From an uncultured Robiginitomaculum sp. (GTDB taxonomy: Bacteria; Pseudomonadota; Alphaproteobacteria; Caulobacterales; Maricaulaceae): a DNA stretch of 42,830 nt. A program made the position numbers and the translations under genes. The notes below the pieces were generated by a model, which searched no databases, was not told the origin of the DNA, and saw only the letters and a program-made list of their open reading frames with translations. The stretch lies in the NCBI GenBank assembly GCA_938015875.1, contig CALLXE010000037.1, positions 1-42,830 of the forward strand, read 5' to 3'. Positions 1-42,830 of this stretch are shown one piece after another; positions within the stretch are counted from its first letter, which is position 1, and the number at the start of each line of letters is the position of its first letter.

Positions 1-748
1 AAACACACCGCCCAAGCCACGCGGCCAAATCATTTGTCACCACGTCCAAATGCGCAGGCATCGCTGCGCCTGCCGTGCCCATGCCGCCGCCGGGGCGCAC
101 GTCGGCCGGCTCATGGCTCCAATCGGCGTCGGAGGTAACAAGAACGGTAGCCATGCCCATGTCGTGGGGGACAGCGAGATTGCGCACGCTGTCTTCAAAG
201 AACATGGCGCGGGCGGGGTCGACGCCGAAATCCTCATTAAAGATTTCATAAGTTTCGCGTTTGGGTTTGGGGATGTAATTTCCGGTTTCAATACCGAAAC
301 TGCCGTCAAAAAGATCAAACAGGTTTAAGTGCGTGGCGACGTTTCGGGCGTGCCCCCGCGAGCCGTTTGTGTAAATCAATTTACGGCCGGGCAGCGCCGC
401 GATACGCGCGCGTAAAAGCGGATTGGGCCGCAGCATAGACAGGTCAACGTCGTGGACATAATCAAGGAAATCCGCCGGATCCATACCGTTGACCGCCATC
501 AGGCCGGAGAGTGACGTGCCGTATTCGACCAAATATTCCTTCTGGAGCATGCGGGCTTTATCGGGATGCAGGGACAAATAGCGCGAAATAAATTGCGTCA
601 TTTTTTTATCGATTTGCGCGAAAAACGCCACGTCCCCTTCGTAGAGCGTATTGTCCAGATCAAATATCCATGTATCGATATTTTTGATGCGGTCGCCTGT
701 CAGTCGATCAAACTGTGCGGTCGGCGCGGCCGCAATCTCCCCGGTCAT
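1..748 (-). CDS. Pyrimidine 5'-nucleotidase, HAD superfamily (3' end outside window)
   Basis: The ATG is at 748-746 and the frame stays open to the window edge for 249 codons, so the C-terminus is missing. The protein shows HAD motif I as IFDLDNTLY (about residues 29-37), motif II as IYTNGSRGHA, a motif III lysine in NYIPKPKRETY, and motif IV as FFEDSVRNL. This arrangement is that of the pyrimidine 5'-nucleotidase/SdtB-like group, cytosolic magnesium-dependent phosphatases acting on nucleoside monophosphates; the exact substrate cannot be read from sequence. The start overlaps the stop of the upstream DUF1036 gene as ATGA, which suggests translational coupling. It is the last visible member of the rpmH-to-argB cluster, and a nucleotidase of this family is a common neighbour of argB in alphaproteobacteria. 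Confidence 0.9.
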   Translation of the reverse strand, partial: MTGEIAAAPTAQFDRLTGDRIKNIDTWIFDLDNTLYEGDVAFFAQIDKKMTQFISRYLSLHPDKARMLQKEYLVEYGTSLSGLMAVNGMDPADFLDYVHDVDLSMLRPNPLLRARIAALPGRKLIYTNGSRGHARNVATHLNLFDLFDGSFGIETGNYIPKPKRETYEIFNEDFGVDPARAMFFEDSVRNLAVPHDMGMATVLVTSDADWSHEPADVRPGGGMGTAGAAMPAHLDVVTNDLAAWLGRCV

Positions 749-1755
749 CGCCGCAGCCCGTCAGTTGATGCCACGACAAAATCAGCATCCGTCAGGGTAA
801 TATTCACACCGTCTTTGTCAGAAGGCAGCGGACGAAAGCTTGCCGCGCGGTAGCCGCGGTCTGCGCAGTTCTCGCGGTTGGTGGCCGCAAACCGGCTTTG
901 CGCAATACAGAATTGCGCCGGTACGGCGGCCCCGGATTTTAAAATCAAATCAGTCCCGCCTTCATTTTCTAAAAGCGCAAAAATATGCGCGTCTTCGTCC
1001 TTAATGCTTTCCGATTGCGGGCGCAGGCAACTGCCGGCCTCAATGTTCCACCAGCCGCGCGCTTCCCACGCTCCGGCTTGGCGGCGGGCAATAGAGGTCC
1101 ACATACGGGCATCGGTTTTATTACAAATCGTAACGCCGAATTTTTCCTGAGACGCTTTGGCAGATTTTTCCAAAGCGTCGATAATTTCGCCTTCCGTCGG
1201 CGGAACGGGTATGCCCGCATCTTTGAAAAACGCAGCAAGGTTACGGCGGGTTTGGCGGCCTTCACGCCCGTCAATTTTGGATATGGAATAGCCGACATCG
1301 CGCAGCAGGCGCTGAATTCCCGCCGTTGAGGCATTTTCGCCAAAATCTTCAATCTCAACCAAACGGGTCACCGCTTCGGCCGGATCAACGGCCAAATAGT
1401 TGCGGGTTTTCATATTTTGCAGGGCGCAGCTGACTTCGGTATTGGCCACGAAATCTTTGTCATCGGCGCATAGCCGGTTGCGACCTTTCCATTCGCGAAT
1501 GTCGCCCTGATGGGAATCGCTGCTCTCGGCATAGACATAACGCGGCGATATTTCATCAGCGACAAAGGTCAGGCATTGCCCGGGCCGCGCGCGCACCCAC
1601 CCTTTGGGCGTGACCGCGCCGTCAATCGTCGTGGCCGTCGCAACGCGCAGCACAAAGCCGGTCTCATTGCATACCTCCCACGCATGCGCGCGCGCTCCGA
1701 ACCCGGCCGTAATCAGCAGAGCCGCGAGACTAATGAATAAGCGTACCGGCACCAT
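745..1755 (-). CDS. Secreted protein with two DUF1036 domains
   Basis: The 336-residue protein begins with a signal peptide (hydrophobic core [15 protein letters not shown], likely cleavage after ARAHA). It has two copies of a cysteine-containing module of DUF1036 type. The first runs about residues 26-110 ([20 protein letters not shown]). The second runs about 205-320 ([25 protein letters not shown]). Between them, about 145-195, lies a helical segment with [21 protein letters not shown], which resembles a peptidoglycan-binding-type fold. A periplasmic location is inferred; the function of DUF1036 is unknown. The ATG lies 26 bp inside the end of argB, with GGAG about 13 nt upstream; the GTG one codon on is an alternative start. 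The stop overlaps the nucleotidase start. Confidence 0.85.
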
Positions 1756-2590
1756 GATCCGTAAACAGCTCCACTATAAGGCCGTGGGCGCGGCGACCGT
1801 CCAAAATGACAACCGCTTTGACGCCGTCTTCAACCGCGTTAATTGCCGTTTCCAATTTCGGGATCATCCCGCCCTTGGCAACGCCGTCTTTAATCAGCGC
1901 TCTGGCATCTTTGACCGTAACATCGGTCAGCACTTTTTTATCGTTATCCATGACGCCGGCAACATCGGTCAGCAGTAAAAGCCGGCTGGCGCGCAGTTTT
2001 TGCGCAATTACGCCGGCGGCTGTGTCGGCGTTGACGTTGAGCGTCGCGCCTTCATCCCCGGCCGATATTGGCGAGACCACCGGGATAAAGCCCGGGTCAG
2101 CCGCGGCGAGCACGTCAAGTACGGACGTGTCCACGGCATCCGGCGTGCCGGTAAAGCCCAAATCTTTGCGCGGTGCATTGGCATGGATGAGCCCGGCGTC
2201 TTTGCCGGAAATACCCACGGCGCGGCCCCCGGCCTCATTGATAGCCTGAACGATAGATTTATTAATCGCGCCGGACAGCACCATTTCGGCGACTTCCACA
2301 GTGTCGATATCAGAGACGCGCAGACCGTCGACAAATTCAGATTTGATATTCAGCCGCTCCAGCATACGTCCGATTTGCGGGCCACCGCCATGCACAATGA
2401 CAGGGCGCACGCCTAAATGTTTCAACAGCACCACGTCATTCGCAAACGCCTTGGTCAGGGCCGCATCGCCCATAGCGTGTCCGCCAAATTTGATAACAAT
2501 CGTCTGTCCGGCGTAGCGCCGGATAAACGGCAGAGCTTCGGACAGGGTTTGGGCGCTTTGCCACCCGACTTCGTTTTCTCGTCTTTGCAT
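1730..2590 (-). CDS. argB: Acetylglutamate kinase
   Basis: ArgB phosphorylates N-acetyl-L-glutamate with ATP, the second step of arginine biosynthesis, in the cytosol. The 286-residue length is typical. The amino-acid kinase fold is recognised by [13 protein letters not shown] (about 30-42), the substrate loop [14 protein letters not shown] (about 65-78), [10 protein letters not shown], and the ATP-side segment [12 protein letters not shown] followed by [10 protein letters not shown] near the C-terminus. It lies 9 bp downstream of engB and overlaps the following DUF1036 gene by 26 bp, so it is probably part of one transcript. No arginine-responsive operator was recognised. Confidence 0.97.
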
Positions 2591-2599
2591 TCTTACCCC

Positions 2600-3253
2600 C
2601 TACCCCTGTTCTTCCGGCAATGCCAGCGACGCGATTTGCGCGCGCAGCTCGTCCAGACCGGTTTTCTTTTCGCTGCTGGTCAGCACGGGCGTCGGAAACG
2701 CGGCCGGCCGGCGCTTTATCGCAGCCAGAACTTTATTATAAACGGCCTCAGCTTCCGCTTTTTTAATTTTATCAATTTTTGTCAGGACGATTTGATAGGT
2801 CACCGCCGTTTCGTCCAGCATGGACATGATCTCAATGTCGGTCTCTTTGAGGCCGTGACGGCTGTCAATCAGCAGGAATATCCGGCGTAGCGGCGCGCGG
2901 CCGGCCAGAAAGCGGCGGGTCAGCTTCGTCCATTTGGCGATATCGGTTTTGCTGGCGCGAGCATAACCATAGCCGGGCAAATCAACGATGCGCAGGCGGT
3001 CGCTGACGTTAAAGTAATTCAGCTCTCGCGTCCGGCCCGGCGTATTGGACGCTTTAGCGAGTTTGTTTTGATTGGTCAGCGCGTTAATCAGGCTGGATTT
3101 ACCGACGTTCGAGCGGCCCGCAAAGCAGACCTCCGGCAGATCCGGCGGCGGAAGTTTATCCATCGCAACCACCGACAGCATAAACGTCACCGGGCGGGCG
3201 AATAAAAGCCGCCCGGCTTCAAGCCAATCATCGTCCTGCTTGGCTCCGATCAC
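2600..3253 (-). CDS. engB: Ribosome biogenesis GTP-binding protein EngB (YsxC/YihA)
   Basis: EngB is a small cytosolic GTPase needed for assembly of the large ribosomal subunit. The 217 residues carry the expected G motifs: G1 GRSNVGKSSLIN (about 46-57), G2 region around NTPGRTRELNYF, G3 DLPGYGYA, G4 LTKIDKI, and a G5 TSSEK near residue 195. The gene starts 2 bp after the yidC stop and ends 9 bp before argB. The yidC-engB-argB order is the standard alphaproteobacterial arrangement, which supports the call. The first ATG in the frame is used; no better start is apparent. Confidence 0.96.
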   Translation of the reverse strand: MIGAKQDDDWLEAGRLLFARPVTFMLSVVAMDKLPPPDLPEVCFAGRSNVGKSSLINALTNQNKLAKASNTPGRTRELNYFNVSDRLRIVDLPGYGYARASKTDIAKWTKLTRRFLAGRAPLRRIFLLIDSRHGLKETDIEIMSMLDETAVTYQIVLTKIDKIKKAEAEAVYNKVLAAIKRRPAAFPTPVLTSSEKKTGLDELRAQIASLALPEEQG

Positions 3254-3255
3254 GG

Positions 3256-5067
3256 CTAATCCGTCGTCTTTTTGCCGCGCCCGAGCAATTTATTGAAGAA
3301 CGAGTCAAACGGCGTCTCCACACCGAATTTGCGGGTGATGTAATATTGCTGAATGAAGGACAGGATATTGTTCCACACCCAGTAGACCAAAAGTCCGGCT
3401 GCAAATGGCGCAAGGATGAACATAAAGAAGAGCGGCATAAGCTGGAAGATTTTCCGCTGCATCGGATCACCGGCCGGCGCAGACAAAGTCTGCATCATTG
3501 CCATGGTCGCGCCATACAAAAGCGCGAGCGGGCCAATGGCGAAAAATGCCAAAAATCCGAACGGCACGCCATCCCACGGCAAGATGCCAAATCCGTTCAA
3601 AACAGACAGCGGATCTTTTTGTGACAAATCCTGAATCCATCCGACAAACGGCGCCTGGCGCATATCAATATTGATAAACAGGGATTTATAGAGCGCAAAG
3701 AAGATAAAGATTTGCGGGATCATCGGCAGACAGCCGCCGACCGGATTAACGCCCTCTTTTTTATACAGCGCCATCATTTCCTGCTGCATGCGGGCGCGGT
3801 CATCTTTGTAAAGCTCCTGCATTTTTTTAACCTTGGGCTGCACAGCTTTCATCTTGGCTTGGCTGGCATAGGCTTTGTTATTGAGCGGGAACAAAATCAA
3901 TTTCAAAATCAGCGTAATGATTAAAATGCCGACGCCAAAATTGCCGGTCAAATTACCGAAGAATGACAGCGACCATGACATGGGGCGCGTCAACGGGCCA
4001 AGGAAACCCCAATCAATCGCCATATCCATACGGGCAATATTCGTGTCCGGATTATCCATATAGGCATTGAGAATTTTGCTGCGTTTCGCGCCGGTATAGA
4101 AAAAGCCTTTGGACTCTATGGCAGAGTTCGGCGACAGCGTGACAGCGCCCAGTTCATAGCCGGCCTCATAAACATCGGCGCCATCCCTGTTGTTCATCTC
4201 AAACGTGGCAGTCATAGGCTTGCCTTGCGGCGCAATAGCGGCAGCCAGCCAGTATTTATCCGTCAGGCCAACCCAGCCGCTCTCGCCTTGGGCTTTGGAA
4301 ATTCCGGTTTTTCTGAGCTTTTTATACTTCATATCAACAAGCTTGTTGTCGACAATGGCAATCGGGCCTTCTTGGAGGATGAAGAAATTGGTCAGATTGT
4401 TCGGCAAGCCATGTTGCACGGATGCGCCCTGACGCACCACTGTCAGATCATTGCCGGATGTGTTGGTGACTTTATCATCCAGCGTGATGAGGTATTTGTC
4501 ATCGACGGTGACCGTGCGCTCGACGGTGAAACCATCGCCCTGAAACGCCAAAACAACAGGGCTGTCGACGCGCAGCGTATCGCCGCTGAGGACAGACCAA
4601 GACGCCATGCCGGGTGTTTCTCCGGAGCGCGCCCAACCGTCAAAAACATAGGCCGCGTGATTTGACCCTTCAGGTGAGAACAGGATGACGTTCTCATCGG
4701 TTATGCCGTCAATTTTGGCCGGAACGCCGGCGCGTCGCTTTGCTTTTTCGTCAAAGATATAAGCGTTATAGTTTTTCAACTCCAAATCATCGAGGCGAAA
4801 TCCGTCCAAAGACAAAGAGCCCTTCAGGGACGGCGTATCAATATTTAAGCGGCCGCCCGTTTGTATCGATTCGGACAATAAGTCTTTGCGGTCTTTGACC
4901 ACGACCGGCGCGGCTTCGGATTTGGTAATCTGCTGTTCATATTGCGCAGCAACTTGCTTTTCAGCGGCAATGCGATCCGAGGTCGGTTTCGAGTAAAGAA
5001 AGAAATATCCGAGCATAACAAGCGCCGACAGGGCAAAGGCCAGCATTAAATTACGTTGTTCGTTCAT
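3256..5067 (-). CDS. yidC: Membrane protein insertase YidC/OxaA
   Basis: YidC inserts and folds inner-membrane proteins, alone or with SecYEG. The 603-residue length fits the Gram-negative form. It has an N-terminal transmembrane segment (LMLAFALSALVMLGYFFLYS, about 8-27), a large periplasmic domain of beta structure (about 60-350), then the conserved insertase core. The core includes MSWSLSFFGNLTGNFGVGIL, a charged cytoplasmic hairpin (QAKMKAVQPKVKKMQELYKD), VNPVGGCLPMIPQIFIFFAL and VYWVWNNILSFIQQY. The C-terminal tail is short and basic. It lies 48 bp downstream of rnpA. The small yidD gene often found between rnpA and yidC is not present in that gap. Confidence 0.97.
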   Translation of the reverse strand: MNEQRNLMLAFALSALVMLGYFFLYSKPTSDRIAAEKQVAAQYEQQITKSEAAPVVVKDRKDLLSESIQTGGRLNIDTPSLKGSLSLDGFRLDDLELKNYNAYIFDEKAKRRAGVPAKIDGITDENVILFSPEGSNHAAYVFDGWARSGETPGMASWSVLSGDTLRVDSPVVLAFQGDGFTVERTVTVDDKYLITLDDKVTNTSGNDLTVVRQGASVQHGLPNNLTNFFILQEGPIAIVDNKLVDMKYKKLRKTGISKAQGESGWVGLTDKYWLAAAIAPQGKPMTATFEMNNRDGADVYEAGYELGAVTLSPNSAIESKGFFYTGAKRSKILNAYMDNPDTNIARMDMAIDWGFLGPLTRPMSWSLSFFGNLTGNFGVGILIITLILKLILFPLNNKAYASQAKMKAVQPKVKKMQELYKDDRARMQQEMMALYKKEGVNPVGGCLPMIPQIFIFFALYKSLFINIDMRQAPFVGWIQDLSQKDPLSVLNGFGILPWDGVPFGFLAFFAIGPLALLYGATMAMMQTLSAPAGDPMQRKIFQLMPLFFMFILAPFAAGLLVYWVWNNILSFIQQYYITRKFGVETPFDSFFNKLLGRGKKTTD

Positions 5068-5115
5068 GATGATCTCTTTATCGTTTTCGCGCTCAGAAGG
5101 CTTTGCGCCCTGCGC

Positions 5116-5493
5116 TTAGGAATTGGCGGTGTTATGCCGCCCTGCGGTCAATTTTGCCAGTGCTTTTTGCGTATCATTTTGAAGCTGCTCATGGCTCGCC
5201 CCCGGCAGGCTGTGGCGGGCAATAAATACATAGTCATATCCCGGCAGCCCCAGGGCGGGGAGCCACGCCCGCGCCGCTTCGCGCATGACCCGTTTACACC
5301 GGCTGCGGACGACGGAATTGCCGACTTTTTTTGTACAGGTAAAGCCGACTTTAATACCGGCAGCGCGGGTTTCGTTTTTGCGCTGCTGCACAAGAATACA
5401 GCCCCGCGCGGCATAATCGCCTTTGGCCACAAACAAAAACTCGGGCCGCTTTGTCAGCCGCCCGAGCGTTTTATCATCAGTAGGATTGAGCAT
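5116..5493 (-). CDS. rnpA: Ribonuclease P protein component
   Basis: RnpA is the small basic protein subunit of RNase P, which matures the 5' ends of tRNAs together with the catalytic RNA. The 125-residue product starts with LGRLTKRPEFLFVAKGD after a short leader. It contains the family signature as NSVVRSRCKRVMREAAR (about residues 65-81), the RNA-binding RNR-type motif. It lies 23 bp downstream of rpmH, the near-universal bacterial pairing. No strong Shine-Dalgarno precedes the ATG, so the exact start is slightly uncertain; rare starts are common for rnpA. Confidence 0.95.
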   Translation of the reverse strand: MLNPTDDKTLGRLTKRPEFLFVAKGDYAARGCILVQQRKNETRAAGIKVGFTCTKKVGNSVVRSRCKRVMREAARAWLPALGLPGYDYVFIARHSLPGASHEQLQNDTQKALAKLTAGRHNTANS

Positions 5494-5516
5494 AGGCTCA
5501 ATAGGTCATCAGCCGA

Positions 5517-5651
5517 TTAGGCGGACAACGTCTTACGGCCTTTAGCGCGACGACGCGCCAAGATTTGACGACCGTTTTTCGTGGCCATACGCGAGCGAAA
5601 GCCATGACGACGGCTGCGCACAAGCTGTGACGGTTGGAAAGTACGTTTCAT
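5517..5651 (-). CDS. rpmH: 50S ribosomal protein L34
   Basis: This 44-residue ORF reads [20 protein letters not shown] at its start and ends in [11 protein letters not shown]. That is the classic very basic L34 sequence (the [18 protein letters not shown] core is nearly invariant). The ATG is at 5651-5649 and the TAA at 5519-5517. It is the first gene of the minus-strand cluster rpmH-rnpA-yidC-engB-argB. A promoter probably lies in the 230 bp upstream (5652-5883), a stretch shared divergently with the gene at 5884, but no convincing -35/-10 pair was identified. Confidence 0.97.
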
Positions 5652-5883
5652 ATCAGTCTCCGAAGCCGGTATTTCAGGCCACTCAATTCAGTGACGGGGA
5701 ATTAGACGAGCAGGCCGGGCAAGTCAAGCGCGCCGATACGATTTTAACCGCCTAATTACGACTGCTGCCGACACGTGCAGGCCGCTGCATTCCCTCCGGT
5801 TTCTGCCGCGTGACCGCAATCACGCCGGTGCTTCGAATGCCGCGTTATCAAAGCTTGATCCTGCGCATGGGGCAACGGAGCAC

Positions 5884-7098
5884 ATGGAGACTAAAATGAA
5901 ACATATTCTATATTCAATACTTATCAGCGCAGTGATACCGGGCTTTTCTGCGCCGGCTATGGCTCAAAGCGCGAGCGATCCCGCCGTGACGCTGCACGCG
6001 CAAACATCGCCGCAAGACTTTCGCCAAAGGCGCGCGCAGATCAACCGAAGCGCCGCGCGCAACAATCAATTTATCAACTCGCAACATGCCCGCCTGAAGT
6101 GCGGAAAAGGCGAAACGCGGCATTTGGTTATCGCCGGCGCCGCAGATAACTTCTCATCATCAGGAAATGAGCCGACGATTAAATCCGCCCGGGTCGCTGC
6201 AAACCCTGCGGCCGGATGGAATGCCGGTTTGAGCGCAGGTTTTGATAACGCCCAAGCTGACCGTAAAATTTTCAGCCACCTTGTCCTGCCGGCCAATGTC
6301 AGAAGCGGCCGCTTTATGATCGGCGTAAAAACATTGGGCAACAGCCTGCAATCCAATGATTCTATCAATGTCGGTAATTTGGGCGTAAATCACGGTGATA
6401 ACGTCTCTCAATACCTGATTGATACAGGCACTTGGAAAAACAGATATAACGGCTCGGGATTCGCACAAAACTTAACTAATTTTTCGGCAAATTTCAGCGC
6501 CATGGCAATGAGAAACGGCAGTAACCTTCAGAATTATTACCGCTCCTCCGGCGATACCATTTTGGATGTGTATGTTCAGGATGATCACTCTGTTGACTAC
6601 GTCGCCGCCTCTGTTTGCGCCGGCGGCGACATTAGCCAAGGCGATTCCAAGAAAAAAGGCATGACATGGGGCCTGCGTGACCCGCAGCCTGAACCGGTGA
6701 ACGGGGTCGTCCATCTTGGGTGTAATGATAAATTCGGCAATAAATGTGAGCCGTATAAAGGCGACACGCTGTGCAAAACCAAATTGCCGATTTTGTGCAT
6801 TAATCCTATGCGGCTGCAAAAACCGCAAAACCTGACAGAAAGCCGGTGGGATAAATGGAGCGGGGGCATTGTCGGCACAACCAACCCAATGGCCGCGCCG
6901 GACAAGCTCTCCGTTGCGAATGCCGCTTGCAAGGCGGAATTCGGAAATGGCTGGCGCGTCGCGCAGCATCATGACGCTGCGGCGGGCCGGTCCGGTTGGA
7001 TGTTCTCGGCTTATGGAAATGTCGGCACGAAAGGCAAACGCTTCTGGACTGATATTGACGATCAACCAAACGGCGTCTGCTGGAACCGCAGTCAGTAA
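5884..7098 (+). CDS. Secreted protein of unknown function with a Cys-rich C-terminal domain
   Basis: This is a 404-residue protein; a second start (MKHILYS) four codons downstream at 5896 is equally good. A signal peptide is clear, with hydrophobic ILYSILISAVIPGFS and cleavage after APAMA. Residues about 70-255 form a region rich in Asn, Ser and Gly that looks like beta structure. After a linker, the last 130 residues hold at least seven cysteines (CNDKFGNKCEPYKGDTLC, LPILC and others). They include Trp/Phe/Asn-rich strands such as FGNGWRVAQHHD and RFWTDIDDQPNGVCWN. This C-terminal pattern resembles an uncharacterised extracytoplasmic domain I recall from other proteobacteria, but I cannot name it. 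It is a single gene with its own terminator. Confidence 0.8.
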   Translation: METKMKHILYSILISAVIPGFSAPAMAQSASDPAVTLHAQTSPQDFRQRRAQINRSAARNNQFINSQHARLKCGKGETRHLVIAGAADNFSSSGNEPTIKSARVAANPAAGWNAGLSAGFDNAQADRKIFSHLVLPANVRSGRFMIGVKTLGNSLQSNDSINVGNLGVNHGDNVSQYLIDTGTWKNRYNGSGFAQNLTNFSANFSAMAMRNGSNLQNYYRSSGDTILDVYVQDDHSVDYVAASVCAGGDISQGDSKKKGMTWGLRDPQPEPVNGVVHLGCNDKFGNKCEPYKGDTLCKTKLPILCINPMRLQKPQNLTESRWDKWSGGIVGTTNPMAAPDKLSVANAACKAEFGNGWRVAQHHDAAAGRSGWMFSAYGNVGTKGKRFWTDIDDQPNGVCWNRSQ

Positions 7099-7116
7099 GG
7101 CGCTTTCATAAAACGG

Positions 7117-7148
7117 AAAAAGTCGCTCCTTTCAGGGCGACTTTTTTT
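7117..7148 (+). terminator. Rho-independent terminator after the secreted-protein gene
   Basis: A 10-bp perfect stem (AAAAAGTCGC pairing with GCGACTTTTT) encloses a 10-nt loop and runs into an uninterrupted T tract. It starts 18 bp after the stop codon at 7098. It separates the unknown secreted protein from the DUF547 operon. Confidence 0.9.
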
Positions 7149-7163
7149 ATGCAGAATCCAAGC

Positions 7164-7191
7164 GTTCACAACTCATCCCGATTATGTGAAC
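7164..7191. promoter_or_regulatory. Inverted repeat upstream of the DUF547 operon, possible operator
   Basis: GTTCACA at 7164-7170 and its exact reverse complement TGTGAAC at 7185-7191 are separated by 14 bp. The pair lies 62 bp upstream of the ATG at 7254 and downstream of the preceding terminator, so it sits where a promoter must lie. The arms and spacing resemble a dimeric-regulator operator. No regulator is assigned. Confidence 0.4.
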
Positions 7192-7253
7192 ACATGTGAG
7201 GATATTTATCGCTGCCGGCGCGTTATAGACTTAAGCAACACTCGGAGACAGAT

Positions 7254-8375
7254 ATGAAAACGGCCCTTTTAACGACATTTTTTATCGCAGCAGGCACCCC
7301 GCAGGCCGGCGCAGCCACGGGCAGCTTATTTGACCGCCTCGGCATTGCGCACCCGTCTGTGCCTGTCTCTGTTCTTTTGGCGCCACGCATAAGCGCCCCG
7401 CAGGGATATACACTGCCGGGCCCGATTTCCGCGCCCTACCCCATTGCAGCGTCCGCTTCGGCCGGCTCGCCCGCGTCCCTTCCCAAATCGGACGATCGAC
7501 CGGGAACGGGCGCTGCAACCCTCTTTATATCCGGCAAAGCAGAAGCTGCTCCCGTGCAGCAAGCTATGGCCGATACAGCCGAAACAAACGCCAAGAAATA
7601 TACGCCGAAAGCCGGCGTATCTGATAAGCATATGTCAGATGATGATGCGCAAAGCAAAATTAAGAATGACGATATGAGCCAAGCTCCTGACGCCCCCTAT
7701 GCCAAGATTTTACAGACTTACGGCACCAAGGACGGTGATTTGAACCGGTTTGATTACGCGGGCCTGTCAAAAAATTCCGGCGATATGAAGGCCCTGAACG
7801 GCTACATTAAAAAGCTGGCCAAGATGACGCCATCCGCCATGAACAGAAACGAAGCACTGGCCTATTGGGCCAACCTTTATAATGCGCTGACTGTTCAGGT
7901 CGTCGCGCAAAACTGGCCGGTCAAATCCATTAAAGAAATAAAGTCAGGTACGTTTAAACCCGGCCCTTGGGGTTTGGACTTGGTCACTGTTGAGGGCAAA
8001 GCGATGACCCTGAATAATATTGAGCATGACACTATGCGCGCAAAATATGACGAGCCGCGCATTCATTATATGGTCAATTGCGCGTCAATCGGGTGTCCGA
8101 ACCTGATGTTGCGCCCGTGGAACGCCGAAACGCTTAACGCCGATGCGGACGCCGCAGCCAAAGCTTTCATCAATTCCCCGCGGGGCGCGAAAGTGTCCGG
8201 CGGGAAACTGACAGTCTCTTCCATTTTTAAATGGTATAAAAAAGACTTTGGCGGCAATGATACAGGCGTGATTACCCATTTAAAACAATATGCCCAAGGC
8301 GATTTGAAAAATGCGCTGGACGGCGTGAGTAAAATTTCAAAAGATCAATATAATTGGGACGTAAACGCGAAATAA
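7254..8375 (+). CDS. DUF547 domain-containing exported protein
   Basis: This 373-residue protein starts with a signal-like segment (LLTTFFIAAGTPQAGAA). A Pro/Ala/Ser-rich low-complexity region follows to about residue 145, then a DUF547 domain (about 150-365). The domain is recognised by YWANLYNALTVQVV, GPWGLDLVTVEGKAMTLNNI, and the highly conserved DEPRIHYMVNCASIGCPNL with its paired cysteines; it ends with an SSIFKWYKKDFGG block. The function of DUF547 is unknown, and no catalytic residue can be assigned with certainty. The start has a GGAG site 8 bp upstream. The next gene begins 29 bp after the stop and two more follow closely, so this is probably the first gene of a four-gene operon. Confidence 0.87.
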   Translation: MKTALLTTFFIAAGTPQAGAATGSLFDRLGIAHPSVPVSVLLAPRISAPQGYTLPGPISAPYPIAASASAGSPASLPKSDDRPGTGAATLFISGKAEAAPVQQAMADTAETNAKKYTPKAGVSDKHMSDDDAQSKIKNDDMSQAPDAPYAKILQTYGTKDGDLNRFDYAGLSKNSGDMKALNGYIKKLAKMTPSAMNRNEALAYWANLYNALTVQVVAQNWPVKSIKEIKSGTFKPGPWGLDLVTVEGKAMTLNNIEHDTMRAKYDEPRIHYMVNCASIGCPNLMLRPWNAETLNADADAAAKAFINSPRGAKVSGGKLTVSSIFKWYKKDFGGNDTGVITHLKQYAQGDLKNALDGVSKISKDQYNWDVNAK

Positions 8376-8404
8376 TCGCGCAGCGCCTAAGAGAGAGAGA
8401 AACA

Positions 8405-9151
8405 ATGTCTGAGAATATTACCGCTGCCCCCAAAGATGAAAAAAAAGGCGGCCTGAAACGCTTTGCGCCTTTGATTGTGATTGCCGCAGCCCTCGCGGCG
8501 TTCTTTGCCCTTGGCGGCCCGCAATATGTGTCACTGGAATCCCTTAAGGACAATCGCGAAACCCTGTCGGCCTTAGTGCATGACAATTTCGTTTTGGCCA
8601 TTATCGGATTCATTGCGCTTTACGCAGCGCTGACGGCGATCAGCTTTCCGGGCGCAAGTCTGCTGTCAATATTTGGCGGATTCCTGTTCGGGACACTTGT
8701 CGGCGGCAGCGCAATCACAGTCGGCGCAACCATTGGCGCGACGGGTATATTTCTGGCCGCGCGCTACGCAATCGGGGACGCGCTGACAAAAAAAGCCGGG
8801 CCCTATATGCAAAAATTTGAAGCCGGCCTGAAAGAAAACGAAATCTCCTATCTTTTCATCTTGCGTCTGATCCCGGCCTTTCCGTTCTTTATCGTCAACA
8901 TTGTCCCCGCCCTTTTTGACGTCAAATTGCGTAATTACATTTTGACCACATTTTTCGGTATTATTCCCGGCTGCTTTGTTTATGCGAGCGTAGGCGCAGG
9001 TATTGGCGCTATTTTTGATAGCGGCGCGGACGTAAAATTATCCGGCCTGATGACAGAGCCGAAAATACTTCTGCCGATATTGGGCCTGATGGCCCTGGCG
9101 GCCCTTCCGATTATCTATAAAAAATTCAAAGGCTCCCCCGCTAAGGTATAG
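8405..9151 (+). CDS. TVP38/TMEM64 family (DedA-like) inner-membrane protein
   Basis: The 248-residue product begins MSENITAAPKDEKKGG. This start is preferred over an in-frame ATG at 8354 because the latter lies inside the DUF547 gene and a purine-rich GAGAGAGAG site precedes 8405. It has a TM helix at about 17-37 (FAPLIVIAAALAAFFALGG), then the VTT-domain core. In the core, FIALYAALTAISFPGASLLS and GGFLFGTLVGGSAITVGATI lead to FILRLIPAFPFFIVNIVPAL, the re-entrant motif characteristic of the family. Two further helices end the protein. Eukaryotic relatives are lipid scramblases; a bacterial role in membrane lipid or metal handling is unproven. It is followed after 24 bp by a flavoprotein gene, a pairing found widely in bacteria. 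Confidence 0.9.
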   Translation: MSENITAAPKDEKKGGLKRFAPLIVIAAALAAFFALGGPQYVSLESLKDNRETLSALVHDNFVLAIIGFIALYAALTAISFPGASLLSIFGGFLFGTLVGGSAITVGATIGATGIFLAARYAIGDALTKKAGPYMQKFEAGLKENEISYLFILRLIPAFPFFIVNIVPALFDVKLRNYILTTFFGIIPGCFVYASVGAGIGAIFDSGADVKLSGLMTEPKILLPILGLMALAALPIIYKKFKGSPAKV

Positions 9152-9175
9152 AGTCGCCTAAAAGAGAGAATTCCT

Positions 9176-10621
9176 ATGACCAAAACACATTACGATGTCG
9201 ACATTTGTATTATCGGCGCCGGCTCCGGCGGGCTGTCTATTGCCGCCGGAGCCGCGCAACTCGGCCGCTCGGTGGTTTTATTTGAAGGCGCGGAAATGGG
9301 CGGCGACTGCCTGAACTCCGGCTGCGTACCCTCCAAAGCCCTCATCGCTGCCGGTAAACACGCCCATGCACTGACGAACGGCGCGCCGTTTGGAGTGAAA
9401 CCGGTAAAGCCGAATGTCACATTTGATACGGTGAAATCCCATATTCAAGGCATTATTGAGCACATTGCGCCGGTCGACAGCGTTGAGCGATTTGAAGGCC
9501 TTGGCTGCACCGTCATTCAGGAATACGCAAAATTTGACGGCAAAGATGCCGTTGTCTCTGAAACAACGCGCGTTAAGGCTAAACGGTTTGTCATTGCTAC
9601 CGGCAGCCGCGCCTCGGCCCCGCCGGTTCCGGGATTGGACAGCGTTGATTATTTGACCAATGAAAATATTTTTACCCTGCCCGAGCAGCCAAAGCATTTG
9701 TTGATTATCGGCGCCGGCCCGATCGGCTTAGAGCTTGGCCAAGCGTTTCATCGCCTGGGCAGCAAAGTCGATATTGTGGATTTGTTTACGCCGCTGGGAC
9801 GCAGCGAACCGGAGCATGCCAAAGTTCTTATTGATGCCCTGACTGCAGAAGGCCTTAACTTTCACGCCCCGGCAAAAACCAAAGAAGTGCGCAAAACCGC
9901 GACCGGCGTTGAGATCGAGCTTGAAAGCGGAACCGTTCTGAAAGGTTCGCATTTACTGGTTGCCGCCGGCCGTAAACCGGCCTCGTCCGGCCTCAATTTA
10001 GAGGCCGCCGGCGTGTCATTGGATAAACGCGGCTATGTTGAAACCGACGATAACTTGCGTACATCCAATCCGCGCGTCTATGCCGTCGGTGATGTTTCAG
10101 GGCGCGGCGGCCTGACCCATGCGGCCGGATTCCACGGCGGACAAATCATAAAAGCATTCTATTTCATGCCGCCGCTCATCAATAAGTTTTCAGCCAAGGC
10201 GACGACAGATATTATGCCGGCCGCAATTTACACTGAACCGGAGCTTGCGAGCATCGGCCTGTCAGAGAAAAGCGCCATTGAAAAATACGGCAAGGATAAT
10301 GTGCGCTGCGTCACTGCCGGATTTGAACATAATGATCGCGCCATTGCAGAGCGGTCCGATGCCGGCGGCGTAAAACTCATCGCGACCAAGAAGGGCAAAA
10401 TCCTGGGCGCGTCCATTGTCGGTGAAAGCGCCGGCGATTTGATCCAAATGATTTCCGTGGCCATGAACGGCGGCGTCAAAATCTCAGGTCTGGCAACAAT
10501 CATTGCGCCGTATCCGACCCGCGGCGAAGCGGTAAAGCGCGCGGCCGGATCGTGGTACACAGACGCGGTATTCAGCCCCAAGGCACAGAAATGGGCCGGC
10601 TTGATGACTCGCTTTCACTAG
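9176..10621 (+). CDS. Mercuric-reductase-like FAD/NAD(P) disulfide oxidoreductase
   Basis: This 481-residue flavoprotein belongs to the class I pyridine nucleotide-disulfide oxidoreductases. It shows the N-terminal FAD dinucleotide fold (DICIIGAGSGGLSIAAG), the redox pair C45 and C50 in GDCLNSGCVPSK, and an NAD(P) fold (LLIIGAGPIGLELGQAF). It also has the second FAD motif ending RVYAVGDVSG and a dimerisation domain from about 350. The C-terminal active-site loop reads APYPTRGEA, with Tyr where dihydrolipoamide dehydrogenases have His; that is more MerA-like. However, the vicinal C-terminal cysteines and the N-terminal HMA domain of true mercuric reductases are absent, so mercury reduction should not be assumed. 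Its substrate is unknown. The adjacent TVP38/TMEM64 gene suggests a shared membrane-associated redox role. Confidence 0.92.
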   Translation: MTKTHYDVDICIIGAGSGGLSIAAGAAQLGRSVVLFEGAEMGGDCLNSGCVPSKALIAAGKHAHALTNGAPFGVKPVKPNVTFDTVKSHIQGIIEHIAPVDSVERFEGLGCTVIQEYAKFDGKDAVVSETTRVKAKRFVIATGSRASAPPVPGLDSVDYLTNENIFTLPEQPKHLLIIGAGPIGLELGQAFHRLGSKVDIVDLFTPLGRSEPEHAKVLIDALTAEGLNFHAPAKTKEVRKTATGVEIELESGTVLKGSHLLVAAGRKPASSGLNLEAAGVSLDKRGYVETDDNLRTSNPRVYAVGDVSGRGGLTHAAGFHGGQIIKAFYFMPPLINKFSAKATTDIMPAAIYTEPELASIGLSEKSAIEKYGKDNVRCVTAGFEHNDRAIAERSDAGGVKLIATKKGKILGASIVGESAGDLIQMISVAMNGGVKISGLATIIAPYPTRGEAVKRAAGSWYTDAVFSPKAQKWAGLMTRFH

Positions 10622-10643
10622 CCTTTCGCGCTAAAGCCCGCTT

Positions 10644-12086
10644 ATGAAATCCCGTTACTTTTGGCGCGGCCTGTCCGGCAAACTTTTGGTTCTCACAGTC
10701 TTATTCGTAATGCTGGCTGAGATTATCTTGTTTGTCCCGTCAGCCGCAATGTATCGCCAAAGTTGGTTGCAGCAGCGGGTCAGCGCCGCGCAGCAACTGA
10801 CCCTCGCCGTTATGGGCGTGCCTGACTTTCAGGGCAGCACGCTTTTAAACAAGAGCTTTATGGACGATACAGACGTTATCGCCGTAATGCAGAAAAAAGA
10901 AGGCATGACCGAAAGCGTCCTTGGGATGGCTCCGGCCGACGGCGTTTATACCGCCGTAGATATGCGCAAGCCCGGCCGTTTGCCTGACATCGGCGCAACG
11001 CTGCGCGCTTATTTCGGCGATGGGAGCGGTTACCTGCGCGTGCAGGCAGAGCCGTCCGTCCCCGGCGCGCAAATGCTCGAAATCATTGTGCCGAATGCGG
11101 CGGTGAAAGCGGCGCTTATTGCCTATTGTCACCGCATTATTGCCCTGTCATTTCTGATTGCCGTCTTTACAGGCTTGCTGATTTATCTTGCCCTCAGCTG
11201 GCTTATCGTGCGGCCCTTGCAGCGCTTGGCATTGGCACACAGTATCTTTCGGGCAGACCCGGAACTGCGCGCCGGTCACATCATGACATCAGATCGTAAA
11301 GATGAGATCGGCGTTCTTGAACGCGAATTTATCGATATGAAGTCCGACATTCGCGGCGCATTGAAGCAAAAAGATCGGCTGGCAACACTCGGTCTTGCGG
11401 TCGCAAAAATCAATCACGATTTGCGCAATGTCCTGACCTCTGCGCAACTGATCTCTGATCGCCTCGCAACTGACAGCGAAGAGCGCGTGCGCCGTATGGG
11501 CGAGCGCCTTGTACGCGCAGTGGATCGCGGGGTGCAGCTTTGCACGGCCACATTAAATTATTCAAAATCCAATGAAGACGCGCCCCGTCCTCAAACGCTG
11601 CGCCTGGCCTCCCTGCTGGGCGAGGCCGCCGGCGACGCCATAGCCGCCGCGCGCGGACGTGCCATTATTAACTGGGTCAATGACGTGCCCACAGAGCTGC
11701 GCATAATGGCGGACCCGGATCAGACCTACCGCATTTTTAACAATTTGTTTCGTAACGCCGTACAGGCCATGTCCGGCCACACGTCTGATCTTGCCCCAAC
11801 CCTGCATGTCGATGCCAAGCCGGTTATTATTGAAGATGACGCCGGCAAACCGGTCGGCCACGATATTATCATTCGCGTCATTGATAACGGCCCAGGCCTG
11901 CCTTTGGACGCGCAAAAGTCTTTGTTCAAACCTTTCACCGGAACGGCCAAAGGGGGTACAGGATTGGGCCTGACAATATCGCGGGAGCTGGCCCGCGCTC
12001 ATGGCGGGGATCTGCGCCTTGAGACCACAAGCGAGGCCGGTACAGTCTTTGCCGTGGTCTTGCCCGGCATGCCCCCGGAAGCATAG
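10644..12086 (+). CDS. Membrane sensor histidine kinase (orphan)
   Basis: This is a 480-residue kinase. TM1 lies at about 12-33 (GKLLVLTVLFVMLAEIILFV), followed by a periplasmic sensor region to about 163 and TM2 at about 165-188 (IALSFLIAVFTGLLIYLAL). A HAMP segment starts IVRPLQRLALA. The phosphoacceptor is probably H258 in KINHDLRN. The ATPase domain has an N box (NLFRNAVQAM), a G1 box (VIDNGPGLP) and a G2 box (GGTGLGLTIS). No response regulator gene lies beside it, so its partner must be elsewhere. It begins 22 bp after the flavoprotein stop and closes the DUF547-TVP38-flavoprotein operon, whose expression it might monitor. It ends convergently with the basic-protein gene at 12094. Confidence 0.92.
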   Translation: MKSRYFWRGLSGKLLVLTVLFVMLAEIILFVPSAAMYRQSWLQQRVSAAQQLTLAVMGVPDFQGSTLLNKSFMDDTDVIAVMQKKEGMTESVLGMAPADGVYTAVDMRKPGRLPDIGATLRAYFGDGSGYLRVQAEPSVPGAQMLEIIVPNAAVKAALIAYCHRIIALSFLIAVFTGLLIYLALSWLIVRPLQRLALAHSIFRADPELRAGHIMTSDRKDEIGVLEREFIDMKSDIRGALKQKDRLATLGLAVAKINHDLRNVLTSAQLISDRLATDSEERVRRMGERLVRAVDRGVQLCTATLNYSKSNEDAPRPQTLRLASLLGEAAGDAIAAARGRAIINWVNDVPTELRIMADPDQTYRIFNNLFRNAVQAMSGHTSDLAPTLHVDAKPVIIEDDAGKPVGHDIIIRVIDNGPGLPLDAQKSLFKPFTGTAKGGTGLGLTISRELARAHGGDLRLETTSEAGTVFAVVLPGMPPEA

Positions 12087-12093
12087 GAACGTC

Positions 12094-12648
12094 TTAGTCT
12101 TCGTTTTTCACAATCCGTAAAAACGGCTTACCCTTAAGCGGTGGGTCTTGGGGCGGTGGGTCTTGTGCCTTTGGTTTTTGGGGCGGCGGCGCATCATCAA
12201 AGTCTTCGTCAATCCTGCGCACGCGCGGCATAAATTTCGGTTTTTTGGATTTAAAAGATGATCGGGGTTTATAGGCCGGCGTTTCACTCGCAGCGTCTCC
12301 GTCATCTGATCGCGCGCTTGCCCGCTCCGCCTTGGCTTTTTTCTTAAGCGCGCTGATAATTTTCTTCTGCGCGTAAGACAGTGCCTCGCCGCGCCCGCCC
12401 TTTTCAGGGTCTTTAAACGCACTGCCAAACGTCTCAAGGCGCTCAGTGACGCCTTCGGTAAACTCCGTTTCCCATTCGGTCAGGTCATCGGATTTGGCCA
12501 GATCACGAGCAAGTCGTTCGAGCTTGCGCTTGGCGGATCGGGCTTTACGCTCGCGGGATTTTTCGTCTTTTTCACGCTGCTTTTCGCGCGCAGATTCCCG
12601 CGCGGTCTCTTGCGCCTGCCATTGCTGTCTGTCGTAATCGTCAGTCAG
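12094..12648 (-). CDS. Charged, basic protein downstream of gapR, probable CTG start
   Basis: This 185-codon frame has no ATG, GTG or TTG at its beginning; the only methionine is far inside, at KFMPRV. An AGGGAG Shine-Dalgarno (12660-12655) lies 6 nt before CTG ACT GAC at 12648, giving M(L)TDDYDRQQWQAQETARES and 184 residues. Residues about 10-50 form a long Lys/Arg/Glu helix, probably coiled coil. A middle part (about 55-110) has LTEWETEFTEGVTERL and YAQKKIISALKKK. The tail is Pro/Lys-rich and ends PFLRIVKNED. It starts 17 bp after the gapR stop and is probably cotranscribed with it. I do not recognise the family. A DNA- or RNA-associated role would fit its charge and neighbour, but that is inference. 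Confidence 0.78.
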   Translation of the reverse strand: MTDDYDRQQWQAQETARESAREKQREKDEKSRERKARSAKRKLERLARDLAKSDDLTEWETEFTEGVTERLETFGSAFKDPEKGGRGEALSYAQKKIISALKKKAKAERASARSDDGDAASETPAYKPRSSFKSKKPKFMPRVRRIDEDFDDAPPPQKPKAQDPPPQDPPLKGKPFLRIVKNED

Positions 12649-12665
12649 CTTTGGCTCCCTTAGCG

Positions 12666-12932
12666 TTAAACCTCGGCAACAACGTCGAAGTACAGATCAA
12701 TCATCGCTTCTTGCTCAGCCCGTTCAGAAGCCTCAACCTTACGAAGTGCAACCACTTTTCGCATAATTTTCGGATCAAAGCCAAAACTTTTCAGTTCAGC
12801 GTAAACTTCGCGAATATCGGCGCCCAGTTCAGCCTTCTCAGCTTCAAGACGTTCAATGCGGGCAATGTATTGGCGCAGCTTTTCTTTCGTCGCTTGGCCC
12901 ATGCTCTCGCTGCGTTCAATATCGGTTTGCAT
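12666..12932 (-). CDS. gapR: GapR-type nucleoid-associated protein (DUF2312)
   Basis: The 88-residue protein matches the DUF2312 family throughout: LRQYIARIERLEAEKAEL, DIREVYAELKSFGFDPKI, then MRKVVALRKVEASERAEQEA and a C-terminal LYFDVVAEV. In Caulobacter, GapR is a dimer/tetramer-forming coiled-coil protein that binds overtwisted AT-rich DNA ahead of replication and transcription complexes. The ATG at 12932 (MQTDIERSES) is preferred over one 57 bp upstream because a GGAG site sits before it and the family length then fits. The gene is divergent from the M19 dipeptidase, and the 108 bp between them must hold both promoters. Confidence 0.92.
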   Translation of the reverse strand: MQTDIERSESMGQATKEKLRQYIARIERLEAEKAELGADIREVYAELKSFGFDPKIMRKVVALRKVEASERAEQEAMIDLYFDVVAEV

Positions 12933-13040
12933 ATCTGTCTCCGTGAAAATATTTAAGGCGCTTTTAGAAACCGCCCGCCCTGCAAGCAAGCCATGCAGGT
13001 AAAGATTGTTGTGGAGAAGTTTGAGCGCTAGGCTGCCGGG

Positions 13041-14213
13041 ATGAAGACATTTTTAAAACGGGCTGCGGCCCTGATCTTGGTTTTGCTCATAGCGGCCGCG
13101 CTCTACGCCCGATTTGTCGTCGCGCCGAAAGCTGATGCCGAGATGAACGCCGTTGTCAGACCTGCGCCTTACGTCATATCCGCAGAGGCAAAATCACTCC
13201 ACAGCACTCTGCGGGTCGCTGACCTTCATGCCGACACTTTGCTCTGGGCCCGCGACCCTGAAAAGCGTCATGATTTCGGGCAGACGGATTTTCCCCGCCT
13301 GCGGGAAGGCGGCGTTCGCCTGCAGATTTTCTCCGCCGTTACAAAATCGCCGCGCGGCTTGAACTTTAACGAAAATGACGGAACAGGTCCGGACAACATT
13401 ACTGCGTTGGCGATGGCGCAGTTTTGGCCGCCCCGAACATGGCACAGCATATATGAGCGCGCCGCCTATCAGGCGCAGCGCCTTCAAAAACCGGAAAAAC
13501 GCAGCGGCGGGAAATTTATCATTGCCCGCACGGCGGCAGACCTGCAATTTGCGCTTGAAACACCGGATGTCTTAATCGGTATATTGGAAACCGAAGGCGC
13601 GCACCCACTTGAAGGCAAGCTTGAAAATATCGAGCGGCTTTATGACGAAGGATACCGCATGATGGGCCTGCAGCATTTTTTCGACAATGAATTAGGCGGC
13701 TCTATGCATGGCGTGTCAAAAGCGGGACTGACGGATTTCGGCAAATCCGCCGTTTTGGAAATGACCCGCAAGGGCATCATTCTTGACATGGCTCATGCCT
13801 CAGAGGCCACTGTACGTGATGTTTTAGCGCTTACAAATAAACCCCTTATACTGTCTCACGGGGGCGTACGGTCGGCCTGTCCGCGTACAAAAAACCGCAA
13901 CCTTCCTGATGACGTTTTGATTGAAATGGCACGGCGCGGCAGCCTGATCGGGATCGGATATTTCGAAGGCGTCATCTGCGATATTTCCCCGGACGGAATT
14001 GCTGACGCTCTGATTTATGCCGTCAATTTATTGGGGCCGGACGCAGTTGCCCTTGGTTCTGACTTTGACGGTACGGTGACAACAACGCTTGATGCGAGCG
14101 AGCTTGCAGCCATTACGGACGCGCTTTTGGATAAAGGTATGAAACCAAAGGTCATCCGAAAGGTTATGGGAGAAGCTGCTATTTCATTTTTTCTGAAAGC
14201 CCTTCCGGAATGA
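13041..14213 (+). CDS. Membrane dipeptidase, peptidase family M19
   Basis: The 390-residue protein has an N-terminal membrane anchor or signal (LILVLLIAAALYARFVV) and a full M19 metal-dependent dipeptidase domain. Zinc-binding features are visible in order: DLHADTLLW (His-x-Asp, about 61), GILETEGAHPLEG (bridging Glu), LSHGGVRSACPRTKNRNLPD (His and substrate-binding segment) and LGSDFDG. Members hydrolyse dipeptides, including D-amino-acid-containing ones, probably in the periplasm here. The stop overlaps the start of the M28 peptidase gene (ATGA), which implies that the two hydrolases are made together. No close promoter was identified in the short divergent gap with gapR. Confidence 0.93.
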   Translation: MKTFLKRAAALILVLLIAAALYARFVVAPKADAEMNAVVRPAPYVISAEAKSLHSTLRVADLHADTLLWARDPEKRHDFGQTDFPRLREGGVRLQIFSAVTKSPRGLNFNENDGTGPDNITALAMAQFWPPRTWHSIYERAAYQAQRLQKPEKRSGGKFIIARTAADLQFALETPDVLIGILETEGAHPLEGKLENIERLYDEGYRMMGLQHFFDNELGGSMHGVSKAGLTDFGKSAVLEMTRKGIILDMAHASEATVRDVLALTNKPLILSHGGVRSACPRTKNRNLPDDVLIEMARRGSLIGIGYFEGVICDISPDGIADALIYAVNLLGPDAVALGSDFDGTVTTTLDASELAAITDALLDKGMKPKVIRKVMGEAAISFFLKALPE

Positions 14214-15139
14214 AACCCTTCATCGTTTGTGTTCTGACCGCATTTCTTCTCGCTGCGTGTTCAAAAGATAAAGGTAAAGCCGCAGATTATGATCCGGCTA
14301 TTGCGATTGCGGCCGTGCAAATTTTATCATCCGATGACTTTAAAGGCCGCGAGGCCGGGCGGGAAAGCGGCCGGCGGTCTGCCGATGAAATCGTTCGTTT
14401 GATCGGGAATTATTCAAAATTTGAGCCGGAGCAGATGGATTTCACCTTCTCTCCGAAACGGGAAAACGAAAACCGCATGGGCCGGAATATTATCCTGACC
14501 ATTCCCGGTCAAAAAAAAGACGGCCCGGTCTTGGTCGTAACGGCGCACTATGATCATCTGGGCGAAGTCGGGCCGGAAATTTTCAACGGTGCTGATGATA
14601 ATGCCTCGGGAATTGGCGGCCTGTTTGCACTGATGCAGAGTTTTGAACGTAAGAAACCCAAAAACACCGTTGTTCTGGCATGGCTGGACGCGGAGGAATT
14701 TGAACTGGCAGGCGCAAAAGCTTTTTTAAAAAATTACAAGCCCCTTAAAGGGCGATCAATGGTCAATTTAAATTTAGACATGATCGCCCGGAGCCAAAAA
14801 GGCGAACTTTACATGGCCGGAGGCTATCACACGCCCGCCTTGATCCCGCTTGTGAAAAAAGCGGCGAAAAACAGCCCTGTCATTCTTAAGCTCGGTCATG
14901 ACACGCCGCAGGATGGCAACAATGATTGGACAACGCAGTCCGATCACAGCGTTTTTCATACAGCCGGCGTTCCGTTTGTCTATTTGGGCGTTGAGGATCA
15001 TGAGCATTATCACAAATCGACCGATAGTTTTGAGACCTTGCCTATTGCGTTTTATGAAAACGTCTTGGATCTGGTCGTCAGGATTGCCCGCAATCTGGAC
15101 AGCAATCTGAAGACATTAGCCAAGCCGGCCAAGGCTTAG
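14210..15139 (+). CDS. M28-family zinc aminopeptidase, lipoprotein
   Basis: The 309-residue protein begins with a lipoprotein signal, the lipobox reading LLAACSKD (Cys at about 17). The M28 catalytic domain shows the metal ligands and base in order: VVTAHYDHLG (His), IFNGADDNASGIGGL (bridging Asp), WLDAEEFELAGA (Glu-Glu), LNLDMIARSQ (Asp) and a final GVEDHEHYHKSTDSFETL (His). The predicted role is a membrane-anchored aminopeptidase or related amidohydrolase facing the periplasm. The start overlaps the M19 dipeptidase stop by 4 bp, so the two may act one after the other on short peptides, which is inference from context. Confidence 0.92.
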   Translation: MKPFIVCVLTAFLLAACSKDKGKAADYDPAIAIAAVQILSSDDFKGREAGRESGRRSADEIVRLIGNYSKFEPEQMDFTFSPKRENENRMGRNIILTIPGQKKDGPVLVVTAHYDHLGEVGPEIFNGADDNASGIGGLFALMQSFERKKPKNTVVLAWLDAEEFELAGAKAFLKNYKPLKGRSMVNLNLDMIARSQKGELYMAGGYHTPALIPLVKKAAKNSPVILKLGHDTPQDGNNDWTTQSDHSVFHTAGVPFVYLGVEDHEHYHKSTDSFETLPIAFYENVLDLVVRIARNLDSNLKTLAKPAKA

Positions 15140-15215
15140 CCCTGCGACAGCGCGCCCATTGTGACGACGCCTCCGGAGCGCTACATTAGCGGCAGTAAAA
15201 AGGATACCCCAGCGC

Positions 15216-16229
15216 GTGACCACGATTAATCCAACCGCCTTGCAAAATGCCAAATCACCGATTGATCGCTTACTGGCTCTGGCCTCCGGCGACATGGCGG
15301 CAATCGACGCGATTATCCTTGAGCGCATGCAAAGCCCGGTGGGTATGATACCGGATCTGGCCAATCATTTGGTCGGCGCCGGCGGAAAGCGGCTGCGCCC
15401 GCTACTGACCGTCGCCAGTGCGCATTTGTGCGGCTATCAAGGGGATTACCATCACAAGCTGGCCGCTGCCGTTGAATTTATTCATTCTGCTACCTTGCTT
15501 CATGACGATGTGGTTGACGAGAGCACGCTGCGGCGGGGCAAAAAGCCGGCTAATCTGATTTGGGGCAATTCGCCCAGTATTCTGGTCGGCGATTTCCTGT
15601 TTGCCCGCGCGTTTAACCTGATGGTCGAAACCCAAAGCCTCGAAGCATTGGGAATCTTATCAAACGCATCGTCCGTCATTGCCGAGGGCGAGGTTCAACA
15701 ATTGGCTGCCCTACGCGATATTAACATGACTGAGAGCGTTTATATGGACGTAATCGGCGCGAAAACCGCCGCTTTGTTTGCCGCCGCCGCCGAAGTTTCC
15801 CCCGTTATTGCCGGCCGTCCCGTATCTGAGCGCCAAGCCCTGCGCACCTATGGCCAAGAGCTTGGCCTTGCGTTTCAGCTTGTGGATGACGCGCTGGATT
15901 ATGGCGGCTTTGAAAGCGCTCTGGGTAAATCCGTCGGTGATGATTTTCGCGAAGGTAAAGTCACCCTGCCCGTCATTCGCGCCTATGCAAGCGCAAATGC
16001 GCAAGGCAAAGCGTTCTGGACCCGGGTTATCAAAGATCATGACCAAACAGATATGGATTTGGAAACGGCCGTCAGCATGTTGCGGTCTGCCGGCGCGCTG
16101 CAATCAACGATGGCCGAAGCCACGCGCCGCGCTGCCAATGCGCGCAAAGCCTTGCGGATTTTTCCGGACAGTCCGTGGAAAAAAACGCTGTCGGAATTGG
16201 CTGATTTCGTCGTTGAGCGCGTCAGCTAA
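15216..16229 (+). CDS. ispB: Polyprenyl diphosphate synthase (IspB-like)
   Basis: This 337-residue trans-prenyltransferase elongates isopentenyl diphosphate chains to the long prenyl diphosphate used for the ubiquinone side chain. The first aspartate-rich motif is in HSATLLHDDVVDES (about residues 84-97), with GGKRLRP just upstream. The second aspartate-rich motif is in FQLVDDALDYGG, followed by GKSVGDDFREGKVTLPVI. Chain length (octa- or decaprenyl) cannot be read from the sequence. The start is GTG at 15216, with AAGGA about 13 bp upstream; no ATG lies near. The stop overlaps the oppositely oriented transferase gene by 4 bp. Confidence 0.93.
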   Translation: MTTINPTALQNAKSPIDRLLALASGDMAAIDAIILERMQSPVGMIPDLANHLVGAGGKRLRPLLTVASAHLCGYQGDYHHKLAAAVEFIHSATLLHDDVVDESTLRRGKKPANLIWGNSPSILVGDFLFARAFNLMVETQSLEALGILSNASSVIAEGEVQQLAALRDINMTESVYMDVIGAKTAALFAAAAEVSPVIAGRPVSERQALRTYGQELGLAFQLVDDALDYGGFESALGKSVGDDFREGKVTLPVIRAYASANAQGKAFWTRVIKDHDQTDMDLETAVSMLRSAGALQSTMAEATRRAANARKALRIFPDSPWKKTLSELADFVVERVS

Positions 16230-17266
16230 AGCGTGCCGCTTTCCATTTGTCGGCGCGCGCGAACGTAGCGCCAGCATCCGAAAATTGTCAGCATCACCAT
16301 AAGCGACGCAACCGCAATCATGCCCGTGACAATCCCGACCAAAACAATCAAAATCATCATGACCGCCCACAAAGCGTAGACATATGTCACTTTTAAATGA
16401 CCGGCGCCGCGCGCCATCATGAGGTGATATAAATGCGATTTATGGGCGCTCAGCAAATTCTCTTTGCGCGATGCCCGCACGCAAATCGTACACAGAACAT
16501 CAACCAAAAACGGCAAGATTAAAATCGGCCCGACGTAAACCAATCCCGCGTTGCCATGGCCGAGGCGCAGCGCGCAGGCAGCAAACAAAAATCCCGTGAA
16601 CAGGGCGCCGGTGTCGCCGCAAAAAACGACCGCTTTACGGCGGGCATTATACGGCAAAAACCCGGCCAAACCGGCAGCGAGACTGCCTGAAATTAACGCA
16701 ATATCCGCATTACCTGTCATCATGGCCGCTGCGCAAAGCCCGGCGCTTATCAGCATCATGAAGGTCCCCATAAGACCATTGGCCCCGTCCATAAAATTGA
16801 CGGCGTTAATCACGACAAAAACCCACAACGCTGCGCCGATATAACCGGCCGCGAATGGCAGGGTGATTATGATGCCGCCCATAGGCAGACCGGACGGAAC
16901 GCCGGTGACAGTGGGGGTCACGGCGGCAATCAGGCCGATCAGGATAAATTTTAACTTTGTCGGGACAATAAACCGGTCATCCAAAAATCCCAGCGCCGCA
17001 ATCAACAGCCCAAGCCCCGCCAGTCCGGCGTAAAGCCCGGCATTTCCTGTATGCGGATAAAAAAGCCGAAGCCCGATCAGCGCCGCCGCAAGGCCGGCAA
17101 CAATGCCAAGCCCACCGGCGGTCGGTGTCGGCACGGTGTGGGAAGATCTGGCATTGGGCGCATCGGTAATGCGCGCGGCGCGCATGAGGCCCGACACAGT
17201 CAGAGACACAAAAAAGGCAAACCCCATCAAGTGAAGCACGATAAAGTATAAAGCCGGCCCGCTCAT
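16226..17266 (-). CDS. MraY/WecA-family polyprenyl-phosphate sugar-1-phosphate transferase
   Basis: This is an integral membrane protein of about 346 residues with roughly ten hydrophobic helices. Family signatures are visible: HTVPTPTAGGLGIVAG near the start, LGFLDDRFIVPTKLKFIL (Asp-Asp), INAVNFMDGANGLMG (the NxxNxxDGxxGL motif) and FCGDTGALFTGFLFA. Such enzymes move a sugar-1-phosphate from UDP-sugar to undecaprenyl phosphate, starting O-antigen, capsule or another surface polysaccharide. A dedicated mraY would normally sit in the mur cluster, so WecA-like is more likely. The ATG at 17266 overlaps the ispE stop (ATGA), which makes it a better start than one 36 bp upstream inside ispE. Confidence 0.9.
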   Translation of the reverse strand: MSGPALYFIVLHLMGFAFFVSLTVSGLMRAARITDAPNARSSHTVPTPTAGGLGIVAGLAAALIGLRLFYPHTGNAGLYAGLAGLGLLIAALGFLDDRFIVPTKLKFILIGLIAAVTPTVTGVPSGLPMGGIIITLPFAAGYIGAALWVFVVINAVNFMDGANGLMGTFMMLISAGLCAAAMMTGNADIALISGSLAAGLAGFLPYNARRKAVVFCGDTGALFTGFLFAACALRLGHGNAGLVYVGPILILPFLVDVLCTICVRASRKENLLSAHKSHLYHLMMARGAGHLKVTYVYALWAVMMILIVLVGIVTGMIAVASLMVMLTIFGCWRYVRARRQMESGTL

Positions 17267-18123
17267 ATCGCTCCGCCCAATTGCGACGCACTGACCCACC
17301 ATGCCGGATATTTTTGCGATAGATGCGCGGCGGCGTCTCGTGCCTGATCAGAGGTCTCAAACACGGCAAAGCAGGTTGCGCCGGAGCCGGACATACGCAC
17401 AAGGCGCGCGCCGCCTTGCATTGTTAATTCCATTAAGACCCGCACGATTTCAGGCTCGACTTCGCAGGCGGCCGGCTGCAAATCATTGCGGCTTTCAAGG
17501 GCGAGCGCGATTAAATCGCCTTTGTATTTTCGCGGGACTAAGTCTTGCGGGTTGCCGTCGTCATAGCGCTTAAAAATCGCCGCCGTCGAGACGCTGACGC
17601 CGGGATTGACCAGAACGCACGAATAGGTCTGCACGTCCGGTAACGCTTCCAAGCTTTCTCCGATACCGCGCATTACGCATGTCTGCGAGCGCATACAGAC
17701 GGGAACGTCCGCGCCAAGTGGCAGCGCTGCGCCGGCGTAAGCCTGCGCGTCTAATCCGGCCAAGCGCGCCATTGCCCGCAAAGCCGCCGCCGCGTCCGCA
17801 CTGCCCCCGCCTATGCCGGAGGCAATCGGCAGATTTTTAGTCAGTGTAAACGCGCAGGGGGCCGCGCTGAATTTACCTTGCGCCGCGCGGGCCGCTTTTA
17901 AAATTAAATTGCCTGCATCGACCTCAAGACCTTTGGAAAAAGGTCCGTCAATATTTAAAGAAAAATCCGCCGCGCCGTCGGTGGTGGCAGTGGCCGTCAA
18001 AACATCGCCAATGCCCGCAAACATAACAAGGCTTTCGAGCGGGTGGTAGCCATCCGCCCGGGGCGGCCCGACATGTAATGTCAGGTTAACTTTGGCCCGC
18101 GCCCGTTCAATCACTGTGCTCAT
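17263..18123 (-). CDS. ispE: 4-diphosphocytidyl-2-C-methyl-D-erythritol kinase
   Basis: IspE phosphorylates the 2-hydroxyl of CDP-ME with ATP in the MEP pathway to isoprenoid precursors. The 286-residue protein is of normal length and has the GHMP kinase pattern: ARAKVNLTLHVGPPRADGYH at the N-terminus, the ATP loop LPIASGIGGGSADAAAAL (about 92-109), and a C-terminal RMSGSGATCFAVFE (about 246-259). It lies 18 bp after the TPR lipoprotein gene and overlaps the next transferase gene by 4 bp. Together with the polyprenyl synthase on the facing strand, it places two isoprenoid steps side by side. Confidence 0.95.
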   Translation of the reverse strand: MSTVIERARAKVNLTLHVGPPRADGYHPLESLVMFAGIGDVLTATATTDGAADFSLNIDGPFSKGLEVDAGNLILKAARAAQGKFSAAPCAFTLTKNLPIASGIGGGSADAAAALRAMARLAGLDAQAYAGAALPLGADVPVCMRSQTCVMRGIGESLEALPDVQTYSCVLVNPGVSVSTAAIFKRYDDGNPQDLVPRKYKGDLIALALESRNDLQPAACEVEPEIVRVLMELTMQGGARLVRMSGSGATCFAVFETSDQARDAAAHLSQKYPAWWVSASQLGGAI

Positions 18124-18141
18124 GACAACCGGCGATCTGCG

Positions 18142-19872
18142 CTAAGGCAGGTCTTTGGCCGCTTCAAGGCCACCTTTAAGTTTCGCTTGAATTCGGGCGC
18201 GCTCTTTGTCCGTCGGATTGAAATCCAGCGCGCGCTCCCATTGATAGCCGGCCTCAAGAAACCGGCCAAGCTTCCAGTAAACATCGCCCAAATGGTCAAT
18301 AATCGTAGCACTGTCCGGCGAAAGGGCCACAGCGTTTTCCAAGTGAACCCGGGCCTCAGAATATTGCCCAAGCTTGTAATGTGCCCAACCCAAACTGTCT
18401 GTAATCGCACCGCTTTCAGGCTCCAAAGCCAGCGCCTTACGGATCATGTCAAAGGCCTCATCAAGGTTTTCACCCCGATCAACCCATGTATAGCCCAGAT
18501 AATTCAGCGCGTCAGAGTGCTCGGGATTAATGGCCAGTACTTTTTTAAAATCACCGACGGCATCTTCCCAGCGGTCCATTTCAACCAGACAAATGCCCCG
18601 ATGAAACAGCGGAGTCGGGTTGTCTTGAATATCAGCCTCGGACATTGTGTCGAGCATAGCGTTATAATAAGGCAGGGCCGCCGCGTAATCTTCGTTGATC
18701 AGATAAGACAAACCCAAAGCTTCGCGCACCAGAAAAATAGGATGCTCTTTAACCAAACGCTTTAAAAGGGTTTCGGCCTCATCGTCGCGGTCATTACGCA
18801 CAAGCAGGTTAGCATAAGCCAGATCAGAACTGACGATGTAATCTGAGCTTCGCGGAACCGACCGGTAAACATCTTCCGCATCATTGAGCCTTTCCATACG
18901 CTCCAATGTCGCGCCGAGCCAAAGCTTGGCCCGCTCGTTATCGGGGTCCATCAAAAGAGCTATGCGCAGATAGATTTCGGCGGCGTCATAGCCGCGCTGC
19001 TGGAAGAAAAACTCTGCCGCCGGATCGATTAGCGATGCCGACGCCGCTTGCGCCGGCGTTAAAGTCACGCCGATCGGTTTGCCGGCTTCCAGGGCCGTCA
19101 GCATGGTGCGAATCGGACCGCTTTCCACGCCGTCAAGAACGTCTTTGTCAAACGTCGACAAGTCTTTCAGGGCCGCCTCTAAATCCCCGGCACCGGATTG
19201 ATAGCGCGCGCGCGCCATAGCCATGGACACAGGTGAAACCCCGGAGCTTTCAACCCGGTCAAAGGCGGCCATAGCCTTGGCGGCTTCCCCGCTCTGCCCG
19301 AAAATTTGAGCTTTTTGCAAAGTCGCAATAATATCGAAATAACCGCCGACCTCAATGGAGTCGAAAATTTCAATCGCAGCTTCTGTATCCCCGGAGCCAT
19401 ATTGCGCCCAAGCTTCTATCATCGCCATCATCACGCCGAGTGAGGGATCGTCGGGCTGTTTTTGAAGGCGCTTTGCCGCGCCGGAATATTTGCCGGATTT
19501 CATATCCAGTGCGCTCAATATCAGGCGCGACAGCGGCTCGTCCGCAGACAGCGCATTTACGCTGCGCGCCAAAGATTTCGCAATTTTTGCATCCCCGGAG
19601 CTGATCGCCGCATTGACCGCTTTTGCCCCCAGCACAAGATTATCCGGCTCACGTTTAAACGCGGAGCTGTAATAAGACAGCCGCGCCTCGCTGTCGTCGA
19701 TATTATAGGCATAACGCCCGGCCAGAAAATCACCCAGCACTTTGGCTTCGGGCGAGGCATCATCTGCGCTGAACTGATTACCGGACGACGCGCCGACAGA
19801 GGCGCAGCCGGTCAAACCCGCAAGCACCAGGCAAGCCACAGAAGCCGTCAAACGGCGGCGAAAATTTGTCAT
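18142..19872 (-). CDS. TPR-repeat outer-membrane lipoprotein
   Basis: The 576-residue protein has a lipoprotein signal with lipobox LTGCAS (Cys at about 23). The rest is almost entirely alpha-helical tetratricopeptide-like repeats. The C-terminal ones are the clearest, for example YLGYTWVDRGENLDEAF, SLGWAHYKLGQYSEARVH and HLGDVYWKLGRFLEAGYQWE; the chain ends soon after in a basic helix. Proteins of this build usually act as scaffolds for envelope assembly or polysaccharide export. The adjacent sugar-phosphate transferase gene is compatible with that, but no specific partner can be named. It sits 38 bp downstream of the ETF-QO gene and 18 bp before ispE. Confidence 0.9.
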   Translation of the reverse strand: MTNFRRRLTASVACLVLAGLTGCASVGASSGNQFSADDASPEAKVLGDFLAGRYAYNIDDSEARLSYYSSAFKREPDNLVLGAKAVNAAISSGDAKIAKSLARSVNALSADEPLSRLILSALDMKSGKYSGAAKRLQKQPDDPSLGVMMAMIEAWAQYGSGDTEAAIEIFDSIEVGGYFDIIATLQKAQIFGQSGEAAKAMAAFDRVESSGVSPVSMAMARARYQSGAGDLEAALKDLSTFDKDVLDGVESGPIRTMLTALEAGKPIGVTLTPAQAASASLIDPAAEFFFQQRGYDAAEIYLRIALLMDPDNERAKLWLGATLERMERLNDAEDVYRSVPRSSDYIVSSDLAYANLLVRNDRDDEAETLLKRLVKEHPIFLVREALGLSYLINEDYAAALPYYNAMLDTMSEADIQDNPTPLFHRGICLVEMDRWEDAVGDFKKVLAINPEHSDALNYLGYTWVDRGENLDEAFDMIRKALALEPESGAITDSLGWAHYKLGQYSEARVHLENAVALSPDSATIIDHLGDVYWKLGRFLEAGYQWERALDFNPTDKERARIQAKLKGGLEAAKDLP

Positions 19873-19910
19873 AGCATATCTTTCATCGCGGGCGGCCGCT
19901 CACGGGGGGA

Positions 19911-21614
19911 TTACATATTCGGATAATTCGGGCCACCGCCGCCTTCCGGCACGGTCCAAACAATATTGCGGCTCGGATCTTTAATGTCGCAAGTCTTGCA
20001 GTGAATACAGTTTTGGGCGTTGATATTAAATTTCGGATTGGACCCGTCATCATCGGTCAGTATTTCATAAACCCCGGCCGGACAATAGCGCTGCGCAGGC
20101 TCATCATAGACAGGCAGGTTGACAGCAATCGGTACAGACGCATCGATCAATTTCAAATGGCTTGGCTGATCTTCACCGTGATTGGTTGCGGTAAATGATA
20201 CATTGGTCAGGCGGTCAAATGATAAGATCCCGTCAGGGCGCGGATAATCAATCGGCTTGTGCTTGTCTTCGGGCTCTGTGGATCCGGCGTCATCTTTGCC
20301 ATGCCCAAGGGTCATCGACAATTTGCCTTTAAACAGGTTGAGAAACCCGCCGACCAAATTCATCTTAGTCAGGGATGCCAGCCACATATCCGGCCCGCCG
20401 AGCAACATGCCGCCCAAAAGCGGCCCAAAACGCCCGTTCAGCACCGCAACATTGCGCACAGGTTTCAAATCTTTACCGATCAGGCCGGTGCGAATCTCTG
20501 TGTCATAAGCCGTCAGTTCGTCGCCGTCGCGGCCGGCTTTAATGGCAGCAAACGCCGCTTCGGCGGCTGCTTTGCCGGACAGCATGGCGTTATGATTACC
20601 TTTAATGCGCGGCAGGTTCACAAGACCGGCAGAGCAGCCCAAAAGCGCGCCGCCGGGAAAGACCGTCTTCGGAATTGACTGAAATCCGCCTTTGGTAACA
20701 ACCCGCGCGCCATAGGTGACGCGCTTGCCGCCTTCAAGAATTTTTGCAATCGCCGGATGATGTTTCCAGCGCTGAAATTCCGCGTAAGGATAAAGATGCG
20801 GATTTTTATAATTAAGGTCAACGATCAGGCCGAGGAAAACTTGGTTGTTTTCCGCGTGGTACAAAAACGACCCGCCGCTTGTTTTAAAGCCCAGCGGCCA
20901 ACCGGCCGTATGGACAACTTCGCCTTCATTGTGATTTTCAGGTTTGATCTCCCAAACCTCTTTCATGCCAAGACCGAACTTTGCATGATCGCAATCAGCC
21001 TCAAGGTCATATTTTTTGCGGGCAATTTGCGACAGGGAGCCGCGCGCGCCTTCGCCCAACAGCACGTATTTACCGTTCAGGATCATGCCGGGCTCATAGC
21101 CGTCGCCTTTGGATCCGTCTTTGGAAATGCCGAACTCGCCGGCAACGACGCCGGTAACCTGACCGTTATCGCCGTAAACCAATTCAGAGCAGCTCATACC
21201 CGGGAACACTTCCACGCCCAATGCTTCGGCCTGCTCAGCAAGCCATCGGGAGGTATTGGCCATAGAGACAATGTAATTGCCGTGATTATTCATCAAAGGC
21301 GGCATGACAAAATTGGGTACCCGGACAGAGCCGGCCGGGCCGAGAAGCATAAATTTATCAGACGTAACTTTGGTTTTTACCGGCGCGCCTTTGCTCTCCC
21401 AATCCGGGATAAGCGCATCCAGACCCACCGGGTCAAGCACAGCCCCGGAAAGAATATGCGCGCCGACTTCAGAGCCTTTTTCCAGAACAACGACGGTGAT
21501 ATCATCGCCGCCCAATTGTTTAAGGCGGATCGCAGCTGACAGTCCGGCCGGACCGGCCCCGACGATGACGACATCATAATCCATGCTTTCGCGTTCTGTG
21601 GCTTGCGCGCTCAT
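19911..21614 (-). CDS. Electron transfer flavoprotein-ubiquinone oxidoreductase
   Basis: ETF-QO passes electrons from reduced ETF (fatty-acid and amino-acid dehydrogenases) to ubiquinone at the inner membrane. The 567 residues contain an N-terminal FAD fold (YDVVIVGAGPAGLSAAIRL, about 13-31), GAHILSGAVLDP, and FLYHAENNQVFLGL. The C-terminal 4Fe-4S domain has ligands in RYCPAGVYEI and NAQNCIHCKTCDIKDP, all four cysteines present, and ends in EGGGGPNYPNM. The etfA/etfB genes are not nearby. It appears to be the first gene of a minus-strand operon with the TPR lipoprotein, ispE and the transferase. The divergent gap to 21761 (146 bp) should hold its promoter. Confidence 0.96.
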   Translation of the reverse strand: MSAQATERESMDYDVVIVGAGPAGLSAAIRLKQLGGDDITVVVLEKGSEVGAHILSGAVLDPVGLDALIPDWESKGAPVKTKVTSDKFMLLGPAGSVRVPNFVMPPLMNNHGNYIVSMANTSRWLAEQAEALGVEVFPGMSCSELVYGDNGQVTGVVAGEFGISKDGSKGDGYEPGMILNGKYVLLGEGARGSLSQIARKKYDLEADCDHAKFGLGMKEVWEIKPENHNEGEVVHTAGWPLGFKTSGGSFLYHAENNQVFLGLIVDLNYKNPHLYPYAEFQRWKHHPAIAKILEGGKRVTYGARVVTKGGFQSIPKTVFPGGALLGCSAGLVNLPRIKGNHNAMLSGKAAAEAAFAAIKAGRDGDELTAYDTEIRTGLIGKDLKPVRNVAVLNGRFGPLLGGMLLGGPDMWLASLTKMNLVGGFLNLFKGKLSMTLGHGKDDAGSTEPEDKHKPIDYPRPDGILSFDRLTNVSFTATNHGEDQPSHLKLIDASVPIAVNLPVYDEPAQRYCPAGVYEILTDDDGSNPKFNINAQNCIHCKTCDIKDPSRNIVWTVPEGGGGPNYPNM

Positions 21615-21760
21615 TTAACTCTCCGCTTTTCATCGGGCTTATACCCGGCTTCGTGTGTGCCCGCAGGTTTAGCCCATAGCGCGCGTCTTTTCTATGAGTT
21701 AGACTGTCCCAAGCCTGCGGTAAAGTCGCGGGGTGATTTTAACCTCTTTGACAGGCAAAT

Positions 21761-23158
21761 ATGACCGATTTCTCCGCCTCCGATCAGCGTTTCCATCTTG
21801 GTTGGGAAGAATGGGTTGCCTTGCCTGATTTAGGCCTGCCGGCGATCAAAGCCAAAGTGGATACCGGCGCGCAGACCTCTGCCCTCCATGCTATTGCCGT
21901 TGAGGCCTTTGGTGATGAGCAAAATCCGCAAGTGCGGTTTGTGATGCATCCTGACCCGGACGACCCGAGTGTTGAAGTCGTCTGCTCTGCCAAAGTCATT
22001 GGCCGGCGCAGCGTCATCAGTTCTAACGGCGTGGCCGAGTCTCGCTACGTCATTGAGACACCGATGAAAATCGGCGAGCGCATACAGCCGGTTGCGATTA
22101 CATTGACCAACCGCGAAACCATGGGCTATCGCATGCTGATCGGACGCGGCGCCATTACCGATGATATGAGCGTGCGCCCGGCCGAAAGCTTCATGCAGGC
22201 GGAGCTGTCTTATGATGTTTACCGTAAAGGCCGCCGTAAAAAGCCGGTGCGCCGTCCGCTGCGCATTGCCATTCTGACCCAAGAGCCGAATAATTATTCC
22301 AATCGGTCGCTTATTCGCGCAGCGCAGGCCCGCGGCCATGTGATTGAATGTGTCGAGACATCCCGGTGTTACATGTCCATTAACGAGCATAGCCCTGAGG
22401 TGCATTTTGAAGGCAGCGCCCTGCCTCGCTATGACGCCATCATTCCGCGTATCGGCACGCGCCTGACTTTTTACGGTATGGCCATTGTCCGTCAATTTGA
22501 AACAATGGGCGTTTACTGCCTCAATGCCGCTGCAGCTATCGGCGCATCCCGCGATAAATTGCTCGCCCATCAGGTCTTGGCGATGCACGGCATCGGCATG
22601 CCCAATACCGCCTTTGCCATGCAATCGCGCGACACGAAGGGGATCGTTAACCTGGCCGGCGGCTCGCCCGTTGTCGTGAAGCTTCTTGAGAGCACGCAGG
22701 GCAAAGGCGTTGTGTTGGCTGAAACAAAAAAAGCAGCGGAATCTTTGATTGATGCTTTTCGCGGCCTGAACGCACATTTCTTAGTTCAGGAATTTGTCAA
22801 AGAGGCCAGCGGCACGGATATTCGCTGCTTGGTCGTTGGCGGTAAAGTTGTCGGCTCTATTATGCGCACGGCGCAGCCCGGTGAATTTCGCTCTAACCTG
22901 CATCAGGGCGGCAGCGCAAAGGCCGTCAAACTGACTACAGCCGAGCGGCGAACCGCGATTAAAGCGGCTAAGGTCTTAAAACTGAACGTCGCCGGCGTTG
23001 ATATTTTGCGATCGGACAGCGGGCCCAAAGTTTTAGAGGTTAACTCCTCTCCCGGACTGGAAGGGATTGAAAAAGCGACAGGCAAGGATATTGCCTCGCA
23101 GATTATCGAAACCATTGAGGCCAATGTCCCCAATGTACAGCGCGTCAGCGGACGGTGA
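21761..23158 (+). CDS. Retropepsin-like (RimB-type) domain fused to RimK-type ATP-grasp ligase
   Basis: This 465-residue protein has two parts. The N-terminal part (about 10-155) is the domain annotated as ATP-dependent zinc protease/RimB-like: [20 protein letters not shown] is followed by [11 protein letters not shown], whose DTGA is the retropepsin-type aspartate motif. The C-terminal part (about 165-460) is a RimK ATP-grasp ligase: [58 protein letters not shown] and [18 protein letters not shown]. RimK adds glutamate to the C-terminus of ribosomal protein S6, and RimB is reported to trim those glutamates, so the fusion joins opposing activities. The substrate here is unverified. The stop overlaps the GTG of the next gene. 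Confidence 0.9.
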
Positions 23159-23988
23159 CTGCCCAGCCGAATACAGGCCTGCGGGCCGCGCTGACAAGCG
23201 CGCTGGAATGGTGGGATGACGCCGGCATTGATTGCCCGCCTGTGCCGCCGGCGCCCCGGGTCAGACGCGCCTCGTCGCCGGGTGCGAAAAAAAGCCTGAA
23301 CATACCGGACCTGCCGGTCAAATCCGCTCCGGTTGCAAAACCCAATGCGGCGCAAATCTCTGCCGCAGACGAGGACCGCCACGCAAAACTTATCGCGTCA
23401 GCCACCGCCATTGCCGGCGCAGCGCCGACCCTCAAAGCGCTGCATGAGGTCATAGCGGCTTTCGACGCCGGAGATTTATCCGTGAATGCGCGCCGCGCCG
23501 TGATTGCGCGGGGAAACCCGGAGGCGCCCGTCATGATTATCGGCGAAGCTCCGGGTAAAGACGAGGACGAGGACGGTAAACCGTTTGTCGGGCGCGCCGG
23601 GCAACTTCTTGATCGCATGCTCGCCGCGATCGGCCTTGACGCCGGCAACAGCTATATCACCAATATTTGCAATTGGCGGCCGGTCAACGGCCACACGCCG
23701 GGGCTGCAAGAAATTGATTTGGCCCGCCCGTTTATTGCGCGCCACATTGCCCTTGCTGCGCCGCAGATTATCGTCCTTGTCGGCGGCGTCTCGCTGGAAG
23801 TTCTGACAGGGCAAAAGGGCATTACGAAATTGCGCGGGCAATGGCAGGATTATACGCCTGCAGGCGGCACCCCCATTCCGGCTATGCCGCTCTATCATCC
23901 CGCCTTCTTGCTTCGCCGGCCGGAGCTTAAAGGCGAAGCGTGGCGCGATTTAATTGCGATTAAAGACAAGCTCGAAACCCTGAAATAA
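23155..23988 (+). CDS. Family-4-like uracil-DNA glycosylase lacking the Fe-S cysteines
   Basis: The 277-residue protein starts at a GTG that overlaps the RimK stop. Residues 1-85 are variable. The glycosylase domain shows motif A as [20 protein letters not shown] (about 128-147), [43 protein letters not shown] and YHPAFLL near the C-terminus (motif B). Family 4 enzymes remove uracil from DNA and normally hold a 4Fe-4S cluster through four cysteines. Here the usual CxxCxL position reads FDAGDL (about 103-108), and the later cysteine sites are also replaced; only C27 and C172 exist. It is therefore a cluster-less relative whose activity needs testing. Confidence 0.87.
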
Positions 23989-24033
23989 CATCCCGGCAGG
24001 GTTTGGCTGTTGCGCCGCGCGCACAAGCGATTA

Positions 24034-24051
24034 TGGTTAAGAAATTCTTAC
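24034..24051. promoter_or_regulatory. CtrA-like motif upstream of the DUF885 gene
   Basis: ATGGTTAA (24034-24041 region) is the reverse complement of the CtrA half-site TTAACCAT. It is followed by TTAAGAAATTCTTAC, one base off the TTAA-N7-TTAA consensus. The motif forms an imperfect palindrome (GGTTAAGAA/TTCTTACC) about 20-35 bp before the ATG at 24071. Binding is inference from known CtrA consensus sequences. Confidence 0.4.
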
Positions 24052-24070
24052 CTTAGCCGAGACCTGCTTT

Positions 24071-25873
24071 ATGATATTCCGAGCGCTATTCATTCCGGCT
24101 GCGGCCATTCTTTTGACCGCCGCAAGCCCCCTTGCTTACAGCGACACCGTTGCGCCGGATCGGGCCGGGCGCAGCGAATATTCGGCTGCGCTCGCGACGT
24201 TAATTGCCGACATAGAGGCCGCTGAACTGCGCGCCGACCCGCTGGCTGCGGCGCTTGAGGGCGACAAAGACGCCGCCCGCCGCCTGCCTGATCTCAGCCC
24301 CGCTTTTATGCAAAAACGCGCCAAAGAAAACGCGGTGTTTGCCGCGCGGTTTGCTGCCTTGCCCCGCGCCGGTTTTACCGGGGAAGACCGCTTAAATTAC
24401 GATCTTTTGGGTTATATCATTGACCGCAATGCCCTGATCAGCGGCGTCGATGAGAGCCGTATTCCCTTTAAGAACGACAGCGGATTTTTCAGCAATTTAT
24501 CTTATACTGTCCGCCTGACCCGGTTTGAAGGACCGGACGATTATGCGGCCTATACGGACCGCCTGTCCCAATTGCCGCGCTTTTTCAATCAGCATATCGA
24601 TAATATGAAACGGGGCATTAAAGACGGCTATACCGCGCCGGCGGAGATTATGCCCGGCATCATCACCGCCGTTGAGAATTTGGCCGCCATTGCGCCGGAA
24701 GACCACCCGCTGGCAGCGCCCTTCATGACCGTGAACCCCGATCTGCCCGATGCTTTGCGCGCAGAGATAAAGCAAAAAGGTTTGGCCATGGTGGATGGCA
24801 CAGTCATGCCGGCCTACCGCAATCTTTTAAATTTTATGGAAACAGAATACGCCCCCAAAGCGCGGCCCGATATTGGTCTGTCTTCGGTCAAAGGCGGCGC
24901 GGCGCAATACGAAGCGCTGACCAAATATTTCACCACCCTCGATATTACGCCGGATGAAGTCCACGCCATTGGCGAGCGCGAAGTCGCCCGCATTCGCGCG
25001 CGCATGGACGGCATTATCAAAGAGCTGAAATTTGACGGTACGTTTAAAGAGTTCTTGGACTTCCTTCGCACAGATCCACAATTTTACGCCACATCCCGCG
25101 AAGACCTGCTTAAAGAAGCCGCCTATATCGCCAAGACCGTCGACGGTAAAATGCCGGAGTATTTCCGAACCCTTCCCCGGCTGTCTTACGGCGTTATCCC
25201 GGTGCCGGCGGAGCTTGAGAAAAACTATACGACCGGGCGATATTTCGGCGGCAATGCCAAACAGGGCAAAGCCGGTAATTATGTAGTCAACACCTATAAT
25301 CTGCCCAACCGCCCGCTTTATAACCTGCCGGCGCTGACATTGCATGAAGGCGTGCCGGGGCATCACCATCAAATATCCTTGGCAGGCGAACAGAAGAACG
25401 TCCCGAAGTTTCGCCGCGACCTTTACCCCCACGCCTTCGGCGAAGGCTGGGGCCTTTACGCGGAAAAGCTCGGCGAAGAAATGGGGATTTACAAAACGCC
25501 CTATGATCAATTTGGACGCCTGACCTATGAAATGTGGCGGGCCTGCCGATTGGTGATGGACACAGGCATGCATTATAAAGGCTGGAGCCGCGAGCGCGCC
25601 GAGAGCTGCCTTTACGAGAACAGCGCGCTCGCCCCGCACAATATCCGCACGGAAACCGACCGCTATATTTCATGGCCCGGCCAAGCTCTGGCCTATAAAA
25701 TAGGCGAGCTTAAAATCGTAGAGCTTCGCGCGCGCGCGCAGACGGCATTGGGCGATAAATTCGATGTGCGCGATTTCCATGACGCGGTATTGGTCAACGG
25801 CGCGGTACCACTGGGGATTTTAGAGGCGCGTATTGATGATTGGATTGCTGAGACTAAAAGCAAAAAACCGTAA
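24071..25873 (+). CDS. DUF885 family putative metallohydrolase, exported
   Basis: This 600-residue protein has a signal peptide (MIFRALFIPAAAILLTAASP, cleavage near LAYS). It has the all-helical DUF885 architecture that resembles M32/gluzincin peptidases. The putative zinc site is LHEGVPGHHHQISLA (HExxxGHH type, about residues 427-441). A downstream Glu candidate lies in AFGEGWGLYAEKLGEE (about 457-472), and the C-terminal block reads SWPGQALAYKIGELKI. The members are usually annotated as uncharacterised or peptidase-like; the substrate is unknown. It is a single gene after the UDG gene, separated by 82 bp, with a CtrA-like motif in that gap. Confidence 0.9.
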   Translation: MIFRALFIPAAAILLTAASPLAYSDTVAPDRAGRSEYSAALATLIADIEAAELRADPLAAALEGDKDAARRLPDLSPAFMQKRAKENAVFAARFAALPRAGFTGEDRLNYDLLGYIIDRNALISGVDESRIPFKNDSGFFSNLSYTVRLTRFEGPDDYAAYTDRLSQLPRFFNQHIDNMKRGIKDGYTAPAEIMPGIITAVENLAAIAPEDHPLAAPFMTVNPDLPDALRAEIKQKGLAMVDGTVMPAYRNLLNFMETEYAPKARPDIGLSSVKGGAAQYEALTKYFTTLDITPDEVHAIGEREVARIRARMDGIIKELKFDGTFKEFLDFLRTDPQFYATSREDLLKEAAYIAKTVDGKMPEYFRTLPRLSYGVIPVPAELEKNYTTGRYFGGNAKQGKAGNYVVNTYNLPNRPLYNLPALTLHEGVPGHHHQISLAGEQKNVPKFRRDLYPHAFGEGWGLYAEKLGEEMGIYKTPYDQFGRLTYEMWRACRLVMDTGMHYKGWSRERAESCLYENSALAPHNIRTETDRYISWPGQALAYKIGELKIVELRARAQTALGDKFDVRDFHDAVLVNGAVPLGILEARIDDWIAETKSKKP

Positions 25874-25986
25874 TGGGTTCACCTCCGTTTTGGCGGCGAA
25901 GCGTACGTTAGGCCAAAGGCTTAAAACGTCCAAATCAAGCCGACGGCGTTTGGTTAATTTGTGCAAGAGGGGTATATTAGCCTGAA

Positions 25987-26601
25987 TCAATCGATTGTTT
26001 CAATATGCATGCGATCAACAGTGTACATACCCTCAACAGATTGCAACTCCTTGTTCACCCTGACTATTCTGTTGATTGAATAGTGTTGAATGATTCCGTT
26101 TTCAGGAAATGCATAATAAACTCGATGAAATTGATATCGGTGAGTGTCATTACTCCATTCGGACAAAGGTGTAACGGGGGGAACATCACTGTTAAATGAG
26201 ATGTCGAGACGATTTTGCTCAATGCTTACAACGGGCTCTTGGCCTAAGGTAAAAGTGCGGTCAGATAAGTTAAAACGCGCTGCGCTCATATGAGCAGATA
26301 TCAGCACATTATTATCTTCACATGTAAGGCCGTGGGCCTGCTTGATCTCTTTGGGGATTGGGATAGCATTAACGGAAACAGCAGCCTCATCATGTGTTGG
26401 CTTTAGTATATAAAGTGTGTGCTTTCCGTCGGATTCAAAATGGCGAAGTTCATAAGCGATATACGCTTTGCCCTGACAATATAAGCCGTCACTGTCTGCG
26501 TTAGCAGTATGAGGTATGCAGAGGAGCGCGACCAAACACAGTATAGCTCTTAATCTTACTCTGCCGGAATGCATCATGACTAAACAATGTATGAGAGACA
26601 T
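25987..26601 (-). CDS. Secreted protein of unknown function
   Basis: This 204-residue protein has an N-terminal signal (RAILCLVALLCIPHTANADS), probably cleaved after NADS or ANA. Two cysteines follow (GLYCQGKAY and GLTCEDNN), which could form a disulfide. The remainder is beta-rich and unremarkable, with no motif I recognise. Its start ATG shares one base with the TAA of the upstream 74-codon gene (TAATG), so translation is probably coupled. Base composition is visibly more AT-rich than in the flanking DUF885 gene, which may mean recent acquisition. Convergent with DUF885; the 113 bp between them holds no obvious terminator. Confidence 0.65.
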   Translation of the reverse strand: MSLIHCLVMMHSGRVRLRAILCLVALLCIPHTANADSDGLYCQGKAYIAYELRHFESDGKHTLYILKPTHDEAAVSVNAIPIPKEIKQAHGLTCEDNNVLISAHMSAARFNLSDRTFTLGQEPVVSIEQNRLDISFNSDVPPVTPLSEWSNDTHRYQFHRVYYAFPENGIIQHYSINRIVRVNKELQSVEGMYTVDRMHIETID

Positions 26602-26825
26602 TACTTTTTTAATAACCTATCTATATCGTAGGATAAACTCGCTTGGGCATCGGTTAACGGCCCGCTCTTAACTGAATTAGCCAAAACTGAATGTCTTAAA
26701 ATCGCAATCTCACGCAAGCCGCACGACCGGAGTTTGCTTTCGAGCATTGCGATACACTCCCCCAACAACAAAAAAGCCCGGCGCGCTTTTGCGGCCGAGG
26801 CTCTTGGCTTGCCCCGAAGCCCCAA
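26601..26825 (-). CDS. Small protein of unknown function coupled to the 204-residue secreted protein
   Basis: The 74-residue ORF has a basic N-terminus (GLRGKPRASAAKARRAF) and a helical body (LGECIAMLESKLRSCGLREI and onward), ending DIDRLLKK. It has no signal peptide and no recognised motif, and is probably cytosolic. The TAATG overlap with the next gene is the main evidence that it is translated. The internal ATG at MLESKL could be the real start. The 67 bp upstream of it belong to the gap after the first barrel gene. Confidence 0.5.
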   Translation of the reverse strand: MGLRGKPRASAAKARRAFLLLGECIAMLESKLRSCGLREIAILRHSVLANSVKSGPLTDAQASLSYDIDRLLKK

Positions 26826-26892
26826 ATCTTGCGATTTGATTGTAACTTGATATGGCGCTGAATGCTTTCAAACCACGCTATATCTTAAGGGT

Positions 26893-27738
26893 TTAGAAAC
26901 GGTAGCGACCGCGGACTGTCAAAGGAATTGACAATGTGTCGCCGCCATTATTGATGCCGCCGATCGGAGATCCGCCACTGATAGCTTCGCCGGCCGAGTC
27001 AGGCTTACCCTGCCACCGCAGACCGGTTTCAACGCCCAGCGTCATGCGTTTGGCAATCGGTGTTTCCAGACCGATCATACCGGCCGCTGTCGGAACCCAT
27101 CCGCCATCATAAAGCTTGATGCTGTTACCTTCCGGCAGAGCCGCGCCTGCGCGCGTGGCGTTATTCAGCGTGACATCATCAAGCCGGGCCGCGCCGAGTT
27201 TACCTTCGACATAGGGACGAAGGCGAATTTTCTCACCGAAAACGCGGGGCGTGAAATATTGGCGCAGGCCCATTTCCAAACCGTAGTTTTCAAGATCAGA
27301 TACAGAGCCGCGAAGCGCGTCGCCGTCTAAATCACCCATGTCAAAAGCGCCTGCGCTTTCGTTCTTTTGGTAAAACACATTACCGGTAACTTTACGGTTC
27401 GGGTTCAGCGCGTAAGAGCCGCCAAGCTCTGCGCGGATGCCGTCATCCCAAACGTCTTGGGAATCAAAGTTTCCGACATTGGACGTCACAACACTGGTTT
27501 GTGATCCTGTAATGCCTTCACCGCCGACGAGGTAAGCCCCGCCAAGCGCGCCTTCGAGATTCCAGCGTGACAGCGCATTGCCGCCGACGCAGCAATCGTC
27601 GTTATTGTAATTATATTGACCGTAAGATTGGTTTGATTTTGTAGAATGATTGCCGTGACCGACCAGATTGCCCAAGAAAGAGCAGCCTGACAGTGCGATT
27701 GCAGATACGCCCATCGCAGCTAAAGTTGAAAAACGCAT
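26893..27738 (-). CDS. Lipoprotein with C-terminal beta-barrel-like domain, paralogue 1 of 4
   Basis: The start at 27738 (MRFSTLAAMG) has GGAGGT 6-10 bp upstream and is preferred to an ATG 42 bp further out; it gives 281 residues. The lipobox is ALSGC (Cys at 19), followed by SFLGNLVG. A short Asn/Tyr/His-rich linker (about 30 residues, with NNDDCC) leads to a beta-rich domain of amphipathic strands: RAELGGSYALN, GLEMGLRQYFTPR, RPYVEGKLGAARLDD and GGWVPTAAGMIGLE. The domain continues with LGVETGLRW and closes with LTVRGRYRF. The terminal Phe and alternating strands fit an outer-membrane barrel recognised by Bam. Three related genes follow in tandem on the same strand. Function unknown. Confidence 0.82.
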   Translation of the reverse strand: MRFSTLAAMGVSAIALSGCSFLGNLVGHGNHSTKSNQSYGQYNYNNDDCCVGGNALSRWNLEGALGGAYLVGGEGITGSQTSVVTSNVGNFDSQDVWDDGIRAELGGSYALNPNRKVTGNVFYQKNESAGAFDMGDLDGDALRGSVSDLENYGLEMGLRQYFTPRVFGEKIRLRPYVEGKLGAARLDDVTLNNATRAGAALPEGNSIKLYDGGWVPTAAGMIGLETPIAKRMTLGVETGLRWQGKPDSAGEAISGGSPIGGINNGGDTLSIPLTVRGRYRF

Positions 27739-27952
27739 GTTGACCTCCGTTGTCCGGTTTTGGCACACACATGCGGCCAAAACGTCTTGTCATATCGGTG
27801 GTTGCAAATCAGAGGCCGGAGCGGGATACGCTCGGACCCAAAATAATCGACACCTGAATTAAGTTTCCGTTCACGGCCCCCATGACCGTATTGTCCCGAA
27901 TAAACCGGATTGGGTTTAAGCTTGCGCAAAGAGACATGGCTAAAATTGAGTT

Positions 27953-27985
27953 AAAAAAATCCCTCCTGCGGTATGCGCAGGAGGG
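27953..27985 (-). terminator. Rho-independent terminator after barrel paralogue 2
   Basis: Read on the minus strand, a perfect 10-bp stem (CCCTCCTGCG with CGCAGGAGGG) and a 5-nt loop run into ATTTTTTTAA. It lies just downstream of the stop of the gene at 28014, so the four paralogues are not one long transcript at this point. Confidence 0.88.
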
Positions 27986-28013
27986 CTGATATTTTTAATA
28001 TTGAGGCAAAGCC

Positions 28014-29030
28014 CTAAAACCGGTAGCGGCCACGCAGGCTGACCGGAACGCTCCAGCGCTCGTCATATTGGTTAGCGCCGGGCAGGGCCGTGCTGTTCGG
28101 AATGGCTGCACCGTCAAGGCCGCCGGAATAACGAATACCGGTTTCAAGACCCAGCATAACATTGCGCGTGACCGGACGTTCGACCCCGATCAGGGCCGCA
28201 CCGGTCGGAACCCACCCGCCTTCGATGAAGTTGAAGTTGCGGCCAAGGCGCTCAGGTGCTGTGACAGCGCGCTGATCTTCGATGCCGATATCATCAATAT
28301 AAGCGGCGCCGAGGCGGCCTTCGACATATGGTTTGTAAGATGTGGAGGCAGGCATAGTTACATATTGACGAAGGCCCAGTTCTGCGCCGTAGCTTTCATG
28401 GTCTGTAAACGTGCCGCGAACCGGCGTCGCGCTGTTGCGCAATGTCACGCGTTCGCCTTCTGATTTTGCCCAAAAGGCTTGACCGGTCAGCATGCGGTTT
28501 CCGCGAAGTGAGCGGGCTGCGCCAAGTTCGGCGCGAATACCCGGTTTAAAGGCTTCGTCCATAGAAACATTGTTATAGCCTGCTCCGGCGGCGTCTTGGC
28601 CGCGAAAGAAACCGCCGCCCGTTGTAAAGTCAGCGCCGATGCTGCCATTGACTGTCCACGGGTTTTCACGCGGTCCGGCATAGTGACCTTTATGGCCGCC
28701 ATGACGGGTTCCTGAATGTTGCGGCGCAGGATAGCTGTGCGACGTGCCGTCATGGCCGGCAGAATACATTGTATTGCCGACAAGCGGACCATTGGGATCA
28801 AAATCCTGCGGATAAGTTTGCGCAATCGGATATTGATAAGCACCGCTGTCGTAAGCGCCGGCGGAATATTGACCGCTTTGGACTTGCGGATTGTAATGGC
28901 CACCGCTTACGTGTTGACCGGAATGGGAGCCGCCATAAGCGTTTCCGTTTGAATAACCGTCCGTTGTGTAGCCAAGCCAGCTGCATCCGGAAAGGGCGAC
29001 GGCGGCAACGCCGCAAATTAAAATGCGCAT
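28014..29030 (-). CDS. Lipoprotein with His/Gly-rich linker and barrel-like domain, paralogue 2 of 4
   Basis: The start at 29030 (MRILICGVAA) has GGAGCG upstream and aligns with the other copies; a longer in-frame ATG at 29126 is less likely. The product is 338 residues. The lipobox is ALSGC (Cys at 16), followed by SWLGYTTD. A linker of about 110 residues rich in Gly, His, Tyr, Ser and Gln follows. The C-terminal domain then repeats the family pattern: RAELGAARSL, GAELGLRQYVTMPAST, KPYVEGRLGAAYIDDI, GGWVPTGAALIGVE, MLGLETGIRYS and the final SLRGRYRF. It is closest to paralogue 1. The extra His content of the linker (HGGHKGH) might bind metal, which is speculation. Confidence 0.82.
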   Translation of the reverse strand: MRILICGVAAVALSGCSWLGYTTDGYSNGNAYGGSHSGQHVSGGHYNPQVQSGQYSAGAYDSGAYQYPIAQTYPQDFDPNGPLVGNTMYSAGHDGTSHSYPAPQHSGTRHGGHKGHYAGPRENPWTVNGSIGADFTTGGGFFRGQDAAGAGYNNVSMDEAFKPGIRAELGAARSLRGNRMLTGQAFWAKSEGERVTLRNSATPVRGTFTDHESYGAELGLRQYVTMPASTSYKPYVEGRLGAAYIDDIGIEDQRAVTAPERLGRNFNFIEGGWVPTGAALIGVERPVTRNVMLGLETGIRYSGGLDGAAIPNSTALPGANQYDERWSVPVSLRGRYRF

Positions 29031-29111
29031 GAAAACGCTCCGTTGTAATGTTCGGATATCGCACGGCGCGTTATCCATCGGAGGTTTGGTTGCAAGTCTC
29101 AGGCCGGCATA

Positions 29112-29150
29112 AAAAAACCCGACCACTCTTTCGAGCGCCGGGTCTTTTTT
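29112..29150 (-). terminator. Terminator hairpin after barrel paralogue 3
   Basis: On the minus strand AAAAAAGACCCG pairs with CGGGTTTTTTT across a loop of about 17 nt, with one G-T pair, and the T tract ends the stem. It sits 20 bp beyond the stop of the gene at 29169. Because A and T tracts flank both sides, it could work in either direction. Confidence 0.65.
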
Positions 29151-29168
29151 AAATTTGTTTGGGTTTAC

Positions 29169-30533
29169 TTAGAAGGCAATCCGTCCGCGAACCTGTACCG
29201 GGACAGACCATGTGTCTTCAGACGTAATGTTTGTGCCTTTGTCATCCGTCCACCGCACGCCGGTTTCAACACCGAACGCTGCGTTCGGGCCGGCCGCGAT
29301 TTCTGCGCCGATCATACCTGCAGCTGTCGGTGACCATCCTTCGCGGATATACACTTGCTTTTCAGGGGACGTAACAACTGTGCCGCCCGTTGATGTTGTC
29401 GTCAGATCAACTTCATTATTGTGGACGAAACCGCCGGAGGCTGAAACATATGGACGGAAGCCGTAATTACCGCCGACATATTGGCGAACGCCGCCTTCGA
29501 CAGTCAGCTCGTTAAGATCGCTGAACTCATATTCGCCGGCTTCGGTAACGTCGTCACCGGTTGCGACCGTGCCCATATTATCGGTAATTGTACCGTTAAT
29601 GATTTTTTGGCCTTCATATTGAGCGTAGCTTGCGCCTGCGAACACTGTCGTATTGCGTGACACGTCATATTCCAGCGAAGAGCCGAGAACTGAGCCGCTG
29701 TCAAAAGCGTCAGCATATTCAATGGCGTTCAAAGCAGAGACGTCGCGGGTTGCGCTGGCCGGTTTGGCCGCTTCACCTTCGAATAACTCACCGGCTGCAT
29801 ATGTCGACACGCCCGCAAATCCTGCCAAACCCAAAGGCTGCGCTGCGCCGCCAACACGAAGTCGAGGCGCTTGGTAATAAGCCGGATAAGGACGCGGCAC
29901 ATAAATCGGCGCGCCTTGAATTTGACGGGCATTGCCGCCGACCACTTGGCCGCCTGTTGCATATTGAGCGTATTGACCGCCGGCAACGCCGCCGACCGCT
30001 GTGCCGTAGCCTGCGCCTGCGCCGAGGGTGGTCACTTGACCGCCATAACCGATATTACCTTGGCCGAAACCCGCAGCATTTGCACCGCTATAGCCTGCGC
30101 CCGGTCCGTAAGCACCGATACCCGGAGCCGACCCTGTCATGCCGTCAAAGCCTTGGCCATAGCCCGCTGCGCCGTATCCTGCGCCGCCCTGACTGAAGCC
30201 TGCTGCGCCATAACCGGTCGCGCCGTTAGCACCATAACCGGCGGCGCCATTTGCGCCGTAACCTGCCGCGCCATAGCCGCCTGCACCATTAGCGCCGGCG
30301 CCGTAGCCCCATCCGCCGCCTTGGCCTGCGCCATATCCGTTAGCGCCGTAACCGGCCGCTTGGCCATAAGCCCCGCCGTAACCGCCGCCGCAACCGGCAG
30401 CGCCTTGGTTCCAGGCTCCGCCATATTGTGAGTGACCGGTAGCGCATCCGTTTGCTGATGAGCCGGAGCCCATACCGAGCCAGGAGCAACCTGACAATAA
30501 TACTGCTGATAGTGTGCAAATTGCGATGCGCAT
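29169..30533 (-). CDS. Lipoprotein with long Gly/Ala/Tyr repeat linker and barrel-like domain, paralogue 3 of 4
   Basis: The 454-residue product starts at 30533 with a strong GGGAGG site 7 bp upstream. The lipobox is LLSGC (Cys at 16), followed by SWLGMGSG. Residues about 20-215 form a low-complexity linker dominated by Gly, Ala and Tyr, with GYGANG/GYGAAG units repeated many times. The C-terminal domain is the family barrel-like one: SSLEYDVSRNTTVFAGASY, LTVEGGVRQYVGG, FRPYVSASGGFVHNNEVD, EGWSPTAAGMIGAE, AFGVETGVRW, and VQVRGRIAF at the end. It is transcribed from a region with four phased TTAA tracts. The linker could span the periplasm or the cell surface; its role is unknown. Confidence 0.83.
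   Translation of the reverse strand: MRIAICTLSAVLLSGCSWLGMGSGSSANGCATGHSQYGGAWNQGAAGCGGGYGGAYGQAAGYGANGYGAGQGGGWGYGAGANGAGGYGAAGYGANGAAGYGANGATGYGAAGFSQGGAGYGAAGYGQGFDGMTGSAPGIGAYGPGAGYSGANAAGFGQGNIGYGGQVTTLGAGAGYGTAVGGVAGGQYAQYATGGQVVGGNARQIQGAPIYVPRPYPAYYQAPRLRVGGAAQPLGLAGFAGVSTYAAGELFEGEAAKPASATRDVSALNAIEYADAFDSGSVLGSSLEYDVSRNTTVFAGASYAQYEGQKIINGTITDNMGTVATGDDVTEAGEYEFSDLNELTVEGGVRQYVGGNYGFRPYVSASGGFVHNNEVDLTTTSTGGTVVTSPEKQVYIREGWSPTAAGMIGAEIAAGPNAAFGVETGVRWTDDKGTNITSEDTWSVPVQVRGRIAF
29890..30476 (-). repeat. Gly/Ala/Tyr hexapeptide-type coding repeat in barrel paralogue 3
   Basis: The encoded linker iterates GYGANG, GYGAAG and close variants. The most regular part lies at about 30135-30370, where the DNA shows degenerate 18-24-base units. 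The DNA copies differ at third positions, so the pattern is kept at protein level rather than being a fresh tandem duplication. Confidence 0.75.
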
Positions 30534-30634
30534 ATCTGCCTCCCTTTTTAAAAAAACTTTCGTCCTATGAAATGTGGTAAACGAATATGTTTAACAAAGC
30601 GTATTCAGGACATTAATTTTGTGTTTAGTTTCAG

Positions 30635-30682
30635 ATGGTTAAAGATTAACCAAGGTTTAATTTCGATTTAATCTTGTGTTAA
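30635..30682. promoter_or_regulatory. Four TTAA tracts at exact 11-bp spacing (overlapping CtrA-type boxes)
   Basis: TTAA occurs at 30646, 30657, 30668 and 30679, each 11 bp apart. Each neighbouring pair is therefore a perfect TTAA-N7-TTAA, the consensus for CtrA binding, giving three overlapping boxes. Just before them, ATGGTTAA at 30635-30642 makes the palindrome TGGTTAA-AGA-TTAACCA. The cluster is 102-150 bp upstream of the paralogue 3 start, in the only gap available for its promoter. CtrA binding is inference. Confidence 0.55.
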
Positions 30683-30691
30683 ATATTCAGG

Positions 30692-32050
30692 CTAAAATCC
30701 GATACTGCCGCGCAGTGTAAGCGGGATCGCAATATTGCCGTCAGTCTCACCGCCGGCTGTAATCGAGCGGCCGCCTTCATAGCGAATGCCGGTTTCAAAA
30801 GCCAAAGCTGCCTTCGGTGTGACTTGCCATTCCGCGCCGACCGTAATCGCGCCGGTCGGAACCCAGCCTTTTTCAAGCACTTCAACCGCAGCGGAGCTGC
30901 CTTCACGGCTATACTGAACATCAGCGGGGTCAGCCCAGAACTGCGCAAGCAAAAGCTGTTCGTTTTGCTGACTGACTTCAAGTTGGTTGTAATGCGCCGC
31001 GCCGGCAGAGGCCGAAATATACGGGTTTAATGGGCGCTCAAGGTGGTTGGTGAAAACGTCTTTGAAATAATAACGGCCACCCACTTCGAGGTTTGTGCGG
31101 CGCATGTCATTGACGGACGCGCTCGTTTTCGCGACGATAATGTCAGGAACCGCCGTATTTCCCAAAATAGGCGCGCCGTTCTCTATAAAGCTTCCCGGCG
31201 TAGCAGGATCTTCAATATAATTTGTTGTCGTCGTCAACTCATGTACGTCCGCTTCATAAGTCGCGCCACTGGTGTTTCTGCCGCGAGCCGCCGAATATGA
31301 TGCATTGGCAAACGCCGCAAACCGATCATTAAGTTGATATTCTGCGCCCGCGCCCAGAGTAAATGGCGCAGCATATAGATCAGAAATACTGATAGATGGA
31401 GACTGATTCTCCGCGCCGGGAACGTTATCAATGCGCGGCTCATAGACATTCAGAATCGTCTGACCGTCGGCCTCACTGCCCTCGCCTGTCGCTTCAACAT
31501 GCAATAAAGGATCATAAAGCTCAGGCAAATCACCGGAATTATAAGCATCGCCGCTGACGCTGGTTTCGAACCCGGTTGTGCCGGTCAGGCGGAAACGCGG
31601 ACGTGTCCAGCTTTTATGAAAGCCCTGATTGGCCGCAGCCTGCGCGCGGTTAATGTCACCGAGTGAGCGTCCGTAAGAGCCTGCGGCCGGTGCCTGATAT
31701 TGGCTTTGCGCTTGGGTTTGGCCGTAGCCGCCTGCGCTTTGACCATATGCGCCGCCATATTGACCGCCCGGAAGGGCGATTGTGACTTGCTCGGGAGAGC
31801 ATCCTTGCGGAACCGGCATAGAGACGGATGTAATTTCGCAGCGGCCGTAAGTTGGGGCCTGCGCGCCATATCCGCGCTGCTGTGGGGCGTATCCGCGAGG
31901 TTGCGGGCTGTGCTGCGCGCCTTGATAACGGCCGGCGGCCTGCGCGCCGCGATTATAATCGGCCCAGCTATCGCTCGAATTTTGTCCTATTCCGAGCCAT
32001 GAACACCCGGATAAAAGGACGGCTGAAGTGGCTAAAGCGGCAATGCGCAT
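30692..32050 (-). CDS. Lipoprotein with Gln/Gly/Tyr-rich linker and barrel-like domain, paralogue 4 of 4
   Basis: The 452-residue product has the lipobox LLSGC (Cys at 16), followed by SWLGIGQN. The linker (about 20-145) is rich in Gln, Gly, Tyr and Ala; it is interrupted by a small segment with two cysteines (YGRCEITSVSMPVPQGC), unique to this copy. The barrel-like domain is the most divergent of the four: LGAGAEYQLNDRFAAFANAS, LEVGGRYYFKD, LNPYISASAGAAHYNQLEV, KGWVPTGAITVGAEWQVTP, AFETGIRYEGG and a final LTLRGSIGF. It is the most upstream member of the array. Its start has GGGAG 9-13 bp upstream, and two copies of a TTATGKTTAA motif lie in the promoter region. Confidence 0.82.
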   Translation of the reverse strand: MRIAALATSAVLLSGCSWLGIGQNSSDSWADYNRGAQAAGRYQGAQHSPQPRGYAPQQRGYGAQAPTYGRCEITSVSMPVPQGCSPEQVTIALPGGQYGGAYGQSAGGYGQTQAQSQYQAPAAGSYGRSLGDINRAQAAANQGFHKSWTRPRFRLTGTTGFETSVSGDAYNSGDLPELYDPLLHVEATGEGSEADGQTILNVYEPRIDNVPGAENQSPSISISDLYAAPFTLGAGAEYQLNDRFAAFANASYSAARGRNTSGATYEADVHELTTTTNYIEDPATPGSFIENGAPILGNTAVPDIIVAKTSASVNDMRRTNLEVGGRYYFKDVFTNHLERPLNPYISASAGAAHYNQLEVSQQNEQLLLAQFWADPADVQYSREGSSAAVEVLEKGWVPTGAITVGAEWQVTPKAALAFETGIRYEGGRSITAGGETDGNIAIPLTLRGSIGF

Positions 32051-32073
32051 ACATATCTCCCACGCGAAAAGCG

Positions 32074-32111
32074 GTTATGGTTAACCGTGGGTTTGCCCTG
32101 TTATGTTTAAC
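32074..32111. promoter_or_regulatory. Direct repeat GTTATGGTTAAC / GTTATGTTTAAC upstream of paralogue 4
   Basis: Two 12-mers differing at one base lie at 32074-32085 and 32100-32111, 26 bp apart. On the minus strand, the strand of the gene, they read GTTAACCATAAC and GTTAAACATAAC; the first contains the CtrA half-site TTAACCAT exactly. They lie 24-61 bp before the start at 32050. TTATGGTTAA also occurs upstream of the DUF885 gene. Confidence 0.5.
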
Positions 32112-32165
32112 AAGTTGTGAAACAGGCGATATTTTGCGTTATTTTTTTTAGGCCGCGTCCGGTTT

Positions 32166-32507
32166 CTACAGGATTTCGAGCACAGATTCCGGAGGCCGGC
32201 CAATGCGCGCAGCCATATCTGTCTCTACAATCGGGCGTTCAATCAGCTTAGGCGTGGCAGACATTGCAATAATTAGATAATCCCCTTCTTTTTGCGAAAG
32301 GCCCTGCTCTTTATAGTCCGCCTCGCCTTTGCGCATCATCAAGCGCGGCTCCTTTATGCCCAATTTCCCCATCAGCGCCTTAATGTCAGATACACTCAGC
32401 GGCGTTTTCAGATATTCTACAATCTCAGGGCTGTGACCGTTTTCTGTCAGCAGCGCCAAAGTTTGGCGGGATTTAGAGCAGCGCGGATTGTGATAAATTT
32501 TCAGCAT
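32166..32507 (-). CDS. ArsC-family (glutaredoxin-type) reductase
   Basis: This 113-residue thioredoxin-fold protein carries the ArsC motif YHNPRCSKSRQTLALL, with the catalytic Cys at about residue 10, and LKTPLSVSDIKALM. It also has the basic segment LMMRKGEADYKE and the C-terminal ERPIVETDMAARIGRPPESV with its conserved Arg. These match glutathione/glutaredoxin-dependent arsenate reductases, which turn arsenate into arsenite. No arsR, arsB or acr3 gene lies nearby, so it may be a housekeeping member of the ArsC/YfgD type rather than part of an arsenic operon. Divergent from the pyridoxal kinase gene 49 bp away. Confidence 0.88.
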   Translation of the reverse strand: MLKIYHNPRCSKSRQTLALLTENGHSPEIVEYLKTPLSVSDIKALMGKLGIKEPRLMMRKGEADYKEQGLSQKEGDYLIIAMSATPKLIERPIVETDMAARIGRPPESVLEIL

Positions 32508-32556
32508 TTGAAGTCTCTCGGTTGATATCTGTCTCTATATAGGCGACGAACAACGA

Positions 32557-33378
32557 ATGAAAACCGCCTTAATTATATCATCCCAAGTCGCAGCAAGCCG
32601 GGTCGGCGCGTCAGCAAGTGCGTTTTGCCTTCAGCGTCTGGGCGTGAACACGATTGTCCTGCCCACCACGCTCCTTGGCCGGCACCCGGGATGGGGGGCG
32701 CCCGGCGGGGGCGCGGTTGATCCCGACAGGCTGCGCGATATGTGGGACGCCATTGCCGCGCAGGGTATTACGATAGACGGCGTCATGACCGGATATATGG
32801 CGGACGCAGGCCATATTGATCTGGCCGCAGACATTATAAAGACCCTGCGCGCGGCCAATCCGAACCTGACAGTCCTCGTCGATCCGGTCATGGGTGATCA
32901 CGGCAAATTATATGTGCCCGAGCCTATCGCCCGCGGCATTATAGAGACTCTGATACCGCTCGCCGATTATGACACGCCTAATTTATGGGAGCTTGGCTAT
33001 ATGACGAAGCAACCGACGGATAGGCCGGATCGCATTATTGCAGCCGCAAGAAAGCTCACTGCGCGCACATTGGTCACGTCCGTTCCCGCCGGTAATAAAA
33101 TCGGCGCGATGCTCTGCACACCGGACGGAGCCTATCAGGTCTCTCATCCTAAATTCATCCAAACACCTCATGGCGGCGGGGACAGTTTGGCGGGCACGTT
33201 TTTGGGTCGCCTGTTGACGGGTCACGCGCCGCAAGACTCCCTCGCGCTCTCAACGGCATCGATTTTTGAAATATTGCGCATGGCGGAAACGACGGGGGAT
33301 GCCGAACTGCCGCTGGTGCGCGGACAAGATGCGCTTATCGGGGCTGCGGGACTTGCTGTGACGCGGTTAGCGGCCTGA
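32557..33378 (+). CDS. pdxY: Pyridoxal/pyridoxamine kinase
   Basis: The 273-residue protein belongs to the ribokinase-like PdxK/PdxY group that phosphorylates pyridoxal in vitamin B6 salvage. Visible features are IISSQVAASRVGASASAF at the N-terminus and VNTIVLPTTLLGRHPGWG (substrate region). VLVDPVMGDHGKLYVPE (about 107-123) and YDTPNLWELGYM follow. The ATP/anion hole with the catalytic Asp is in TPHGGGDSLAGTFLGRLL (about 203-220). PdxY is chosen over PdxK from overall pattern only. It is a single gene; downstream lies a noncoding stretch with a candidate small RNA. Confidence 0.9.
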   Translation: MKTALIISSQVAASRVGASASAFCLQRLGVNTIVLPTTLLGRHPGWGAPGGGAVDPDRLRDMWDAIAAQGITIDGVMTGYMADAGHIDLAADIIKTLRAANPNLTVLVDPVMGDHGKLYVPEPIARGIIETLIPLADYDTPNLWELGYMTKQPTDRPDRIIAAARKLTARTLVTSVPAGNKIGAMLCTPDGAYQVSHPKFIQTPHGGGDSLAGTFLGRLLTGHAPQDSLALSTASIFEILRMAETTGDAELPLVRGQDALIGAAGLAVTRLAA

Positions 33379-33454
33379 TAGCCTGTTCCCAATTTAAACA
33401 GCGGCCGGCCCTGCGCGTTTCGTTCATTTTGGATTCACATACAAAACTTTATCA

Positions 33455-33560
33455 GCTGCGCAACTAAACATCATTGGGGAATGTGTAGTTTAAGGGCCGA
33501 CCACGCGCCCCGTGTCGGCACTTTTAAGCCCTGCATCATTCGTGATGCGGGGCTTTTCAT
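33455..33560 (+). ncRNA. Candidate structured small RNA with three hairpins
   Basis: No ORF fills 33379-33621. Three hairpins follow in series. Hairpin 1 is at 33462-33490 (AACTAAACAT with ATGTGTAGTT, one mismatch, loop CATTGGGGA). Hairpin 2 is at 33496-33519 (GCCGA..CACG with CGTG.TCGGC). The third is a strong terminator at 33526-33557. The first loop exposes a GGGGA run. The 5' end is uncertain; an AT-rich stretch at 33425-33452 could hold a promoter. Alternatives are a long 3' UTR of pdxY or an attenuating leader of the hydrolase gene at 33622. Confidence 0.4.
33526..33557 (+). terminator. Rho-independent terminator with TTCG tetraloop
   Basis: AAGCCCTGCATCA pairs with TGATGCGGGGCTT (13 bp, one G-T pair) around a TTCG loop and is followed by TTTTCATTTTC. 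It ends either the candidate small RNA or the pdxY transcript. It lies 65 bp before the next gene. Confidence 0.88.
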
Positions 33561-33621
33561 TTTCGCCGCCGAGCCCTATTTCCCCCTGCCCCCCTATCAA
33601 ATTCCGTGATACCAAACCTCC

Positions 33622-34758
33622 ATGACAGACACATACCCAACAGACGGTTACTGCGCGCCCGGATTTGAGCCGGTTCGCGAGGCCTTTATCGATAATTTCA
33701 CCCGCAGCGAGGAAATCGGCGCGGGGTTTGCCGTAATCCGCGACGGGGAAACGCTCGTGGATTTATTCGGCGGGTTTTCGGATCGTCGCAAGGAAAAGCC
33801 TTGGGCGCGCGATACGCTCGCGCCGGTTTATTCCTCGACCAAAGCCGTGGCCGCCATTGTCATCGCCCATCTCGCGGACGCCGATAAGCTCGGCTATAAT
33901 CAGAAGGTCGCGAGCCTCTGGCCGGAGTTTGCCGCAGCCGGCAAGGGCGACATTACCGTGGGTGATGTGATGTCTCATCAAGCGGGCCTGTCCGGCATAT
34001 CTGACCCGTCATGGCAGCCCGCCGATTGGATGGATTGGGATAAAACCTGCGCCAAGCTCGCTGCGCAAAAACTGATATGGGAGCCCGGCAGCGCCGCCGG
34101 TTATCACCCGGTGACGTACGGATATTTGGTCGGTGAAATTGCCAAGCGCGCGGACGGGCGCTCGCTCGGGCAAATCCTGCGCGAGGATATTTGCGCGCCC
34201 CACAGCATTGATTTTCACATCGGCCTTCCCGGCAGTGAACACGTACGCTGCGCCGATCTTGCCAAGCCTCGGCAAGCTCCGGATTTGGGGCAGATTAATG
34301 ACGCGACGCGATTTGCGTTTATTGAAAAGTGGTCAAGTTCTGCCGGGACCGGCAGCCTTGATGCGTGGCGGCGGGCGGAAATTCCGTCGACAAACGGCCA
34401 CGGCACGGCCCTGAGCCTTGCCCGGATTATGCAGATTTTTATGGACGGAAAACTCGACGGCGACGTGTATCTGTCCGAAGATATGCTCGCGGGTGCATTG
34501 GCCGTTCGCGTCTCGGGGCCCAACCTGGTACTGCCGTTTGACCTGAACGGATGCGCGGGCGTTTTCCAAAATGCGCCCAATATGTTTTACGGCCCTAATC
34601 CCAAAACCGTAGGGCACAGCGGATGGGGCGGGTCATGCGTTTTCGCCGACAGCGACGCCGGCCTGACTGCGGCCTACGTCATGAACCGCCAGAGTCACTA
34701 CCTGATGGGCGACCCGCGAACCTTACGATTGATTGAGGCACTTTACGGGTGCTTATAA
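33622..34758 (+). CDS. Serine hydrolase with beta-lactamase (class C/esterase) fold
   Basis: The 378-residue protein belongs to the beta-lactamase-related family, which includes EstB-like esterases and D-aminopeptidases. The nucleophile motif SxxK is SSTK in PVYSSTKAVAAIVIAHLAD (Ser at about 73). A Tyr-containing motif appears as AAGYHPVTYGYLVGEIA (about 158-174). A C-terminal GHSGWGGS (about 331-338) takes the place of the KTG/HxG box. There is no signal peptide, so it is probably cytosolic and more likely an esterase than an antibiotic-resistance enzyme. The start ATG has no strong Shine-Dalgarno. It stands alone, with noncoding DNA on both sides. Confidence 0.9.
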   Translation: MTDTYPTDGYCAPGFEPVREAFIDNFTRSEEIGAGFAVIRDGETLVDLFGGFSDRRKEKPWARDTLAPVYSSTKAVAAIVIAHLADADKLGYNQKVASLWPEFAAAGKGDITVGDVMSHQAGLSGISDPSWQPADWMDWDKTCAKLAAQKLIWEPGSAAGYHPVTYGYLVGEIAKRADGRSLGQILREDICAPHSIDFHIGLPGSEHVRCADLAKPRQAPDLGQINDATRFAFIEKWSSSAGTGSLDAWRRAEIPSTNGHGTALSLARIMQIFMDGKLDGDVYLSEDMLAGALAVRVSGPNLVLPFDLNGCAGVFQNAPNMFYGPNPKTVGHSGWGGSCVFADSDAGLTAAYVMNRQSHYLMGDPRTLRLIEALYGCL

Positions 34759-34876
34759 AATAATGCGCGCGGGCGGGCGGAATACTCAGCATAATATCAG
34801 GTCCGCCGGCTTAAATTGCAAAGCCCGCCCCTTGAACCTTTGAGTTAAACGGGGGCGCTGCCCACAGCGATGGTTG

Positions 34877-34914
34877 ATAACTGTAAATATAACTGTCTCA
34901 TCGACCATAACTGT
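34877..34914 (+). promoter_or_regulatory. Three direct repeats of ATAACTGT
   Basis: The octamer ATAACTGT occurs at 34877-34884, 34889-34896 and 34907-34914 (spacings 12 and 18 bp), immediately upstream of the short ORF at 34930. Repeats in this position look like binding sites for a regulator. The preceding stretch, 34759-34876, holds only GC-rich potential hairpins and no gene I can support. Confidence 0.45.
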
Positions 34915-34929
34915 TCTATGCTAAATATT

Positions 34930-35076
34930 ATGAGACGTATAATAACACGATTGATAATAGCCCGTTTAATACCGGTTGCAATTAACGCCGGAAAAAAGGC
35001 CTTTCGCAAGAAAAAGCCTGCTCCCGCCGCAACCCCGAATTCGGCTAAAGTGACGCAAGTCCAACAGCGCAAGTAA
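34930..35076 (+). CDS. Small basic protein with hydrophobic N-terminus, unknown
   Basis: Starting at 34930, the 48-residue product reads MRRIITRLIIARLIPVAINA, then GKKAFRKKK and a Pro/Ala/Gln-rich tail. The first part is a hydrophobic or amphipathic helix flanked by Arg, the middle is strongly basic. A longer in-frame start at 34870 would place the ATAACTGT repeats inside the coding region, so the short form is preferred. No Shine-Dalgarno is evident. The composition suggests a membrane-associated small protein, and short toxins of type I systems can look similar, but nothing more supports that. Confidence 0.45.
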   Translation: MRRIITRLIIARLIPVAINAGKKAFRKKKPAPAATPNSAKVTQVQQRK

Positions 35077-35145
35077 GCGCCAAAACCGCCGACTGATGCC
35101 GCCCTGCGGCGATCAGCGCAATCGTCTCCGGCTTATATCAAGCCT

Positions 35146-36093
35146 CTAACCCAACCACGCCACAATCTTTTCCGCAACCGCTTCAGGCTGTTCCCACATG
35201 GCCCAGTGGCCACAATCCGCGATTGTGACGCGGGTCAAATCAGAGATCATATCCGGCATGGGGTCCGTCAGGCTCGGCGGCAGGAGCAGGTCATCCTCGG
35301 GGGATATCATCAGGACCGGCAGATGAATATCATCAGTCAGATCGGCCGTATAATCCCAATTGGGACCGGTATTGCGGTACAGATTTATGCCGCCGGTAAA
35401 GCCGCTGCGCGCGTAACTTTCGATAAACACGCCGCGATCAATGTCACTGAGAATTTGTCCCTTAAGCGCGGGACTGCCGGCGTTCAAAAATTGCTCAAAA
35501 TTTTGCGGGATATAAAACATATCATGACGTGCTTGCGTGCCTTTAGGCACGGTGCGGAACATCAGGCGAAAAAAACCGTCAACATCGCGCAAAAACAGAG
35601 CATCCGCCTCTCCCGGCCGCTCATTAAAATGGACAAAGTAATGATCATCGCCATAGCGCTTTTGGTAAATCTTCACAGGATTGACCGGCGCGCGGCGAAT
35701 ATGCGGCGTGCAAATCGAGATAATTTTGCTTACCCGGCGTTCGATAAGCCGCGCCGCGTGCCATACGATAATCCCGCCCCAATCGTGACCGCATAAAACC
35801 GTTTTATCATAGCCGTAATGATCCAGCACCGCCTCTATATCTGTCATGAGACGGTCAATGCGATAATCGGCAACGTCTGCCGGGCAATCCGATCGGCCAA
35901 AACCACGCAGATCCGGCGCCATAACCCGGTAACCCGCAGCCGCCAATATCGGCATGACAAGACGCCAACTATAAGCTATTTCGGGCCAGCCATGAACCAG
36001 TAGAATCGGCGGACCGTCCACAGGTCCTGCGGTGTAAACGGCAAGATTTATACCGTTATTATCGACATATTCAGGAACCCAAGCAGCATTCAT
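35146..36093 (-). CDS. Alpha/beta hydrolase, epoxide-hydrolase-like
   Basis: Starting at 36093 (MNAAWVPEYVDNNG) the protein has 315 residues; the longer frame to 36228 has an unnatural, Arg/Cys-rich beginning. The oxyanion segment is LLVHGWPEIAYSWR (HGWP is typical of epoxide hydrolases). The nucleophile is Asp in VLCGHDWGGIIVWHAA (about residue 107), followed by a cap domain. The acid is near LMISPEDDLLLPP and the catalytic His is in IADCGHWAMWEQPE. The Asp nucleophile excludes a serine esterase and points to epoxide hydrolase or haloalkane dehalogenase chemistry; HGWP favours the former. It is divergent from rpsU and stands alone. Confidence 0.9.
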   Translation of the reverse strand: MNAAWVPEYVDNNGINLAVYTAGPVDGPPILLVHGWPEIAYSWRLVMPILAAAGYRVMAPDLRGFGRSDCPADVADYRIDRLMTDIEAVLDHYGYDKTVLCGHDWGGIIVWHAARLIERRVSKIISICTPHIRRAPVNPVKIYQKRYGDDHYFVHFNERPGEADALFLRDVDGFFRLMFRTVPKGTQARHDMFYIPQNFEQFLNAGSPALKGQILSDIDRGVFIESYARSGFTGGINLYRNTGPNWDYTADLTDDIHLPVLMISPEDDLLLPPSLTDPMPDMISDLTRVTIADCGHWAMWEQPEAVAEKIVAWLG

Positions 36094-36197
36094 GTGTTCT
36101 TTTAGCAACAGTCCGGCGCAAAGCGAGCGGAAAACCGACTCTTTTAGGGTTATTTTCTCTGGACGCGGGCAAAAGCCCCGTCTAAAAGCGGCGCAAC

Positions 36198-36236
36198 TTG
36201 ACAGCCCGCCCGTGCGGGCTTTGCGCATTGATGCGC
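36198..36236 (+). promoter_or_regulatory. Leader hairpins and -35-like box upstream of rpsU
   Basis: TTGACA (36198-36203) runs into the hairpin AGCCCGC-CCGT-GCGGGCT (36203-36220), followed at once by GCGCAT-TG-ATGCGC (36223-36236). They lie 32-70 bp before the rpsU start. No matching -10 box sits at 16-18 bp from the TTGACA, so the hairpins rather than the box are the reliable observation. They could form a 5' leader that controls S21 synthesis. Confidence 0.4.
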
Positions 36237-36267
36237 GAAATGAAACACTAACCGAAAAGACTTACAC

Positions 36268-36513
36268 ATGGTAGAAATTTACGTCCGTCAGAACAATGTT
36301 GATCAGGCTTTGCGCGCTTTGAAGAAAAAGCTGCAAAACGAAGGTATCCTTCGTGAAATGAAAGCCCGCGATCACTACGAAAAGCCATCCGAGAAGCGCG
36401 TTCGCGAAGCCGGTGAAGCTGTTCGCCGCGTTCGTAAACTCGCTCGTAAGCGCGCGCAAATGGAAGGCCTTATTCCGGGCAAGCCAAAGAAGCCGCGTCC
36501 GGGTCGTAACTAG
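36268..36513 (+). CDS. rpsU: 30S ribosomal protein S21
   Basis: S21 is a small basic protein of the 30S subunit near the anti-Shine-Dalgarno region. The 81-residue sequence begins [20 protein letters not shown] and contains [19 protein letters not shown] followed by [13 protein letters not shown], all characteristic. The C-terminal extension ([14 protein letters not shown]) is the kind seen in alphaproteobacterial S21. Codon use is that of a highly expressed gene. A terminator directly follows, so the gene is monocistronic. Confidence 0.96.
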
Positions 36514-36535
36514 GCTGACGCCGCATCTGATTTTT

Positions 36536-36566
36536 AAAGCCGCTCTTCTAAGAGCGGCTTTTTTTT
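36536..36566 (+). terminator. Rho-independent terminator after rpsU
   Basis: AAAGCCGCTC pairs with GAGCGGCTTT around TTCTAA, followed by a run of T. It lies 23 bp after the rpsU stop. Confidence 0.93.
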
Positions 36567-36673
36567 ATGCCCGAAGTTCCGCCGGCATATCTGCGGGTTG
36601 CGGCCGGGTAAATAAATTGACTTTTAACTATATCAACTAAGCGTCAGTTTATTAAATTGCGGTATCATGATGT

Positions 36674-38065
36674 ATGATGCGCAAATTTTACTCTGATACC
36701 GCCGGCAGTATCGCAACATGGTTTTCCCTCTCCTTGCTGGGACTTATTGTGATGAGCGGCGGAGCTGTGGATTTAGCGCAAGCCTCTTCGAACAAAGCCA
36801 AGTTACAAAACGTAGCAGATGCTGCGGCCTTGGCGGCGATCCAAGGTAACACGAAAAGTGAAATGCGCGAATTGGGCATGTATTCGGTCAAAACGAACAC
36901 ATTCATGAAGCGAAGTAACATCACTATGTCCAAGGTGAAAATTCGTCCTGTCATCGATAGCAGCGGCACGCGATCTGCTACCGTGAGGTTGACCGCCGAC
37001 CATAAGACGGCATTTTTAAGTCTTATCGGAATAGAAACAATTAAGATCGGTTCCGCGTCGGTTGTCGAACAGGCCGGGTCGAATATAGAATTTGCGCTTG
37101 TTCTTGATATATCCTTTTCAATGGCCGGAGGTAAAGTTGCGAACCTCAAAAACTCCGCACAAAAGTTTGTCGATATCGTCATGGGTGGTGAAAACAAATC
37201 GGATAGTGTTTCTATGAATATTGTTCCTTTTGGCGGAAATGTGAACCTCGGAAATTCATTGGCATCACTGTTAATGCCCAATAACGTTAATGCGAATTGG
37301 GACCCTTCAGAGGTTGACTATCGCAACGCGACGAAATCCCCAACTCTTGCGGCTGATGCCTTATACCGTTTCACGGATGGTATGAACTGCGTTGAGACAA
37401 AGCTTGAAGACTACAATACGGGCCTCATTCCCAATCATTCCCGATCACAACTTCCAAGATTTTTGCACGGTAATTCGATGCTTCCGATTTGTCCCGAAGA
37501 CTCAAGCAGCACTCTGTTCAACTCAGGGACAAAGGCAGACTTAAAATATAAAATTAATCAACTGCAGCTCTCACACGGGACCGGCATGGATGTGGGCGCT
37601 GCCTGGGGATTGAAATCATTGTCTCCGAATTATCGCGGCGAGCTGGGCGGGGAATTTCCCGACCGCCCCGGGGACTTTAACGGCAAGGTTAAAAAAGTTT
37701 TGATAATCATGACCGATGGCAATATTACAGGTCAAGGTCGACCCAGAAACCTATACGACGCCAACAGGTTTACTGATCCGTCAAAAATGAAAAACAAAAC
37801 CCTCTATCTCTCGGGAGACGGAACGACACCAACATCAACGGATAATGCAAGCGGACGGTTTAAAACCGTTTGTGATAACGCGGCCGCAAATGGTATTGAA
37901 GTTTATACAATCGGTTTTAAAATTGAACGGGGCGGCTCCGCCGATCAATTGCTTGACTATTGCGCGACAAACTCAAAAAATTATTTTTTTGTTGAAGACA
38001 ACCAATTGAACAAAGCGTTTACCGATATTGCGCAGTCAGTTTCCGAGGTCAGGATTGTGAAATAA
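36674..38065 (+). CDS. TadE/TadG-like pilus-assembly protein with von Willebrand A domain
   Basis: The 463-residue protein begins with a single membrane helix in the TadE/G-like pattern (DTAGSIATWFSLSLLG and LIVMSGGAVDLAQ, then ADAAALAAI). A VWA domain follows from about residue 135: the MIDAS motif is LVLDISFSMAGGK, the Thr/Asp positions are in HGTGMDVGAAWGL and VLIIMTDGNITG, and the domain ends near AFTDIAQSVSEVRIV. TadG-type proteins belong to Flp/Tad pilus systems, but no tadA, cpaB or flp gene is near, so this is a solitary member, possibly surface-exposed and adhesive. Base composition is more AT-rich than its neighbours. The second ATG (36677) may be the actual start. Confidence 0.88.
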   Translation: MMRKFYSDTAGSIATWFSLSLLGLIVMSGGAVDLAQASSNKAKLQNVADAAALAAIQGNTKSEMRELGMYSVKTNTFMKRSNITMSKVKIRPVIDSSGTRSATVRLTADHKTAFLSLIGIETIKIGSASVVEQAGSNIEFALVLDISFSMAGGKVANLKNSAQKFVDIVMGGENKSDSVSMNIVPFGGNVNLGNSLASLLMPNNVNANWDPSEVDYRNATKSPTLAADALYRFTDGMNCVETKLEDYNTGLIPNHSRSQLPRFLHGNSMLPICPEDSSSTLFNSGTKADLKYKINQLQLSHGTGMDVGAAWGLKSLSPNYRGELGGEFPDRPGDFNGKVKKVLIIMTDGNITGQGRPRNLYDANRFTDPSKMKNKTLYLSGDGTTPTSTDNASGRFKTVCDNAAANGIEVYTIGFKIERGGSADQLLDYCATNSKNYFFVEDNQLNKAFTDIAQSVSEVRIVK

Positions 38066-38136
38066 ACGTCCCAAATCTGCGGGAAACCGGGCGTTACAGT
38101 CAAAACATACGGCCGCTCCGCGCAATATGTTCAGGC

Positions 38137-38589
38137 CTAATGTTGCGCCGGCGCAAGCTTTGCGGCAGGCGCAGCTTCTTTTATAACCTGCTCCATCGGG
38201 CCGGACGCGGCAGAGAGCGCTTCGGATAATCCGCCCATAAGCTCTTCATCGCCAAGCAATGCGAGCATTGTTCCCATCATTGCGTTCATGTCCGGCATGC
38301 CGGTGTCCGTTTTGGCGCTCATTTCAACGCCGTCCATCGCTTTTCCGGCAGCGCCTGCAGCCGCTTTAAGGCCGCCGCGCACTTTGGGGTCAGCCATGAC
38401 GGATTGAAGGCCGGCTATCATTTTATTGAAATCCGGCATTTGCGCAGCCATCGCATCAATATCGGCCTTATCGAGCGGTTTAATCTGCGCAGAACGATTA
38501 GGCGGCTCCTGAACCGGGTCCGCAATTGCAGCAGGCGCGAGGATCAATACGGGCGCTAAAATAAAAGCTTTAATCGGGGCATAGGTCAT
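38137..38589 (-). CDS. Small secreted protein, Met/Ala-rich, unknown
   Basis: The 150-residue protein has a signal peptide (IKAFILAPVLILAPAAIA, cleavage before DPVQEPP). The mature part is low in complexity: Ala, Met, Gly and Asp dominate, with ADIDAMAAQMPDFNKMIAGL and MPDMNAMMGTMLALLGDEEL. No cysteine occurs. It is predicted to be helical and exported to the periplasm; I do not recognise the family. It is divergent from rimM, 102 bp away, and convergent with the VWA protein. Confidence 0.7.
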   Translation of the reverse strand: MTYAPIKAFILAPVLILAPAAIADPVQEPPNRSAQIKPLDKADIDAMAAQMPDFNKMIAGLQSVMADPKVRGGLKAAAGAAGKAMDGVEMSAKTDTGMPDMNAMMGTMLALLGDEELMGGLSEALSAASGPMEQVIKEAAPAAKLAPAQH

Positions 38590-38691
38590 AGGGGTCTCCT
38601 GTGGTTATGCGCGTTTATATCACATCCGGCTGAACCGCGCCTGAGCGAAACGCAGTTGCCGCGCAGCCCCTCGCCCTGTAAACCGCGCTGC

Positions 38692-39225
38692 ATGAGTAAA
38701 GATAAAGACCCCCTGATTTTAGTTGCCGCAATTGCAGGCGCGTTTGGCGTGAAGGGTGAAGTGAAAATCAAATCTTTCACCGCTGACCCCAAAGCCTGCC
38801 TGACCTATGGTCCGCTTTTAGATGCGGGCGGCACCCCTGTCCTAACCGTGATTAAATCGCGCATGGTGAAAAATGCCCTTGCCGTGACGACAAAAGAAGT
38901 CACGACGCGCGAGCAAGCGGAAGCCATGAAATCCACCAAGCTTTTTGTCCGCCGCAGTCAACTGCCCGAAACGGATGAAGACGAATTTTATCACTCGGAT
39001 TTGGTTGGTTTGGCCGTTGAAAGGCTCGACGGCACGCCGCGCGGGCGCATCAAAGCCGTGCATGATTTCGGGGCCGGTGATCTTTTGGAAATTCAAACGC
39101 CCGGCGAAAAAGACTGGTACATCCCTTTCACCAAACTCGCCGTGCCGCGCGTGGACATCACCGGTGGCCGCGTCGTTATTGACCCGCCGGAGGAAATTGA
39201 GGGTGATGAGGATCGGGATAAGTAG
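38692..39225 (+). CDS. rimM: 16S rRNA processing protein RimM
   Basis: RimM helps mature the 3' domain of the 30S subunit and binds S19. The start at 38692 (MSKDKDPLILVAA) is preferred over 38656 because the family begins just before ILVAAIAGAFGVKGEVKIKS. The 177 residues show the N-terminal beta-barrel with that motif and the linker FYHSDLVGLAVERLDG. The C-terminal PRC-barrel has VHDFGAGDLLEI and the WYIPFTKLAVPRVDITGG block. Usually it is followed directly by trmD; here a convergent 2.6-kb gene lies between them and rpsP is not upstream. Confidence 0.95.
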   Translation: MSKDKDPLILVAAIAGAFGVKGEVKIKSFTADPKACLTYGPLLDAGGTPVLTVIKSRMVKNALAVTTKEVTTREQAEAMKSTKLFVRRSQLPETDEDEFYHSDLVGLAVERLDGTPRGRIKAVHDFGAGDLLEIQTPGEKDWYIPFTKLAVPRVDITGGRVVIDPPEEIEGDEDRDK

Positions 39226-39246
39226 CCAAATGCGTCGACCGAAACT

Positions 39247-41856
39247 TTACTGCGGAATGTTGAGTGTTATTTCAGGCAAAGTGATGTCAGGTTTATCGCT
39301 GAAGGCCTCTACAAACTCGTCTTGTTTTCTCTCATGCCGCTCATCGCCCCTTAAAAAGCTCTTACGTATTTTCTTATATTTCGTGTTTCCGGGGAAATCT
39401 ATGATCAGAGAATCTATCTGCATGACAGCCTCATCAAATCGCTTCATCTTTGCTAAGCTGTAGGCTCTCCCGACTCTGGATTTATTTCGTGTCGGATCGA
39501 TTCTCAAAACCTGATCAAGATAGCGTATTGAGGATGCATATTCTCCGTCCTCGTAATGAATTACCCCCATCCCTTCCAAGGCATAGAGATTTTCAGGACT
39601 CAGAGACAGGGCAGTTTTAAAATTGCTTTTGGCTTCGCGCATCCGCTTTAATCGCAACGCCGCTGTTCCGCGCAGGGCCCATAGCCCGGCAGTTTTATCA
39701 TCAGCGTTCAAAGCCAAATCATATGACGCAATCGCATCTTCGTATCTTCTGTCATTTAAAGCATCGGTGCCTTTGCGTGAATAATCTTTAACTGTGAGCG
39801 GACCATCAGCCGGTTCCTTTTTAACGACAGGCTTCGTACCGGCTTGGTAAAAGTAAGGAATCCACCCCTGCCCGTGTTTATCTGACTGCGTCGCCAGCGT
39901 CATAAATTCGTCATTAGGAATATAAAGCGCCTTAATCTCAGAGCGTTTCGAAAACTTTGCCGTTTGACCTTCCAATGTAAAAGACCGTTTTACGGAAACC
40001 GTATCGCCGGTGACCTCAAAATTCCCGCCGGTCGCAAAGAAGGCTTGGGGATAGGTTTGCGGCAAGCTGATTTTAATGTCGGTTTTTTCTTTTTGCATGG
40101 GTGAAAACCGCCGGGGCGCTTTGCGCTCCCGTTCAATACTTTTCTTGCGGGCGCTTTGAATTGTACCTGAAAATTTAAAATCCGGGATGGCATAATATGT
40201 TCTTCGGCTTTTTACTTTTTCCGTAAATTTTAAAGTGCCGGTGAGTAATGCCGTTACATCCCCGGTCTCCGGGTCCACAGACAAAGACGCAGTCTCATCG
40301 GAAATTTTCCCCAGAGACCGAAATAAAGCTTTGGCATGGGTCTTATCATCATCCGTTTGGGGGGTCTCTAAAACGGACCGCGAATACCTTGCCTTTTGTC
40401 CCCGCAAGATCATTTTTGCTTTGAGCGCAATAGGCTTATCCATGCCCTCGGAGGCATTAATATCGGCGCTCAACTCCCGGCTTATATAGGCGGCGGGCTC
40501 CGCGGCAATGGCGATCAAATCATTGCCTGCCTTTGTGACAGGCAGGCCCCACTCAAATGTAACAGGTGACAGTCGCGAGAGGCTGATCTCTGCGGATTTC
40601 GTGCCATCAAGCCAGTATGTTTTGCCATCATGCTGCGCTCTGACAACAATATGATTAAATGCGCCCATATTCGGCAAGCGGCCTTCAATTAAATTTCCGG
40701 AGTTTGTACTGACTAAGACAGGCTCTGCTTTGATGCCGAACTCCCTTAAAAGCGCCAGTAATATAGCCGTTTTAGCTTTGCAATCGCCGAAACGCTGCGC
40801 GGCGGCCGTTGACGCATGTGTCGGCATATATGCCCCTGAAGCTAAACCGCTGTAGACATAGCGGATTTCGCTTTGTGTAAATTTGAGGGCAGCCTCGATC
40901 TGCTCTACAGGATCTTTTGTGTCTTTTGCGATCGTGCGGGCAATCTGCGAAAGCTCTGATCCTTTTGTGATGTCAGAGGCCTTGTCCATATAAGGCCAAT
41001 AAGTTTTAGAAATATCTGACCATTGGCGGATTGACGACACTTCGAAAAAATCAGTAAGAAGTTCACGCAGCGGCGCCGCCCGCGGAATTTCGGACTTTGG
41101 CAGTTTGTCCAAATCAATAGCAATTTGTGACAAAGGACCGGTCAAATCCGCCGTCATAATTTCTTTAACCGCCTCGGAAGTTTGCCATTTCGCGTTAAAA
41201 TCTTCCGGCCATGCAAACCGAACTGTTTGCAAGCTTTTCTTACCATAGCTATTTAACGGCAAAAACACCGCCGGCGTTTCCGGTAAAATCATATTGCGGG
41301 AATGGACCGTGTAACTGAACCGAACGGCGTCATTTACTCTCAGGCCGGCGACTTGCATGAATGCTGTTTTAACGCCGCTGATATAATCGGATGCTAATTT
41401 AGGTTCCCGTCGCAAAATTTCAAAAGTTTGTCCGTCGCTCAAAACATCAATGACCTCTCCGTCCCGAAGAATATGAACATCATGAACGGTTAAGCGCTGG
41501 GCCGACGGATACCAGACGGCCGATAACCGGCCGGTTTGCCCCAAAGCCTTGACCGTATTTGCGCGCACCACAGTTTCGTAATAAATTTGCGTTCCAGACC
41601 CATCGAAATAATATTGCCGGTCAGCAATATGCGTTTCAACAGCGCCGCCGCCCACGCGGGCGTCTGACAAACCCAAGGCCCGGGGAGCAATCCAGGCCGG
41701 CCGCACCCCGAAATTTAACGCTTCAGCTTCCAGATCATCAAAACCGGCCTTCGTTTCGATGCTCTTTTGCGGGTTTGACGTCGTTTCAGGCCCGGGGCCA
41801 CAGCCGCCAAGCCAGACAAAACAGAATAATACAACCGCGCAATATAAACTTTTCAT
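39247..41856 (-). CDS. Lipoprotein with DUF3857, transglutaminase-like and TPR domains
   Basis: Starting at 41856 (MKSLYCAVVLF) the product is 869 residues with lipobox WLGGCG (Cys at 19). Residues about 75-250 are the DUF3857 beta domain (IYYETVVRANTVKALG). About 300-450 is a transglutaminase-like core with the catalytic Cys in RFGDCKAKTAILLALL (about 359), His in FNHIVVRAQHDG and Asp in WLDGTKS. A second beta domain follows, then three TPR repeats from about 695 (for example YEDAIASYDLALNADD). Such proteins are envelope-located and of unproven function; cross-linking or peptidase activity is possible. It stands between rimM and trmD on the opposite strand. Confidence 0.9.
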   Translation of the reverse strand: MKSLYCAVVLFCFVWLGGCGPGPETTSNPQKSIETKAGFDDLEAEALNFGVRPAWIAPRALGLSDARVGGGAVETHIADRQYYFDGSGTQIYYETVVRANTVKALGQTGRLSAVWYPSAQRLTVHDVHILRDGEVIDVLSDGQTFEILRREPKLASDYISGVKTAFMQVAGLRVNDAVRFSYTVHSRNMILPETPAVFLPLNSYGKKSLQTVRFAWPEDFNAKWQTSEAVKEIMTADLTGPLSQIAIDLDKLPKSEIPRAAPLRELLTDFFEVSSIRQWSDISKTYWPYMDKASDITKGSELSQIARTIAKDTKDPVEQIEAALKFTQSEIRYVYSGLASGAYMPTHASTAAAQRFGDCKAKTAILLALLREFGIKAEPVLVSTNSGNLIEGRLPNMGAFNHIVVRAQHDGKTYWLDGTKSAEISLSRLSPVTFEWGLPVTKAGNDLIAIAAEPAAYISRELSADINASEGMDKPIALKAKMILRGQKARYSRSVLETPQTDDDKTHAKALFRSLGKISDETASLSVDPETGDVTALLTGTLKFTEKVKSRRTYYAIPDFKFSGTIQSARKKSIERERKAPRRFSPMQKEKTDIKISLPQTYPQAFFATGGNFEVTGDTVSVKRSFTLEGQTAKFSKRSEIKALYIPNDEFMTLATQSDKHGQGWIPYFYQAGTKPVVKKEPADGPLTVKDYSRKGTDALNDRRYEDAIASYDLALNADDKTAGLWALRGTAALRLKRMREAKSNFKTALSLSPENLYALEGMGVIHYEDGEYASSIRYLDQVLRIDPTRNKSRVGRAYSLAKMKRFDEAVMQIDSLIIDFPGNTKYKKIRKSFLRGDERHERKQDEFVEAFSDKPDITLPEITLNIPQ

Positions 41857-42137
41857 GATGCCAGTATACTGTCGCCTGATAGTTTGTCCGGCCCTCAAAT
41901 CGACTTACGATTGCAGCCTGAAAAAAACATCAGGCCACTCTTTTAAACTTTTTTAAACTTTGCCGGCGTGATAGCCGAAAAACACAACATTGTGAGCGAT
42001 GCAGACATATGCGCTGCTCGGGACGCCGGTGACAGCGAGATCGCGAAAGTCACGGCTAATATTTTTACAAATCATATTAACTACCTTACCCAAACGGATA
42101 TCGACTTTCCTGTCGTCACTACCGGCCGGTTTAAGCC
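41857..42137. other. Intergenic stretch before trmD with a perfect 10-bp tandem duplication
   Basis: No convincing gene was found. TTTTAAACTT occurs twice head to tail at 41941-41960, and a small hairpin (GCCTGA/TCAGGC) lies at 41919-41938. A GTG-started frame of 61 codons at 41968-42153 is open, but it has no ribosome site or recognisable pattern and overlaps the trmD promoter region, so it is not called. Promoters for the DUF3857 gene (minus) are expected near 41870-41930. Confidence 0.5.
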
Positions 42138-42178
42138 TATAATACCTTTGTGAGGAGCGGGCGCAGACCTGCTCTTTT
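42138..42178 (+). promoter_or_regulatory. Probable trmD promoter -10 box followed by a terminator-like hairpin
   Basis: A perfect TATAAT lies at 42138-42143; the -35 region is weak. At 42153-42176 AGGAGCGGG pairs with CCTGCTCTT (9 bp with two G-T pairs) around CGCAGA, followed by TTTTC. The hairpin therefore forms in the first 30 nt of the transcript, 31 bp before the trmD start, where an attenuator or stabilising leader would lie. Confidence 0.5.
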
Positions 42179-42209
42179 CATATGGGTCTAAACCCGCTAC
42201 ACGCCCCGC

Positions 42210-42830
42210 ATGAACGCAGAGACGACATCCCCCGCCACAAAACCATGGCAAGCCACGGCCTTGACGTTGTTTACAGACGCATTTCCGGGGGTTTTGGGTG
42301 TGTCTGTGATCAGGGCGGCACAAAAGAATCACATTTGGGCGTTAGATGTGGTGGACATACGCGATTTTTCGTCTAATAAGCACCGCTCTGTCGACGATAC
42401 CCCTGCCGGCGGCGGCCCCGGAATGGTGCTGCGTGCCGATATAGCGGGAAAAGCGATAGAGAGTGTGGCCCTTAATGGGCGACCGCTGATCTACTTAACC
42501 CCGCGCGGGGCGCCGCTGACACAGAAACGTGTCAGAGAGTTGGCGACCGGTCCGGGGGTTGTTGTGTTTTGCGGACGCTTTGAAGGGCTCGATCAGCGGG
42601 TCATAGAGGCCCGCGAGATGGAAGAGATCTGCATCGGCGACTTTGTGCTCGCCGGCGGAGAGGTCGCCGCCCAAGCCTTAATAGAGGCCTGCGTGCGATT
42701 ACTGCCCGGCGTCCTCGGCGCGGCGGACTCGACCGTTGATGAGAGTTTTGAAGACGGCTTGCTGGAGTACCCGCTCTACGCCAAGCCGGCGACATGGGAC
42801 GGACGGGATATCCCGGACGTTTTAAGGTCC
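42210..42830 (+). CDS. trmD: tRNA (guanine37-N1)-methyltransferase (3' end outside window)
   Basis: TrmD methylates G37 of tRNAs with S-adenosylmethionine, which prevents +1 frameshifting. 207 codons are visible and the frame stays open at the window end. SPOUT-fold features are seen: ALTLFTDAFPGVLGVSVI near the N-terminus, SVDDTPAGGGPGMVLRAD, and IYLTPRGAPLTQKRVRELA. VVVFCGRFEGLDQRVIE and the knot segment IGDFVLAGGEVAAQALIEAC follow, then the downstream SFEDGLLEYPLYAKP helix leading into the C-terminal domain. It starts at the first ATG after the promoter/hairpin. It is separated from rimM by the DUF3857 gene and has its own promoter. Confidence 0.96.
   Translation, partial: MNAETTSPATKPWQATALTLFTDAFPGVLGVSVIRAAQKNHIWALDVVDIRDFSSNKHRSVDDTPAGGGPGMVLRADIAGKAIESVALNGRPLIYLTPRGAPLTQKRVRELATGPGVVVFCGRFEGLDQRVIEAREMEEICIGDFVLAGGEVAAQALIEACVRLLPGVLGAADSTVDESFEDGLLEYPLYAKPATWDGRDIPDVLRS

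Follow-up and report, generated by a model that had tools for sequence, protein, structure and literature searches.

The region analysed here lies in a 42,830-nucleotide stretch of DNA, which as a whole is referred to as the window and comes from a genome of Robiginitomaculum (Caulobacterales), the genus of R. antarcticum. Within it is a 158-bp gap (30534-30691) that separates two genes of the minus strand, designated gene A and gene B. The start of gene B is lipoprotein-like, and the first half of its predicted structure is of low confidence. The second half (residues 231-454) is all-beta, mostly above pLDDT 78 in the predicted structure, and resembles the OmpA, OmpW and NspA barrels, with target-normalised TM values of 0.5-0.6. 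A Pfam search returned no match for gene B, and gene A gave a weak match to DUF3575, below the curated cut-off. No Rfam match was found within the window at the gathering threshold. The coordinates of the individual features are collected in Table 1.

Table 1. Features of the gene A-gene B locus, in window coordinates.
Feature	Position	Strand	Basis or remark
Four TTAA half-sites in 11-bp steps (30646, 30657, 30668, 30679)	30646-30682		Gap shuffles; spacing kept in G004
Proximal TTAA-N7-TTAA box	30646-30660	minus	Both TTAA invariant in the genus promoter alignment
Inverted TTAACCA pair, palindrome TGGTTAA-AGA-TTAACCA at 30636-30652	30635-30652		Sequence
Core element TTGTTAAACATA, 55 bp downstream of the array	30586-30597	minus	Genus alignment
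Gene B: lipoprotein-like, Gly-rich first half, beta-barrel second half	29169-30533	minus	Likely target of the array
Terminator-like hairpin between gene B and the next gene (28014-29126)	29117-29136	minus	Hairpin scan, weak
Gene A: paralogue-like lipoprotein barrel gene, upstream of the array, which its end adjoins	30692-32050	minus	ORF
Gene-A promoter element: TTGTTAAACATA (32113-32102) and TTAACCAT (32084-32077)	32077-32113	minus	Sequence, homologous promoters

The original prediction described four TTAA tracts at exact 11-bp spacing, three overlapping perfect TTAA-N7-TTAA boxes and an adjacent palindrome, and all three were recovered when the sequence was inspected and the pattern counted. 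Beyond the three overlapping matches the window has none; when its sequence was dinucleotide-shuffled 100 times, the mean was 0.75 matches, and three of the 100 shuffles reached three. The inverted TTAACCA pair of the palindrome is formed by a fifth TTAA, at 30639, together with the neighbouring TTAA of the array. This fifth copy lies 7 bp off the array and out of phase with it, and belongs to TTAACCAT, read on the minus strand from 30642 to 30635. In total, the gap holds eight TTAA (30548, 30591, 30613, 30639 and the four of the array) against 3.1 expected, and relative to the ATG of gene B these are found at -149, -138, -127 and -116 (the array), -109, -83, -61 and -18. Six of the eight, namely 30591, 30613 and the array, have one 11-bp register in common.

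The phased array of four TTAA is real and exceeds chance. Among 20,000 dinucleotide shuffles of the gap, not one had four TTAA in a row at 11 bp. At least three in a row at 11 bp were obtained in 0.095% of these shuffles, and four in a row at any one of the spacings 5 to 22 in 0.005%. When eight TTAA were instead placed randomly in the gap, the probability of a run of four was 0.0005 at 11 bp and 0.008 for any spacing from 5 to 22. Across 61 related genomes, three phased TTAA were counted at 18 places, spread over 12 of the genomes; four phased TTAA, seen as two overlapping triple places, occur in two genomes, the window genome and G004, in both cases at the gene-B promoter. The triple was also considered as a diagnostic pattern and was rejected as such, because its reversed control occurs in 16 of the 61 genomes, against 12 for the pattern itself.

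Homologous promoters were collected only where a lipoprotein start was recognised, which gave 40 for gene B and 32 for gene A, the window included. The core element downstream of the array has only two matches in the window genome, one in front of each gene, and its core TTAA[AGT][CT]AT is present in 37 of the 40 gene-B promoters. CATATT at the gene-B core element is a possible -10 region; no standard sigma-70 promoter was found between 30400 and 30800. The TTGTTAARCATA core was tried as a genome-wide CtrA or sigma motif and set aside, eight of its ten matches in six genus genomes falling in this locus and two elsewhere. Upstream of gene A, TTGTTAA-N20-22-TTAAC[CT] is found in all 32 homologous promoters and TTAACCAT in 27 of them, while TAAAC-N3-TTGTTAA is found in 30, the window and G004 being those without the TAAAC part. 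The gene-A TTAA pair looks like a -35 box plus TTAACCAT near a -10, and its layout is similar to that of the two CtrA sites of hemE, as these are described in passages of PMC11264516. Judged from the collected promoters, the TTAA architecture of gene A is a more widely conserved result than the gene-B array.

It had been proposed that the array could place the barrel genes under cell-cycle control. Gene A has its own element, and terminator-like hairpins come after gene B and after the next gene, thus preceding the other two; the array is therefore not to be credited with all four genes. The hairpin evidence is weak, because the scan yields 5 sites against 7.2 in shuffles, i.e. no excess. By its location in the promoter region, the array is placed to control gene B only.

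Relatives of gene B were found in 20 of the 61 genomes, 50 loci were obtained from named genomes, and the relatives with names are mostly from Robiginitomaculum, Hellea and uncultured Caulobacterales. The nearest relative is the gene B of G004, which is 70% identical. Its upstream TTAA lie at -151, -140, -129, -118 and -111, i.e. with the same 11-11-11-7 spacing, and a comparison of the two promoters revealed changes in 0 of 20 TTAA columns against 8 of 24 spacer columns (Fisher p 0.005). The 11-bp register of G004 holds inside the array, not as far as the core element. One TTAA-N7-TTAA box is common to the four genus promoters of the alignment, at a distance of 55-56 bp from the core element; R. 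antarcticum and G002 have a single box each, aligned to the proximal box of the array, and the alignment is without G001 and G003, neither of which yielded a gene-B promoter. Loss of the phasing in close relatives had been named as an argument against the original prediction; the phasing is kept in G004, but in two others only a single box is present. Runs at 11 bp among the 40 gene-B promoters comprise four TTAA in two (window and G004) and two TTAA in three, and the remaining 35 have no 11-bp TTAA pair. With a single box in four of four aligned genus promoters and a run of four in two of 40, it is the single box that is shared in the genus, and the distribution suggests that the full array either arose recently or has disappeared from the other lineages.

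Two other spacing patterns were seen upstream of gene B. A Hellea assembly (L100, about 4430-4480), one of the three promoters with a run of two, carries five clustered TTAA at 7, 11, 10 and 12 bp in the position that the array has in the window. In many gene-B promoters from outside the genus (e.g. L090, L103 and L106), TTAAGGTTTTGTT precedes the TTAARCAT core by exactly 33 bp, equal to three helical turns, and a TTAA pair 33 bp apart is found in 32 of the 40 gene-B promoters, the window being counted via its array.

Absence of a ctrA gene had been named as an argument against CtrA binding at this site. The window genome, in an assembly of 1.83 Mb that is 67.7% complete, encodes a CtrA equivalog (NF045991, 424.8 bits against a cut-off of 350), as well as ChpT, which is present in six of six genus genomes overall. 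The suggested count of TTAA-N7-TTAA over the genome gave no over-representation, with 30 places in 1.83 Mb against about 32 scaled from the window shuffles. This test is weak because many real CtrA sites are degenerate; equally, a single box means little, because the genome holds 30, about what shuffling predicts. The reversed control gave 49 places against 30, an unfair null since the reversed pattern reads AATT-N7-AATT. Outside the window lie 27 of the 30 boxes, 20 of these being intergenic as judged with a crude ORF picker. One box stands upstream of a cpaB gene, and the 29 proteins scanned near boxes include MscL, a thymidylate synthase and a HAD hydrolase, which are not classical CtrA targets. 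Upstream of ctrA itself, TTAA-N6-TTAAC is present and TTAACCA is absent. Elsewhere in this genome (L008 and L009, on contig C12 around 8.9-9.5 kb), boxes adjoin phage terminase and portal genes, perhaps part of a prophage or of a gene transfer agent that CtrA controls.

In an 800-kb portion of R. antarcticum, the 8-mers of 476 upstream regions were ranked with no preset motif, the regions of divergent genes being counted twice. GTTAACCA, ATTAACCA, TGGTTAAT and TTAACCAT all came within the eleven most enriched of the 8-mers seen at least six times, and TTAACCAT was found 8 times in the 476 regions against 1.24 expected. Over the 800 kb, 10 of its 18 copies are intergenic, compared to 21.6% of all TTAANNNN (p 0.0017, uncorrected). 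TTAACCA precedes ctrA, sciP, cpaB and a Tad gene in R. antarcticum, and these are classical CtrA targets. They are four of the 10 genes annotated among 35 with an upstream motif, these 10 having been chosen mainly because a forward TTAACCA lies close to their start. The annotation did not extend to five other forward-TTAACCA genes: gene A, an ORF of 51 aa and three genes whose motif lies at -118, -143 and -177. Some of the classical targets are also supported by passages of PMC11264516.

Other counts showed no such signal. Whole-genome occurrences of TTAACCAT did not exceed those of the reversed control (37 against 36 in the window genome, 41 against 54 in R. antarcticum), and the hexamer TTAACC was not enriched in intergenic DNA (68 of 324). 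In a 400-kb portion of R. antarcticum, 5 intergenic TTAA pairs were spaced at 11 bp, the mean for spacings 4-40 being 3.2, so that no clear peak was seen, and a TTAA 11 bp before TTAAC was seen 4 times in R. antarcticum, inside the range of 0-6 for other spacings. On contig C38 of G001 (1465-1482), three TTAACCAT lie inside 18 bases, on both strands.

The array is probably an upstream regulatory array in the gene-B promoter region, with the response regulator CtrA as the protein most likely to bind it. Could it instead be functionless, four TTAA having fallen into phase by chance in an AT-rich gap where TTAA is common, and two genomes having simply inherited them? The gap does contain eight TTAA in 158 bp, and for eight copies a run of four at any one of the spacings 5 to 22 has a probability of 0.008; many gaps were inspected before this one was picked, and the box has neither genome-wide enrichment nor a clear 11-bp peak. 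Chance does not, however, readily account for TTAA that are unchanged in 20 of 20 columns next to spacers changed in 8 of 24, for one box at the same distance to the core element in four genomes, or for a run of four that appears only at the gene-B promoter across 61 genomes, and we consider this explanation unlikely. The contrast between unchanged TTAA and changed AT-rich spacers speaks equally against a role in DNA shape, in which phased AT-rich tracts would act as an UP-element or an upstream bend without a sequence-specific regulator. Such a role would suit an AT-rich, helically phased stretch that precedes a conserved core element, but the unchanged letters are exactly TTAA, and TpA steps differ from classical bending A-tracts, so that this reading appears very improbable.

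A different DNA-binding protein might also use the array. MucR- and SciP-type regulators act on CtrA promoters, SciP is encoded in R. antarcticum, and six more full-length OmpR-type matches (100-181 bits) come from the window genome, so either a MucR-/SciP-type protein or another OmpR-type response regulator can be imagined at this site; the core elements of genes A and B, moreover, seem locus-specific, which a global regulator does not explain. TTAA and TTAACCA are nevertheless the letters of CtrA, and TTAACCA is found at ctrA, sciP, cpaB and Tad in the genus. Another occupant is accordingly rated as quite unlikely.

If CtrA is the protein that binds, it would be phosphorylated via CckA-ChpT and would load onto a single face of the helix, as one dimer or two arranged head to tail, in the manner of OmpR/PhoB-type regulators on 11-bp repeats, 55 bp upstream of the gene-B core element. 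The original prediction envisaged several cooperative CtrA dimers. CtrA stands as the best candidate, but the three overlapping boxes could not all be filled simultaneously, and because the array has four half-sites it should accommodate at most two non-overlapping dimers. A steep response would be expected, because four half-sites on the same face leave room for two adjacent dimers, or for a single dimer in any of three registers. How strongly gene B, with its outer-membrane lipoprotein barrel, is expressed would then depend steeply on CtrA~P, and hence on the cell-cycle stage. The effect could be activation, delay or repression, the sign not being readable from the sequence.

A more specific version, which we offer tentatively and hold to be doubtful as a whole, is that the array is a cooperative CtrA ladder grown in one-turn steps. 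The box shared in the genus would have been joined by two upstream half-sites at exactly 11 bp, and head-to-tail dimers on one face would provide a sharp cell-cycle switch for a surface barrel lipoprotein. If this is true, the number of half-sites would set the threshold. CtrA control of gene B, if real, would in any case mean that the CtrA cell-cycle circuit reaches an outer-membrane barrel family without assigned function, in a marine Caulobacterales branch that has been little studied. The array would then also be a compact natural operator for measuring how the number of half-sites and their helical phase affect the response to CtrA.

Hyphomonas neptunium belongs to the same bacterial order as the window genome. 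According to passages of PMC7200025, ChIP-seq in this species yielded the CtrA motif TTAA-N7-TTAAC, with 211 of 222 sites being intergenic. Binding was measured in that case, whereas the window array is known from sequence alone, and in the array the C after the second half-site is not constant. The consensus TTAA-N7-TTAA itself is given in a section of PMC9437464. The same excerpt describes the Brevundimonas phage vB_BsubS-Delta, in which intergenic TTAA are likewise dense: 30 TTAA, of which 12 are said to be canonical boxes, lie in a 1,312-bp phage gap between divergent genes, whereas the window has a 37-bp chromosomal array upstream of one gene. Searches of a literature library found no paper in it combining CtrA and Robiginitomaculum, and no strict 11-bp array of CtrA half-sites in those portions of the CtrA literature that they covered.

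OmpR/PhoB-type regulators can bind direct repeats of 11-bp period as cooperative dimers, an example being PhoP of M. tuberculosis, whose 7-bp motif and 4-bp spacer add up to the period seen in the window (PMC4832192, in part). Unlike the PhoP operators, the array does not fix the direction of each subunit by its sequence, because TTAA is self-complementary. A close parallel in layout is pilA of Caulobacter crescentus, where multiple CtrA sites also serve one promoter of a surface component, one at the -35 region and others upstream; these upstream sites raise the sensitivity to the CtrA level, and both induce and repress (passages of PMC11264516). The window array is a probable CtrA array, pilA-like in its layout. 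The pilA sites are separate and degenerate, at irregular distances (3, 31 and 78 bp) and with 6- or 7-bp spacers, whereas the window has four perfect overlapping TTAA in a single 11-bp register (PMC11264516, in part). Dense CtrA sites are thus already known in kind, and the arrangement in the window is an unusually regular example.
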